A stretch of DNA of 64,000 bases from assembly GCA_947302655.1 (NCBI GenBank), contig CAMYVW010000002.1, positions 1 to 64,000 of the forward strand, in the 5' to 3' direction. Origin of the DNA: an uncultured Mycoplasmatota bacterium (GTDB taxonomy: Bacteria; Bacillota_I; Bacilli_A; RF39; UBA660). Positions 1 through 64,000 of this stretch are shown here, piece by piece. The stretch's first letter is position 1. Every line of letters begins with the position of its first letter. The notes under the pieces are model-generated. The model was not told where the DNA came from. It saw only the letters and a program-made list of their open reading frames with translations, and ran no database searches. The position numbers were made by a program, and so were the translations under genes.

Positions 1-1112
<1,112 letters not shown>

Positions 1113-1175
1113 TAATTTATTTATTGATTGTTAATGATGAGTGCATTATCTTGTTTTTAAAGGACAAAATCCTTT

Positions 1176-1280
1176 ATTGGTGACGATAGCTAAGTGGACA
1201 CACCTCTTCCCATCCCGAACAGAGAAGTTAAGCACTTATACGCCGACGATAGTGTAAGCGAAAATAGGTAGTTGCCAATA
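1176..1280 (+). rRNA. 5S ribosomal RNA
   Basis: 'ttggtgacgatagc...cccatcccgaacagagaagttaagc...gttgccaa' matches the 5S core; directly follows 23S. Confidence 0.92.
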
Positions 1281-1411
1281 TTTTTTTTTGCTTTAATTTT
1301 GGAAATAATTTTAAATATTATTAAATTTTAATATCAATATTTGACAGTATTTAAAACTATTTTCTTTATATAGATATTTAGCTTTGCTATAATAATTTTA
1401 GGTGATTATAA

Positions 1412-1864
1412 ATGGATTTTAAATATACATCAAGATCAGAAAACGATACTAAAGAGCTTGCTGAAAATATTGAAAGTGAAAAGTTTCCAGGAATGATTAT
1501 ATGTTTAAATGGTGAACTTGGAAGTGGTAAAACTTTATTTGTAAAGGGTTTTGCTAATGCTCTTGGAATTGAAGATGATATCACTTCGCCAACATTTAAC
1601 ATTATTAAGGAATATTTAGATGGTGAAGCAGAACTATACCATATGGATGTTTATAGAGTAGAAGATAATTATGATTCTGTAGGTATTGAAGACTATTTTA
1701 AACGTGATGGAATATGTATAATAGAATGGGCAGATATGATTGAAGAAATCCTTCCGAAAGAAAGACTGGATATTAACATATCAATTGCTGGTGAAAATAC
1801 TAGATTTTTAACTCTAATTCCTCATGGCGAAAAATACGAGGAACTTTGTAGATCAGTATTATAG
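1412..1864 (+). CDS. tsaE: tRNA threonylcarbamoyladenosine biosynthesis ATPase TsaE
   Basis: P-loop 'LNGELGSGKTLFVKGFANALG' and 'SPTFNIIKEY' typical of TsaE; adjacent to tsaB/tsaD. Confidence 0.95.
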   Translation: MDFKYTSRSENDTKELAENIESEKFPGMIICLNGELGSGKTLFVKGFANALGIEDDITSPTFNIIKEYLDGEAELYHMDVYRVEDNYDSVGIEDYFKRDGICIIEWADMIEEILPKERLDINISIAGENTRFLTLIPHGEKYEELCRSVL

Positions 1865-1878
1865 AAAGAAGTGATAAT

Positions 1879-2436
1879 ATGTATTCACTTTTAATTGACA
1901 CACATGACACTAAGGTGTCTTTTGTGCTATATAAAAATGGTTTAGTAAAAGATCAGATTATTTTAGAAAGTAACATGAAGCATAGCGAAATTGCTATGCC
2001 TTCTTTAGATAAAATAATTTCTCGAAATAATATAAATATAAGAGATATTAATGAATTATTTGTTGTTATAGGCCCTGGAAGTTTTACAGGTGTAAGAATA
2101 GGTGTTGTAATTGCTAAAACTATTGCTTATCTACTTAACATACCTATTAAAACTTTAACTTCCTTAGATTTGCTAGTTTATTCAAATCAATCAATATTGT
2201 CTGGTTTATATAGTGTAATCGAAAAGAATGGTTATTTTATAGGTAAATATGATTCTGATGGATCATTAGTTAATGAAATAGAATATATAAACAAGGAAGA
2301 ATTTGATAAACTAAGTTTTATTGATGTAAAAGATTTGAATTATGAAAATATATATAAACATATTAAAGGTAAGGAACCTGTAAATCCCCATTTGGTTAAT
2401 CCAATATATGTGAAACAAATAGAGGCTTTAAAATGA
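1879..2436 (+). CDS. tsaB: TsaB-like threonylcarbamoyladenosine biosynthesis protein
   Basis: 'VVIGPGSFTGVRIGVVIAKTIAY' TsaB motif; operon context. Confidence 0.92.
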   Translation: MYSLLIDTHDTKVSFVLYKNGLVKDQIILESNMKHSEIAMPSLDKIISRNNINIRDINELFVVIGPGSFTGVRIGVVIAKTIAYLLNIPIKTLTSLDLLVYSNQSILSGLYSVIEKNGYFIGKYDSDGSLVNEIEYINKEEFDKLSFIDVKDLNYENIYKHIKGKEPVNPHLVNPIYVKQIEALK

Positions 2437-2846
2437 TAACTAGATTAACTGATAATTTTTTACAGAAAGTATATAATTTAGGGATTGAATTGCATCAAAA
2501 TTTTAAAGATTTATATAATTTTGAGTCATTAAACACTGAGTTTAATGAAACTTATGTATATGTTGACAATAATAGTGTTTTAGGCTTTATTCACATACAA
2601 AGTTTAGTTGATGAAATTAATATAATTGACATTGTTGTTGATTCATCTATGAGAAAAAAAGGGATTGGATGTAGCTTAATTGAGCATGTTTTTAATATAT
2701 ATCCTGATAAGAGGTTTATATTAGAGGTTTCATGTGATAATACTGCTGCTTTGAACTTATATAAAAAACTTGGATTTGTTCAAATATCTGTTAGAAGTAA
2801 GTATTATAATGGTGTAGATGCTGTAGTTATGGAAAGGAAAAACTGA
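2433..2846 (+). CDS. rimI: GNAT acetyltransferase, RimI-like
   Basis: 'DIVVDSSMRKKGIGCSLIEHV' acetyl-CoA site; between tsaB and tsaD. Confidence 0.85.
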   Translation: MITRLTDNFLQKVYNLGIELHQNFKDLYNFESLNTEFNETYVYVDNNSVLGFIHIQSLVDEINIIDIVVDSSMRKKGIGCSLIEHVFNIYPDKRFILEVSCDNTAALNLYKKLGFVQISVRSKYYNGVDAVVMERKN

Positions 2847-2848
2847 TT

Positions 2849-3859
2849 ATGAAAGATGTGTATATTCTTGCTGTTGAAACATCATGCGATGAAACAAGTC
2901 TTGCAATTGTTAAGAATGGTAAAGATGTTGTTGCCATGGAAGTGTACACACAAATGGATACTCATGCACTTTATGGTGGGGTAGTTCCTGAAATAGCATC
3001 TCGTATGCATACTGAAGCTATAACGCTTGTTTTAGAGTCACTTTTAAAGAAATCTAATATTAAAATTGATCAAGTTGATGCGGTTGCAGTTACATATGCA
3101 CCAGGACTAATGGGTGGACTACTTGTTGGTATAGAATTTGCTAAAACTATTTCATATATATATAATAAACCTTTAATTAAGGTAAATCATATGGTAGGAC
3201 ATATATATGCAAATAATATTGAAAATCAATTAGAGTTTCCTCTTTTAGCTATGGTTGTATCTGGTGGACATACTGAACTTGTTGAAATGAATGGCGACTA
3301 TGATTTTAAACTTTTAGGTGCAACTCTTGATGATGCTATTGGAGAAGCGTATGATAAAGTAGCAAGAATTATGGGTGTTCCATATCCAGGTGGTCCTAAT
3401 GTTGAAAAGTTAGCTAGAGATGGCAACGTAAGTTACCAATTAGCAAAACCTGTTAATGATAATACACTAAACTTTAGTTATAGTGGTTTAAAAAGTAATG
3501 TTATAAATTTAGTACATAATTATAAACAAAGGGGCGAAGAAATTAATATTAATGACTTAGCTGCTAGTTTTCAGTATGTAGCAGTTGATGAAATAATAAG
3601 AAAACTTAGTATTGCTTTATCTAATAAAAAATATAAAATGGTTGTTTTAGCTGGAGGAGTATCCGCTAATCAATATTTACGAAATGAAGTTGATAAACTA
3701 GTTAAAAGTTATGGAACAATATTAGCAGTTCCAAGAATGTTATATTGTACTGATAATGCTGCTATGATTGGGGCGGCTGCTTATCCATTATTTATTAACG
3801 GAAAAAATATAGTAGATTTCTCTCTTAATGCTAAAAGCCATATAAGCACAACTGATTAA
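2849..3859 (+). CDS. tsaD: tRNA N6-adenosine threonylcarbamoyltransferase TsaD
   Basis: 'LAVETSCDETSLAIV', 'VNHMVGHIYAN', 'VVSGGHTELV', 'LAGGVSANQYLR' motifs. Confidence 0.97.
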   Translation: MKDVYILAVETSCDETSLAIVKNGKDVVAMEVYTQMDTHALYGGVVPEIASRMHTEAITLVLESLLKKSNIKIDQVDAVAVTYAPGLMGGLLVGIEFAKTISYIYNKPLIKVNHMVGHIYANNIENQLEFPLLAMVVSGGHTELVEMNGDYDFKLLGATLDDAIGEAYDKVARIMGVPYPGGPNVEKLARDGNVSYQLAKPVNDNTLNFSYSGLKSNVINLVHNYKQRGEEININDLAASFQYVAVDEIIRKLSIALSNKKYKMVVLAGGVSANQYLRNEVDKLVKSYGTILAVPRMLYCTDNAAMIGAAAYPLFINGKNIVDFSLNAKSHISTTD

Positions 3860-3875
3860 CCATTTAAAATAATAT

Positions 3876-3914
3876 AAAAAATTGTAATTCGACCAAGAAT
3901 TACAATTTTTTTAA
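3876..3914 (+). terminator. Rho-independent terminator after tsaD
   Basis: aattgtaattc-gaccaa-gaattacaatttttttaa hairpin plus T-tract. Confidence 0.8.
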
Positions 3915-3947
3915 TTTGGATGTAATATTTTAAAAAAGGTGATTATA

Positions 3948-4703
3948 TTGATAACTGGATATCAAAATGAGTTTGACTTTGTTTTATCTATTAACAGAAA
4001 GAAATTTTGTGAACTAAACCCTTTGCTTTCTGAATTGATAGTCGGCATTTTTGGAAATGTGGATCAGAATGCTATTATTAAATCATGGAGAAACCATTAT
4101 TCTCAGAAAACGGATGTTTTGATAAAAATAGGAGACGTTATAAAGAGAATAAGTATTAAGATGGGGTCCCGAAATTCTGTTCATCAAGAATCTTTAAAAA
4201 CGTTTATATCTTTTTTAGAAGAAAATGGTGTTCCTAGGTATATAATAGAAAAATATTTGATATTTCATTATGGTGATGGGACACTTAATGGTACGGGTTC
4301 TAAAAGATATGCAGCTATTTATTTGAGACATAGTATTAAATGCGATATTGATAATATCAATATTTTTTTTAATAATAAATCTTTAGTAAAAGATGTTTGT
4401 GATCGTTTTCTTATAAAAGGATTGATATTTAATGATAGAATTGATGCTCTTGTATACGGAACACCTAATGACTTTTTGTGGATAAAATCAGAGGATATAT
4501 ATAAATTGATGGAGAAAAAAATAAATAATAAATGTTCTAGTCCTCATTTTGGTTTCCTAGTTGTTCAGCCACTTAATAGATGTATTAATTATAATAATAA
4601 ATATGATTATGCTAGGCATAAAGTTCAACTAAAATGGTATACTCTTTTTGATGATATAATGTATTTTTTAAATGAAAAAGAGTCTTCAAAGCTGATAACA
4701 TAA
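3948..4703 (+). CDS. Uncharacterised protein, possible PD-(D/E)XK-like nuclease
   Basis: ORF with likely TTG start at 3948 after 'aaaaggtg'. Contains 'DVLIKIGDVIKRISIKMGSRNSVHQE', reminiscent of D...xxK nuclease cores. Confidence 0.45.
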   Translation: MITGYQNEFDFVLSINRKKFCELNPLLSELIVGIFGNVDQNAIIKSWRNHYSQKTDVLIKIGDVIKRISIKMGSRNSVHQESLKTFISFLEENGVPRYIIEKYLIFHYGDGTLNGTGSKRYAAIYLRHSIKCDIDNINIFFNNKSLVKDVCDRFLIKGLIFNDRIDALVYGTPNDFLWIKSEDIYKLMEKKINNKCSSPHFGFLVVQPLNRCINYNNKYDYARHKVQLKWYTLFDDIMYFLNEKESSKLIT

Positions 4704-4745
4704 AAAAACTTACAACTAATATGTTGTAAGTCCTCATATTCAAAT

Positions 4746-4819
4746 TGGAGCGGGTGATGGGAATCGAACCCACGTTATCAGCTTGGAAGGCTGAAGCTCT
4801 ACCATTAAACTACACCCGC
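4746..4819 (-). tRNA. tRNA-Gly (anticodon TCC), CCA encoded
   Basis: Reverse complement gcgggtgtagtttaatggtagagcttcagccTTCCAAgctgataacgtgggttcgattcccatcacccgctcca; acceptor GCGGGTG/CACCCGC. Confidence 0.95.
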
Positions 4820-4917
4820 ATTAAAATTACTTTATTAGTATAGCATAAAAATTAAAAAAATCAAACTTTTTTCAGATTTTATTTATATTTTTATCTCAAT
4901 AAACATATTTAATATAA

Positions 4918-5640
4918 ATGAAATATGTATTTTTGAATTTTGTAAAAGGTGTGCTTTATGGTATTTTTAGTATTGTTCCTGGATTAAGTGGAGGGGTTCT
5001 TGCTTCAAGATTTGGTGATTATGAAAAAATCGTTAAAATTATTAATAAACCTTTATTGATAGTTGATAACATTAAGTACTTATGTTCAATTGTTTTTGGT
5101 ATTCTTTTTGGCATGTTTTTTATGTCAAAGATGATTTTGTTTTTATATAATAGGTTTCATACTACGTTCTTCTTACTAGTTATGTTATTCAATTCTTTAA
5201 TTGTTATTAAAATTCATCTTAAACAAGGCTTTAAATTATCTACTTTTATTACGACAGTTTTAATTATTAGTTTTATTATATTGTGCTATGGTTTTGTAGG
5301 TAATGACATTTCTTTTAATAGTAAATTTATAGAACTTTTAGTTACAAGTTTGATTTTTTCAATATCAAAAATACTTCCCGGTGTAAGTAGCACCTCAATT
5401 TTAATCAATATTGGTTTTTATGAAAAGATAATAATATTTTATTCTAATCCTATTAAATCTATATTTTCTATGCCTTTTTTCTGGATAATTTTTTGGATAC
5501 TATTTTTCATATATTCTATATTTTTACTAAAGATTGTTAATAAAATGATAGAACATGATAGCTTTAATTATTTTATATATTTTATTACTATATTTAATTC
5601 TATCCTTATGTTTTGGAGTTCATTAAAAAGCAGTATCTAA
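4918..5640 (+). CDS. DUF368-family (undecaprenyl phosphate translocase-like) membrane protein
   Basis: 'FVKGVLYGIFSIVPGLSGGVLASRFGDYEKIV' and second 'KILPGVSSTSILINIGFYEKII' repeat characteristic of DUF368; multiple TM. Confidence 0.8.
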   Translation: MKYVFLNFVKGVLYGIFSIVPGLSGGVLASRFGDYEKIVKIINKPLLIVDNIKYLCSIVFGILFGMFFMSKMILFLYNRFHTTFFLLVMLFNSLIVIKIHLKQGFKLSTFITTVLIISFIILCYGFVGNDISFNSKFIELLVTSLIFSISKILPGVSSTSILINIGFYEKIIIFYSNPIKSIFSMPFFWIIFWILFFIYSIFLLKIVNKMIEHDSFNYFIYFITIFNSILMFWSSLKSSI

Positions 5641-6399
5641 AATCATCATTAATGTAAATCCAATAATTGAAAATATTGCCATTAATGATTTGTTATCATT
5701 TGTTTGGCTTTCGGGAATCAATTCTTGAATAATTACATAAATCATGGCTCCTGCAGCAAGTGATAGTAATATAGGCATGATTGATCTAATTTTTAGTGTA
5801 ATTAAAGCTCCTATTACTCCAAATATTGGTTCTACTATTGCACTTAGTGATCCATATATAAATGATTTTATTCTTGAATAGTTTTCTCTTCTTAAAGGCA
5901 AGCTTATTGCACTACCTTCAGGAAAGTTTTGAAGTCCAATTGCAAGTGATAACATGAGGGCACCTGTTATATTAGCCGATGCAATATTGTATTTTATAGA
6001 TCCAAAAGCTATTCCAATTGCAAGTCCTTCAGGAATATTATGCATTGTAATAGATAAGATCATAAGAAATAGTCTTTTTTCGTTTCTATTTTTTCTTTTT
6101 ATTTTTTTTTGAAATATTTTATCAGTAATAAATATAAATAATCCCCCAAGCAAGAAACCAATAGAAACAACAGCCCATGGTCTTTGCTTTAATTCAATTG
6201 CATTTGTAATTGCAGGATTTAGCAAAGACCAAAAAGATGCAGACATCATAATACCTGCGGCTATTCCTAGGGAGGCATCCATAATATTCTTATTAATTTT
6301 TTTGAAGAAGAATACCATACTAGATCCTAGCATTGTTATAAACCAGGTAAACAATGTTGCAAATAACGCAAGGATTGTATAATTATTTGAATGAATCAT
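5623..6399 (-). CDS. ZIP family metal transporter
   Basis: 'MHNIPEGLAIGIAFG' and 'LAIGLQNFPEGSAISLPLR' ZIP motifs. Confidence 0.92.
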   Translation of the reverse strand: MIHSNNYTILALFATLFTWFITMLGSSMVFFFKKINKNIMDASLGIAAGIMMSASFWSLLNPAITNAIELKQRPWAVVSIGFLLGGLFIFITDKIFQKKIKRKNRNEKRLFLMILSITMHNIPEGLAIGIAFGSIKYNIASANITGALMLSLAIGLQNFPEGSAISLPLRRENYSRIKSFIYGSLSAIVEPIFGVIGALITLKIRSIMPILLSLAAGAMIYVIIQELIPESQTNDNKSLMAIFSIIGFTLMMILDTAF

Positions 6400-6514
6400 A
6401 ATTATTTCCTCCTTTTTTATATTTATGTTTTAAATTTTTATTTGTTAATTATTTTGTTGACTGAATTATTATCTAATGATATAGTAACTAATTAAAGAAA
6501 TGGAGTTGTGATTA

Positions 6515-6754
6515 ATGCAAGATCATTTTACTGAAATTTTATCAGAAGCTACTTTAGAATATTTTCGAACAGGATGTGATGAACCATCTGTTTGTGCTTA
6601 TTTAAATGAGTATTCATATAGTACTATTTGCACTTGTAAACATATGGTTGATAGTATGCCTTTTTTATCAGAGGATATGAAACCTGTGATGAAAAGATGC
6701 ATTGATGCAGTAATTGTTTATAAATCTATATATGGGGATGGAAGAAGCAGATAG
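6515..6754 (+). CDS. Small conserved-looking hypothetical protein (79 aa)
   Basis: ORF with upstream 'aaatggagttgtg'; followed by terminator. Confidence 0.55.
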   Translation: MQDHFTEILSEATLEYFRTGCDEPSVCAYLNEYSYSTICTCKHMVDSMPFLSEDMKPVMKRCIDAVIVYKSIYGDGRSR

Positions 6755-6781
6755 TTATTAAAAGATATATTTTTTCAAAAT

Positions 6782-6814
6782 AAAAACTGATCAAAATTAT
6801 GATCAGTTTTTTTT
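6782..6814 (+). terminator. Terminator
   Basis: aaaactgatc-aaaattat-gatcagtttttttt. Confidence 0.8.
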
Positions 6815-6819
6815 ACATT

Positions 6820-6894
6820 TGGAGCAAGTGAGGAGAATCGAACTCCCATCTCAACCTTGGCAAGGTCGCATATTAACCATTATACTACACCTGC
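6820..6894 (-). tRNA. tRNA-Gly (anticodon GCC), CCA encoded
   Basis: Reverse complement gcaggtgtagtataatggttaatatgcgaccttGCCaaggttgagatgggagttcgattctcctcacttgctcca; cloverleaf-compatible. Confidence 0.93.
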
Positions 6895-6985
6895 GCATAA
6901 ATATAGTACCAAAAAAAAGTATTATTTGCAAGTTTATTTTATTGGTATATCATGGTATAATTACTATTATAAATGAGGTATTTAA

Positions 6986-9025
6986 ATGAAGGAAAATAAA
7001 GATAATTTGTTTGTTAGAACAAGAAGAAGAATAGTAAATTATTTTTTGACTAATAAGTTATTTGTTTCTTATGTTATACTTGCACTACTTGGGACTATTG
7101 TTGCTCGAGGTTTTTCTTTTGGCCATACATTTTATTTAAAAGCTCATGCTACTGATTTAGCAATGATTCTTATAATTGGATCTTTTGTATATTTTATGAA
7201 ACCTAAGAATAGATTTAAATACTTATTATTTTGGCTTGCTGTATTTGCAGGAATAGAAACAATAAATGTTATTTACTACAAGTTTTTTACAAGTTTTGCT
7301 TCATTTGGAGAACTTGCCACTTTAGGTCAAACTGAAACAGTTGTAGGTTCTATTTTTGAAAAATTAAGAGTAATTAATTTTATCTATGTTTTAAACCCTC
7401 TTATTTTTATCTATTTATATACAAAAATGAATAAAACTGCTTATTTTAATTTTATAGAAAAAATTAATAGGGCAAAAAGATGTTTTTTTGGCACATTATT
7501 AGGTGCACTTTTATGTTTAATATTTACCTTTGCATCTGCAACTAAAACAGATTATAGCAGATTAGTTAAGCAATGGAATAGAGTTTATGTAGCTGATCGT
7601 TTTGGTTTTATAATGTATCAATTTAACGATTTAGTGCAAACTCTAACTCCTAAGTTTAGTAGTTTATTTGGTTATGATGATGCTTTAAAGAAATTTGAAA
7701 GATTCTTTACTAAAGAAGAAATTAATGAATACGCTGCAAAGAATCAATACACAGATATTTTTAAAGGTAAAAATGTTATATTTGTTCATATGGAAAGTAT
7801 TCAATCCTTTCTTATGGATTTAGAGTTTAATGGTGAAGAAGTTGTTCCTACTGTTAATAAACTTGCTAAAGAAGGAATGTATTTTGAAAACTTCTATCCT
7901 CAGATAAGTACAGGTACATCTTCTGATACTGAATTTACTTTATTATCAAGTTTATTACCTGCTGCATCAGGTACTGTATTTGTTAGTTATTATAATAGAG
8001 ATTATAATACTATTCCTAAGTATTTAAAGGAGCAAGGTTATAAGACATTTAGCGTTCATGGCAATCATGCATCTATGTGGAATCGTAGTAAAGTTCATCC
8101 AAGACTTGGTTATGATAAAATGTATTTTGAAGAATCATTTGTGTATACGGAAGATGATGTTATTAACTTAGGTATAAATGATTCATTATTCTTTAAACAG
8201 GTTATACCTATTCTTGAAGGATACGAAAAAGAAGATAGCCCTTATATGAGTACAGTGATAACACTTTCTAATCATTCACCATTTATTTATAAAGATAAAT
8301 ATGCTCCTTTTGATTTATCTGATACTGTTGTTGATGCAAAAGGGAAAACAGTAGTTACTAATTATTTAGATGGTACACCTGTTGGAAACTATATTGTAAG
8401 TAGTCACAGTGCTGATTTATCTTTAGGAAACTTTATAGATTATATAAATGAATCAGAGTATTTTGATGATACAATTTTTGTATTCTATGGAGATCATGAT
8501 GCAAGATTATCACGTTCTGAAATAAATTATTTATATAATTATAATCCTGCAGATGGATCTACATATGAAGTTGGTGATGAAGAATATAAAGATTATGATA
8601 TTTTTGATCATGAATTAAATAAGAAGACTCCACTTATAATATGGAGTAAAAATAAAACTATTAGAGATAATTTAAATAAAACAGTTTCATATACAATGGG
8701 TATGTATGATGTTATGCCTACTATTGGAAATATGTTTGGGTTTAAAAATCCATTTGCTTTAGGTCACGATATTTTTAATATTAAAAACAATAATGTAGTT
8801 GTTTTTCCAAATGGAAGCTATGTTACAAATGAAGTATATTTTAGTAATCAAAATGGTAAATATAAAACTCTAAAGACTAATGCTGTTTTAGATGAAAATT
8901 ATGTTAAATCAAGAGCAGATTATGCTGAAGAGAGACTTGAAGTAAGTAATGCAATTATTGTTCATAATTTAATTAAAAATGATGGGGATAATTTGCTTAA
9001 TAAATTAGATAATGAAGGTGAATAA
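6986..9025 (+). CDS. LtaS-like sulfatase / phosphoglycerol transferase family membrane protein
   Basis: N-terminal TM segments, then 'NVIFVHMESIQSF', 'PQISTGTSSDTEFTLLSSLLP', 'VFYGDHDARLS' sulfatase-fold motifs. Confidence 0.9.
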   Translation: MKENKDNLFVRTRRRIVNYFLTNKLFVSYVILALLGTIVARGFSFGHTFYLKAHATDLAMILIIGSFVYFMKPKNRFKYLLFWLAVFAGIETINVIYYKFFTSFASFGELATLGQTETVVGSIFEKLRVINFIYVLNPLIFIYLYTKMNKTAYFNFIEKINRAKRCFFGTLLGALLCLIFTFASATKTDYSRLVKQWNRVYVADRFGFIMYQFNDLVQTLTPKFSSLFGYDDALKKFERFFTKEEINEYAAKNQYTDIFKGKNVIFVHMESIQSFLMDLEFNGEEVVPTVNKLAKEGMYFENFYPQISTGTSSDTEFTLLSSLLPAASGTVFVSYYNRDYNTIPKYLKEQGYKTFSVHGNHASMWNRSKVHPRLGYDKMYFEESFVYTEDDVINLGINDSLFFKQVIPILEGYEKEDSPYMSTVITLSNHSPFIYKDKYAPFDLSDTVVDAKGKTVVTNYLDGTPVGNYIVSSHSADLSLGNFIDYINESEYFDDTIFVFYGDHDARLSRSEINYLYNYNPADGSTYEVGDEEYKDYDIFDHELNKKTPLIIWSKNKTIRDNLNKTVSYTMGMYDVMPTIGNMFGFKNPFALGHDIFNIKNNNVVVFPNGSYVTNEVYFSNQNGKYKTLKTNAVLDENYVKSRADYAEERLEVSNAIIVHNLIKNDGDNLLNKLDNEGE

Positions 9026-9651
9026 TGAAAAAGGGTTATAGAACTGGGATACTTATAATTATATTTTTAATACTTGCTATTGGAGCAGCATATATTTCAT
9101 CTAAATATTTATTTAATAATTTTAAAAAGAAAAAGTTTACGGTTGTTGTTGATAATATTAATGACTATGGGTACTCTCTTGATAAAAGGGATACCAAATT
9201 AATGAAAGATAAATTTAATGAATTAAAGAAAATCCTTAAAACAAAGGATGTTGATTATCAAAAATATAGTGAACTTATTTCTGAACTTTATGTAATAGAT
9301 TTATATACTATTGATAATAAGGTAAATAAATATGATGTTCCTTGTCTTGAATATATATATGCTGATCAAGTAGAGAAATTTAAATCTATGATTAAAATGG
9401 AATTTTACAGTAAAATTGAAGATAATTCTGATAAAAATCGTACACAAAAGTTACCTGTTGTAAGTTCTGTTGAAGTAACTAATATTGAAGAAGGAACATA
9501 TGATATTAATGGTGAAAGTAAAAACGGATATATTGTTACATTAGTATGGGACTATGAAGAAGATTTGGGTTATGATAAAAAAGCTCAAATAACAACCGTT
9601 ATTGATAATAATAAAGTATATGTTGTTAAACATTCACCAATTATTGATTGA
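9025..9651 (+). CDS. Hypothetical single-TM membrane protein
   Basis: ORF overlapping LtaS-like stop; N-terminal TM helix. Confidence 0.6.
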   Translation: MKKGYRTGILIIIFLILAIGAAYISSKYLFNNFKKKKFTVVVDNINDYGYSLDKRDTKLMKDKFNELKKILKTKDVDYQKYSELISELYVIDLYTIDNKVNKYDVPCLEYIYADQVEKFKSMIKMEFYSKIEDNSDKNRTQKLPVVSSVEVTNIEEGTYDINGESKNGYIVTLVWDYEEDLGYDKKAQITTVIDNNKVYVVKHSPIID

Positions 9652-9693
9652 TTTTTATACATATTTGATTATAATATAAGTGCGAGGTGGATG

Positions 9694-10386
9694 AATATGG
9701 GTAAATTTGATGCAATTGATATTATATTTATACTATTAATTTCTTTTTACTTATGTGTTTTCACTGTTATCTTTGTATTATTAATTATTAAATTTCACGG
9801 ACTTAAAGGTTTTTTAAGGTATCTTCTTTCAGATAATGACACATATGTTGGTGATGATCAAAATAAAGTAACTATTGAGGAATTTATTAAGAAAGAAAAC
9901 AAACTTAAAAGAAAAGAAAAGAGATTACTTAAATCGAAGAATAAACAAATGAAAGCTGTGAGTGATGAAATGAATCTTACAAATAAAGAAAAGAAAAGTA
10001 TTAGAAAATTTATTGATGATTTATTAGATAAGGTCTTTTCTAAAGATAAGAAAAAAAGTACAGAATCAAAAAATGCTACTAAAAAACAATCTAATAGTGG
10101 TAAAAAGAAAACTACAACTAAAAAAAGTTCTAATGCAAAACCTAAATTTACAACTAATAAGGCAACTGCTAGTAAAAAGACTTTTGCTACAAAGAAAAAA
10201 ATAACAAATGGTAAAACAGGTACTGCTAAAACAAGTAAAGCAATAAAAAAACCTACTCAAAAAAAGAAAACAACTATAACTAAGAAAACTACTAAACCTG
10301 TTGCAAAGAAGAAGACAAGTACTAGTAAAGCTAAATCTACAGCTACTAATAAAACAAAACAAAATAAAAAAACATCTAAGAAATAG
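9694..10386 (+). CDS. Membrane protein with long Lys/Thr/Ser-rich basic C-terminal tail
   Basis: N-terminal TM, then about 110 aa of low-complexity 'KKKTTTKKSSNAK...' sequence. Confidence 0.65.
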   Translation, partial: NMGKFDAIDIIFILLISFYLCVFTVIFVLLIIKFHGLKGFLRYLLSDNDTYVGDDQNKVTIEEFIKKENKLKRKEKRLLKSKNKQMKAVSDEMNLTNKEKKSIRKFIDDLLDKVFSKDKKKSTESKNATKKQSNSGKKKTTTKKSSNAKPKFTTNKATASKKTFATKKKITNGKTGTAKTSKAIKKPTQKKKTTITKKTTKPVAKKKTSTSKAKSTATNKTKQNKKTSKK

Positions 10387-10394
10387 ATGTTTTT

Positions 10395-12203
10395 TTATTT
10401 GTTTATATATATAGTTATTTCTTTAATATCTGATACTCTAGTTCTACTTGTAACACTTTGATTAGCAATATATCCGTTTTCATATGAACTATTATACTTT
10501 TGATTAGTGTGATCAACATATTCATAATTAACTATTATTTGTTTATCTCCTAACCAGTTGATAACATCACTTATTGTTTGACCTCTAAAGTCAGGTAAAG
10601 TTTCGATTGTGTTTCCACTTGTTAGTCCTTTACCAATTATCTTTTGTTCGTATTCTTGGTTATAGTCATAACTAAATGATTTATTAAGAGTAATCTTTTT
10701 AATTCCTAGGTTCATCTTCATGGCATCTCTAATAGCTTCCAAAGATGATTCATAATAGCCAATAGCTGACATGTATCCGTAACTAGTATATATTGGAAGA
10801 TCATAATATTCTAGATATGTTTTTTCAATTGTTACTAAATCTTCACCATTTAAAGAATTTAGAAGCATTTGCTTAATTGTGTCATAGAATGATAAGATTT
10901 GTTCTGTTTCAATATTTGTGGCTATATTGTCACTTATTGAATCAAGAATTTCTTTAAAATCACTAAATGATACTTTCTTTAACATTTTCTTAGCGATGGC
11001 TTCAATAACTAATTGTTGATGTTTAGTTCTATCGATATCTCCTCGAAGTAGTGAATGTCTATGTCTTGCAAATGCAAGAGCTTGTTCACCATTTAAATGT
11101 TGATATCCTTTGTCTAGACAGATTTCATATTCACCAAATCTTCTTTCACTATCTTGCTCACAGAATTTAATTGGTACATCAACATCAATTCCACCAAGTG
11201 AATCAATAAGATTAACAACACCTTTAAAGTTTATTTTTATATAGTAATCAATTTTTATATCTGTTAAGTTTTCAATTGTATCAATTACACATTTTGTTCC
11301 ATAAGCAGCTGATGAATTAATTTTGTTTTCAGCATTTTTACGACATGCTATTGGAACGTATGTATCTCTTGGAATGCTAAATATTGTTGCATTTAGGGTT
11401 TTAGGATTAAATGTTATTAACATTAATGTATCACCATTAAATGCTGCATTAGCATTAAGCCCATCTTTTTCTGAGTCAACACCCATTATTAATATAGTAA
11501 ATGGTTCATTTAAACTTTTTTCTGATTTAAGCTCTAAATCTTTATTTTTCATTTCTTTTGTTAATTTATGAATTACTTTAGTATCGTTTGCTAAATCAGA
11601 ATATTCATCTTCATTTTGAAATATTGTAATGTAATTTGATGATACAAAAATTGCATCAACTTTTTCATCAAATAATGCTTTCATCATTGAAAAGTAATCA
11701 TTATATGTTACAACAGAGTTTTTTAATTTCTTTTTTTCAATAAGTTCTTGAGGAAGAATATATCCTTCAATATCTTCTTTATTAGAAATAATTCCAATTG
11801 TTGATTCACTAGTAAATTCACTTTTAGATAGTGTTATTAAATTAGTTGTATAGTTGATTTTATTTCTTTCCCCAAATTTATTTAAGCTGTGATAAATTTC
11901 ATTAATATAATAAGTTCCAACCGTAAATACGAGTGAAAAAATAATTGTTATTAACATTAATATAAAGAATTTATGATGCTTTTTGGTTATTAAGTTGACT
12001 AAATTTGATAAAAAATAATATATAAAATATAAACTAAAGAACACCAAAAGAATTATTCGTATTACTGTTTCTATTTTTTTAAGTTTTAAAACACATATAG
12101 TAAAAAGAATATATGAAATCAAGTAATAAAGCACTGATGTAAGGTACAGTGTAAGCTCGATTTTATTGGTTCTTTTTATTTTTTTTATAAGTACCCTCAT
12201 CAC
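10395..12203 (-). CDS. LytR-CpsA-Psr (LCP) family protein with C-terminal PASTA-like region
   Basis: 'FTILIMGVDSEKDG', 'DTLMLITFNPKTLNATIFSIPRDTYV', 'HRHSLLRGDIDRTKHQQ' LCP motifs; 'LPDFRGQTISDVINWL' PASTA-like. Confidence 0.93.
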   Translation of the reverse strand: MMRVLIKKIKRTNKIELTLYLTSVLYYLISYILFTICVLKLKKIETVIRIILLVFFSLYFIYYFLSNLVNLITKKHHKFFILMLITIIFSLVFTVGTYYINEIYHSLNKFGERNKINYTTNLITLSKSEFTSESTIGIISNKEDIEGYILPQELIEKKKLKNSVVTYNDYFSMMKALFDEKVDAIFVSSNYITIFQNEDEYSDLANDTKVIHKLTKEMKNKDLELKSEKSLNEPFTILIMGVDSEKDGLNANAAFNGDTLMLITFNPKTLNATIFSIPRDTYVPIACRKNAENKINSSAAYGTKCVIDTIENLTDIKIDYYIKINFKGVVNLIDSLGGIDVDVPIKFCEQDSERRFGEYEICLDKGYQHLNGEQALAFARHRHSLLRGDIDRTKHQQLVIEAIAKKMLKKVSFSDFKEILDSISDNIATNIETEQILSFYDTIKQMLLNSLNGEDLVTIEKTYLEYYDLPIYTSYGYMSAIGYYESSLEAIRDAMKMNLGIKKITLNKSFSYDYNQEYEQKIIGKGLTSGNTIETLPDFRGQTISDVINWLGDKQIIVNYEYVDHTNQKYNSSYENGYIANQSVTSRTRVSDIKEITIYINK

Positions 12204-12365
12204 TTTATCCCTTTCTCATCTACTATGTTAAATTATAATATATAATGATGAATATTACAATTAATTAATTTTTATTGACACTTGCTTTATACATGATTTG
12301 GGGCATATTAGTGAAAACATCTTGTTTTTCAGGTATAATTAAATCAAATAGGTAGGAGGTGCTTT

Positions 12366-13922
12366 ATGAAAAAATTAATTAAAAATATCATTTTAATTAT
12401 TTTTGTTATGAGCATTTTTCTACAATCATTACCTATAGTAGTTGCTGGAACTATTGGTGTAATATCAGGTGATGAAGTAAATTTAAGAGAAAAAGCCACT
12501 ACAAATTCTAATGCTATAACTAAACTTTCAACTGGTACACAAGTTGAAGTAATTAGTGATAATCCTGTAACTGGTACTGGATGTAATAATGGTTGGATTA
12601 ATATTAGATATGGTGGTAACACTGGATATGTATGTTTTAACTATATATATATACCAGGTAAAGATGTTTATGGTAGACCATGGACTTCTCCGAAAAAAGC
12701 TATTGTAGGTGGAGCTAAGTTTATAGGTTCACAATATATACATAAAAATCAATATACTTCTTATTTAAAGAAATTTAATGTAGCTTCTAGTAAGCTTTAT
12801 ACACATCAGTATATGGGTAACTTAAGAGCTCCTTGGAGTGAAGCTAAAACAAGTTACAATGCTTATAGTGCTGCTGGTGTTTTAAATAGTGCACTAGTAT
12901 TTTCTATTCCTGTTTATAATAATATGCTTGATTCATATGCATTACCAGGAACTGACTTTGACTCAACAGGTTTAGATCAAGTTGAAGATTATGATTTTGA
13001 AGCAAAACTTGATCAACAGGGATTCCCTGAATCCTATAAAAAAAGATTAAGATATATTCATAAGCTTCATCCAAATTGGGTATTTGAAGCTATTAATACT
13101 AACCTAGATTTTGCTGAAGTTGTTGAAAATGAATATGGATTATGTGTTGTTGATGGAGGTAATACTCTTCTTAGAAATGATATTAATTATTCTTCAGAGA
13201 GTGGATGGTATACACCAAATAGAGAAACAACTGCATATTTTATGGATCCTCGTAATTTTATTTTTAATCAAGAAAGAATATTACAATTTGAAAAATTGTA
13301 TTTTAGTGAGATTTATACAGAAGCAACTGTTCAAGCTGTTTTGAATAATACATTTATGAGTGGCATATCATTTCTTGATAACCAAAGTTATGCATCTATA
13401 TTCATGGAAGCAGGAAGAACTAATAATGTTAATCCAGTATATTTAGCATCTTTATCTAAACAAGAAGTTGGTGTTAATGGTTCAAGAGCAACTAGTGGAG
13501 CTGAGTTTACTTATAAAGACAAAACTTATAAAGGCTTATATAATTTTTATAATATAGGAGCTTATGCTAAAGAACAATCACCAGTTTTAGCTGGTTTAGT
13601 ATGGGGTTCTGTTGGTTATGATTATGCATCTATTGTTCAAACTATTATTGATACAACTGGTGCTGATCAAGTTGATGACAGTGCAGATTATACTCCAGTT
13701 CAAAATAATAATACTAAACCTACATCTAAAAAAGGTGATATTAATGGAGATAATGTGATTAATTCTGCAGATTTACTTAAAGTAAGACAACATTTACTTG
13801 GAACTAGTATTTTAACCGGTGAATATTTTGATGCTGCAGACATAGATAGTAATGGAGTAATAAATTCAGCAGACTTACTTAGAGTAAGACAACATTTACT
13901 TGGAACTAAGTCTATTTATTAA
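12366..13922 (+). CDS. Secreted SH3b / endo-beta-N-acetylglucosaminidase protein with C-terminal type I dockerin
   Basis: Signal peptide; bacterial SH3 '[29 protein letters not shown]'; glucosaminidase-like '[14 protein letters not shown]...[10 protein letters not shown]'; two dockerin repeats '[23 protein letters not shown]' and '[23 protein letters not shown]'. Confidence 0.92.
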
Positions 13923-13942
13923 TTAAGGAAAGGGATATTAGT

Positions 13943-15343
13943 GTGAAAAAAATAAAATATTTATTAACAAGTTTTATATTTTTTATAGTTGGTTTTACTA
14001 ATTGCTTTGCTGCACCTTCATCAAGCATTGGTGTAAGTAGAAATCAAATAGAAGTAGGTCAAACAGTTACTGCTACTATTACTATTAAAAATGTTGCTGC
14101 ATGGAACATTAAAATAAACGGAACGGGAAATACAAATTCATGTTCTACATCTGCTGCAGATGCTACATCAAATGGAAAAAATGCAACTAGAAGCTTCTCT
14201 TTAACTTGTAAAGCTAATTCTGTAGGCGTTATTAGAATTTCTTATTCTGGTGATGCAACTAGTGAAGATGGTTCTACATCTTCTTTAAGTGGTTCTAAAA
14301 CTATTACAGTAGTTGCTGCAAGACCTAAATCAAATAATAATAATTTAAAGAGTTTAAGTGTTGATGGGTCTACAATTTCTCCAGAGTTTGATGCTGATGT
14401 TTTGGAATACACTTCAGTATTTGAACCGGGTACAACTAAAATTAGTATTAATGCTGAAAAAGCAGATGGTTATGCATCTATTTCTGGCGTAGGTGAAAAA
14501 GATGTTGTTGAAGGTGATAATAAATTTGAAGTTGTTGTTACAAGTGAAACAGGCGTTTCTAAAACATATGTTATAACTGTAACAGTTAAAGAATTTGCAC
14601 CAATTATTGTTAAAGTTGATGGTAAAGAACTTTCTCTTGTAAGAAAAGCTGATAGCTTAGTTAAACCAGAATCTTTTGAGGAAACTACAGTTCAAATTGG
14701 TGAAGATACTATACCTGCTTTTTATAGTGAAAAACTTGATATTACATTAGTTGGTTTAAAAGATAGTGATGGTAATGTTTCGTTATATAAATATAATGAT
14801 GGAAAATATACAAGGTATATTGAATTATCATCTAAAACAACAATAATAAATATTATTGATATGGATATGAGTAAATTACCTGATGGATATGAAAAATATT
14901 TAGTTAAATATGCTGGATTTGAGTTTAGCGCATATAAAATAGACAAAGATTCCAACTTTGCTCTTGTGTATGCTACAAATACATTAACAGGTAAAAAGGA
15001 TCTTTATCAAATAGATTTAAAAAATGAGACTGTTCAGTTATTTAATAATGATTATGAAAAATTACTTACTAAATATAATAAACTTGGATACATAATTCTT
15101 GGAGTTCTTGGTGGTGTAATTTTACTTCAGTTCTTTATGATTTTAATATTAAAAGGCAAAAACAAAAGAATTATTGGAAAGATTAAAAAAGAAAAATTTG
15201 ATAAAGTAAAAAAAGCAGCCATAAAAGAGTCGAAGAAAGAATCTGTTGATAAAAAGGATTTAAAGACTGGCGAAATAGAATTAAAAGATGAAGAAGTTAT
15301 TGTAGATAAAACTAAAAAATCCAAAAAAAAGAAAGTTAATTAA
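13943..15343 (+). CDS. Membrane-anchored beta-sandwich (cohesin-like / cadherin-like) surface protein
   Basis: Signal peptide, N-terminal Ig-fold-like 'IGVSRNQIEVGQTVTATITIKNV', cadherin-like 'NNLKSLSVDGSTISPEFDADVLEYT', C-terminal TM plus Lys-rich tail. Confidence 0.7.
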   Translation: MKKIKYLLTSFIFFIVGFTNCFAAPSSSIGVSRNQIEVGQTVTATITIKNVAAWNIKINGTGNTNSCSTSAADATSNGKNATRSFSLTCKANSVGVIRISYSGDATSEDGSTSSLSGSKTITVVAARPKSNNNNLKSLSVDGSTISPEFDADVLEYTSVFEPGTTKISINAEKADGYASISGVGEKDVVEGDNKFEVVVTSETGVSKTYVITVTVKEFAPIIVKVDGKELSLVRKADSLVKPESFEETTVQIGEDTIPAFYSEKLDITLVGLKDSDGNVSLYKYNDGKYTRYIELSSKTTIINIIDMDMSKLPDGYEKYLVKYAGFEFSAYKIDKDSNFALVYATNTLTGKKDLYQIDLKNETVQLFNNDYEKLLTKYNKLGYIILGVLGGVILLQFFMILILKGKNKRIIGKIKKEKFDKVKKAAIKESKKESVDKKDLKTGEIELKDEEVIVDKTKKSKKKKVN

Positions 15344-15438
15344 ATACCAAAATAAAATTAGTATATTTTTATATACTAATTTTTAATTTAAAAATAATTT
15401 ATTATAGGTTATAATAATGTTACTAGGAGATTGATTAT

Positions 15439-16485
15439 ATGTTCGAAGTAAATGGAATTAATGTTTTATATATTTTGCTTGTAACTTTTTTAACTTCATT
15501 AATATTTATTCCAATATCTAAAAAAATAGCAAAACATATTGGTGCTATGGATATTCCTAATGAAAGAAAGATTCACGAAAAACCTATGCCAAGACTTGGC
15601 GGAATAGCAATATATGCTTCATTCTTGGTAGGTTTTATGTTCTTTGGTAACAATTCTTCGCAAATGCTTTCGGTATTAATTGGAAGCTTTTTACTTATGC
15701 TTATGGGAATTATAGATGATATTAATCCTGTTCCTGCAAGGTATCAATTTTTGGTACATATTATAGCTGCATGTATTGTTGTTTTTTATGGAAAGATATA
15801 CTTAGCTGATGTTTCATTTTTTGGACTGGATATTACTTTTCCATTAATTGTTTCATATATAGTTTCAATCTTATTTATAGTTTCTTTGATAAGTGCTATA
15901 AACTTAGTTGATGGACTTGATGGTATGTCAGCAGGTATTGGTATTATATATTTTATAACTATTTCTATCGTAGCTTATATTCTTGAAAGATTTGGTGGAC
16001 TTGAAATTACTTTAGCTCTTGTTATGATAGGTTCTCTTTTAGGGTTCTTAGTCTTTAACTTTCCACCGGCATCTATTTTTATGGGACAATGTGGAAGTAA
16101 CTTTTTAGGATTTATGGTTGCTGTTACATCCTTAATAGGATTTAAAACAACAACATTTACTTCAGTAATAATTCCTATTGTGGTTTTAGCTCTTCCTATA
16201 TTTGATACGGCTTTTTCTATTTTTAGAAGGCTTTTAAAAGGTCAGGGAATTACAGAACCTGATAAAGAACATTTTCATCATCAATTATTAAAGATGAAAT
16301 TTTCACCTAGAACATCAGTTATTATTATATATTTAATTAATATTGCTTTTGCTGCTGTAACTATTTTTTATGTTCTTGGTGATGACAAGTTTGCTATAGT
16401 AATATATTTATTATTGATTATTTTACTGTTATTTATTGTTCTTAAAACTGATATTTTATTCGAACATAATCATAGCAAGAAATAA
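15439..16485 (+). CDS. UDP-GlcNAc:undecaprenyl-phosphate GlcNAc-1-phosphate transferase (TagO/WecA-like)
   Basis: 'AINLVDGLDGMSAGIG' and 'HFHHQLLKM' motifs; multi-TM. Confidence 0.92.
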   Translation: MFEVNGINVLYILLVTFLTSLIFIPISKKIAKHIGAMDIPNERKIHEKPMPRLGGIAIYASFLVGFMFFGNNSSQMLSVLIGSFLLMLMGIIDDINPVPARYQFLVHIIAACIVVFYGKIYLADVSFFGLDITFPLIVSYIVSILFIVSLISAINLVDGLDGMSAGIGIIYFITISIVAYILERFGGLEITLALVMIGSLLGFLVFNFPPASIFMGQCGSNFLGFMVAVTSLIGFKTTTFTSVIIPIVVLALPIFDTAFSIFRRLLKGQGITEPDKEHFHHQLLKMKFSPRTSVIIIYLINIAFAAVTIFYVLGDDKFAIVIYLLLIILLLFIVLKTDILFEHNHSKK

Positions 16486-16556
16486 TAATAATTTATTAAT
16501 ATAAACATCTACATTTTGTAGATGTTTTTTGTTATAATTAATAATAGGGTGATGCT

Positions 16557-19500
16557 ATGATAAAGTTAATTGATGGTAATAAAGCTTGCGCTCATGTAGC
16601 TCAACTTTTTAGTGAAGTATGTGCAATATATCCAATAACACCTTCTTCACCAATTGCTGCAGAAGTTTCTAAACTTGCTGATGAAGGTAAAGAAAATATA
16701 TTTGGTGGTAAAACAAAAGTAGTTGAAATGCAATCTGAAGCGGGAGCTGCAGGTGCACTTCATGGAGCGTTAATAACTGGGTCGCTTGCATCAACATTTA
16801 CTTCTTCTCAAGGGTTACTTTTAATGATTCCCAATATGTATAAAATAGCAGGAGAAATGCTTCCTGGTGTTATACATACAGCTGCGAGAAGTTTATCAAC
16901 TCATGCTTTATCTATTTTTGGTGATCATCAAGATGTTTATGCAACAAGAGCAACAGGTTTTTGTATTTTAGCATCTAGTAATGTAGAAGAAGCAGGTAAT
17001 CTTGCTGTAGTTGCTCATTTAAGTGCACTTGAAGGAAGTTTGCCATTTTTACATTTTTATGATGGTTTTAGAACAAGTCATGAGATTAATACAGTTAAAC
17101 TTTTAAGTGATGATGATATTAAAAACTTAGTTGATTTAAATTTAGTTAATAAATATAAAGATAGAATAATAAATGTTGGAAATAATATTCAAAGTGGTCT
17201 TGCTCAAAATGAAGATATTTATTTTCAAACAACTGAAGCAAGAAACATAGCTTATAATAAAATGATTGATATTGTTATAAACAATATGAATAAAGTAAAT
17301 GATATTTTGGGAACTAATTATAAACCATTTGAGTTTTATGGAAGCCCTAAAGCTAGTGATGTTATAGTTGTTATGGGTAGTGCTAGTGATACTACAAAAT
17401 TAGTTGTAGATAATTTAAATAAAAATGGTTATGACGTTGGTATGGTAAGTGTTCATCTTTATAGACCATTTAGTAAAGAATGTTTAAAGAAAGTTTTACC
17501 TGATACAGTAAAAAGAATAGCTGTTCTTGATAGAACTAAAGAAGCTGGAAGTTATGGTGAACCACTTTATTTAGATGTTCTAGCTGCACTTAATGATACT
17601 AATATTAAAGTTGTTGGTGGAAGGTATGGCCTTTCTAGTAAAGAAGTAGATCCATCAGATATTAAAAGTGTCTTCACAATGCTTATGGGTCACATGAGAC
17701 ACAACTTTACTATAGGTATTCATGATGATGTTACTAAACTTTCTTTAGTAAGAGAAACATTTAATATTGATTTAGGTGTTGATGAAATTAAGATCTTTGG
17801 ATATGGATCAGATGGAATGGTTTCAGCATCTAAAGAGATTTTAAGTATTCTATCCGAAAAGCTTGGTAAAAGTGCACAAGGATATTTTGAATATGATTCA
17901 AGAAAAAGTGGAGGAGTAACTGTATCTCATTTAAGGGTCGGAAAAAAAGAAATTAAAGCTCCATACTATGTTAAAAATCCTAATTTTATTGTTGTAACTA
18001 AATTAGAGTATTTAAACAAATATAATTGTTTAGATGGAATAAAAAATAGGGGAGTTTTACTTGTAAATACCTCTTTATCTGAAACTGAGTTTGATCAATA
18101 TATAAAATCTGAAGTTAAAACAGAAATCTTTACTAAAAATATTATGGTATATTTAGTTGATGCCGATAAAATTGCAAACGAATATAATTTAAGAGGAAAA
18201 ATTAGTAAAATTATGGAAGTAATTATTCTTCGCGTACTTGGTGTAAATGACTCTACTAAGATTGTTGGAGACTATATCAAAAAAGCATTTAAAACTAAGG
18301 GTGAAGAAGTTATTAATAATAATTTAAAAGCTATTGAACAAGCTTTATATAAAATTAATGTATATAGTTCTCACTCTCAAGGTGATGAGTCAACAAGTGA
18401 GGAATTAGATATTTTTGAAAAGATTAATCAAAGATTAGGTGATACCTTAAAGGTAAGTGATTTACTACCTTATAATAATGGAATAATGCCTAATAACCTT
18501 GCTATCAAAGATAAAAAGGTTACAAGTGAATTTGTTCCTGTTTGGAATAAAGAATCATGTATTGGATGTGCAAACTGTAGTTTAGTATGTCCTCATGGAG
18601 CTATCAGAGTTATTTTAAATAAAGAAGAAGGTATCGAGTATAAAAAAGATAAAGAATATAAATTTAAAATAAGTATTAATAAGGATATTTGTACAGGATG
18701 TATGGAATGTATTAAATCATGTCCTATACCTGATGATAAAAAGCCACTCAAGTTAGTTCCTTATAATGAAGCGCCTAAAGCTAGTGAAGAGTTCTTTGAT
18801 CATATTAATCCTGAATCATCAACTGATGATATTGTTGGTTCACAGTTAAAGAAATCATGCTTTATTAATCCGGGTGCATGTGCTGGTTGTGGTGAAACAC
18901 CTTATATTAAATTATTAACACAATTATTTGGTGAAAGACTAGTAATTGCAAATGCAACAGGTTGTTCAAGTATATATGGTGGTAGTGCTCCAAGAACTCC
19001 ATATAGTATTCCATGGGCTTCGAGTCTATTTGAAGATAATGCTGAGTTTGGTTTTGGAATGCTACTATCTTATAATCAAAAAAGAGAACATTTAAAAAAT
19101 GCTATAGATAAATATTATGACAGTGTAGATTCTAATACTAAATCTATTTTAAAAAGATTAAAAGATAATTTTGATAGTTTTGAAGAAACTATCAAAATTA
19201 AAGAAGAACTTGAAGATACAATTCTTCCAGATGAACTATCAAATTTAGTTTCTTACATACCATCTAGAAGTGTTTGGACTATTGGTGGAGACGGATGGGC
19301 TTATGATATTGGATTTGGCGGAATAGATCATGTTTTATCATCTAATGCTAAAGCCAGAATATTAGTTCTTGACACAGAGGTATATTCTAATACTGGTGGA
19401 CAGATGAGTAAATCTAGTCAATTAGGTCAAGTTGCGGAGTTTGCGAATTTTGGCAAAAATAATAGTAAGAAGGATCTATTTAGAATTGCTATGAGTTATC

Positions 19501-19904
19501 CTAATTGTTATGTTGCATCCATTTCTTTAGGAGCTAATCCTATTCAAACAATTAAAGCATTTAAAGAAGCTGAAAATAATGATGGCCCATCTATTATTAT
19601 TGCATACTCTCCATGTATAGAGCATGGAATAAAATCTGGATGTTCTAATAAAGAAGAAAAACTAGTTGTTGAATCTGGTTATACATTACTTATGAGATAT
19701 AAACCTGATGAAGATAAATTATATTTAGATTCTAGAGAACCTAAATATGAAAAGCTAGAAGAATTCTGGAATAATGAAACTAGATTTAACGCTCTTAAGA
19801 TTAAAGATGAAAAATTAGCTACTGAGCTATTAAATAATCAAAAAGAAGCTATTATTAAAAGATATAATTATTATAAAGAAATAAGTTCTAAGCAAGATGC
19901 TTAG
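16557..19904 (+). CDS. nifJ: Pyruvate:ferredoxin (flavodoxin) oxidoreductase
   Basis: Length 1115 aa; 'YPITPSSPIAAEVSKLADEG', two 4Fe-4S motifs (CIGCANCSLVCP, CTGCMECIKSCP), TPP motif 'IGGDGWAYDIGFGGIDHVL'. Confidence 0.96.
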   Translation: MIKLIDGNKACAHVAQLFSEVCAIYPITPSSPIAAEVSKLADEGKENIFGGKTKVVEMQSEAGAAGALHGALITGSLASTFTSSQGLLLMIPNMYKIAGEMLPGVIHTAARSLSTHALSIFGDHQDVYATRATGFCILASSNVEEAGNLAVVAHLSALEGSLPFLHFYDGFRTSHEINTVKLLSDDDIKNLVDLNLVNKYKDRIINVGNNIQSGLAQNEDIYFQTTEARNIAYNKMIDIVINNMNKVNDILGTNYKPFEFYGSPKASDVIVVMGSASDTTKLVVDNLNKNGYDVGMVSVHLYRPFSKECLKKVLPDTVKRIAVLDRTKEAGSYGEPLYLDVLAALNDTNIKVVGGRYGLSSKEVDPSDIKSVFTMLMGHMRHNFTIGIHDDVTKLSLVRETFNIDLGVDEIKIFGYGSDGMVSASKEILSILSEKLGKSAQGYFEYDSRKSGGVTVSHLRVGKKEIKAPYYVKNPNFIVVTKLEYLNKYNCLDGIKNRGVLLVNTSLSETEFDQYIKSEVKTEIFTKNIMVYLVDADKIANEYNLRGKISKIMEVIILRVLGVNDSTKIVGDYIKKAFKTKGEEVINNNLKAIEQALYKINVYSSHSQGDESTSEELDIFEKINQRLGDTLKVSDLLPYNNGIMPNNLAIKDKKVTSEFVPVWNKESCIGCANCSLVCPHGAIRVILNKEEGIEYKKDKEYKFKISINKDICTGCMECIKSCPIPDDKKPLKLVPYNEAPKASEEFFDHINPESSTDDIVGSQLKKSCFINPGACAGCGETPYIKLLTQLFGERLVIANATGCSSIYGGSAPRTPYSIPWASSLFEDNAEFGFGMLLSYNQKREHLKNAIDKYYDSVDSNTKSILKRLKDNFDSFEETIKIKEELEDTILPDELSNLVSYIPSRSVWTIGGDGWAYDIGFGGIDHVLSSNAKARILVLDTEVYSNTGGQMSKSSQLGQVAEFANFGKNNSKKDLFRIAMSYPNCYVASISLGANPIQTIKAFKEAENNDGPSIIIAYSPCIEHGIKSGCSNKEEKLVVESGYTLLMRYKPDEDKLYLDSREPKYEKLEEFWNNETRFNALKIKDEKLATELLNNQKEAIIKRYNYYKEISSKQDA

Positions 19905-19913
19905 AACTTATTT

Positions 19914-20534
19914 TTATTTAGATAACTTTATAATAAAGTTATATTCTCCAATGTTGTATTCACATAATTTTGCGTAGTCTTCTTCATTAACTACAAAAGA
20001 TATACTTCCATAACCATAATCAAATACTTTTACATTTGCTGCAATTGGTTTAGCTGAATTGTTAAAGTATTCCTCGCTTTCAATATATATATCTACATAT
20101 TTTCCTTCATAATATTTAAGCGTTTCATAGTCTCTATTTGATATTCGATAATCAGTTGTTGACCATATAGTATAGTTTTCTGGTATTTCTTTAACTATAA
20201 CTTTTGTTATTGTATGGTTTTTATGATATTTATAGCCTAAAAATAGTGAAGATATAAAAATAATTATTAATAATATAATTATAATAGTTAATTTTTTGTG
20301 AGATTTAATCTTTTTATCTATATCTTTAACAACTTTTTTATCCGATTTTAATAAGTCATCAAGTGAAATATTAAATATGTTACTAATTAATATTAGCGTT
20401 TCAATATCTGGATAGAATTTTCTGTTTTCCCAGTTAGATACTGTTTGTCTTGATACATATAGTTTTTCCGCTAGTTCATCTTGAGTTAAGTTATTATCTT
20501 TTCTTAATTTAATTAATTTATCTTTTAGATTCAT
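19914..20534 (-). CDS. XRE-family HTH regulator with C-terminal TM domain
   Basis: 'LRKDNNLTQDELAEKLYVSRQTVSNWENRKFYPDIETL'. Confidence 0.88.
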   Translation of the reverse strand: MNLKDKLIKLRKDNNLTQDELAEKLYVSRQTVSNWENRKFYPDIETLILISNIFNISLDDLLKSDKKVVKDIDKKIKSHKKLTIIIILLIIIFISSLFLGYKYHKNHTITKVIVKEIPENYTIWSTTDYRISNRDYETLKYYEGKYVDIYIESEEYFNNSAKPIAANVKVFDYGYGSISFVVNEEDYAKLCEYNIGEYNFIIKLSK

Positions 20535-20620
20535 ATATACTTCTTCCTTTCATATATTTAAAGTATATATGTATATTATAAATATTTCTATCAAAGTTAT
20601 TTTACATTTATATTTTTAAA

Positions 20621-20717
20621 CAAAAAAATAGGAGCTGCCCCCTGAGACAGCTCCAAAGAATAAAAAGGGGTTGACTAGTGTGATACTAGTACCAATTCGC
20701 CTTTAAGTGAATTGGTG
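20621..20717 (-). ncRNA. Candidate small RNA A (minus strand, about 97 nt)
   Basis: Minus-strand TTGACA (20747-20752), 17-nt spacer, TAGGAT (20724-20729); hairpins ACCAATTC/GAATTGGT and ACTAGT/ACTAGT; terminator GGAGCTG-tctcaggggg-CAGCTCC-tattttttt. Confidence 0.65.
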
Positions 20718-20854
20718 ATACCTATCCTAATCGAAAAGTACTATTTTGTCAAGCATTTTTTATTATTTTTTTAATATTTATTTTCGACAAAATATTTCAT
20801 AATATTTCTATTATTTAAATTGACAAAGAGAGTAAAAAATTATAAACTTATTAT

Positions 20855-20955
20855 AGCATGATACTATCATGCTAGACCCATCTACGATTTATTGTAGTTA
20901 GGTCAAACCAAAACCCCCTGAATGACCACCTTTTGGTGGTCTTTGTTTTTTGTTT
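20855..20955 (+). ncRNA. Candidate small RNA B (plus strand)
   Basis: TTGACA at 20820-20825 with AT-rich -10 region; hairpins GCATGA-tacta-TCATGC and GACC...CTAC/GTAG...GGTC; C-rich linker ACCCCCTGAAT; terminator GACCACC-ttt-GGTGGTC-T-rich. Confidence 0.55.
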
Positions 20956-21221
20956 TTATTTATGGTGGCTTCGTTATTTTAAGCTTTATTAAAAATGTGT
21001 CTAAGTAATGATATACTTTTTTTCTGATTATATTTAAGAATATTTCACAATACTTAAAAGAAAAGAGCTTAATTGTGATTCCTGATACTAAAATAGATCA
21101 ATATAAAAAACTATTAATAAATCTTTGCTAAAGTGATGAAAAAGAAGAAATCTATACTTTTATTAAACAGCATTGCTAATTAATCATAGTTATAGTAAAC
21201 TTTAAATATCGGTGATTAAAT

Positions 21222-21863
21222 ATGAATGATAATTTTGAAATTCGAAATGAGATTCTAAGAGATATGCTTAATAACAATAATGACATAAAAAGGGAAAGAA
21301 AAAGAAAATTATTAAAGATATTTTTATCATTAATTTGTATACTTGGTTTTCGTTTGTTTGTAGGAAAGATTTTAATTCCAAATGTTTTTGGATTTCCTTC
21401 TGGGTATAATAGATACTTCCTAATCGAATTTAATAATAAACCCTTAAGCATAGAATATAAAATAACAAATGAATTACCAATTATACCTTTTATAGTTTAT
21501 CTAAAAAGTTCGACTGAAAGTATGAGCAAATTATCACCTGAAAACGTGGAAAATTTTTATTATACTGTTGAACAAGACATAAAAATGAATATTAAATCAT
21601 TTGAATGCTATAACAATAAGTCTCGAATTAGATGTGAATACTATGATAAAACAAATTTGAAAGAAAAAAAATTACGTCTTTCAACCATGAAAATAACTCA
21701 TACTTCAAATCCTTATAAACTAGTCTATGAGGGAGAGTATAACTCCAATATAGGAAAATATTTAAAATATAATGGCAGTTTCACGATTAATATTACAGGT
21801 AAATATGGATTGAATACTGTCCATTTAACAACTTATATTATCAAGAAGAGTTCTGGTAAATGA
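21222..21863 (+). CDS. Hypothetical membrane-associated protein
   Basis: ORF with single TM segment near N-terminus. Confidence 0.6.
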   Translation: MNDNFEIRNEILRDMLNNNNDIKRERKRKLLKIFLSLICILGFRLFVGKILIPNVFGFPSGYNRYFLIEFNNKPLSIEYKITNELPIIPFIVYLKSSTESMSKLSPENVENFYYTVEQDIKMNIKSFECYNNKSRIRCEYYDKTNLKEKKLRLSTMKITHTSNPYKLVYEGEYNSNIGKYLKYNGSFTINITGKYGLNTVHLTTYIIKKSSGK

Positions 21864-22039
21864 AAAATTTGACCTGTTCTTCTTTTTAATTTTATTTAAT
21901 TTAAAAATTATTTTAGGTTCTATTTAGGTGCTAAAAACATTAAAATACATTAAAAAGTTATAATGACTTAAAATATAGAAAGTAAGTAAGTAAAAGGTTT
22001 TAACCAATATTAAATAGCAAAAAGTCTAGTTTTAAGTGA

Positions 22040-22077
22040 CCCCCTGAATGACCACCTTTTTAGGTGGTCTTTTTTGT
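22040..22077 (+). terminator. Terminator with duplicated 'ACCCCCTGAATGACCACC' module
   Basis: accccctgaatGACCACCtttttaGGTGGTCttttttg; near copy of 20913-20950. Confidence 0.8.
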
Positions 22078-22175
22078 TTTTACTAGTTTAATAATATGCT
22101 TTACATAATTTATTATGAAGTTGTGGTTTAAACTGAATTATTATTATATAATTAAGCAAAGGAGTACAATTAAAT

Positions 22176-22868
22176 ATGGATAAAGAATTAAAGAATATAT
22201 TATCTTACTTTTATTTAAAATTAGAAATTGAAAATGGTGAACTACACATATATGATAATAATAATATTGAATGTGATGTTTATAGTATAACTGAACCTTT
22301 TTTAACTCCTGAAAAAACTAAAAATATGGATTTAATATTTGATAAAGTTACTAATTGCTCTAATATCCGTGTTATTCCTAAAAGGGTTAATAATCTAGAT
22401 TCGGAAATTTGTTACGCAATTCATCTTTCGTATTCTAATGGTGTGCCATGTGTAAATGTTGAAAAACATGAGAGAATTAATAATGATGATAAACAAATTA
22501 AGATTACTGAAATTTCTGTTAATGAAGGACTTGGAAATAAAAATGGTTATATAAAAGAGTTTTATAATGGTAACTGCATGGATACTTATACAATTGATAG
22601 AAATGCTAAGAATTTGGCATATGTAGATTATGAAAATCAAGGAATATTTAATATCCAATTTTTAAATGATGAAGCCTATATATCTGCACATAATAATAAA
22701 CTAACCTATAAACCTGCAATTATGGATGTTTTTGATCAATCTGAATTATTTAAAAAAGTATTAAATGATTATTTTCCTGAATTGAATGAGAAATATAACG
22801 CATTAAGAAATGATGAAATAAAAAATTCTATACTTAATTTACAGCCTTCAAGAGGCATTGAAAGATAA
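22176..22868 (+). CDS. Hypothetical protein
   Basis: ORF preceded by 'aaaggag'; followed by terminator agaccacc-ttct-aggtggccttttttg at 22881. Confidence 0.6.
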   Translation: MDKELKNILSYFYLKLEIENGELHIYDNNNIECDVYSITEPFLTPEKTKNMDLIFDKVTNCSNIRVIPKRVNNLDSEICYAIHLSYSNGVPCVNVEKHERINNDDKQIKITEISVNEGLGNKNGYIKEFYNGNCMDTYTIDRNAKNLAYVDYENQGIFNIQFLNDEAYISAHNNKLTYKPAIMDVFDQSELFKKVLNDYFPELNEKYNALRNDEIKNSILNLQPSRGIER

Positions 22869-22982
22869 TGTAGTATTTATAGACCACCTTCTAGGTGGCC
22901 TTTTTTGTTTTATTTGACATAATTTATATATTAGATTATAATATGTAACTGTATTTATTGATATAAAAAGGAGATGTTTTAA

Positions 22983-23483
22983 ATGAAACCAGGATCTAAT
23001 GATATACCTGCAATTAAATTTGGCGTTCTTGTTGGTAAAAACCTTGAAGGAAAACTTGATATTAATATTGATAATCTATGTGATAATATTAATTGTATTG
23101 TTGACTTTGGTCAAGTTGATGGTTTAACATTTAAACAACTTTTAACTTTAAGACCAGAAATGAATGATTCTGATGTTATATTTTTTGCATATATTGATTT
23201 AGCTCATCCAAAGGCAGATAAATTTGGTATGGAATCAATTTTATGTGTAACAGTTAATAATCTTGGTAATTTAAAGGATAGTAATGATGATATATCTGCT
23301 ACAATTGAAAACTATTTAATTAAAAATATAAATAACCTTAAAGTTATAGGTAATATTTCATCTAATGATATAGTATGTACATTCTTATCAAGATATATGG
23401 GAAAATCCGATCAAGAAATAGATGAAAAAGTTAGAACAAGAGCAATGAGAGAGTTTAATAAAACAGCTCACCATTTATGGTAA
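22983..23483 (+). CDS. Hypothetical protein
   Basis: ORF preceded by 'aaaaggagatg'. Confidence 0.65.
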   Translation: MKPGSNDIPAIKFGVLVGKNLEGKLDINIDNLCDNINCIVDFGQVDGLTFKQLLTLRPEMNDSDVIFFAYIDLAHPKADKFGMESILCVTVNNLGNLKDSNDDISATIENYLIKNINNLKVIGNISSNDIVCTFLSRYMGKSDQEIDEKVRTRAMREFNKTAHHLW

Positions 23484-23578
23484 GCTGGTTTTTATTTATA
23501 TAAAAATATTTGACTTAATATATATAAATATATATAATATACTGCACTATATATTTTATATATATGTGGGGGATTTTT

Positions 23579-24520
23579 ATGAAGTATAATGTAGTATTTT
23601 GGGAACTAGATAAAAAGCTTGCTATATCAATGGATTCATTTATTAATAAAGAAGTTGATGAACTAAGTGAAAAGTTCCCAGATTTAATTTATGGTAGAAA
23701 AAATAATACAGGTAAAAGTTATAAGAACTTAATTATAAAAGGTGTAGGTAATAACTTTGTTGATATTAGTTTTTCAAGTTTTAATGTACAAACTGAAAAA
23801 GAAGCTATGCTTAATTCAATGACTATTAAAAATATGGATAATAATACTAAATTATTATCAGTAATAAATATTGGTAGTACTTATTTTAAAAACTTTGGTT
23901 CACATACATTACCTGAAGAGTGTATAATACCTGAGGCTTTTGATTATGATAAAAAAATAATTGATTATTTATCTAATAAAGATATTGATGTTTTATTTAC
24001 AAATTGTATCCATAACTTTAAATATAGTAAACCAGAATATATGCTTGATAGAGTAGAAGTATATGATAAGGTTGATAGTGCATGGCCTACACCTGAATAT
24101 AGTAAACATTTTGAAAGTTTAATGTCTCATAAAGATGAAATAGATGAAAATATATTCAGTGTTCTTTATTATTTGTTCACATCTCCAATTATTAATTCTC
24201 AAATGTTTGGAGAAGTTATTTATAAAGCCGTATATCCTAGTTATTGGAATGAATATGCATCTTGTTTGGACAAACTTGATATTGAAGAAAATAATAAAGC
24301 TGTTCGTACTTATACTGATTTAGATAAAGAAAAAAGTATCAATGAAATTAATAATTTACTTCTTGGTAATAAAAATGTTAATAAAGAACAAGTTAATATT
24401 TCTTTAGATGAGTTTATAACAAAACATAATGAAGTTAATGAAACAAGACCTGATGTTAATTCATTAATAAATGATAATCATGATATATTAGATAATAATA
24501 AAAATAGAACAAGAAGATAA
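23579..24520 (+). CDS. Hypothetical protein
   Basis: ORF with 'gtggggga' SD before ATG 23579. Confidence 0.65.
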   Translation: MKYNVVFWELDKKLAISMDSFINKEVDELSEKFPDLIYGRKNNTGKSYKNLIIKGVGNNFVDISFSSFNVQTEKEAMLNSMTIKNMDNNTKLLSVINIGSTYFKNFGSHTLPEECIIPEAFDYDKKIIDYLSNKDIDVLFTNCIHNFKYSKPEYMLDRVEVYDKVDSAWPTPEYSKHFESLMSHKDEIDENIFSVLYYLFTSPIINSQMFGEVIYKAVYPSYWNEYASCLDKLDIEENNKAVRTYTDLDKEKSINEINNLLLGNKNVNKEQVNISLDEFITKHNEVNETRPDVNSLINDNHDILDNNKNRTRR

Positions 24521-24665
24521 GTTTTTAACTTATCTTCTTTTTATATTTAATTTTATATTATGATATAATGTAAATAATTAAGTGCGAAGCCTTATGCGCT
24601 TAAAAGTTGGTAGTTAGCTTTTGTTTATTTTTATATACTACAGGCATGAAAGGAGAGAAAATCTA

Positions 24666-25568
24666 ATGAAGTTTGGAGATAATTTAAAACAAATTAGAAA
24701 ATCAAAAAATATATCACAGGAGGATCTTGCAGAAAAACTTGGAGTATCAAGACAAAGTGTTTCTAAATGGGAAACAGGAGAAAACTATCCAAGTATGTTT
24801 AATATAATGTGCTTATGTGACATATTTAATTGTAAGATTAATAATTTAGTTCATGAATCTATGTCTGATATTAATTCATTAGATGAAGAAATTAAGATGA
24901 GTGTTGTTAAGTTTAAAGAAAATGAACAAAAGAAGATGAAAGGGTTTACTAAAGCACTATATATAATTAGTAATATAGCAAAACATGTATGCTTTGTAAT
25001 GACTATATTAATGATTATCATTACTATTGCTGGAGCTGTTATAGTTCCATCTGTAAAAATAGATAATAAAAATAATACAATTAGTTTATATGGTCATAAA
25101 GTCGATTACAAGTTAACAAAAAACACATTAACTATTAATGGAGATAAAGTAACAACTCATGATGATTACGAATATACTCAAATTAAAAAAGCTACAGAAA
25201 TGAGTTCTACTAAATTAACTATAGTTTCGCTATTCTTAACTGTATCTGCAACATTAGTATTATTTGTATCTTATAAATTATTTAGTAATTTATCTCAATT
25301 ATTTAAAAATATTCATGATCAAAATACACCATTTAGTATGGAAAATGTTAATGCTATTAGAAAACTTGCTTTATATTCATTTTTAACTGTATTAATACCT
25401 GATGTTGCTGGTAGCATTGCATCTATAATAAGTAATATTGATTTTGGAGTAACTATTGGTTTATTCTCATATCTATTTAGTTTAATGCTTATTGTGTTAT
25501 CATACATCTTTAAATATGGTTATGAAATACAGTTAGATTCAAAAGGAACAATGTATAATGAAAAATAA
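24666..25568 (+). CDS. XRE-family HTH regulator fused to membrane domain
   Basis: 'LKQIRKSKNISQEDLAEKLGVSRQSVSKWETGENYPSMFNI' followed by several TM segments; SD 'aaaggagag'. Confidence 0.88.
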   Translation: MKFGDNLKQIRKSKNISQEDLAEKLGVSRQSVSKWETGENYPSMFNIMCLCDIFNCKINNLVHESMSDINSLDEEIKMSVVKFKENEQKKMKGFTKALYIISNIAKHVCFVMTILMIIITIAGAVIVPSVKIDNKNNTISLYGHKVDYKLTKNTLTINGDKVTTHDDYEYTQIKKATEMSSTKLTIVSLFLTVSATLVLFVSYKLFSNLSQLFKNIHDQNTPFSMENVNAIRKLALYSFLTVLIPDVAGSIASIISNIDFGVTIGLFSYLFSLMLIVLSYIFKYGYEIQLDSKGTMYNEK

Positions 25569-25830
25569 CAAAAGAGCATTGTTAGTAGATCTTAAAGAAA
25601 GACTTAATTGTTCAGAGGAAGAATGCATTATTATAAATAATATTGTTGAAGATACATCATTATTTGGCAAAAAGAATAGAGCTAAAATGATAGATGGCTT
25701 TATGGATCAACTTAATGTATCTGAAGAAAGAGCAATTGAAATTTATAATACATTTATGGATATATTTAAATATAGAGTAAAGTTTAAAATTTTTCATCCA
25801 TTTAAAAGTATTAAAAAGAAAGAAGATTAA
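25558..25830 (+). CDS. Hypothetical protein coupled to XRE-membrane regulator
   Basis: Overlaps upstream stop by 11 nt. Confidence 0.6.
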   Translation: MKNNKRALLVDLKERLNCSEEECIIINNIVEDTSLFGKKNRAKMIDGFMDQLNVSEERAIEIYNTFMDIFKYRVKFKIFHPFKSIKKKED

Positions 25831-25894
25831 CACTTTGTCGTTAATCTTTTTTTATGTTTTTATAATGTGATATAATTATACTGGTGAATATCAA

Positions 25895-26146
25895 ATGAAT
25901 GCGGAAAAGATAAAAAAACATAAAAGAAGGTTTAAAATATATAACATTATATCTATTATTTTAAGTATTCTAATAACTTATGGTATATATATGTTTATGT
26001 ATGGATGGGCTAAAGGTGATGGAAATGATGTTACATTTACATTTAATACTTTCTTAATACTCTTATGTCTTGCATGTGGATTTTATGTTACTTTGATTTT
26101 TCCAGGATATTTATTACATAAAATAATTTTGATGAGGAATAAGTAA
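25895..26146 (+). CDS. Small two-TM membrane protein
   Basis: ORF with two hydrophobic segments; weak paralogue-like resemblance to the next ORF. Confidence 0.55.
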   Translation: MNAEKIKKHKRRFKIYNIISIILSILITYGIYMFMYGWAKGDGNDVTFTFNTFLILLCLACGFYVTLIFPGYLLHKIILMRNK

Positions 26147-26147
26147 A

Positions 26148-26420
26148 ATGAATAATGAAGATAAGGTTTTAAAACGTAAAAAATATTTTAAGATGTATTT
26201 AAAATTTATTACATCTGGTTCTATAGGTGGAGGTATATGCCTTGTTCTATTTATATATTTCATAGGTCTTGCTATAGGAGGACCCAAGAGTCTTTCTACA
26301 GAAAGTATAGGTATAATGCTTGGAATAGCTATAACTTTATTTTTGATGTTTTTTATACCAGGGTTAATTATACATTTGCTTATTATTAGAAAATATAAAA
26401 AGAAAGGTAATGATAAATAA
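26148..26420 (+). CDS. Small two-TM membrane protein
   Basis: ORF with two hydrophobic segments. Confidence 0.55.
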   Translation: MNNEDKVLKRKKYFKMYLKFITSGSIGGGICLVLFIYFIGLAIGGPKSLSTESIGIMLGIAITLFLMFFIPGLIIHLLIIRKYKKKGNDK

Positions 26421-26421
26421 T

Positions 26422-26814
26422 ATGAAAGAGACATATGATTTTTTAAAGAAATGTGGAGTTTTTTACTTAGCTACTGTAGATGGTGATAAACCTAGGGTAA
26501 GACCATTTGGGGCTATTAATATATTTGAGGATAAATTATATTTTCAAACTGGTAAAATTAAAAATGTTTCAAAACAACTAAATTGTAATCCTAATGTAGA
26601 GATATGTGGTTTTGTTGATGGAAAGTGGATTAGAGTTGAAGGAACATTAATAAATGATGAAAGAATTGAAGCTAAAGAGGATATGCTTAACCATAATCCA
26701 GAACTTAAAAATATGTATAATGCAAATGATGATAATACGCAAGTGTTATATTTAAAAGATGCAACTTCAACTATATATTCGTTTACAGAAGCACCTGTTA
26801 TTTACAGGTTTTAA
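26422..26814 (+). CDS. Pyridoxamine 5'-phosphate oxidase-like flavin-binding protein
   Basis: 'FYLATVDGDKPRVRPFGAINIFEDKLYFQTGK' typical of the PNPOx-like family. Confidence 0.88.
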   Translation: MKETYDFLKKCGVFYLATVDGDKPRVRPFGAINIFEDKLYFQTGKIKNVSKQLNCNPNVEICGFVDGKWIRVEGTLINDERIEAKEDMLNHNPELKNMYNANDDNTQVLYLKDATSTIYSFTEAPVIYRF

Positions 26815-26895
26815 AGTTAAGTAACAGTAAAGTAAGAACATATAATATATGTTCTTTTTTATTTAAGTGATAGAATTATCATGGAGGGTAGTTGT

Positions 26896-27864
26896 ATGAA
26901 CTATAAGAAAATTGTTGTAGCTGGTGGTGGCGTACTAGGAAGTCAAATAGCTTACCAAACTGCTTATTCAGGCTATGATGTTATAATTTTAATTAGAAAA
27001 GAAGATAATAAAGAAGATGTTGTAAATAAACTTTATAATCTTCATGATACATATATAGATTCTGTTAACGCTATGAATACTAAAGATACTTCACTATGGT
27101 GTCGAGGTATTGCTGATGTTGATAGTTTTGATAAAAAAGAATGCCTAACTAATGTTGATGAAGCTTTAAAAAGAATTAATATTCTTAATGATCCAGTTAA
27201 AGCTTTAGAAGATGCTGATTTGTTAATTGAATCAATTACAGAAGATATTAATGTAAAAGCTAGATTTTATAAATCTATTTCTTCTATATTACCTGAAAAA
27301 ACTGTAATTGTTACAAATTCCTCAACACTTCTTCCATCTAAACTTGCTAAATATACTGGAAGAGCGGAAAAATATTTATCAATGCATTTTGCAAATGCAA
27401 TTTGGAAAAATAATATATCTGAGATAATGGGTCATGATAAAACTGATAAGAAGTATTTTGATGAAATTATAAAATTTGCTGAATCAATTAAGATGATTCC
27501 ACTTCCTGTTTATAAGGAAAAATCTGGATATTTACTTAATTCTATGTTAGTTCCTTTCTTACTTAGTGCAATGGATTTACTTGCTAATGGGGTATCTGAT
27601 CCAAAAACTATAGATGAAGCGTGGACTTTAGGAACTGGTGCACCAAATGGACCATTTGAAATTCTCGACGTTGTTGGTCTTGAAACAGCCAAAAATATTG
27701 TTCTTCAATATCAAAAAGTACCTAATATAATAGATCCACTGCTTAAAAAGATGATGCTTCCATATAATTATAGTGGTATGTTAAAAATATTAAATCAATA
27801 TATTGAAGAAGGTAAAATGGGTAAATCTACTGGTGAAGGTTTCTTTAAATATAATGATAAATAA
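26896..27864 (+). CDS. 3-hydroxyacyl-CoA dehydrogenase
   Basis: Rossmann 'VVAGGGVLGSQIAYQTAYSGYDV' and 3HCDH C-terminal pattern. Confidence 0.87.
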   Translation: MNYKKIVVAGGGVLGSQIAYQTAYSGYDVIILIRKEDNKEDVVNKLYNLHDTYIDSVNAMNTKDTSLWCRGIADVDSFDKKECLTNVDEALKRINILNDPVKALEDADLLIESITEDINVKARFYKSISSILPEKTVIVTNSSTLLPSKLAKYTGRAEKYLSMHFANAIWKNNISEIMGHDKTDKKYFDEIIKFAESIKMIPLPVYKEKSGYLLNSMLVPFLLSAMDLLANGVSDPKTIDEAWTLGTGAPNGPFEILDVVGLETAKNIVLQYQKVPNIIDPLLKKMMLPYNYSGMLKILNQYIEEGKMGKSTGEGFFKYNDK

Positions 27865-27994
27865 AAAAGGTTTTTAAAACCTTTTTTTATTTATGTTTCT
27901 ATAAAATGCTTTGTTGTGATAAAATATATTTAGAGATAGAGGGTTTATGGTTAATTAACTATAATTCTCATTTATTTAAATATAGGAGAATATT

Positions 27995-29383
27995 ATGTTT
28001 GACGTTGTAATTATTGGTGCAGGACCTGCTGGTTTATTTGCTGCATATGAACTTGTAGAAAGTAATAAGAATTTAAAGGTATGTATTCTTGATAGAGGGT
28101 CATATGCAAGTAAAAGGGTATGTCCGATGAATAAACTTGGGGTTCCTTGTAAGAATTGTAAACCATGTGCGATTTTATCTGGGTATGGTGGAGCAGGAAC
28201 TTTTTCTGATGGAAAACTTAACTTTATTCCAAAACTTGGTAAAAGTGATTTAACTAAATATATGAGTGAATCTGATGCATATAAACTTATAGATGAAACA
28301 GAGGAAATATTTACTAAGTTTAAAATGGATGCTGAAGTATATCCAAGTAATATGGATGAAGCAGAAGAAATTAGAAGAAAAGTTGCAGTTGCTGGAGCTA
28401 AACTTTTAATTATTAAACAAAAACATTTAGGATCAGATCATTTACCTGATTATATTCAAGGTATATCCGATTATTTAGAAAAGAATAACGTTAAATTATT
28501 TGAAAAAGCAAATGTTGAAGATATAGTAAAAAATAAAAATAATTATGATGTTATATATAATAAAGATAATAAAGTAACAGGAAAGTATGTTATTGTTGCT
28601 CCAGGTAGAACTGGTGCTAAATGGGTTCAAGAATTATCTGATAAGTATAATATCCCATATACTTCTAAATCAATTGAAGTTGGAGTTAGAGTTGAAGTTA
28701 GAAAAGATATTATGAAAGAACTTACAGATGTTATATATGATCCTACCATATTTATTAAAACTAAAACTTATGGAGATGAAATTAGAACATTCTGTACAAA
28801 TCCAGGAGGATTTGTAGCAAAAGAAAATTATTATGGATATATATGCGTTAATGGTCATGCTCTTAAAGATATAAAAAGTAATAATACAAACTTTGCATTT
28901 ATCTCTAAAGTAAATTTAACTGAACCGGTTACAAACACAAGACTATATGGTGAATCAATAGCTAAAATAGCAAATGTACTTGGTGATGGTAAACCTATAA
29001 TTCAGAATTTAAAAGATTTAAAAAATGGAAGAAGAAGTGAGTGGCATCGTATTAATAAAGGTTTTATTGAACCAACTTTAAAAGATTGTGTTGCTGGTGA
29101 TTTAGCTTTAGTTCTTCCTCATAGAATAATTACTAATATTTTAGAAGGTTTAGAAATACTAGATAAAATAATACCTGGTATTAATAATGATGATACATTG
29201 TTGTATGGACCGGAAATTAAGTTCTTTAGTAATGAAATAGAAACTGATAATAATTTCAAATTAGATGGTAATAATATTTATTTTGTTGGTGATGGTTCTG
29301 GTAAGGCTGGTAATATAGTAACAGCTGCTGCAACAGGACTAGTTGCTGCTAGAGATATTATTAAAAATATAAAAAATAAATAA
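27995..29383 (+). CDS. NAD(P)/FAD-dependent oxidoreductase
   Basis: 'DVVIIGAGPAGLFAAYEL', C-terminal 'IYFVGDGSGKAGNIVTAAATGLVAARDI'. Confidence 0.9.
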   Translation: MFDVVIIGAGPAGLFAAYELVESNKNLKVCILDRGSYASKRVCPMNKLGVPCKNCKPCAILSGYGGAGTFSDGKLNFIPKLGKSDLTKYMSESDAYKLIDETEEIFTKFKMDAEVYPSNMDEAEEIRRKVAVAGAKLLIIKQKHLGSDHLPDYIQGISDYLEKNNVKLFEKANVEDIVKNKNNYDVIYNKDNKVTGKYVIVAPGRTGAKWVQELSDKYNIPYTSKSIEVGVRVEVRKDIMKELTDVIYDPTIFIKTKTYGDEIRTFCTNPGGFVAKENYYGYICVNGHALKDIKSNNTNFAFISKVNLTEPVTNTRLYGESIAKIANVLGDGKPIIQNLKDLKNGRRSEWHRINKGFIEPTLKDCVAGDLALVLPHRIITNILEGLEILDKIIPGINNDDTLLYGPEIKFFSNEIETDNNFKLDGNNIYFVGDGSGKAGNIVTAAATGLVAARDIIKNIKNK

Positions 29384-29454
29384 TTATTTTTTATTAATGA
29401 ACTCTAGTAATACTAGAGTTCATTTAATTTGTTACTTTTTTAGAAGGTGAAAAT

Positions 29455-30192
29455 ATGAAAATAGCAAGTTTTAATATTAAACATCGTATTTTTAGAAATA
29501 ATAAGAACATATCTAATGATGTTTTTAATATTATTAAAAATAATAATATTGATATTTTGTGTGCTCAAGAAATACCACGTAGTTTAGCAAGAAGTTTTTT
29601 ACGTGTTATGAAAGGATATAGTGTTAATGGTGATTCAAGATATCATCACTACTTTAAAAGTTTACCTTTTAATGAAAAGACACCTATCATAACTAAAAAT
29701 AAAGTTGTAAATACTAAAACCATTAGATATAAGAATAAAATAAATAATATTTCGGAATTTTTTAAATATTTAAAACACCTTCCAATAATTCCTAGAATTG
29801 CAACGATTGTTATTGTTAAAGTAAAAGATGATAGAGATATATGCGTTATTAATACTCATTTAGACTATAAATTATCAATTATTCAAAAAAAGCAATTAAA
29901 TCATTTGATTGAAATTATTAGTGAATACAAAGATAAGTATGACATAGTTCTAACTGGTGATTTTAATATGGATGAAAAAGATGAACATTTTATAAATTTT
30001 ATTAATTCTATAAATAAAATAGGTTTAGAAAAAGTATCTATTAATGGATTTACATGGAGAGGAAAGAAAAACAAGAAGAGAATACTAGATTATATTTTTG
30101 TGTCAAAAAATTTACAGTTAAAAGGTTATGGTTTAATTGAATCAAAATCTCTTTCAGACCATGAAATTATTTATGTTGATATTAATTTATAA
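29455..30192 (+). CDS. Endonuclease/exonuclease/phosphatase family protein
   Basis: 'IASFNIKH', 'DIVLTGDFNMDE', 'LDYIFVSKNL', 'SLSDHEIIYVDI' motifs. Confidence 0.92.
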   Translation: MKIASFNIKHRIFRNNKNISNDVFNIIKNNNIDILCAQEIPRSLARSFLRVMKGYSVNGDSRYHHYFKSLPFNEKTPIITKNKVVNTKTIRYKNKINNISEFFKYLKHLPIIPRIATIVIVKVKDDRDICVINTHLDYKLSIIQKKQLNHLIEIISEYKDKYDIVLTGDFNMDEKDEHFINFINSINKIGLEKVSINGFTWRGKKNKKRILDYIFVSKNLQLKGYGLIESKSLSDHEIIYVDINL

Positions 30193-30305
30193 AAATTTTA
30201 TATGTCAATTTTGTGTCTCCATCTATTAATATGTTTTTTTAACATGTTATAATCGTTCTAGATATAAAGTAGATGTTTATTTTAAACTTTGGGGAGGTGT
30301 TTAAA

Positions 30306-30923
30306 TTGGCGGATTTAGTTTTTGTTTATGGTGCAATGGGCTGTGGTAAAACAACGGAACTACTTATGAAAATTTATGATTATGAAAGTGAAGGTAAAAT
30401 AGTATTTTTTATTAAACCTTCTACAGATAGTAAAGGCGATAATAAAGCTGTAAATAGGTTTGGTATGGAAAGACAGGTTGATTATCTTGTTAAACCTGAT
30501 GAGAGTATTTTAGGCATTATTACTTCTCTTAAAACCTTACCTGATGCTATAGTTGTAGAAGAAGCACAATTTTTACAAAAGAAACAAGTTGATGAATTAT
30601 TTTTAATTTCAAAAGATTTTGATATCGAAGTATTTACTTATGGTATACGTAGTGATTTTAGACAAGATGAATTTACTGGTTCTTCAAGACTATTTACTAT
30701 TGCTGATAAAATACAAGAACTAGATAAAAAAATATGTAGCTGTGGTGCTAAAGCTACTAATAATTTAAGACTTTTTAATGGAGTGCCTACATTTGATGGT
30801 AATTCTATATTAATTGATAATGTAAGTGATCCAAGTTATAATGAAGAAACTAATTTTTCTTATAAATCTGTATGTGGAGATTGCTATTTAAGAATTAGAA
30901 GAAAATATTCAAATGATAAATAA
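30306..30923 (+). CDS. tdk: Thymidine kinase
   Basis: TTG start after 'ggggaggtg'; 'VYGAMGCGKTTELLMKIYDYESEGK', 'VVEEAQFL', Zn-binding Cys. Confidence 0.92.
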   Translation: MADLVFVYGAMGCGKTTELLMKIYDYESEGKIVFFIKPSTDSKGDNKAVNRFGMERQVDYLVKPDESILGIITSLKTLPDAIVVEEAQFLQKKQVDELFLISKDFDIEVFTYGIRSDFRQDEFTGSSRLFTIADKIQELDKKICSCGAKATNNLRLFNGVPTFDGNSILIDNVSDPSYNEETNFSYKSVCGDCYLRIRRKYSNDK

Positions 30924-30952
30924 AAAAACACTTTTAAAAAGTGTTTTTTTAT
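30922..30952 (+). terminator. Terminator after tdk
   Basis: aaaaaaacactttt-aaaa-agtgtttttttatt. Confidence 0.8.
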
Positions 30953-31004
30953 TTATATATAGGTAAATGTTATAATCCCATCTATATTATATGCGTATTA
31001 TATA

Positions 31005-31370
31005 GTGAAAGGTGATGGTTTTATAAAAATTAAAATCAATATTAGAGGAATATATAAATATAATGATAAACAACCTTATGTATTTATATATGATATGAAT
31101 AATAATTTAGTATCTAGTGGATATGCTAGATGTGGTGTATATTATGCATGTTTAAATGAATGTAAGAGATATAAAGTTATTGTTAAATTTTTAAATAGTA
31201 AAGTATGCTCTTATATATACACTAATAGATGTGAGTTTGATATATATTTAAATATATGTATAAAACAAGGTAATAATAGAACTGTTACTTTTCGACTTGT
31301 TGATTATTTTTATAATCTTCCAATAGCGAAAGGGGTTTTAAATTTTGGACAAACAAGTAATTATAACTAA
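31005..31370 (+). CDS. Ig-like surface protein, 5' fragment (possible frameshift with next ORF)
   Basis: Ends 'RTVTFRLVDYFYNLPIAKGVLNF', parallel to the repeat in the next ORF. Confidence 0.5.
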   Translation: MKGDGFIKIKINIRGIYKYNDKQPYVFIYDMNNNLVSSGYARCGVYYACLNECKRYKVIVKFLNSKVCSYIYTNRCEFDIYLNICIKQGNNRTVTFRLVDYFYNLPIAKGVLNFGQTSNYN

Positions 31371-31884
31371 CGGAGTTGGTACATCTGATATTATAAATGG
31401 TAATTATAATGTAACTGCAGATGTAACAGGTTATAGCAATCAAACTATAACTCCTGCATCAGTTAATATAGTTGAAGGAACAAATACATATAATTTTACA
31501 ATCGAAGCTGATGGAACATTAACTATTCATGTTACAGAGGATGGAACTTCGGGTGGAACACCTATTGTTGGGGCTACTTTTATTAGAACTGATTCATCTG
31601 GAACAGAATATGGGACAGCTATAACAACAGATGCATCTGGTAATGCTGTATTTAATAATGTTCCATATGATGCAACTGGAGCACCTACAATTTATTATAA
31701 ACAAACTGCATCAGATGGAAATCATGAGTTTGATAATACAGTTCAAAGTACAACGCTTACAACACAAACTTCAACTGTTGAAGTAACTAATGCACCAGGT
31801 GCAACAAGAACAATTAATCTAACAGATGCTAACTATGACAATTTACCAATAGAATCTGGAACTCTTACACTTAGCAGCAATTAA
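31345..31884 (+). CDS. Ig-like/beta-sandwich repeat protein, 3' fragment or TTG-initiated ORF
   Basis: 'TIEADGTLTIHVTEDGTSGGTPIVGATFIRTDSSG...'; ends 'RTINLTDANYDNLPIESGTLTLSSN'. Confidence 0.5.
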   Translation: MDKQVIITNGVGTSDIINGNYNVTADVTGYSNQTITPASVNIVEGTNTYNFTIEADGTLTIHVTEDGTSGGTPIVGATFIRTDSSGTEYGTAITTDASGNAVFNNVPYDATGAPTIYYKQTASDGNHEFDNTVQSTTLTTQTSTVEVTNAPGATRTINLTDANYDNLPIESGTLTLSSN

Positions 31885-31897
31885 AATAAGGTCGATA

Positions 31898-32794
31898 TCA
31901 TCGACCTTGTTTGTTATTTATAATATTTAATAATTCATTAACACAGTAGTTATTTAATTTATTATTTAAAGTAGCTATACCTATATATCTATTTGGTAAT
32001 TTGTCATCAAGTTTTATTTCATAAAGTTTTCCATTTTTTATATCATCTTGAATATTTTCTTTAGTAGTTAATCCTATTCCTAATCCTAATTTAGCAAACT
32101 CACTAACAAGCGTATAGCTACTTAGCTCTATTGTTGGAGATATGTTAATATTATGCTTTTCTAAATATGATTCAATTATCTCTCTGCTACTTGATCCTTT
32201 TATTTGCATTATAAATGGGTATTCCTGTAAATCACAAATATTATGAATACTAGTAAGGTTTTTGTATTCCTCACCAACAACTAAACAGTTATCAATATCT
32301 TTTATTTTGAGTATGTTTAAATCATATGAATATTTTTTATCTGTAAAGTGCATTATTATTATATCAACTAATCCATTCTTTAAATTTTGTATTAATTCGT
32401 TGCCTGTATCTGTGATTATTTTTATTTTTACTTTTGGATGTTTTTGGTGATATATACTTAGGTACGGAATAAAAAAGCTTTCTGTTAAATTTGTACTTAT
32501 CCCAATTCTAACTGTCCCGCTTTCAAGGCTAAGCATATTACTAAATTCAGTTTCACCGTTTTCTATTAATATTTTTGCTTGTTTAATATAATTAAATAAT
32601 ACTTGTCCCTCTTTTGTTAAAATTACACCTTTTTTACCCCTTATAAATAAACTGCCTCCAAGGTATTCTTCAAGATTTTTTATAGATTTAGATATTGCGG
32701 GTTGAGTAACATTTAATGATTGACATGCCTTTGTTATATTTCCTTCTTTTGCTACTTCATAAAATACTTTATATAGTTCATAATTTATATTCAT
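31898..32794 (-). CDS. LysR-family transcriptional regulator
   Basis: 'LYKVFYEVAKEGNITKACQSLNVTQPAISKSIKNLEEYLGGSLFIRGKKGV'. Confidence 0.93.
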   Translation of the reverse strand: MNINYELYKVFYEVAKEGNITKACQSLNVTQPAISKSIKNLEEYLGGSLFIRGKKGVILTKEGQVLFNYIKQAKILIENGETEFSNMLSLESGTVRIGISTNLTESFFIPYLSIYHQKHPKVKIKIITDTGNELIQNLKNGLVDIIIMHFTDKKYSYDLNILKIKDIDNCLVVGEEYKNLTSIHNICDLQEYPFIMQIKGSSSREIIESYLEKHNINISPTIELSSYTLVSEFAKLGLGIGLTTKENIQDDIKNGKLYEIKLDDKLPNRYIGIATLNNKLNNYCVNELLNIINNKQGR

Positions 32795-32889
32795 AAAACA
32801 TAACCTCACTTTATGATTATAATAACAAACATTCATTTTAATTATATATCAGAAAATTGTATAATACAAGTATGAAAGGAAGATTATAA

Positions 32890-33231
32890 ATGGAAGAGGG
32901 AGTTTATAAGGTTGGAAATATTGGAGTTTGCTTTGCTTATGCTAGAGTTCTTGTTGTAATGACAAGAGAGTTCGTATCTACTTATCTACATATGTCAATT
33001 GATAAAATTGATAAAATTGAAAAATCTGTTGATTTTAGTGATATTGATTTTGATGATCTGATGAAAGTATATTATATGATGAATGAGCTACGCAGAAATA
33101 ATACACTTAGTGATGAAGTTCACAAAGTTTCACACAAAGTTATGATGCAAGCAAACAAAGTTATTGCTGAATATATTAATAATCCCGTTAATAATTTAGA
33201 TGATTTTGATAAACCAAGAACATTGTCATAA
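32890..33231 (+). CDS. Hypothetical protein
   Basis: ORF after 'gaaaggaag' SD. Confidence 0.6.
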   Translation: MEEGVYKVGNIGVCFAYARVLVVMTREFVSTYLHMSIDKIDKIEKSVDFSDIDFDDLMKVYYMMNELRRNNTLSDEVHKVSHKVMMQANKVIAEYINNPVNNLDDFDKPRTLS

Positions 33232-33449
33232 ACATTATTTTAATATTTGTATATTATATGTAAATCATACATATGCAGTATAAAATTTAAGAACATAGAT
33301 ATATTCCCTGTATTTATGTTTTTTTTATACAAAAATTAAAAATCTCAAAAAAATAAAAGTGTAAAATTTTAAAAAGTTGTGTAAAAAAACATTGAATGAA
33401 ATAAAAATAAATGATACGATACAGTTACAGTAAAGTAGGTGTGGCAAAT

Positions 33450-35393
33450 ATGTGGAACGAAGTTTTAGAAAACATAGTTGTTGTTAAACGTAGTGGTCAA
33501 AGAGTTGATTTTAATGCATCAAAAATAGCAATAGCTATAAAAAAAGCTTTTGATGCTGTTTACCAAGAACCTGATGAAAAACAAATATATAGTGTATTTG
33601 AAAGTGTACTTAAATATATAAACAAAGAATATAGTGAACGAAAAACAATAAGTGTAGAAGATATTCAAGATACCATTGAAGATCATCTAAAAAAACTTGG
33701 TTTTATTGATGTATATAATTCATTTAGTGAATATAGACAAAAAAGAGCAGCTTCAAGAAAAGCTTTTAGTGAAAAACAACAACATAAATTTGTAAAAGTA
33801 ATTGAAAGTATTGAAAATATTGATTCATCACTTACACCAAGAAAACTTTTACATAAGTTTGGAAAAATAATTTCTTCTGAATATGCTAAGTCTTACATAC
33901 TTGATTCAAAATATATAAGAGCTTACGAAGAAGGAAATATATATATTCATAATTTAGAGTTCTTTCCACTTGGTTATATGTCACATTTAAATCTTCTTTT
34001 AGATATTAAAGATGATGATGAATATCTAGATGAATTTATAAGTGACATTATAAATTCACAAAGTGAAGTAAGTGCAGAAATAGGAATTAATAATATTGAT
34101 AAATTATTAGAAAGTTATTTTTTAGATCATTATAAAAAATTACTTAAATATAAATTTAAATGTTATTTTGAGATTAACGGTACTATTGATTTTATTCAAT
34201 TTAATAAACTTGAGGATTTAGTTAACAGAATTGATAATATTGATATTGATGTAAGTTATTTTGAAAACTTTAATAATAATCAAGTTTTAAAAAACATTTT
34301 TAAAATTATTATTAATAATACATATACCGAAGAAATAACTTTTATTAATAATACAATAGTAAGATTATTTACTAGTTTAAAAACTTATCAAACAAATAAT
34401 AGTTATACAGTAAGTGTTAGTACATCAACATCAAGTGTTACAAGAATAATAAGAGAAAACATTATATCATATGTTGCTGATAATAATTTGATTGATAACA
34501 TAAATGTTGTTTTTAAAATTAATGATGATACAGATGATACTTATCTATCAAAAATTTCAAGTTTAATTATTAATAAAAAGAATGTTTATCTATCATTTCC
34601 AAATTCTTCATATAACAAAGATGATAATAATGATGTTGAGTACTTTAGTAATGGTCTTAGAATATTTGAAAGTCTTAATGAAAACGAAAAAAGTTCAAAT
34701 GGTAGAATGATTGTAACTAGTACTTCAATTAATATTGCAAGACTTGGTCTTAAATATTTAAACAATAAAAGTATTTCAAACTTTTATGAAGAATTAGACC
34801 AATTACTTGAACTAACTAAAAATGAAATGATACTTGCTTTTGAAACTATAGGTAATAAAAATAAAGAGAATTTCCAAGTTTTATTTAATGGAAATATCCT
34901 TGGTGATGAAAGACTTGAATCTGGACAAAAAATTAGAAAGATAATTAAATCAGGAGTTTTAAATGTTGGACTTGTAGGTTTAAAAGAATGTGTTCTTTCT
35001 TTTGAACCTGATCCTAATAAACAGTATGATTTATTAATCAAGATTCTTAATTATGTTAATGTAAAGTTAAAACAATTTAGCGATGAAACCAAATTATTCT
35101 TTCAATTATTTGAACCGAGTGGTTTAACAGCTAGAAAACATTTTATTGGTATAGATAAATCTATATATGGATCACATAAAGATGTAACTGATAAAAATGC
35201 TTATGATTTAATTGATACATCTAAATTTATTAAAAGTAATAAAGAACTTGCTAAAGTTCAAGAACTACTTAGTGGTGGATGCCTTGTTACTATAAATGTT
35301 TCTGATAAAGCTAATAATAAGAAAATAGTAGATCTAATTAAAGAAATTAAAAATGATAATTTAGGATTTGTAAAATTGAGGGTTGGTAAGTGA
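33450..35393 (+). CDS. ATP-cone / anaerobic RNR-like protein lacking the glycyl-radical region
   Basis: ATP-cone 'VVVKRSGQRVDFNASKIAIAIKKAF'; NrdD-like 'YEEGNIYIHNLEFFPLGYMSHLNLLLD' and 'FEPSGLTARKHFIGIDKSIYGSHKDVTDKNAY'; no C-terminal Zn ribbon or RxxGY. Confidence 0.75.
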   Translation: MWNEVLENIVVVKRSGQRVDFNASKIAIAIKKAFDAVYQEPDEKQIYSVFESVLKYINKEYSERKTISVEDIQDTIEDHLKKLGFIDVYNSFSEYRQKRAASRKAFSEKQQHKFVKVIESIENIDSSLTPRKLLHKFGKIISSEYAKSYILDSKYIRAYEEGNIYIHNLEFFPLGYMSHLNLLLDIKDDDEYLDEFISDIINSQSEVSAEIGINNIDKLLESYFLDHYKKLLKYKFKCYFEINGTIDFIQFNKLEDLVNRIDNIDIDVSYFENFNNNQVLKNIFKIIINNTYTEEITFINNTIVRLFTSLKTYQTNNSYTVSVSTSTSSVTRIIRENIISYVADNNLIDNINVVFKINDDTDDTYLSKISSLIINKKNVYLSFPNSSYNKDDNNDVEYFSNGLRIFESLNENEKSSNGRMIVTSTSINIARLGLKYLNNKSISNFYEELDQLLELTKNEMILAFETIGNKNKENFQVLFNGNILGDERLESGQKIRKIIKSGVLNVGLVGLKECVLSFEPDPNKQYDLLIKILNYVNVKLKQFSDETKLFFQLFEPSGLTARKHFIGIDKSIYGSHKDVTDKNAYDLIDTSKFIKSNKELAKVQELLSGGCLVTINVSDKANNKKIVDLIKEIKNDNLGFVKLRVGK

Positions 35394-36076
35394 TGAAGAT
35401 AGCAGGATTTCAAAAACTTACTTTGCTAGACTTTCCTGGTAAAGTAGCTTGCATATTATTTACTCAAGGATGTAATTTTAGATGTCCTTATTGTCAAAAC
35501 TCAGGTTTAATAGGTCATGAAAATGAAGAATTAATTAGTGAAGAAGAAATATTTTCTTATTTAAATAAAAGAAAAGGGGTATTAGATGGTGTAGTTGTTA
35601 GTGGTGGAGAACCTACTGTGCAACCAGACTTAGAATCTTTTATGAAAAAAATTAAAGATATGGGATTTTTAGTTAAACTTGATACAAACGGAAGTAATCC
35701 AGATTTAATTGAAAAGTTAATTAAAGATGGTGTAGTTGATTATATAGCAATGGATATAAAAAATGTCTTACCACTATATATGAATGTAGCTTCTGTTAAA
35801 GCAAGTGTTGACAAATTAAAAAGAAGTATCGAGATTATTAAATCAAGTTCTATAGATCACGAATTTAGAACAACTATTATAAAAAATATTCATGATATAG
35901 ATAAAATGAAAGAAATTTGTAGTTATGTTGGTGGGGATAAAATGTATCTACAAAACTTTGAACAAAGTGAAAATGTTTTAGGTAAAAACTTAGAATCATT
36001 TTCAAAAGAAGAGCTTATTGAAATAAGCAAAATAATTAAAGGGAATTATCCTAACGTAAAAGTTAGGGGAATATGA
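35393..36076 (+). CDS. nrdG: Anaerobic ribonucleotide reductase activating protein (radical SAM)
   Basis: 'MKIAGFQKLTLLDFPGKVACILFTQGCNFRCPYCQN', 'VVSGGEPTVQPDL'. Confidence 0.92.
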   Translation: MKIAGFQKLTLLDFPGKVACILFTQGCNFRCPYCQNSGLIGHENEELISEEEIFSYLNKRKGVLDGVVVSGGEPTVQPDLESFMKKIKDMGFLVKLDTNGSNPDLIEKLIKDGVVDYIAMDIKNVLPLYMNVASVKASVDKLKRSIEIIKSSSIDHEFRTTIIKNIHDIDKMKEICSYVGGDKMYLQNFEQSENVLGKNLESFSKEELIEISKIIKGNYPNVKVRGI

Positions 36077-36089
36077 GGAGGAAATATTA

Positions 36090-38465
36090 ATGTATAAAGT
36101 TAGAAAGAGAGATGGAAAAATTGTTCCATTCGAAATTGAAAAAATTAAAGGAGCTATAATAAAAGCTTTTGAAGCAGAAGAAGTAAAATATGACGAGAAT
36201 GTTATTGATTTTTTATCACTTAAAGTTACAGCTGCTTTTGAACCTGAAGTTAAGGATAACATAATTGATGTTGAAGTAATTCAAGATAAAGTTGAAGAAG
36301 TTTTATCTCAAGCTGGATATACTGGTGTAGCTAAAGCTTATATCCTTTATCGTAAACTTCATGAAAAACAAAGAGCTATGCAATCTACTATTTTAGACTA
36401 TAAACAAGTTGTAAATAGTTATATAAATGTAACTGACTGGAGAGTTAAAGAAAACTCAACAGTTACTTACTCAGTTGGTGGGTTAATACTTAGTAACTCA
36501 GGAGCTATTACAGCTAACTACTGGCTTTCTGAAGTATATGATGAAGAAATAGCTAAAGCACATAGAGATTGTGATTTTCATATTCATGATTTATCAATGC
36601 TTACTGGATACTGTGCTGGTTGGAGTTTAAAACAACTTATTAAAGAAGGTTTAGGTGGAGTTCCTGGTAAGATTACATCAAGCCCTGCTAAACACTTATC
36701 AACACTTTGTAATCAAATGGTTAACTTCTTAGGTATAATGCAAAATGAATGGGCTGGTGCTCAAGCATTCTCATCATTTGATACATATCTAGCTCCATTT
36801 GTTAAAATTGACAACTTAAATTATCATGATGTTAAACAATGTATTCAAAGCTTTGTATATGGTGTTAATACTCCATCAAGATGGGGGACTCAAGCTCCAT
36901 TTACAAATATTACTTTAGACTGGGTTGTACCAAATGACCTTGCTGAACTTAACTGTATTATTGGTGGAAAAGAAGTAGATTTTAAATATAAAGATTGTCA
37001 AAAAGAAATGAATATGATTAATAAAGCATTCATTGAGATAATGATTGAAGGAGATGCTAATGGTAGAGGTTTCCAATATCCAATTCCAACATATTCAATT
37101 ACTAAGGATTTTGACTGGTCTGAAACTGAAAATAATAAATTACTTTTCGAAATGACTGCTAAATATGGTACTCCATATTTCTCAAATTATATTAATAGCG
37201 ATATGGAACCATCTGATGTTAGATCAATGTGCTGTCGTTTAAGACTTGACTTAAGAGAACTTCGTAAAAAATCTGGTGGATACTTTGGTTCTGGTGAATC
37301 AACTGGATCTGTTGGTGTTGTAACAATCAACATGCCTAGAATTGCATATCTATCTAAAGATGAAAATGAATTCTATGAAAGACTAGAAAAACTAATGAAT
37401 ATAGCTGCTAGAAGTTTAAAAATTAAACGTAATGTAATTACTAAACTTTTAGAAGAAGGATTATATCCATATACTAAGAGATATTTAGGAACATTTAATA
37501 ATCACTTCTCAACAATTGGTCTTGTTGGTATGAATGAAGTTTGTTTAAATGCTAAATGGATTAAAGAAGATTTAACTAATGTTAAAGCTCAAAACTTTAC
37601 TAAAGATGTTCTTAACTTCATGAGAGAAAAATTATCAGATTATCAAGAAGAATATGGTGACCTTTATAACCTAGAAGCTACACCAGCTGAATCAACTTCA
37701 TATAGAATGGCCAAAAAGGATAAAGCTTTATATCCTGATATTATTACAGCATCTAATGATGAAACTCCATATTATACTAACAGTTCGCATTTACCAGTTG
37801 GTTATACTGATGATATTTTTGAAGCACTTGATATTCAAGATGATCTTCAAACACTATATACATCAGGAACTGTGTTCCATGCATTTATGGGTGAAAGATT
37901 AGAAGACTGGAAAGCTGCTGCTAACTTAGTTAGAAAGATAGCAGAGAATTATAAACTTCCATATTATACTTTATCTCCTACATATTCTGTTTGTAAGAAC
38001 CATGGATATATTACTGGTGAAGTTTATAAATGCCCTGAGTGTGGTGCTGAAACAGAAGTTTATAGCCGTATTACAGGATATTATAGACCTATTAAAAACT
38101 GGAATGATGGTAAAACTAAAGAATATGAAATGCGTAAAGAATATGATATGAAAAAAGCTGCATGTAAAAAAATATCTTCTAAAAAAAGCACTTCTAAAAA
38201 AGAATGCAAATGTGAAGAAGATAAATGCAAAGATGGCATAATTCTTTTTGGAACTAAAACATGTCCTAACTGCGCTGCTGCTAAAAAGTTACTAGATAAA
38301 TTCAAAATTAAATATGAATTTGTTGATGCTGAAGAAAACGCTGATATGACGAAAAACTTTGGTGTTAAACAAGCTCCAACACTTGTTAATATTAAAAAAG
38401 GAGAAATAGAGTTAATACCTAATTTATCAAATATCAAAAAGTTTGCTGAAAGCTATAAAAAGTAG
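36090..38465 (+). CDS. nrdD: Anaerobic ribonucleoside-triphosphate reductase with C-terminal glutaredoxin-like domain
   Basis: ATP-cone; 'CKNHGYITGEVYKCPECG...YSRITGYYRPI' Zn/glycyl radical region; C-terminal 'IILFGTKTCPNCAAAKKLLDKFKIKYEFVDAEEN' CxxC redoxin. Confidence 0.93.
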   Translation: MYKVRKRDGKIVPFEIEKIKGAIIKAFEAEEVKYDENVIDFLSLKVTAAFEPEVKDNIIDVEVIQDKVEEVLSQAGYTGVAKAYILYRKLHEKQRAMQSTILDYKQVVNSYINVTDWRVKENSTVTYSVGGLILSNSGAITANYWLSEVYDEEIAKAHRDCDFHIHDLSMLTGYCAGWSLKQLIKEGLGGVPGKITSSPAKHLSTLCNQMVNFLGIMQNEWAGAQAFSSFDTYLAPFVKIDNLNYHDVKQCIQSFVYGVNTPSRWGTQAPFTNITLDWVVPNDLAELNCIIGGKEVDFKYKDCQKEMNMINKAFIEIMIEGDANGRGFQYPIPTYSITKDFDWSETENNKLLFEMTAKYGTPYFSNYINSDMEPSDVRSMCCRLRLDLRELRKKSGGYFGSGESTGSVGVVTINMPRIAYLSKDENEFYERLEKLMNIAARSLKIKRNVITKLLEEGLYPYTKRYLGTFNNHFSTIGLVGMNEVCLNAKWIKEDLTNVKAQNFTKDVLNFMREKLSDYQEEYGDLYNLEATPAESTSYRMAKKDKALYPDIITASNDETPYYTNSSHLPVGYTDDIFEALDIQDDLQTLYTSGTVFHAFMGERLEDWKAAANLVRKIAENYKLPYYTLSPTYSVCKNHGYITGEVYKCPECGAETEVYSRITGYYRPIKNWNDGKTKEYEMRKEYDMKKAACKKISSKKSTSKKECKCEEDKCKDGIILFGTKTCPNCAAAKKLLDKFKIKYEFVDAEENADMTKNFGVKQAPTLVNIKKGEIELIPNLSNIKKFAESYKK

Positions 38466-38474
38466 GTCATAACT

Positions 38475-39365
38475 ATGTATGACGTAATAATTATTGGAGG
38501 AGGTCCTGCAGGTATTACTGCAGGTATCTACTGCCAAAGAGCTAATTTAAAGACAATTATTTTCGAAAAGGAAACAATTGGAGGGCAAATTGCATCTAGT
38601 CCACTAGTTGAAAATTTTCCCGGATGTAAGTCTATAAGTGGAGCCCAGCTTGCTACTAATTTTTATGAACAAGCAGATGAGCTTGGGATACCAATTGAGA
38701 TAGAAGAAGTACTCGAGATTATACCAGGTGAAAAAATAAAAGTAATTACTGATTTTGGAGAGTACGAATCTAAGGTTGTTATTTTAGCAACGGGCTCTAA
38801 GTATAGATTACTAGGTCTTCCTAACGAAATAGAATATATCGGTAAAGGAATTGCATTTTGTACATCATGTGATGGTGCATTCTTTAAAGGAAAAGATATA
38901 GCTATAATTGGTGGAGGTAATTCTGCTGTTACTAATGCTATTTATATGTCAAATATAGCTAAGAAAATATATTTAGTTGATATTTGTGATCACCTAATAT
39001 GTGAGAAAACTTTAGAAGATAAACTTAGAAGTTTAGATAATGTTGAAATAATTCAGCAAACTGGAGTTAAAGAATTACTAGGTGATGAAGAATTAAATGG
39101 TGTAATTTTATCAAATGATAGAAAACTTGATATTCAAGGCATGTTTATATCAATTGGTATGGTTGCTCAAACTGAACTTGTAAAAGATTTAGTAAAATTA
39201 AATAAACAAAACTATGTTGATAGTGAAGATTGCAAAACTAATTTAGATAATATTTTTGTTGCAGGTGACTGCAGAAGTAAAAATATCAGACAATTAACAA
39301 CAGCTGTTGCTGATGGAACAACTGCTGCAATTAATGCTATTAAATATATTGAAGATCATAAATAA
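38475..39365 (+). CDS. trxB: Thioredoxin reductase-like FAD/NAD(P) oxidoreductase
   Basis: 'IIIGGGPAGITAGIYCQRA', 'CTSCDGAFFKGKDIAIIGGGNSA', 'NIFVAGDCRSK'. Confidence 0.93.
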   Translation: MYDVIIIGGGPAGITAGIYCQRANLKTIIFEKETIGGQIASSPLVENFPGCKSISGAQLATNFYEQADELGIPIEIEEVLEIIPGEKIKVITDFGEYESKVVILATGSKYRLLGLPNEIEYIGKGIAFCTSCDGAFFKGKDIAIIGGGNSAVTNAIYMSNIAKKIYLVDICDHLICEKTLEDKLRSLDNVEIIQQTGVKELLGDEELNGVILSNDRKLDIQGMFISIGMVAQTELVKDLVKLNKQNYVDSEDCKTNLDNIFVAGDCRSKNIRQLTTAVADGTTAAINAIKYIEDHK

Positions 39366-39428
39366 GAAGAAAATAACATTTTCTTCTTTTTGTTTTTATA
39401 TATTGTTATAATGAATATAGGTGGTAGT

Positions 39429-40568
39429 ATGGAACAGAATAGAAAATATTTAAACAGTTATGTTTTTATATCAACATTTGCAAGAAGTTTAATTGAGATA
39501 TTTGTTGGTACTATATTATTTAAAGCAGGATTTACATTAAAGGAAGTTATTTTATATTATGTATTTATTAATATATTTTCTTTTATATTAGATTTTCCTT
39601 ATTTATATATTGCTAAAAAACACTCTAATAGAGTTCTATCTATTATAGGTATAGTGTCTTTTTTATCTTTACAATTAGCCCTTAATTTCGTTCACCTAAC
39701 GTACTGGTACCTTTTATTATTATCATTTCTTTTTGCATCTTATAGAAGAGGATACTGGATATCAAGAAGGTACTATACATTCCAGGTTATAGATAATCAA
39801 AATATAAGTAAAGAGTATTCATTTATTTCTATTTTAAATCAATTAGCTCTTTTATTATCTTCTTATATTGGTTCACTTTTACTTGAATATATCTCTATTA
39901 AAGTAATAATTATTATTTCAATTTTGTTATTAATAATAAGTTTATACTGCGTCTTTAAAATTAAACTTGAAACAGAAATTAATAAATTCAAAATTGATTT
40001 AAAAGAATCCTTAAAAGTAACTCCTTTTAAAACAATAATTAATATAGGATGTTATGAATTACAAAACGTTATATCGTTTTTACTTCCTTTATATATAATT
40101 ATATATGTTAAAAACACTTATACTGCAGTTGGTATTATTAATTTACTAGCTCAACTTGCAACAATTATATTTTTATATGTTTATGGTTTATTAATAAATA
40201 AGAATAAGAATTATTTAAAATTTAGTATTATCTTCTTTATTATTTTTAAAGTTCTTCAAGTTGAAACATATGGTGTACTTCTTTTTATAATTACTTTTAT
40301 TAGTGGGCTTGCTGCCAAGATGTATGAGCAATCATATCATAAAGAACTGTTAATATTATCAAAAAATTATGAATTTCATAATTTTAACTTAGTTTATGAG
40401 TGTATTCAAAATTTATTTAGAATGGTAGTTGCTGCTATTTTATATTTCTTTGTATCTGATGTTAGAATAATGATATATATTGTTTTAGGAATTATGATAC
40501 TTCCTTTAATACTAAAATTTAATACTAGTGTAAAAATGAAAAAAAGTGATGTATTATGGAAAGAGTAA
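39429..40568 (+). CDS. MFS-type transporter / multi-TM membrane protein
   Basis: About 12 hydrophobic segments; SD 'taggtgg' before ATG 39429. Confidence 0.7.
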   Translation: MEQNRKYLNSYVFISTFARSLIEIFVGTILFKAGFTLKEVILYYVFINIFSFILDFPYLYIAKKHSNRVLSIIGIVSFLSLQLALNFVHLTYWYLLLLSFLFASYRRGYWISRRYYTFQVIDNQNISKEYSFISILNQLALLLSSYIGSLLLEYISIKVIIIISILLLIISLYCVFKIKLETEINKFKIDLKESLKVTPFKTIINIGCYELQNVISFLLPLYIIIYVKNTYTAVGIINLLAQLATIIFLYVYGLLINKNKNYLKFSIIFFIIFKVLQVETYGVLLFIITFISGLAAKMYEQSYHKELLILSKNYEFHNFNLVYECIQNLFRMVVAAILYFFVSDVRIMIYIVLGIMILPLILKFNTSVKMKKSDVLWKE

Positions 40569-40672
40569 ATAACAAAATTTAAATAGTGTATATGTATACA
40601 CTATTTTTTTATTATATCTATAGTTGTATACAACTATTATGTTAAAATAATGATATAAGGATGGATGTATAT

Positions 40673-41050
40673 ATGACTGATTCAAATATAATTGATAACT
40701 TTATTGATGAAAGAGAATTTAGAAATTACGTTATAAGTTTACTACCAAAATTTGGTTATGAGCTTATTTCTATTGATGATGTAAGAATATCTGATGAAGA
40801 TATAAAAAACAATAATGATGTTCTTGCACGAAAAGATGGTAGAAGATATGCTATTCAAACTTATTTAAATAAAGATATAACATTAGATGAACTTAATGAA
40901 GCTATTATAGATAAACTTTTAGAGCATACTTCTTATGCTTTAATTATAACTAATAAATGCATTGATAAAGATGTTAAAGAAAAAGCTTTATCAAGAAACA
41001 TTACTTTAATTGATAGAGAAGATTTAATTAAAGTTATTCCTCAAGAATAG
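40673..41050 (+). CDS. Small restriction-endonuclease-like (Mrr-type fold) protein
   Basis: 'DVLARKDGRRYAIQTYLNKDI' resembling D-(x)n-xxK cores; 'YALIITNKCIDKDVKEKALSRNITLIDREDLIKVI' typical of the Mrr C-terminal part. Confidence 0.55.
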   Translation: MTDSNIIDNFIDEREFRNYVISLLPKFGYELISIDDVRISDEDIKNNNDVLARKDGRRYAIQTYLNKDITLDELNEAIIDKLLEHTSYALIITNKCIDKDVKEKALSRNITLIDREDLIKVIPQE

Positions 41051-41056
41051 GTATAT

Positions 41057-41482
41057 ATGAAGAAAGTATTATATACATTATTTTTAGTTATTATATCTAT
41101 AACTATTGTAGGTTGTAGTAATAATAAAACGGTAGAAAAGGTTAGTGATACTGTGAAAGTATTTATTAATGATAAAGAATATAAACTTAATTTATATGAT
41201 AATGAAACTGCTGATAGTTTAGTTAAGTTATTTCCAATTGAAGTAACTATGAAAACATTAAGTGAAAATGAAGTATATGTTTATTTAGATGAAAAGTTTC
41301 CAACTAATTCATCTAATCCTAAAAGTATACATTCAGGTGATGTAATGCTTTATGGTGATAACTGTTTAGTAATTTTTTATAAAACATTTAATACATCATA
41401 TAGTTATACTAAAATAGGTCATATAGATAATTTACCGATAATTAATGAAGATATGGTAAGGGTAAGAATAGAAAAAGAGTAG
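41057..41482 (+). CDS. Lipoprotein with cyclophilin-like fold
   Basis: Lipobox 'TIVGCSNN'; 'FINDKEYKLNLYDNETADSLVKLFPIEVTMKTL...SGDVMLYGDNCLVIFY'. Confidence 0.65.
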   Translation: MKKVLYTLFLVIISITIVGCSNNKTVEKVSDTVKVFINDKEYKLNLYDNETADSLVKLFPIEVTMKTLSENEVYVYLDEKFPTNSSNPKSIHSGDVMLYGDNCLVIFYKTFNTSYSYTKIGHIDNLPIINEDMVRVRIEKE

Positions 41483-41529
41483 ATATAAATCTACTCTTTT
41501 TTGTTATAATTTATAAAAGGTGATTCTTT

Positions 41530-42195
41530 ATGAATATTGAATATGACATCTTTAAAAGAAGTAAAGTTAATTTTAATAAATTAACTATATATGGTTTTAT
41601 TAAAAATAATAATAACTATATATTAGAGAAGATATTTTTTAATGATAAGTTTAAAGCTATTATTACTATAGATGATAAAGGTAGTGTAAGTGGTAAAGTA
41701 ATAGATATAGATATTAATGAAGAATATACACCTCTTAGAATTAATATGACAGGTGAATATGTGTCTAAGGTAAGAGAAGCTTATAAAGATATATTAATAG
41801 ATATAAAAAATAATATATGTGATACTAACTATTTTATTTTTGGTCAAACTGATAAAGTTAATAAATATATTAAAGATAAATATAATATAGATCCAGAATT
41901 CTTATGGGATAGACTTCCTGGTTGTGGAGTATATAGAAATAAAGATACTAATAAATGGTTTGGTATTATTATGAATATTGATTATTCTAAAGTTGATAAA
42001 AGTAAACAAGGTGAAGTAGAAGTTTTAAATGTTAAACTTAATAGAAATGAAATAAAAGAGTTACTTAATAAAAATGGTTATTATAAAGCTTATCACATGA
42101 GTAAAGTTGATTGGATATCTATAGTTTTAAATGATACACTTAGTTTGGATGAAATAACATCTTTAATAGACAAATCATTTAATTTAGTTTGCTAG
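41530..42195 (+). CDS. Hypothetical protein
   Basis: ORF with 'aaaggtgattc' SD. Confidence 0.6.
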   Translation: MNIEYDIFKRSKVNFNKLTIYGFIKNNNNYILEKIFFNDKFKAIITIDDKGSVSGKVIDIDINEEYTPLRINMTGEYVSKVREAYKDILIDIKNNICDTNYFIFGQTDKVNKYIKDKYNIDPEFLWDRLPGCGVYRNKDTNKWFGIIMNIDYSKVDKSKQGEVEVLNVKLNRNEIKELLNKNGYYKAYHMSKVDWISIVLNDTLSLDEITSLIDKSFNLVC

Positions 42196-42255
42196 TTGTC
42201 TATTTAGTATTGTGTGATATACTTAAAGTAATTATAGAAGTGGTGATTTGATAAC

Positions 42256-42855
42256 ATGGCTTTGATTAAATGTTGTGAATGTGGTAATGAGGTTAGTGAC
42301 AAAGCTAAGTCCTGTCCAAGATGCGGATATCCGATATCTGAGGATTTTAAACAAATTAAGTGTCAATTTTGTGGCGATATAATTCCTGCTAACTCTTCAA
42401 AATGCCCAAGTTGCTATAATTCTCCTAAAGATAAATTACAAAATGATAATTCTAATAGAAAGACTAGATATATAATTATCGCATGGTTGTTTTTGCTAGG
42501 ACAAGTGATGGCGATTTCTAATAAAGCTAGAAATATATATGACAAGGGAACTTTTCTAAAATTTGAAAATGTTTTTGAATTATTTGGTTATTTCTTAATT
42601 GGCATTGTTGGAGTGATAATTTTTATCAAATATAGAAAGTATTTTATCGAAGGAACAAAACGAATACTATCAATTGTGTGTATCTGTTTAATTGTATCAT
42701 TATCCGCTTATACATGTTTTAATGTATATAATTATAATCATAGTGATACTAAGACACGTGATGATATTATACGTGAAAAGTGTAAACAGCATATAGTTGG
42801 GGAAGTTCAATTAGACGGAACCCAAATTGATTATCATTGTGAACGCTTTGACTAA
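42256..42855 (+). CDS. Zinc-ribbon membrane protein
   Basis: 'CCECGNEVSDKAKSCPRCGYPI', second 'CQFCGDIIPANSSKCPSC', then TM segments. Confidence 0.75.
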   Translation: MALIKCCECGNEVSDKAKSCPRCGYPISEDFKQIKCQFCGDIIPANSSKCPSCYNSPKDKLQNDNSNRKTRYIIIAWLFLLGQVMAISNKARNIYDKGTFLKFENVFELFGYFLIGIVGVIIFIKYRKYFIEGTKRILSIVCICLIVSLSAYTCFNVYNYNHSDTKTRDDIIREKCKQHIVGEVQLDGTQIDYHCERFD

Positions 42856-42962
42856 TTAATTTTAATTTATAATAAGCTAGATGGTATCTAGTTTTTTTCG
42901 TATCAATTTAATTTACCGGAATTTATAAAACTTCTATGATATAATTAATGAAGGTGATAATC

Positions 42963-43277
42963 ATGCGTGAATTAATAGAAAAAGTAGTAGAATTTACACG
43001 AGAAAGAGACTGGGATCAATTTCATTCTCCTGAGAATTTAGCTAAGAGTATTTCTATTGAAGCAGGTGAATTATTAGAATGTTTTCAATGGAATAACGAA
43101 TATAACTTAGATGAAGTTAAAGAAGAACTTGCCGATATTATAAATTATTGTTTATTAATGGCAGATAAATTGGGTGTTGATCCTAAGCAAATAGTGCTTG
43201 ATAAAATGGAGAAAACAGCAAAAAAATATCCTATTGAAAAAGCTAAGGGAAAAAGTACAAAATATAATAAGTTATAA
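42963..43277 (+). CDS. MazG-like nucleotide pyrophosphohydrolase
   Basis: 'SPENLAKSISIEAGELLECFQW...EEELADIINYCLLMADKL' (ExxE...ExxD MazG fold). Confidence 0.92.
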   Translation: MRELIEKVVEFTRERDWDQFHSPENLAKSISIEAGELLECFQWNNEYNLDEVKEELADIINYCLLMADKLGVDPKQIVLDKMEKTAKKYPIEKAKGKSTKYNKL

Positions 43278-43286
43278 GAGGTATAT

Positions 43287-45011
43287 ATGACTGAAATAAA
43301 GACTTTAAAATTTAACAATGATACGCCATCACAATTAAAACATATAAAGTATGGTACTGATTGGCCTGTTGTTTACATTATCAATAATAATGAAGAGGCT
43401 TATGTTGGTGAAACAACTGATGCTAGTATAAGAACTAATCAACATTTAGCAAATAATGTAAGAAGAGGTTTAGATAAGATAAATATAATTGGTGATGATA
43501 TGTTTAACAAATCATCCATTCTTGATTTAGAGTCATTTCTTATTAAGTATATGTCTGCTGATAACAGATTTAAACTTCAAAATGGTAATGGCGGTTTGCA
43601 AAACCATAATTATTATCAAAGACAATTGTATACAGAAAAGTTTAGAGAAATATGGTTACAATTAAAAAATAAAGGCTTAGTAAAACATGATTTAAGAATG
43701 ATAGAAAATTCTGATTTGTTTAAATATTCACCATATAAATCTTTAACAATTGATCAATATATGATTGTAAATAATATATTATCTGATTTGGCAAATTTAG
43801 TTAATAAAAGTGAACCAGGCACTTTTGTTGTTGAGGGTGGAGCTGGAACTGGAAAAACTATTCTTGGTATTTATATGCTTAAACTTTTAATGCAAGCTAA
43901 AGACGAAAAACAAATTGAAATTGAGGAAGATCAAGTTGAACAAAATCTTTCTGAAATATTAAAAATTAATGATGCAATAGATGACTTAAAAATAGGGATA
44001 GTTATTCCTATGGATAATTTAAGGTCAACTTTAAAAAGAGTATTTAGGCACATAAAAGGATTAAGCGCAAATATGGTATTAAGCCCTCATGATGTTGGTA
44101 AATCAGATGAAATATATGATTTGTTAATAGTTGATGAAGCACATAGATTAAGAAGGAGAAAAAATCTTACTCAATATGGAACATTTGATGAAAATAATAG
44201 AAGAATGAATTTGGGAAATGATGGTACTGAGTTGGATTGGATACTTCTTAAAAGTAAATATCAAATATTCTTTTATGATGAAGGTCAATCTATTAAACCT
44301 ACAGATATAAGAAAAGATAGTTTTAGGAAATTAATGCTGAGAAAAAATTACCATGAATATACTTTAACAGCACAGCTTAGATGTATTAAAGGTGGAGAAG
44401 AATATGTTGATTATATTAAACAAATATTTAGTAATAATCCACCCAAGAAAAAAATTAAATTTAAGGATTATGATTTAAAATTATTTGATGATGTTAAAAT
44501 TATGACTGATACCATTATTCATAAGGATTCTGAATATGGTTTGTGTAGAAATATAGCTGGTTATGCTTGGGAATGGAAGAGCAAAGGGAAAAAGAATCCA
44601 ATGCAATCGCATTCAAAAGATGTTAAAAAGAATATTGAGGATGGAGTATTTGATCTAGTAATAAATGGTAACAAGTATATATGGAATTCAAAACCTACTG
44701 ACTGGATAAATTCTCCAAACTCTTTGAATGAAATTGGGAGCATACATACAACTCAAGGATTTGATTTAAACTATACTGGATTAATTATAGGTAATGAAAT
44801 TAAATATGATTTACAAAAAAGCAAGTTTATTATTGATAGAAAATCATACTTTGATTCAAAAGGAAAAGCTGATACTACTGATGAAGAATTATTAGGATAT
44901 TTGCTAAATATATATCGTACTATGATGTTAAGGGGTATGCTTGGTACTTATATATATGTGTGTGATCCAGGATTAAGAGAATATCTTAGTAGATTTATTG
45001 ATATTGTTTAA
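43287..45011 (+). CDS. GIY-YIG nuclease fused to DUF2075 / SF1-type NTPase
   Basis: 'PVVYIINNNEEAYVGETTDASIRTNQHL' GIY-YIG; Walker A 'VVEGGAGTGKTILGIYM'; Walker B 'LLIVDEAHRLRRR'; 'IHTTQGFDLNYTGLIIG' helicase-type motif. Confidence 0.88.
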   Translation: MTEIKTLKFNNDTPSQLKHIKYGTDWPVVYIINNNEEAYVGETTDASIRTNQHLANNVRRGLDKINIIGDDMFNKSSILDLESFLIKYMSADNRFKLQNGNGGLQNHNYYQRQLYTEKFREIWLQLKNKGLVKHDLRMIENSDLFKYSPYKSLTIDQYMIVNNILSDLANLVNKSEPGTFVVEGGAGTGKTILGIYMLKLLMQAKDEKQIEIEEDQVEQNLSEILKINDAIDDLKIGIVIPMDNLRSTLKRVFRHIKGLSANMVLSPHDVGKSDEIYDLLIVDEAHRLRRRKNLTQYGTFDENNRRMNLGNDGTELDWILLKSKYQIFFYDEGQSIKPTDIRKDSFRKLMLRKNYHEYTLTAQLRCIKGGEEYVDYIKQIFSNNPPKKKIKFKDYDLKLFDDVKIMTDTIIHKDSEYGLCRNIAGYAWEWKSKGKKNPMQSHSKDVKKNIEDGVFDLVINGNKYIWNSKPTDWINSPNSLNEIGSIHTTQGFDLNYTGLIIGNEIKYDLQKSKFIIDRKSYFDSKGKADTTDEELLGYLLNIYRTMMLRGMLGTYIYVCDPGLREYLSRFIDIV

Positions 45012-45025
45012 GGAAGGAAATTATA

Positions 45026-45634
45026 ATGAGTAAAAAAAGAATAAAAAGCCAAAATGGCGAGTATCCTAGAATTGTTAAAATATTTTTCTGCTGTTTTGCC
45101 ATATTAGTCGTTATTGGACTCGTTTTTGCGTATAAAGATGGAATATCTAAAAACGATGATAATATAGATACTATTACTGAGACAGATGATGACTCCGATA
45201 ATTCCAAAGGAACAGTTATCGATTCAAATAACACCACTGATAAAAAACAAGAAGAAAATAAAACTACTAATATATCAGAAAAGTCATCATCAAATACTAA
45301 AAATAATAAAAAATATGATATTGAAGTAGATGCAAAAACAATATCAAATGTTTATTATAATAATGAATTAGATGGTAATAAAAAGTATTTTGGAAAAATT
45401 ATAAAGACTACTGCAAAATTTGTTAAAGCTGAAAAAAGCTCATTATCAGGATGGATGGTTTCCTTTGATACAGATGGCAAATATGACTATTATTGTACAT
45501 CGTTTAAAAAAGGAGAAAAGAATTACTTTAGCGAATATAATAGAGGCGAAACGTTAGTTATCTATGGAAAAGTAGATGAACTGATTGGCAATTCTTTAAA
45601 TTTAAAAAATTGTGATATTGAAAAATTGAAATAA
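45026..45634 (+). CDS. Membrane protein with OB-fold (tRNA_anti-like) domain
   Basis: N-terminal TM, Asp/Thr/Ser-rich linker, then 'SNVYYNNELDGNKKYFGKIIKTTAKFV...GETLVIYGKVDELIGNSLNLKNCDI'. Confidence 0.65.
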   Translation: MSKKRIKSQNGEYPRIVKIFFCCFAILVVIGLVFAYKDGISKNDDNIDTITETDDDSDNSKGTVIDSNNTTDKKQEENKTTNISEKSSSNTKNNKKYDIEVDAKTISNVYYNNELDGNKKYFGKIIKTTAKFVKAEKSSLSGWMVSFDTDGKYDYYCTSFKKGEKNYFSEYNRGETLVIYGKVDELIGNSLNLKNCDIEKLK

Positions 45635-45746
45635 TGTTTATAAAATTTCTTGATTAAATTTTTCTATATGATATATTGATATAAATAATAAGAGTGTATT
45701 TCATTATTAAGATGGAATATGCTCTTTTTTATTGGGAGGAGTTAAA

Positions 45747-46277
45747 ATGAGTAAATATATTAAAGATAGTATTGATTTTCAAAGTGACTCAGGAAAATAT
45801 GTTTTGTTGAAACCAACGTCTATATTTTATGAAAACATAAAAGATATTTTATCTGAGAATGAGTTGATTGAATCCTATGTTTCTGCTGTAAAGTGTTTAG
45901 CAAACTATATTAAAGGTAGGTTAAAACCTAATATTTCTATTCTTGACTCGAGTATGCCTACAACGCCCTTTTTATTCTTGTGTAGACATACAATTGAAAT
46001 AATAATCAAAAGAAAACTTGAACTAAATAATATAGATATAATGAATATTCATCTACTGAAAGATTTATGGGATATTCTTTCTCAAAGTTGTAAAGAAGAT
46101 TTATCATCATATAATGAGTTGATTTTAACTTTTGATAAAATGGATTATAATGGTCAATGTTTTAGGTATGCTAAAGATACTAAGGGTCAGTATTTTGAGA
46201 ATAAGCCGAAATTTATTGATGTTATTCAGATATATAATGATATATTACTATTAAAGAAGACTTTACTAGAAAACTAA
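45747..46277 (+). CDS. Hypothetical protein
   Basis: ORF with 'gggaggag' SD. Confidence 0.6.
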   Translation: MSKYIKDSIDFQSDSGKYVLLKPTSIFYENIKDILSENELIESYVSAVKCLANYIKGRLKPNISILDSSMPTTPFLFLCRHTIEIIIKRKLELNNIDIMNIHLLKDLWDILSQSCKEDLSSYNELILTFDKMDYNGQCFRYAKDTKGQYFENKPKFIDVIQIYNDILLLKKTLLEN

Positions 46278-46339
46278 CTCACATGCTTAAGCATTCGTTC
46301 TTTAATAAATCTCTATACCTATAGAGATTTTTTAACAGA
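46275..46339 (+). repeat. 3'-trailer/terminator element, copy 1
   Basis: taactcacatgcttaagcattcgttctttaataAATCTCTATAcctATAGAGATTttttaa; homologous to 49007-49069. Confidence 0.6.
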
Positions 46340-46405
46340 TATATTTGCTATATCTGTAATACTAATAAATGTATAGTATAATATCTATATAAAAGGAGTA
46401 AACTT

Positions 46406-47152
46406 ATGAAAGAAGTATTATATAACACTTTTACTAATAAATTTTTTATAGCTGCATGTATATTTGCTATTGTAGCTTATATTATTAATAAATACTTTCT
46501 TGCAAAAATACTTGGTTGGTTTGGTGAACACTGGGCTAAAGGAGAACTTAAAAAACTTCCTAAAGATAAATATAAAGTAATAAATAATTTATTTATAAAT
46601 ATTAATAATAAAACTCATCAAATAGATCATGTAGTAGTATCTATATATGGAATATTTGTTATAGAAACTAAACAATATAATGGATATATAACTGGTAGTA
46701 AGTATGATTATAAATGGATAAGACATACAAGAGGTAAAAGATATGAATATACTAATCCTATTAGACAAAACTATGGTCATGTTAAATCTATAGCTGAACT
46801 ACTTAATATAGATGAAAGTAAATTATATAACTTAGTATATATACCTAGTAAACATGTTAAACTTAATATAAAACATAATGGAGAACTATTAAGACCAGGT
46901 TATTTATATAAAACTATTATAGAAACTACAGAAGAGAAACTTCCTAATTATGAAGAGATATATAATAAATTATTAAGTTATAATATAACTGATAAAAATG
47001 CTGTTAAAGCACACATTACTAATATAAGAAATGAACATATAAATGATACTAATAGATGCCCTAAATGTGGTGGAGAGTTAGTACTAAGACAAGGACAGTA
47101 TGGATCATTTTATGGATGTTCAAACTATCCTAAATGTAAATATACTAAATAG
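46406..47152 (+). CDS. NERD-domain protein with C-terminal topoisomerase-type zinc finger
   Basis: 'FININNKTHQIDHVVVSIYGIFVIETKQYNGYITG' NERD core; 'CPKCGGELVLRQGQYGSFYGCSNYPKCKYTK'. Confidence 0.9.
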   Translation: MKEVLYNTFTNKFFIAACIFAIVAYIINKYFLAKILGWFGEHWAKGELKKLPKDKYKVINNLFININNKTHQIDHVVVSIYGIFVIETKQYNGYITGSKYDYKWIRHTRGKRYEYTNPIRQNYGHVKSIAELLNIDESKLYNLVYIPSKHVKLNIKHNGELLRPGYLYKTIIETTEEKLPNYEEIYNKLLSYNITDKNAVKAHITNIRNEHINDTNRCPKCGGELVLRQGQYGSFYGCSNYPKCKYTK

Positions 47153-47215
47153 TATTCGGTACATACTTTATGTATGTACTTTTATTTTTTAACAAATTAT
47201 GATAGTATATTTCAC

Positions 47216-47359
47216 TAGTAAGAGAAAATTGCTATAGCATGTGCGTTTCGCCATGGTTAGAGGGACGTACTGTTTAACAGGTCCTAAACTATATACTATA
47301 ATAAAAACAGTTAAATATATATTGCTATATATTTAGACAATGTCGAATTTCTCTTACTA
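47216..47359 (+). ncRNA. Candidate retron msr-msd ncRNA
   Basis: a1 tagtaagagaaaatt (47216-47230) pairs with a2 aatttctcttacta (47346-47359); msr-like hairpins with UUU-type loops (CATGtGCG-TTT-CGCCATG; GGACgtaCTGT-TTA-ACAGGTCC); msd-like stem TAAATATATA-ttgc-TATATATTTA; directly upstream of retron RT. Confidence 0.8.
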
Positions 47360-47371
47360 AAGAGGTGATTA

Positions 47372-49009
47372 ATGTTGCAAAATAAAACTTTATGTAATAT
47401 TCAAACTATAGATGAATTATGCAACATTTTAGATATATCAAAAAATCAGTTATTTTATATTGTTTATAAGAAAAAGAACAAGTATAGAACTTTTAATATA
47501 CCAAAGAAAAATGGAAAAATGAGAACGATTTTTGCGCCTGATTATGACTTAAGAAATTTTCAAAAAAAAATTAAAAATATACTTGAAGATTCTTATAATT
47601 TTCCAGATTATATTCATGGTTTTGTTAAAGGTAAAAGTAATTCGACTAATGCAGATGTTCATGTTCATAAAAGATTTGTTTTAAACATAGATATAGAAGA
47701 TTTTTTTCCTACAATACACTTTGGTAGAGTTTGTGGTTTATTTCAAAATAGACCCTTTTATTGTAGTAAAGTTGTATCATACTATTTAGCAAAACTTATT
47801 TGTTGTGATGGCTTTTTACCACAAGGTTCTCCTTGTTCACCAGTTATTTCAAATATTATTTGCTTTACCATGGATAAAGAAATATTTCGATTATGCAAAA
47901 GAAATAGATGTGTTTATACTAGATATGCTGATGACATAACAATATCATCTAATAGAGAGATATTTCCTAAAGAAATTGCGTTTAAACGTGATAATGAAGT
48001 TGCTATTTCTGATGAGCTAATAAAAATAATTAGTGGTGGTTTTAAAAACGGATTTAAAGTGAATACTTATAAATTGAATTTTTCAAAACGAATGCAAAGA
48101 CACGAAGTAACAGGTATAATTGTTAATGAAAAGAAAAATTTAAAGAAAAAATTTGTAAAAAAAGTGCGCGCTATACTTTATGAAATTAACAAAAATGGAT
48201 TTTTATCAGCATATAATAAAACTTTTAATTCTGTTTGTAAGGACGAACAATACGCATTTAAGAAACTAAAAAGATATCTGTCTGGGAAATTAAATTATTA
48301 TAGAATGGTAAGAGGCAATAATAATTTAATGTTTTTAAAATATGCGAGTGAGTTTAATAAAACTTTTGATTGTGAACAATTTAATGTTGATGATATCAAA
48401 AATTTAATGGAATATAATGTTGAACGATGTATGATTATTTCAGATGAAAATATTAGTAATCAGGGCTCTGCATTCAAACTTGATAATGATAAAGTATATA
48501 CCTCAACTCATGTATTAATCAATTCTACCGTATTGCCTGAATTTATTGATAATGAAAAAACCGAAGAATATTTTAAACAATTTCCATTAAGTTTACCTAA
48601 CAAGAATTCATTATTTTTAAATATATTCGATAAGGAAAAGAATTTCAAAGATAACGTTAGGTATACTATCAAAGAGTCTGATGTTGAAAGCGATATTGTT
48701 AATATAGATAATAAATTAAATATAAAATCATATAAAAAATCTAAGAACAAGTGCAAAATTGGTGATGAAGTAATTCTGGTTGGATATGCTGATTATACTA
48801 GTAAAAGTGATATATATATAATAAAAACTAGAATAATATCTGAAAATGTTTTGTTTGGCAGAAAAATGTTTGTAACTAATGATCATCCACGACATGGAAT
48901 GAGTGGAGGACCGGTTCTGAACTCTAAGAAAGAAGTTGTTGGGATAGTTTATGCAGGTGTTGATGAAGAAGATTACAATGGATCAATGTCTGGATTTATC
49001 CCACTGTAA
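47372..49009 (+). CDS. Retron-type reverse transcriptase fused to trypsin-like serine protease domain
   Basis: 'LNIDIEDFFPTIHFGRV', 'LPQGSPCSPVISNIIC', 'YTRYADDITISS', 'RHEVTGIIVN' RT motifs; C-terminal 'YTSTHVLINS', 'SDIVNIDNKL', 'HGMSGGPVLNSKKEVVGIVYAG' protease motifs. Confidence 0.92.
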   Translation: MLQNKTLCNIQTIDELCNILDISKNQLFYIVYKKKNKYRTFNIPKKNGKMRTIFAPDYDLRNFQKKIKNILEDSYNFPDYIHGFVKGKSNSTNADVHVHKRFVLNIDIEDFFPTIHFGRVCGLFQNRPFYCSKVVSYYLAKLICCDGFLPQGSPCSPVISNIICFTMDKEIFRLCKRNRCVYTRYADDITISSNREIFPKEIAFKRDNEVAISDELIKIISGGFKNGFKVNTYKLNFSKRMQRHEVTGIIVNEKKNLKKKFVKKVRAILYEINKNGFLSAYNKTFNSVCKDEQYAFKKLKRYLSGKLNYYRMVRGNNNLMFLKYASEFNKTFDCEQFNVDDIKNLMEYNVERCMIISDENISNQGSAFKLDNDKVYTSTHVLINSTVLPEFIDNEKTEEYFKQFPLSLPNKNSLFLNIFDKEKNFKDNVRYTIKESDVESDIVNIDNKLNIKSYKKSKNKCKIGDEVILVGYADYTSKSDIYIIKTRIISENVLFGRKMFVTNDHPRHGMSGGPVLNSKKEVVGIVYAGVDEEDYNGSMSGFIPL

Positions 49010-49069
49010 CCCGCAGGCTTAGGCAGCCGGCCTTCTTAAAAATCTCTATAAGTATAGAGATTTTTTTAT
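49007..49069 (+). repeat. 3'-trailer/terminator element, copy 2
   Basis: taacccgcaggcttaggcagccggccttcttaaaAATCTCTATAagTATAGAGATTttttt, homologous to 46275-46339. Confidence 0.6.
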
Positions 49070-49140
49070 ATTATAAACATAAGATTAAAATCTTATATTC
49101 ATATATATGTTATAATAAAAATATATAAGGAAGTTTTAGT

Positions 49141-49635
49141 ATGATAGTAGAATATGAAGACAAATACTTAGAAGATGTTAAAGATTTACTAGTTGAACTA
49201 GAAGAATATATTATATCTATAGATAAAGATAATCTTGATTTATTACATAAAGATTATCGTGATAAAAAAGCTATACTTGATTTAGAAGAAGTATCTAAAA
49301 ATAATGGTAAATGTTATTTATATATAGATGATGATAAAGTACTAGGTTTAATAATGGGTATAGAAAGAAAGTATGAAGAAGAAGATTATTTAGATTATAA
49401 ATGTCCTAAACAAGGTATTATAACTGAACTTATTGTTACATCTAAAACAAGAAGCAAAGGAATAGGTAAAAAATTAATAAAGCATATGGAAGATTATTTT
49501 AAATCTATTGGTTGTGATTATATCTTAGTTGATGTCTTTGCTTATAATGAAGTAGGTAAAAACTTTTATGAAAATAATGGATATCACTCTAGAATGATTA
49601 CAGAGATTAAAAAAATAGGAGATAACCATGAATAA
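49141..49635 (+). CDS. GNAT family N-acetyltransferase
   Basis: 'ITELIVTSKTRSKGIGKKLIKHMEDYF'. Confidence 0.9.
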   Translation: MIVEYEDKYLEDVKDLLVELEEYIISIDKDNLDLLHKDYRDKKAILDLEEVSKNNGKCYLYIDDDKVLGLIMGIERKYEEEDYLDYKCPKQGIITELIVTSKTRSKGIGKKLIKHMEDYFKSIGCDYILVDVFAYNEVGKNFYENNGYHSRMITEIKKIGDNHE

Positions 49636-49706
49636 CAAAAAAATAAAACATAAGATAACAAATCTTATGTTTTTTTATATGTTATAATTATACATAGGTG
49701 ATATAT

Positions 49707-50336
49707 ATGGAGTATGAAGTTAGATTTTACTATAATACAAATAAATTAAATGAATTACTTTCTATGCTTAGATCTAATAAAGATCTAGTTGAAAATATTA
49801 GAACTTATGAAAAGACTATTCAGTATAACCACTCTGAACCTAAATATGATTTTTATTCTAAGGAAATAGATGGAAGATTTAGATTAAGAATATCCAAAAA
49901 TGATAAAGAATCAAAAGCTAAATTAAGTTGGAAAAGAAGACTTAATGATAATACTTCTTCATTAGTTAATAAAGAAGAAGAAAAAGAAGTTAATATTGAT
50001 TCAGAAGATTTTGAAAACTTTGAATATATTATAGAAAATGTTATGCATTTTACTATAGTAGAAAGTTATGAAAGATATAGAACTACATTTACAAATGATG
50101 ATATAGAAATATCTTTAGATGAATATCCTTTTGGAATAGCTTTAGAAGTAGAAAATAAATCTATTGATAAGATTCCTGAAGAGGTAGTAAAGGAGTACGT
50201 TTCTAAAATAGGTTTAGATATAAATGATAAATATCCTTTATCATGGGATGATAAATATGAAGAGTTGTGTAAGAATCAAAATATACCAATATATAAAGAA
50301 GTAACGTTTGATAAAGAAATGCCTGAGGTAAAATAG
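49707..50336 (+). CDS. CYTH-like (triphosphate tunnel metalloenzyme) domain protein
   Basis: N-terminal 'MEYEVRFYY', 'RFRLRISK', 'EISLDEYPFGIALEVENKS' fit the CYTH pattern. Confidence 0.65.
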   Translation: MEYEVRFYYNTNKLNELLSMLRSNKDLVENIRTYEKTIQYNHSEPKYDFYSKEIDGRFRLRISKNDKESKAKLSWKRRLNDNTSSLVNKEEEKEVNIDSEDFENFEYIIENVMHFTIVESYERYRTTFTNDDIEISLDEYPFGIALEVENKSIDKIPEEVVKEYVSKIGLDINDKYPLSWDDKYEELCKNQNIPIYKEVTFDKEMPEVK

Positions 50337-50345
50337 GAGATAACC

Positions 50346-50447
50346 ATGAATAATAAAAAAATAAAAGAATTAAGTGGAGCTAATATGGATATTGATTTAA
50401 ATAATATATGCACTAAACATAATGAGGAAAATTTTAAATATTTTTAA
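50346..50447 (+). pseudogene. 33-aa ORF, truncated duplicate of the 5' end of the 51198 gene
   Basis: MNNKKIKELSGANMDIDLNNICTKHNEENFKYF* shares 'MNNxKIKELSGANMDIDL' with the 51198 product. Confidence 0.55.
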
Positions 50448-50536
50448 TTAATCTATTACTATAAATATATTCAAATTTTCTTTAATAATGTTTATTAATA
50501 ATATATAATATTTAGTAATGAAATGAGGTTTTGGTT

Positions 50537-51127
50537 ATGAATGAATATTTTGATGAATTATATCAAAAATATAAGATAAATAATACTGGTGAAAGTTTAA
50601 TGTTATACAAGAACTTATTTGCTGATGTAGAATTAGTTAAAGGCAGTGAGCAATATGATTTTGTTAGAAATGGATTTAATGATATTATTTCAAGTATTAC
50701 TGTTAAATATGGTGAAAGTCAAGATAAAGAGTTAGATGTTATGTTTCATATAATTCAAAATATATTTGATAATGGATATCACTTAGGTGCTTATACAGGA
50801 GCTTTATTCTTTTGGTATAACAATGAATATTATGTATTGCATGGACTAGATATTGATGAACTTGATGAAGAAAGTATGGAATTTAGAGTTTCTGTATTTG
50901 GTGATGAGAAAATTAGACAAATACTAGATATACAATCTAGGGAATATAGTTATATTCCTGTATTACCCGATACTTTATTTAAATTTGGTATTGAACCTGA
51001 TTATACTGCATTATATACAAGATTTGCTCCTGGTTGTCAGGAAGATTTTATTACTTTATGTATAAATCTTATTCAAAGAGAAAAAGAAAACGCAGCACCT
51101 AGTGTAAGAAGTAAAGTTGAAAGATAA
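50537..51127 (+). CDS. Hypothetical protein
   Basis: ORF with SD-like 'gaggttttgg'. Confidence 0.6.
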   Translation: MNEYFDELYQKYKINNTGESLMLYKNLFADVELVKGSEQYDFVRNGFNDIISSITVKYGESQDKELDVMFHIIQNIFDNGYHLGAYTGALFFWYNNEYYVLHGLDIDELDEESMEFRVSVFGDEKIRQILDIQSREYSYIPVLPDTLFKFGIEPDYTALYTRFAPGCQEDFITLCINLIQREKENAAPSVRSKVER

Positions 51128-51197
51128 TAAACCTTATTTAATTAAGTAATTGGTTGATTTATTAAATATGATTTTTTTATAGTATGGTGAAGAAATT

Positions 51198-51443
51198 ATG
51201 AATAATGAAAAAATAAAAGAGTTAAGTGGAGCTAATATGGATATTGATTTAACTACTAATTCATCTAAAATAGATTGGAGACAAGAATCATGTCCTTGGA
51301 ATAAAGAAGAAAACACAAGTGTACATAAATGTTGTATAAAAAATACATCTATATGTAAGTATTTTTGTGGTATTAAATATTTGGATAAAGTACTATGCAG
51401 TTATCCATTGGAAAGTAAAGAGATTTTGAAAGAAAATAAATAA
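51198..51443 (+). CDS. Small Cys-rich hypothetical protein (81 aa)
   Basis: 'SCPWNKEENTSVHKCCIKNTSICKYFCGIKYLDKVLCSYP'. Confidence 0.65.
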   Translation: MNNEKIKELSGANMDIDLTTNSSKIDWRQESCPWNKEENTSVHKCCIKNTSICKYFCGIKYLDKVLCSYPLESKEILKENK

Positions 51444-51559
51444 TCACATATCTGATGATATGTGATTATTTATTGTTGACTATATATAAACTTCTTTGTA
51501 AAATTATTTCAACTATATAAAAACAGAATTTAAGTTAATACATCATGGAGGTGACACAA

Positions 51560-52288
51560 ATGAATTCTGAACAAATAATATATATAAATCTTGATGATTC
51601 TGGAAAACTTACTTCAAAAGAAAAAGTATCTTGTTATGGTGGAATAGTGTTCTTGTCAAAAGATGAAAGAGCAAAATTTATTGTTCAATATAGATCGATA
51701 ATTGAACAAATTAGATGTTCATATTGTAAGCACTCAAAAAGATGTAAAAATTTATGCCCTGAAGTAAAGAATCATAATATTAAATCATCACATAAAAGAA
51801 GACTTATAAATCTTACAAAAAAACATATGACTATAGGCTTTGTTATAGATAATAAGAGAATATATAAACATATATTAAATGATAAAGCCTCTAGAGGAAG
51901 ATATTCTGATTATTGTTTAAAATTACTTATTAAAACTTTTGTAAAAAAACTTATAATTAATAAAAGAATAGATCCTTATAAGCCTTTAAAATTAATTATA
52001 GATATAGATCAGCAAACTACAAAAAGTAATGGTTACTATGATTTAAAAAATGGAATATATGAAGAACTAAAACATGGAATATCCAATTTTAATTATGCTA
52101 GAACTTTTAAACCATTACTTTATTCTGATTTGATGATAACTTTAATGTATAAGGATTCTTCCAAGAATTATCTTATTCAAGCATCTGATTTACTTGCAGG
52201 AACTGTTAGAGGTATTGCTTTAAATAACTATCCTAGATATGATGCTTCAAATTATAAAGACTTTAATTTAATAGTATTTTTCCCATAA
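51560..52288 (+). CDS. DUF3800-like (RNase H fold-like) protein
   Basis: N-terminal 'IIYINLDDSGKL', C-terminal 'LIQASDLLAGTVRGIA' pattern typical of DUF3800; SD 'ggaggtg'. Confidence 0.75.
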   Translation: MNSEQIIYINLDDSGKLTSKEKVSCYGGIVFLSKDERAKFIVQYRSIIEQIRCSYCKHSKRCKNLCPEVKNHNIKSSHKRRLINLTKKHMTIGFVIDNKRIYKHILNDKASRGRYSDYCLKLLIKTFVKKLIINKRIDPYKPLKLIIDIDQQTTKSNGYYDLKNGIYEELKHGISNFNYARTFKPLLYSDLMITLMYKDSSKNYLIQASDLLAGTVRGIALNNYPRYDASNYKDFNLIVFFP

Positions 52289-52399
52289 GAAAAGAGCTTC
52301 ATAAGAAGCTCTTATCCCAGTTGGGTCGATGTACTTACAGTACACTTAACAATTATGTCGAGTCCCTACTGTCGACCTGACGAGATTTTCATCTCCGGT
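52288..52399 (-). ncRNA. Candidate small RNA C (minus strand, about 110 nt)
   Basis: Minus-strand TTGACA (52429-52434), 17-nt spacer, TAGTAT (52406-52411); hairpins GAGAT-gaaa-ATCTC, GTCGA...TCGAC, GTACT-gta-AGTAC; terminator AAGAGCTTC-ttat-GAAGCTCTTTTCTT. Confidence 0.65.
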
Positions 52400-52522
52400 A
52401 CTAAAATACTAACAAACAAAATATTGCTTGTCAATAATATTATATAAAAAAATATATAGAAGATGTATGGTAAAAAAAGTAATAACTGTTAATGTGTTAT
52501 AATTTATATAGGTGAGTAAAAT

Positions 52523-52813
52523 ATGGCATCAACTAAAGAATATAGAGATTTTATATTAGAACAATTAAGCACTTTAGATAATATAACTTGTAAATCTATG
52601 ATGGGTGAATATTTACTATATTATAAAAATGTTTTATTTGGTGGTATTTATGATGATAGATTACTAGTAAAAATAACTGATACTAATAAAAAATATCATA
52701 TGGAAGAAGATATTCCATATGATGGAGCTAAGAATATGTATCTAGTTGATGATATTGATAATATAGATAAATTAAAAGATATTGTCATTGATACATATAA
52801 TGGTTTAAAATAA
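52523..52813 (+). CDS. TfoX/Sxy N-terminal domain family protein
   Basis: 'CKSMMGEYLLYYKNVLFGGIYDDRLLVKIT'. Confidence 0.8.
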   Translation: MASTKEYRDFILEQLSTLDNITCKSMMGEYLLYYKNVLFGGIYDDRLLVKITDTNKKYHMEEDIPYDGAKNMYLVDDIDNIDKLKDIVIDTYNGLK

Positions 52814-52837
52814 TGTTATATAAAGGAGTATATATTT

Positions 52838-52939
52838 ATGGAAAATGATCCTAAGAAAAAATTTGATAAAAAAACAATACTTAGTATTGTTGCTGGAATA
52901 ATAGGTTTTATTATTGGATATTTATTAGTTAATTTATAA
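52838..52939 (+). CDS. Small single-TM peptide (33 aa)
   Basis: MENDPKKKFDKKTILSIVAGIIGFIIGYLLVNL* with SD 'aaaggag'; not in ORF track (too short). Confidence 0.5.
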   Translation: MENDPKKKFDKKTILSIVAGIIGFIIGYLLVNL

Positions 52940-52965
52940 AAAAATAGTCTTAATAAGACTATTTT

Positions 52966-53424
52966 TTATATTCTTTTTCTATTATTTTGACCTATTGTTA
53001 AAGTGTATTTTATTTCATCAGGAGTCATTATTTTAAGTAAATCATATGCATTATCATTTAAGAATAATGATATTCTATTATCTCGATCACATAGAGAATA
53101 GATAATACCAACTTTATTTTTTTCAACAAATCTTGTTTCATATATTAAAGGTAACATATCAGCAAAATACGCAGGATCAATATGGTAATATACTATATAT
53201 TTATTATATAATCCTGGAATAATAGCTTCATTTCCTTCATTATCAACAACATAATTTAATTCTTCTGGGTTTAATTTTTTAGGTTCTAACTCAAGAGTAT
53301 TAATTGCTTCCCATATAGCATCAATTTGCCATCTATTTAATATTTCATTTTCAATTACTCTATTCGCAAATAATTCTTGATCTTCACAATTTTTAAAATG
53401 TTTAATTTGATCTATTTGTTTCAT
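52966..53424 (-). CDS. Hypothetical protein
   Basis: ORF with SD 'ggaggttttt' on minus strand. Confidence 0.65.
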   Translation of the reverse strand: MKQIDQIKHFKNCEDQELFANRVIENEILNRWQIDAIWEAINTLELEPKKLNPEELNYVVDNEGNEAIIPGLYNKYIVYYHIDPAYFADMLPLIYETRFVEKNKVGIIYSLCDRDNRISLFLNDNAYDLLKIMTPDEIKYTLTIGQNNRKRI

Positions 53425-53578
53425 AAAAACCTCCGCTTTCTTTTTCTATAGATAATAATCTATTTATGAATAATAATCAATATATTTTTGTATATCATTT
53501 ATTTATATTATTTATAATTTAAAAATTATAAGTAACTATTATGATATAATATATTTATACAAAGGAGCGTTTATTTTT

Positions 53579-53824
53579 ATGTTTAAAAATTTAATTGGTG
53601 AAAAAGTTACTGTAATGATTTCTTCTAGAGGAGATAATGTTTTGGAGTACTATGGAACTTTAATAAGTGAAAATGAAGAATCAATAGAATTATCAAATGT
53701 TGACATTTCTATTATGATGCTTAATTTTCAAAAAGGATTATTTGGTTCAAATATGAATAAATATAAAGAAGATGTTGAAAAAGTAATTATAAATAAAAAA
53801 TATATAATTTCTTGTAATAAATAA
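53579..53824 (+). CDS. Hypothetical protein, 81 aa
   Basis: ORF with 'aaaggagcg' SD. Confidence 0.6.
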   Translation: MFKNLIGEKVTVMISSRGDNVLEYYGTLISENEESIELSNVDISIMMLNFQKGLFGSNMNKYKEDVEKVIINKKYIISCNK

Positions 53825-53837
53825 TTAAGGTATATAT

Positions 53838-54347
53838 ATGATAGATAGTATTAATAAAATAATGGATGAAATTGAGTATGGATGGGTAGATAAAAACGGA
53901 AATATTTATTATGAAGTAAATGATAAGTTTTCTGATAATTATGTTTTAGAATCTCCTGATGACGTTCTTAAAAATAAAGTTGGAGTATGTTTTGATCAAG
54001 TTGAACTTGAAAGAAAACTATTTACAGATATTAATGTAAGTTTTGATACGTATTTTATTGTTCATTATAATGACAAAGAAATGCCTTCACATACTTTTTT
54101 AATTTATAAAGATAGCGATAAATTTTATTGGTATGAAAACTCATGGCTTATGTATAAAGGTGTTCATAAATATGATTCTATAAATGAAGCTTTAACAGAT
54201 ATAAAACAAAAATTTATTGATTCAGAAATTGATACTGAATATAATCCTTATAACTTATGTATTTATAGATATAGTAAACCTAAATATGGTATAAGTTCTT
54301 TAGAATTTTATAATCATTGTGAAAAAGGTGAGAATATCATTTTATAA
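53838..54347 (+). CDS. Transglutaminase-like fold protein
   Basis: 'GVCFDQVELERKLF' (Cys), 'PSHTFLIYKDSDKFYWYENSW' (His). Confidence 0.55.
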   Translation: MIDSINKIMDEIEYGWVDKNGNIYYEVNDKFSDNYVLESPDDVLKNKVGVCFDQVELERKLFTDINVSFDTYFIVHYNDKEMPSHTFLIYKDSDKFYWYENSWLMYKGVHKYDSINEALTDIKQKFIDSEIDTEYNPYNLCIYRYSKPKYGISSLEFYNHCEKGENIIL

Positions 54348-54397
54348 TGATATTCTTTTTTTTAAATTTATATTATAATTTTATTAGGTGATTATAT

Positions 54398-54856
54398 ATG
54401 GAAGTTATAACTAAAGAAATAATAATTAATTCATTTTTTAAAGCTGGTTATGATAAAGTTGATACTTTTAGATATAGTTATTTATTAGATAAATTATCTA
54501 ATTTAACTGATTCTAAATTTATATTTGTAAGTGAAGATTTTACATCTGCTTTTTCAGATGTAGTTGAATGTAATAATGGAGTATATGGTGTTAAAAAAGA
54601 AAGTTCTAATAAAACTAATGAATTATCTATAAGTAATGATTTAGTAACATTTATATTAAATATAGATACAATAGATTTAGTTAAACACAAATTATATTTT
54701 TATGGTTTTCTAAGTTATAGTGATTATGATGATTGTTTTAGTACTTTAGAAAAAGAGTACCGTCAAATTGTATTTGGTTCACAGTATAAAAATATAATTA
54801 GTGATATAGACAAATCTAATGTAACTATTAGAACAAAAAAAGAAATTAATGAATAA
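54398..54856 (+). CDS. Hypothetical protein
   Basis: ORF with 'taggtgatt' SD. Confidence 0.6.
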   Translation: MEVITKEIIINSFFKAGYDKVDTFRYSYLLDKLSNLTDSKFIFVSEDFTSAFSDVVECNNGVYGVKKESSNKTNELSISNDLVTFILNIDTIDLVKHKLYFYGFLSYSDYDDCFSTLEKEYRQIVFGSQYKNIISDIDKSNVTIRTKKEINE

Positions 54857-54923
54857 TGCTTAAGCGTTTTAATTGATAAATAATATTAATTATGTTAGTA
54901 TAACTAACCAAGGTGGGATAGTA

Positions 54924-56042
54924 ATGTCTAATAAATACAATTTGACTGATTATAATAAAGCAAGAATAGCATGTAAAATAGGATATAATAGAGAAGCTGA
55001 GGAAGTTCTTAGAACATGTTATAATTCTCATCCTAATTTTTTAGAAGGTCATTTGGAATATGCAAGATCTTTACTATTTAATAAATCTCGAAATAAAGAT
55101 GTAGATGTTCTTCGTATGAAAGATGGTTTTCAAATTTTAAATCGCCTAATTAATAATCCAAAGATTGATTATAATACACTTTATACTGTTGAAAATACTA
55201 TGATGAAAGCTTTATTTGAATCTGATAATTATTATGAAGCCTATAAATATTGCGATAAACTACTTTATACTGCACATGCTCAGCATTGTAATTATTACAT
55301 GGGATGTATTGATAGTCGTTTAGGCGATGTATATAGTGCTGAAGAAAAATTTAAAGCAGTAAATGGATTATTTTATGACAATATAAATAAAGAAATGGCA
55401 TTAATTACTATTGCATCTGGTGATTTTGATAGAGCTCAAAAATATATTGATAAAATGAAAAAAGCTAAAAGGCCAAATAATAATGTTCCAGTTGAAGAAA
55501 TATATTTATATATCAAAAAAGGTGATTATAAAACAGCTTATGAACTATATAAAGAGTTCAAATCTAAATTGTCTTATGTTTCTACTAATTATGCAAATAT
55601 AGGATATTTTTTAGAATATAAACTTGGTTTAAATGATTTAAAAGATATTGGCAAAAATTACTTAATGAGTCAAGTAGTTGATTACAAACAAAACAAAGCT
55701 AAAGCATATATTAGAAGAATTACTGATATCGATAGTGATGCTTATTTAAAAAGTAGTGATATTAATTTTGTTAATGATATATTTAATTTTGCTAAGGATT
55801 GTATTGTTGATGATATTCCTTTTAGATCTGAAATTCTCGATTACTATGTTATTGAATGTAATTATGATGGAAAACCTGCTGATATAGGTTTTGTTAGAGG
55901 AAATGTACCAACTAATGTTATTAAAGTAGGAGCTATTTCTGGAACTAAAAATATTGTAACTATACGACCTATTGAATCTCTTCCATATATAAGACAAAAA
56001 ATAGAAAGAGATAAGGGCATAGGTAGAGAAAGAAAAAAATAA
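54924..56042 (+). CDS. TPR-like repeat protein
   Basis: Repeated helical pairs 'YNREAEEVLRTCYNSHPNFLEGHLEYARSL', 'DYKTAYELYKEFKSK'; SD 'aaggtggga'. Confidence 0.65.
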   Translation: MSNKYNLTDYNKARIACKIGYNREAEEVLRTCYNSHPNFLEGHLEYARSLLFNKSRNKDVDVLRMKDGFQILNRLINNPKIDYNTLYTVENTMMKALFESDNYYEAYKYCDKLLYTAHAQHCNYYMGCIDSRLGDVYSAEEKFKAVNGLFYDNINKEMALITIASGDFDRAQKYIDKMKKAKRPNNNVPVEEIYLYIKKGDYKTAYELYKEFKSKLSYVSTNYANIGYFLEYKLGLNDLKDIGKNYLMSQVVDYKQNKAKAYIRRITDIDSDAYLKSSDINFVNDIFNFAKDCIVDDIPFRSEILDYYVIECNYDGKPADIGFVRGNVPTNVIKVGAISGTKNIVTIRPIESLPYIRQKIERDKGIGRERKK

Positions 56043-56056
56043 CGTTTAATTTTTTT

Positions 56057-56088
56057 AATCCTTCTTATAATAAAGTTATAAGGAGGAT
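56057..56088 (+). promoter_or_regulatory. SD-sequestering hairpin upstream of 56094 ORF
   Basis: AATCCttCTTATAA-taaag-TTATAAGgaGGATT pairs across 'aaggagg', 5-8 nt before ATG 56094. Confidence 0.5.
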
Positions 56089-56093
56089 TTTTT

Positions 56094-56288
56094 ATGACTC
56101 AAAAAGAGTTACTATATGTTGAGGATGCAATAAATCATGAACGTAATATTGTTTATTATCTAAATGATGCTATTTCATCTATTCAAAATGAAGAATTAAC
56201 TTCATTTTTGGAAGATGAAATCATTTATCATGAAGAAATATCAAAGAAATTATTAAATCTCTTGGACGGTGAAATTAATGAGCGATAA
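56094..56288 (+). CDS. Small coat-protein/ferritin-like helical protein
   Basis: 'MTQKELLYVEDAINHERNIVYYLNDAISSIQNEELTSFLEDEI'. Confidence 0.5.
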   Translation: MTQKELLYVEDAINHERNIVYYLNDAISSIQNEELTSFLEDEIIYHEEISKKLLNLLDGEINER

Positions 56289-56532
56289 TGAATTAATTAC
56301 TAATTATTTATCATTATTAAAAAGTAATGTTGAAGTTTATGTTCATGGAACAATTGAAAGTTCCAATAAAAGTGTTAGAAAAGTAATTCATGATGGATTA
56401 GATAGGACTTTAGATTCTCAAGAAAGAACTTTTAATATTATGGTTTCAAATAGTATGTATGAAGTATCAAATCTTGATAGTAATGAAATTAAAAAAGTAT
56501 ATAACAAAATTTGTAAAAAAGATAAAAATTAG
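56278..56532 (+). CDS. CotF-like (coat F domain) small protein
   Basis: 'LITNYLSLLKSNVEVYVHGTIESSNKSVRKVIHDGLDRTLDSQERTFNIM'. Confidence 0.6.
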   Translation: MSDNELITNYLSLLKSNVEVYVHGTIESSNKSVRKVIHDGLDRTLDSQERTFNIMVSNSMYEVSNLDSNEIKKVYNKICKKDKN

Positions 56533-56555
56533 CACTCTCTACTTGACAGTGCTAA
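56529..56555 (+). promoter_or_regulatory. CIRCE operator (HrcA site) overlapping hsp20 promoter
   Basis: TTAGCACTC-tctacttga-CAGTGCTAA (17/18 arm positions match TTAGCACTC-N9-GAGTGCTAA); TTGACA-N17-TATGAT overlaps it. Confidence 0.88.
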
Positions 56556-56647
56556 TTTTTAGTGATATGATTTATATGTAAGATCAAAAAACACATAATC
56601 TTACGGTATAAAACATTATATATATAAAATGAAAGGTGATGATTAAT

Positions 56648-57070
56648 ATGATGTTAATGCCAAGAAGAAATGATTTTGATTTATGGGATGATATTTTTAA
56701 CGATCCGTTTTTTACATCAAAACCTGTTGTTAAAAATATGAAGACAGATATTATAGAAAAGGATGATAAATATCAAGTTGATATTGATTTACCTGGCTTT
56801 GATAAAAAAGATTTAAAAATATCTGTTGAAGGTGGATATTTAACTGTAACTGCCAAAAAAGAAACATCTAATGAAGAAAAGAAAGATGGCTCTTATATTA
56901 GACGTGAAAGATATTCTGGTGAATGCTCTAGAACATTTTATGTTGGAGAAGAGTATGAAGCAGAAGATATTAAAGCTTCATTTAAAAATGGCATATTAAG
57001 TTTAGATATTCCTAAAAAGGAAGAAAAGAAAGAAATATCTGAGAAAAAATATATTGAAATTGATGACTAA
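56648..57070 (+). CDS. Hsp20/alpha-crystallin small heat shock protein
   Basis: 'MKTDIIEKDDKYQVDIDLPGFDKKDLKISVEGGYLTVTAKK' and 'ASFKNGILSLDIPK'. Confidence 0.95.
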   Translation: MMLMPRRNDFDLWDDIFNDPFFTSKPVVKNMKTDIIEKDDKYQVDIDLPGFDKKDLKISVEGGYLTVTAKKETSNEEKKDGSYIRRERYSGECSRTFYVGEEYEAEDIKASFKNGILSLDIPKKEEKKEISEKKYIEIDD

Positions 57071-57172
57071 TTAGTCATCAATTTTTTTATGTATACTTGA
57101 AACAAATAATCACAAGTTGTATAATTTAAGTACGAAAGGAAAGTAATTTTAAATTACTATGGATTATATTTT

Positions 57173-57736
57173 ATGGGACTAAAGGACATGATTGCAAACA
57201 AATTTGCACCTATATCTGATGAAAGGGCACTTGAAATCATTAGGAGTAATTTGGGCTTGATTAGTTCTTTAACAGAAGAATACATTAAGAAGAATGGAGT
57301 TACTGAGGATGTTTTATTAAATCCTTCAGCTAGAGAAAAGAAAGACAAAAGAGGTCCAAATACTTCTCAAAGAATTCTTCTTAGAGTCCATGAAGCTTTC
57401 CCTGAGTTTATGCTTAATAATGAAGAACTTTATGTTTCTTGTTTTATATTTCATATGTATGCTAATCCAAAACTTGATAAAGAAACAAAAAAAGAGTTTT
57501 CTAATTTTTTAGCTAATGGAGTTTTTGATAAATTTGTTAATAAAGCTTGTGGTACATTATTAAATGATGCTGGAACTTTATTAATAATTCCAAGAACAGA
57601 GCAACAAAGAACTCGTAAAGAACAAATAATTAATAATTTTGATGAAGTTATGAGTGAGTATGATTATGTATTTGGTAATAAAAATTTAAAAGAAAGAAAT
57701 GCTAATAATACTTATCAAAGAAAAAGAAGTAAATAA
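57173..57736 (+). CDS. Hypothetical protein
   Basis: 187-aa ORF; no family recognised. Confidence 0.6.
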   Translation: MGLKDMIANKFAPISDERALEIIRSNLGLISSLTEEYIKKNGVTEDVLLNPSAREKKDKRGPNTSQRILLRVHEAFPEFMLNNEELYVSCFIFHMYANPKLDKETKKEFSNFLANGVFDKFVNKACGTLLNDAGTLLIIPRTEQQRTRKEQIINNFDEVMSEYDYVFGNKNLKERNANNTYQRKRSK

Positions 57737-57791
57737 AGTCCTTTATAGGACTTTTTTTATGTTATAATATTTATAGTTAGGGTGTGGTTTT

Positions 57792-58547
57792 ATGGATGAG
57801 TTAGTGTTACCTCCTTTTGTTATTGATTCTATTAATAATGGTCTTATCCAAGAAAACATACTTAATGTTTTAAATCAAGAAAAATTTCAAGAAGAAAATA
57901 AAGAAGTAAAATTATTTAAGAATCATCAAGATTATTTACTTAGTTATATTAAAGCATACATGGTATACGTTATTTGTGGATATGTTTATGATAGTAAATC
58001 TACTTTAGAAAGTAGAAATACCAAGTTTGACGCTTTAATTCCATATTATTTTGATAATTATATTCAACTTCGAACTAGAGAAGAAGTAGTTTATAATGAA
58101 GTATCAATTTTCTTTGATATATTAAGAAAAGCATCACTTACTGATAATGACTTAAGAGCTATGTTTTTAAAGGATCGTTGTGAATATTTAAATCTACGAT
58201 CTTTTGAAAATAGTGAACGCTTTAATGAATTAAATAAATATGATGTTTTAATTAATAGAACTATTAGTGAACTTGGTAGTGGAGTTTTTGATATTAGTCG
58301 TGATTTACTTATTAGATTATCTAAATGTTATATATTAAGTAAAGAAGATTTATCTGATAGTGAATATGTATGTGGATCATCATCATTTTTATATAATATT
58401 ATTTGTGATGCTTACTCAATATATGAAGCTTCTTTAAAGAGTATGGATGATATGATTAATGATAGAAATAGCGATGTTGAAAAAGTACAATCTTTAAGAA
58501 GAATTATAAAAAAGAATAGATTTTATTCAGGTGATGATGATGCTTAG
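57792..58547 (+). CDS. Hypothetical protein
   Basis: 251-aa ORF overlapping the next gene. Confidence 0.6.
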   Translation: MDELVLPPFVIDSINNGLIQENILNVLNQEKFQEENKEVKLFKNHQDYLLSYIKAYMVYVICGYVYDSKSTLESRNTKFDALIPYYFDNYIQLRTREEVVYNEVSIFFDILRKASLTDNDLRAMFLKDRCEYLNLRSFENSERFNELNKYDVLINRTISELGSGVFDISRDLLIRLSKCYILSKEDLSDSEYVCGSSSFLYNIICDAYSIYEASLKSMDDMINDRNSDVEKVQSLRRIIKKNRFYSGDDDA

Positions 58548-59064
58548 TAAATATATATTTGCAAATATAATTGTTATTTTAGTAAATCATCTTGGTTTTA
58601 TTTTCTATTTAGGTAAAAGGAATTTAAAATCAGATTATTATTTTTTAACTATTTGTTACGTCACATATGCTATAGCTTTTTACTTAATAGGTGGCTATGT
58701 TGGTGTTTTGTTTTATATGATGTGTGCATCAAATATTTTAATGCAGCTTTTTAAAGCTAATAAGATTATTATATCAAGGCTTGTTTTTACTTTTTCATTT
58801 ATGTTTTTATATTGGTATATAAAAGATTATAGTTTTTATACTAATATTCCTTATATAGTTGCATTATCATATATGTGGATAAAACCATTTACAAAAAACT
58901 TTAAAAAAGAACTATTAGAACATATAGAAGATATTTTAATTATTATATATTCTTATCAATTTAAATTATATGCTCTTTCATTTCTTTTATTATTTCGTTT
59001 ATGTTTTAAAATAGTAACAAAGTATTTTAAAAAGTATTTAAAATTTGTTAATAGTAAGATATAA
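58540..59064 (+). CDS. Multi-TM membrane protein
   Basis: Strongly hydrophobic ORF; followed by terminator aaaacacctt...aaggtgtttttt. Confidence 0.6.
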   Translation: MLSKYIFANIIVILVNHLGFIFYLGKRNLKSDYYFLTICYVTYAIAFYLIGGYVGVLFYMMCASNILMQLFKANKIIISRLVFTFSFMFLYWYIKDYSFYTNIPYIVALSYMWIKPFTKNFKKELLEHIEDILIIIYSYQFKLYALSFLLLFRLCFKIVTKYFKKYLKFVNSKI

Positions 59065-59159
59065 AACACCTTAGTTATTTGTAAAGTTATACATTTTCAA
59101 ATAACAATTAAGGTGTTTTTTATAACTTATTAATATATAATAAATTATGATGATGATAT

Positions 59160-59723
59160 ATGAAAATAAAACGAAGAGATATGAAACTTACTGATTTTTA
59201 TGATGATAAATGTGATAAACTTTATTATTCTAAAGAGAAACAAATTGGTAATATGAAAACTGTTGTAAGTATATTAAAATGGACTAATGTTAAAGAAAAT
59301 TTTGAAGTACATTACAATTTTAAAGATGAAATAATTGTTGGAAATGATTATACATGGATTCAAATTGCACCTTTTGATAATAATTTTTGGATTAAATCAA
59401 TGTATGATGAAAAAGATAATTTAGTTGAAGTTTATATTGATGTTACAAAAGGTAATTATTTTGATGATATAACTAATCCATCTTATGATGATTTATTTTT
59501 AGATATAGTAGTTCCAAAAAAAGGACATATATATCAAATGGATGATGTTGAGTTAATGAAAGCTTATAATGAAAATTTAATAAGTGAAGATGAATATAAT
59601 ATGGCTAAAATTGTTTGTAAAAAATTAATTCAGTTTTTAAATGAACATCATCAAGATTTTTTAGATTATTTAAAACAATTAAGATTAGAACTTAGTTATG
59701 AGTTATATAATAATGTTAATTAG
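59160..59723 (+). CDS. DUF402-like protein
   Basis: 'DIVVPKKGHIYQMDDVELMKAYNENLISEDEYNMAKIVCKKLIQFL' resembles DUF402 C-terminal region. Confidence 0.6.
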   Translation: MKIKRRDMKLTDFYDDKCDKLYYSKEKQIGNMKTVVSILKWTNVKENFEVHYNFKDEIIVGNDYTWIQIAPFDNNFWIKSMYDEKDNLVEVYIDVTKGNYFDDITNPSYDDLFLDIVVPKKGHIYQMDDVELMKAYNENLISEDEYNMAKIVCKKLIQFLNEHHQDFLDYLKQLRLELSYELYNNVN

Positions 59724-59731
59724 GTGATGCT

Positions 59732-60538
59732 ATGCTTACACTTAAAAATGAAGAAGATATTAAGTTAATGAAAAATTACTATCGTGCATCTGACATGATA
59801 GATTTTTGGTATTTCTTTCCAAAATCATCACCACTAGAAAATTTAGCTATTGTTACTGACATAGATGATTATTTAGCTAATAAAGACTATTTAGAAACAT
59901 TTGATAGTTATAGGGTAGATACGCTAAAACCATATACATTAATAAGTGGTGTTGAAAGTGATGGTGGAAAAACTGATTTTGTTAATTTATTTAACAAAAT
60001 TAAAAAAATTAATCCTAACTCTGCTGTACTATTTTTTGACTTAAAAGGTGAACCAACAAAAAGGTATCAAAGAGAAGCAGGTCTTTCAATAAATGTAAAT
60101 ATGTATGAAGATGTTTGTATTGAAGCTGTTGGTAAAGGATTTGATGGAAGAGAGATATCAAAAGGAAAATGTGTTCATGAACGATATGTTATTCCTTGGT
60201 TTGAACTTAGAGATATTAATGTTAGTAATTTTCATAAGTATAATATATATATGATAGATCAAAATAAATATTATGAATCAAGAATAGACAGAATAGAATA
60301 TTTAAGGTCTCTAGGTTTAAAGAAGGATGAATTTCTTAAATATATTCCAGCTACATATAAACCGATACCTGATTATATCTGGGAAGATTTAATACAAAAT
60401 GTTTTAATATATCTTGAAAAAAATGATGAAATTTTAACAAAAAGTGGTTATAAACATTTTTGTATTAACGGAAATACTGAAGGTAGAGAATGTTTTTTAA
60501 TTCAAATGTATAATAAAGATAGATATATTGATTATTAA
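59732..60538 (+). CDS. Hypothetical protein (268 aa)
   Basis: ORF with 'taggtgatg' SD. Confidence 0.6.
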   Translation: MLTLKNEEDIKLMKNYYRASDMIDFWYFFPKSSPLENLAIVTDIDDYLANKDYLETFDSYRVDTLKPYTLISGVESDGGKTDFVNLFNKIKKINPNSAVLFFDLKGEPTKRYQREAGLSINVNMYEDVCIEAVGKGFDGREISKGKCVHERYVIPWFELRDINVSNFHKYNIYMIDQNKYYESRIDRIEYLRSLGLKKDEFLKYIPATYKPIPDYIWEDLIQNVLIYLEKNDEILTKSGYKHFCINGNTEGRECFLIQMYNKDRYIDY

Positions 60539-60562
60539 AGTATATTTTGTAATATTATGTCG

Positions 60563-60609
60563 AAAATATTAATGATGTGTTATGAAGAAGTCATTAATAT
60601 TTTTTTTAA
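60563..60609 (+). terminator. Strong terminator-like hairpin overlapping annotated start of 60582 ORF
   Basis: AAAATATTAATGA-tgtgttATGaagaag-TCATTAATATTTTttttt: 13-bp perfect stem plus T-tract. Confidence 0.75.
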
Positions 60610-60908
60610 TTTTTATTATAGCTTTATTTTTTGATGGCTTTAAAGTTAAATCAAAAACTGATTTAAGTTTTAAAAGTTATAATTATTTATCAACATATAA
60701 TTTTAAAGATTTAATTAGTAAGAAAACTCTAAGTAATATAAAAAAAATATGTACAGATGATATCTGTACATATAATTTGAATTATAGTTATTATTTTTTA
60801 ATAAAAAAGCATATTAATAATATATTAAGAAGGATATCTGATGATGAAATTAAAGAGACGATTATTTTAAAAGGCGTTAAGATTAATAGAATTTATTTTA
60901 AATATTAG
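60582..60908 (+). CDS. Possible small secreted protein
   Basis: ORF with signal-peptide-like start; start lies in a terminator loop, so status uncertain. Confidence 0.35.
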   Translation: MKKSLIFFLIFIIALFFDGFKVKSKTDLSFKSYNYLSTYNFKDLISKKTLSNIKKICTDDICTYNLNYSYYFLIKKHINNILRRISDDEIKETIILKGVKINRIYFKY

Positions 60909-61815
60909 ATCTAATTCCTTGATAATAATCTCTTTTTTTCATTTCTTTATCAATGTCATTTAGTAATACAAATTTTTTTATAAGCCAGTTAGGAGTTATT
61001 AAATCTTTTGGTACTGGATCTCCAGTTATTCTTTCAATAACGATTTCTGGTTTTAAGTAAGTTAATTGTTCACAAACTATGTCGATATATTCTTCTTTTG
61101 TTAAAACCTTAAAAGGCTTCTTTTCATATATTTCTCCAAGTTTTGTATTTTTTAATACATGAAGCATGTGGATTTTAATTGCATCAACATTAAGTTTATT
61201 TAAAAACTTTGCTGTTTCAATCATCATTTCTTTAGTTTCTCCAGGAAGTCCATTTATGATGTGAGCTACTACAAATATATTTCTTTCTTTTAATTTTTTT
61301 ACCATATTGGTAAATGAAGCAACATCATGACCTCGATTAATATATTTTAATGTATTATCATGGCAAGATTGAAGACCAAGTTCTACCATAAGAAAAGTTC
61401 TTTTATTTATATCTTCAAGGTAATCAAGCACCTCATTACTGATTGAATCAGGTCTTGTTGCAATAGCAAATCCGACAACATTCTTTTCGTTTATTAAAGG
61501 TTCATATATCTTTTTTAAGTTTTCAACACTGTCCATTGTATTGGTATTAGCTTGAAGATATGGTATATATAATCCTTCAGGCCATTTTTTATGCATTATT
61601 ATTTTTTCTTCTTCAAATTGTTCTAATACACTTTTATTGTTATTAGTTATATTTGATTTACTTCCTTCACTACAAAAAATACATCCACCAGTTTTTTTGT
61701 TGGGACATGAAAAGTTAGCATCTAGCGCTATTTTAAATACTTTTGTATTAAACTTATTTTTTAAGAAATAATTAAATGTATGATATCTTTTATTATCTAA
61801 AGTGTATTTAAACAT
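60898..61815 (-). CDS. TIGR01212-like radical SAM protein
   Basis: 'KIALDANFSCPNKKTGGCIFCSEG', 'RPDSISNEVLDYLEDI', 'MVELGLQSCHDNTLKYINRGHD'; better start at internal Met (MFKYTLDNKRYHTFNYFLK). Confidence 0.9.
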   Translation of the reverse strand: MFKYTLDNKRYHTFNYFLKNKFNTKVFKIALDANFSCPNKKTGGCIFCSEGSKSNITNNNKSVLEQFEEEKIIMHKKWPEGLYIPYLQANTNTMDSVENLKKIYEPLINEKNVVGFAIATRPDSISNEVLDYLEDINKRTFLMVELGLQSCHDNTLKYINRGHDVASFTNMVKKLKERNIFVVAHIINGLPGETKEMMIETAKFLNKLNVDAIKIHMLHVLKNTKLGEIYEKKPFKVLTKEEYIDIVCEQLTYLKPEIVIERITGDPVPKDLITPNWLIKKFVLLNDIDKEMKKRDYYQGIRSNI

Positions 61816-61910
61816 ATGCCTTACCTCAAGAAGAATTATACCAATAAATAATTGTTTTGTTAAATAATATATGTTAAAATTATTTAATAATAGGAAGGGT
61901 GTTGATACAT

Positions 61911-64000
61911 ATGGCTGGTAATATTTCACAAAGTAATTCCGGTGCTATATTTAAAGGTCAAAAGTATCGCATCACTATATTAACTGAAAGATTAATAAGA
62001 CTTGAATATAATCCTAAAGGTATATTTTTAGATGAAAAAAGTGAATTTGCTATAAATAGAAATTTTTCATTACCTCAATTTAAAGTTCAACAAGATCAAC
62101 AATTTTTACAAATTTCAACTAGTTACTTTGTTTTAACATATAGAAAAGAAGCTCCTTTTCAAGGTGCTAAATTTGCTCCTGATTCAAATCTAAAGGTTAC
62201 TCTTGTTAACACTGATAAGTGTTGGTATTTTAATCATCCTGAAGCGAGAAATTTTGGAGGAAGTGCTATTTCTTTAGATGCTAACGGAGTTAATACTAAA
62301 TTAAGTAGAGGTTTATATTCAACAGATGGTTTTGCATCTATTGATGATTCTGATTCTCTTATTTTTGATGAAGATAATTATCTTAAAAAGAATGAAAATC
62401 CACATACTGATATATATTTATTTATGTACAGAAGAGATTTTGGTTTATGTTTAAAAGACTATTTTGAACTTACTGGTAAACCAGCACTAATTCCTAGATA
62501 TGCTCTTGGTATATGGTGGAATCGTGAAAAAATATATAATGATCACGATATAAAAAGAATTATTTTAACTTTTAATAAGTATAAAATTCCACTTTCTGTT
62601 GTACTTCTTACTGATTTTTGGCATATAAAAGATGCTAGAAATCTAGATAAGTATAAGACAGGATTTACATTTAACCCTGGATTATTTCCTGATCCATTTG
62701 ATTTTACAAATTATCTTCATGATAGAGGAGTAAGAATTGGAGTATCACTAGATCCATATGAAGGAATATATCCACATGAATTTTTATATAAAGATGTTAA
62801 AAATGAACTGGGTATTGAAGATGAGAAAAATAAAGTTATTCCATTTAATGTATTTGATAAAAATTTAGTAAAAGTATATTTTACAAAACTAATATCTAAA
62901 TTAACTAATGATGGAGTGGATTTTTTCTGGATAGATTATAAAAAAGATTTAACTACATTAAAAGCACTAAATTATTATCATTATTCAAACTTATTTACAA
63001 AGTCAAATAATAGACCTTTAATTTTATCAAGAAATACTATGAAAGCTGCTCATAGGTATCCTGTTCATTATTCCGGTGAAACAATTGTTTCATGGGATAC
63101 ACTAAATTATTTACCAAGCTTTAATGCTAGTGCAAGTAATATAGGACTTTCTTGGTGGAGTCATGATGTTGGCGGATTTAAAGAAGGTATAGAAGATAGT
63201 GAACTATACATGAGATATGTTCAGTTCGCATGTTTTTCTCCTATATTTAGATTTGCTGCTAAAAGAGGTCCATATTATAAAAGAGAACCATGGCTTTGGG
63301 ATGTAAAGACATTTAATATTGTTAAAGATTATTGTTCTTTAAGACAAAGGCTTATTCCATATTTATATGCTGAAGGTTATAAATATTCATCAACTGGTCT
63401 TCCTTTAATTCAACCACTATATTATACATATCCAGAAATATATGATGAACCTTTATATAAAAATGAATATTATTTTGGAACCGAACTTTTTGTTGCTCCA
63501 ATTACACGAAAAAAAGATGAAATCATGAACCGTGTTGTTCAAAGAATATATTTACCAAAAGGTATTTGGTATGATTTTGGAACCGGAAAGAAATTCCCTG
63601 GTAATAAAAGATATATAGCTTTTTATAAAGATGAGGATTACCCAGTATTTGCAAAAGCAGGGTCAATTATTCCGCTTGCTTTCTTTGATAAAAATATAAA
63701 TGTATCTAATATTCCATCAAAGATGGAAATACATATTTTTCCAGGAGAAAGTAATACATATAAACTTTATGAAGATGATGGTGTAACTAAACTTTATGAA
63801 AAAGGTTATTATACAGTTACAACTATAGATTATAATTACATGCAAAATAACTATACTGTAATTATAAGACCTACTGAAGGTAAAAATGGTATTTTACCTG
63901 AAACAAGAGATTATCTAATAAGATTTAGAAATACAAGAACAGCTGATGATGTTGTTGTATATCTTGATAATAAAGTAGCTGATTTTAAATATGAAACTTA
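61911..64000 (+). CDS. Glycoside hydrolase family 31 (alpha-glucosidase-like), truncated by window end
   Basis: Open frame from ATG 61911 with 'SRGLYSTDGFASIDDSDSL', 'IPRYALGIWWNREKIYND', 'VDFFWIDYKKD', 'LSWWSHDVGGFKEG'; absent from ORF track because there is no stop in the window. Confidence 0.92.
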   Translation, partial: MAGNISQSNSGAIFKGQKYRITILTERLIRLEYNPKGIFLDEKSEFAINRNFSLPQFKVQQDQQFLQISTSYFVLTYRKEAPFQGAKFAPDSNLKVTLVNTDKCWYFNHPEARNFGGSAISLDANGVNTKLSRGLYSTDGFASIDDSDSLIFDEDNYLKKNENPHTDIYLFMYRRDFGLCLKDYFELTGKPALIPRYALGIWWNREKIYNDHDIKRIILTFNKYKIPLSVVLLTDFWHIKDARNLDKYKTGFTFNPGLFPDPFDFTNYLHDRGVRIGVSLDPYEGIYPHEFLYKDVKNELGIEDEKNKVIPFNVFDKNLVKVYFTKLISKLTNDGVDFFWIDYKKDLTTLKALNYYHYSNLFTKSNNRPLILSRNTMKAAHRYPVHYSGETIVSWDTLNYLPSFNASASNIGLSWWSHDVGGFKEGIEDSELYMRYVQFACFSPIFRFAAKRGPYYKREPWLWDVKTFNIVKDYCSLRQRLIPYLYAEGYKYSSTGLPLIQPLYYTYPEIYDEPLYKNEYYFGTELFVAPITRKKDEIMNRVVQRIYLPKGIWYDFGTGKKFPGNKRYIAFYKDEDYPVFAKAGSIIPLAFFDKNINVSNIPSKMEIHIFPGESNTYKLYEDDGVTKLYEKGYYTVTTIDYNYMQNNYTVIIRPTEGKNGILPETRDYLIRFRNTRTADDVVVYLDNKVADFKYET

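Follow-up and report, generated by a model that had tools for sequence, protein, structure and literature searches.

A type XI retron and the very likely template RNA of its RT-protease fusion in an uncultured Mycoplasmatota bacterium

Organization of the locus

The stretch of DNA analyzed here (the window) comprises 64,000 nucleotides of a contig from an uncultured Mycoplasmatota bacterium and contains, on its forward (+) strand, a gene encoding a 545-amino-acid fusion of a reverse transcriptase (RT) and a protease (47372-49009) and, directly upstream of it, a structured leader of 144 nt. The leader is bounded by two arms, a1 (47216-47227, +; TAGTAAGAGAAA) and a2 (47348-47359, +; TTTCTCTTACTA), which are exact reverse complements of one another over 12 nt. 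The start codon (ATG 47372) follows 12 nt past a2, and a GAGGTG ribosome-binding site sits between the two. Retrons are anti-phage elements of bacteria that make a small DNA from their own RNA. The segment 47216-47359 is very likely the msr-msd template RNA of a type XI retron, in which the RT is fused to a protease. Type XI is an already classified kind of retron, and the RT-protease locus at 47216-49009 is a further example of it. The initial annotation had placed a perfect 12-nt inverted repeat around the 144 nt, ending 12 nt before the RT, and had read the order as a1-msr-msd-a2-RT; its coordinates are exact and the order is right.

The RT-protease protein

The best PADLOC match of the fusion protein is RT-Protease_XI (E 1.6e-147, residues 5-534), which is ahead of RT-TIR_XII and RT-Toprim_I-C by a wide margin, and Pfam recognizes RVT_1 and Trypsin_2 (E 1.7e-6). 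Retron RTs are marked by the motifs NAxxH in region X and VTG in region Y (PMC6868368). The RT of the window, a type XI retron RT, has both, NAxxH at residues 93-97 (N93, A94 and H97) and VTG at 246-248, in addition to YADD at 185-188. The trypsin-like domain starts at about residue 365 and carries the triad H380/D441/S511; in profile searches this part of the protein resembles HtrA and Spl proteases of the chymotrypsin fold. The three RT motifs and the triad are invariant in an alignment of seven type XI proteins that spans Bacilli and Proteobacteria: that of the window, two from the same family (L002 and L003) and those of Pseudoalteromonas (L079), Haematobacter (L080), Pseudomonas luteola (L081) and Bacillus arachidis (L086), the last four with classes assigned by PADLOC. 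In the same family, searches at the genome level brought up only two more complete RT-protease genes. A type XI retron is also present on a plasmid of Phaeobacter inhibens (L082), where an IS3-family transposase gene cuts the protease domain short.

The nearest solved structure is that of retron Eco2 (Ec67), found by PDB sequence search with an E value of 2.9e-54; no solved type XI retron structure was among the PDB matches. AlphaFold reached a pLDDT of 34 without an alignment, while the seven-row alignment gave a good model of the RT, with the protease not modelled. Eco2 is also nearest to the RT model by fold (Foldseek, E 4e-24).

Structure of the leader RNA

Two msr hairpins are predicted by RNAfold downstream of a1. 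The first (47238-47256, +) has the form CATG-u-GCG-UUU-CGC-CAUG and the second (about 47262-47285, +) the form GGGAC-gua-CUGU-UUA-ACAG-GUCC, and the latter may overlap the 3' limit of the msd. Their bulged stems of 7 and 9 bp agree with the one to three hairpins with 7-10-bp stems of retrons, just as the 12-bp a1/a2 helix that flanks the msr-msd upstream of the RT falls within the retron range of 8-30 nt. The msd template region, placed by comparison with known retrons, would lie between the msr and a2 (47290-47347, +, limits approximate). It contains a 10-bp stem-loop built of A and T only and closed by a TTGC loop (47312-47335, +; TAAATATATA-TTGC-TATATATTTA). Among 2000 shuffles of the region, 15 reach a stem of 10 bp (p ~0.0075), and the msd stems of retrons span 10-50 bp; the sequence of this one is not conserved. 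The two msr-like hairpins and the TTGC-loop stem that the initial annotation described have thus all been located. Its remark that the predicted msDNA is extremely AT-rich fits the msd part (17% GC), but the AT-richness of the RNA mostly reflects genome composition, as the window has 26% GC, the whole RNA 31% and the msr part 45%. Rfam returned no match to the RNA, either at the gathering threshold or at an E value of 1.

When the 300 nt upstream were shuffled with dinucleotide composition preserved, a perfect repeat of at least 12 nt with its right arm at most 40 nt from the ATG arose in none of 500 shuffles, and the outer stem was likewise matched in none of 400 shuffles in a second test. 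Perfect repeats of at least 12 nt anywhere in these 300 nt occur in 2.2% of shuffles. The segment from a1 to a2 folds with a z score of -4.0. Folding of 47200-47371, which had been suggested as a check, gives a z score of -2.95, and the inner region alone (47228-47347, without a1 and a2) is no more stable than shuffles (z = -0.54). Therefore, the outer a1/a2 stem carries the statistical signal. Perfect hairpins of at least 10 bp are common across the window, many of them terminators, and the repeat and stem might accordingly be taken for chance palindromes of a genome with 26% GC. This explanation has next to no probability given that no shuffle produced a 12-nt repeat so placed and that GC-rich relatives have repeats at the same place.

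Conservation of the RNA in relatives

Type XI relatives possess an inverted repeat at the same site upstream of the RT; its sequence is unrelated from locus to locus and its complementarity is retained. Between type XI loci the a1 arms share 24% identity, which is the random level, and each arm complements its own a2. Since these helices were picked as the best repeats, the evidence is the shuffle test (400 shuffles per locus) and not the count of pairs. Most loci gave p values of at most 0.03, many of them 0/400 or 1/400. The outer stems of L002 (TAAGGGATTT), L079 (GCGAGGCGA), L080 (CACGAGGTCTCCC) and L086 (GGAAAAGTAGGAA) range from 0/400 to 4/400; the stem of L003 (AAGGGATTT) is weaker (15/400) and that of L081 (TTTGGGGC) is weak (33/400). 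Fused RTs of type I-C and of other kinds (L062, L065, L066 and L083-L085) have an equivalent repeat as well, and that of L067 is weaker (22/400). A scan for the longest perfectly matched repeat found no significant outer stem in L004, L006, L007, L064 or L082. The first three of these have arms of 5-6 bp and the arms of the other two contain G-U pairs, the repeat of L082 reaching 19 bp when G-U is included.

Right after a1, the near relatives L002, L003, L004, L006 and L007 have in common TTGCATATCAC and a hairpin core GCG-NNN-CGC, and the window counterpart is TTGCTATAGCATG followed by GCG-UUU-CGC. In an RNA alignment of six near relatives, in which only the msr was aligned, hairpin 1 is paired in 88% of the cells with one two-sided change. 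Its covariation is weak (95/500 shuffles) because there is one compensatory pair and the other pairs are mostly invariant. None of the nearest relatives has a sequence homologous to hairpin 2 or to the msd stem. Covariation had been named in the initial annotation as a check, and loss of a1/a2 complementarity and of the hairpins in homologues with the same RT as what would speak against a retron RNA. Complementarity is kept in the relatives in spite of the divergence of a1, and hairpin 1 is kept in the near ones with little covariation.

The branch guanosine

In retrons, the priming guanosine lies within or directly after a1, usually in the motif TAGC and otherwise in CAGA, CAGC, GAGC or ACGC (PMC6868368). 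In Eco2 it is directly 3' of a1, with 4 nt and then a stem-loop coming after it (PMC12405507). Judged by sequence, G47231 (+ strand, in ATTGC) is most likely the priming guanosine of the window. It stands four bases beyond the end of the perfect a1 and matches the Eco2 geometry, and TTGC also follows a1 in L002, L003, L004, L006 and L007. ATTGC is absent from the listed priming motifs (PMC6868368), making the TTGC context a slightly unusual one for a retron.

The alternative candidate, G47237 (+ strand), sits in TAGC, the canonical and commonest priming motif (PMC6868368), and would leave the RNA a retron RNA with a different branch site. It is unlikely to be the branch point, as it lies 10 nt past a1 at the edge of hairpin 1, whereas described priming guanosines lie inside the a1 stem or immediately past it, and the TAGC is private to the window: near relatives all lack it and keep TTGC directly after a1. 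G47231 is preferred because G47237 has no counterpart in relatives. Thus, among the branch-site candidates after a1 that had been put forward from the window, only G47231 is borne out by conservation.

A different reading of the leader is that it regulates the RT-protease gene in cis, by attenuation or translational control, and is not a template for cDNA. It might draw on the fact that a2 adjoins the ribosome-binding site and that the inner hairpins are unexceptional in the shuffle comparison. However, the known retron set (PMC6868368) is made up of just these features: an outer stem spanning 120-160 nt, which type XI relatives have at the same site, a conserved guanosine past a1, and an RT with NAxxH and VTG. 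The chance that the leader is only such a regulator is remote. The reading as msr-msd template RNA is retained below.

Genomic context

A gene for a NERD nuclease (46406-47152) lies directly upstream of the retron on the same strand. Nuclease-protease pairs are known from other defence systems (PMC12799240), and the NERD nuclease could be a partner of the protease in the manner of the gated MBL nucleases in Hachiman and AVAST. It is very unlikely to be one. An intrinsic terminator found by terminator scan (47158-47190, +; a 9-bp stem and U tract) separates the NERD gene from the retron, and NERD differs from the MBL nuclease of the Hachiman and AVAST pairs. Relatives have other genes at the upstream position: L002 and L003 have restriction-modification genes, L079-L081 unrelated ones, L107 type I restriction genes and L106 DNA methylase-like ones. 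Not being conserved, the NERD gene was rejected as a partner.

The retron is accessory. In G221, a genome of the same genus, a different gene takes the place of the segment matching about 45.8-49.7 kb, and no match to the RT was found in the other same-genus genomes searched. A probable terminator follows the RT-protease gene (49038-49066, +; a 12-bp perfect hairpin and then a T run). Promoter scanning found no prominent promoter upstream of a1; the scan yields as many promoter-like sites as it does in shuffles. Inside the RNA, at 47274-47302, is a strong promoter-like match, TTAACA-17-TATAAT (11/12), and L002 and L003 have TTAACA-17-TATAAT at the equivalent place; the match might serve the RT as an internal promoter or might merely result from the hairpin.

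Other elements of the neighbourhood were observed as well. On the 3' side of the retron (49007-49077) lies CAGGCTTAGGCAGCCGGCCT followed by an AAATCTCTATA..TATAGAGATTTTTT terminator, an element that also stands 3' of two unrelated genes in another genome (G096; L095 complement, G096:C3 at about 734.2 and 735.8 kb) and was not found in the other genera searched. Perhaps it is a cassette boundary. A similar CATGCTTAAGCATTCG with a near-identical terminator is located at 46277-46333, after the gene at 45732-46277 and upstream of the NERD gene and the retron. Further away, a protein with a Schlafen group 3 helicase domain and a weak N-terminal GIY-YIG match is encoded at 43287-45011, and a DUF3800 gene (51545-52288) has at its 3' end a DUF3800-I RNA detected by Rfam (66 bits; 52281-52406, minus strand).

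Proposed mechanism

With the RNA anatomy, the RT and protease motifs and the conservation of the outer stem established, a working model can be proposed that covers msDNA synthesis, the branch site, autoinhibition, the trigger and the substrate. The msr-msd RNA would be transcribed together with the RT-protease gene just downstream, and a1 would pair with a2. The 2'-OH of the guanosine after a1, probably G47231, would then prime cDNA synthesis by the RT domain. Reverse transcription may start at about 47344, the template base next to a2, and run leftwards through the AT-rich stem; the resulting branched msDNA would be short, about 45-80 nt by estimate.

Eco2 forms a self-inhibitory complex of RT, effector and msDNA, the opening of which is ascribed to a phage nuclease (PMC12405507). 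By analogy with this RT-effector fusion, the msDNA-bound protein of the window would be a standing autoinhibited complex, in which the RT and msDNA likely keep the fused protease inactive. Damage to the msDNA by phage, or its processing, could free the C-terminal protease, which would cut a protein and so halt the infected cell. Anti-phage activity of the RT-protease retron is itself predicted from retrons in general.

Comparison with known retron systems

Like other type XI retrons, that of the window is a single-gene RT-protease fusion with the same domain order, a conserved triad and a leader bounded by a1 and a2 upstream of the RT. The identity is about 40% to the nearest relatives found (L002 and L003) and 30-36% to the proteobacterial and Bacillus ones; further differences from known type XI retrons are the TTGC priming context and a very AT-rich msd. 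The literature searched, which lay outside the main retron-type and census papers, contained no account of the RNA of this type. A complete set of RNA and protein from an uncultivated, small-genome lineage of Bacilli, including the conserved outer stem and the conserved candidate branch G, makes type XI testable, in particular whether the fused protease is kept inactive by the msDNA and which protein it cuts.

Retron-Eco2 (Ec67; RT-Toprim, type I-C) likewise has its effector C-terminal to the RT and a branch G directly after a1, followed by a short single strand and a stem-loop, an arrangement that the window would share through its candidate branch G. It differs in that its effector is a Toprim nuclease rather than a protease and its priming motif is CAGA.

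Closer to hand are RT-only retrons of the same family (L102, L103 and L104), with RTs 41-45% identical and an msr core (AATTGCATATCACGnGCGTTTCGCAGTG) close to the msr of L002 and L003. They differ in having no protease, an outer stem of merely 5-6 bp and a gene for a DnaB_C ATPase directly upstream. Together with L105, these loci (in G298, G367, G250 and G852, respectively) have an msr almost identical to that of L002 and L003 and lie directly downstream of the DnaB_C gene. The gene encodes DnaB_C only (PF03796; E ~5e-54 and 6e-52 for the two examined) and occurs in three divergent versions; L103 has an additional gene that by eye is PD-(D/E)XK-like, with no Pfam hit. The DnaB_C-linked RT-only retrons are possibly an undescribed retron architecture. 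It may be suggested, as a tentative idea that is rather doubtful at present, that the msr core and TTGC priming site, a motif absent from the lists of known retron priming sites, form a module common to the protease-fused and the apparently unclassified DnaB_C-linked retrons of this family, in which the effector has been swapped and the RNA kept.
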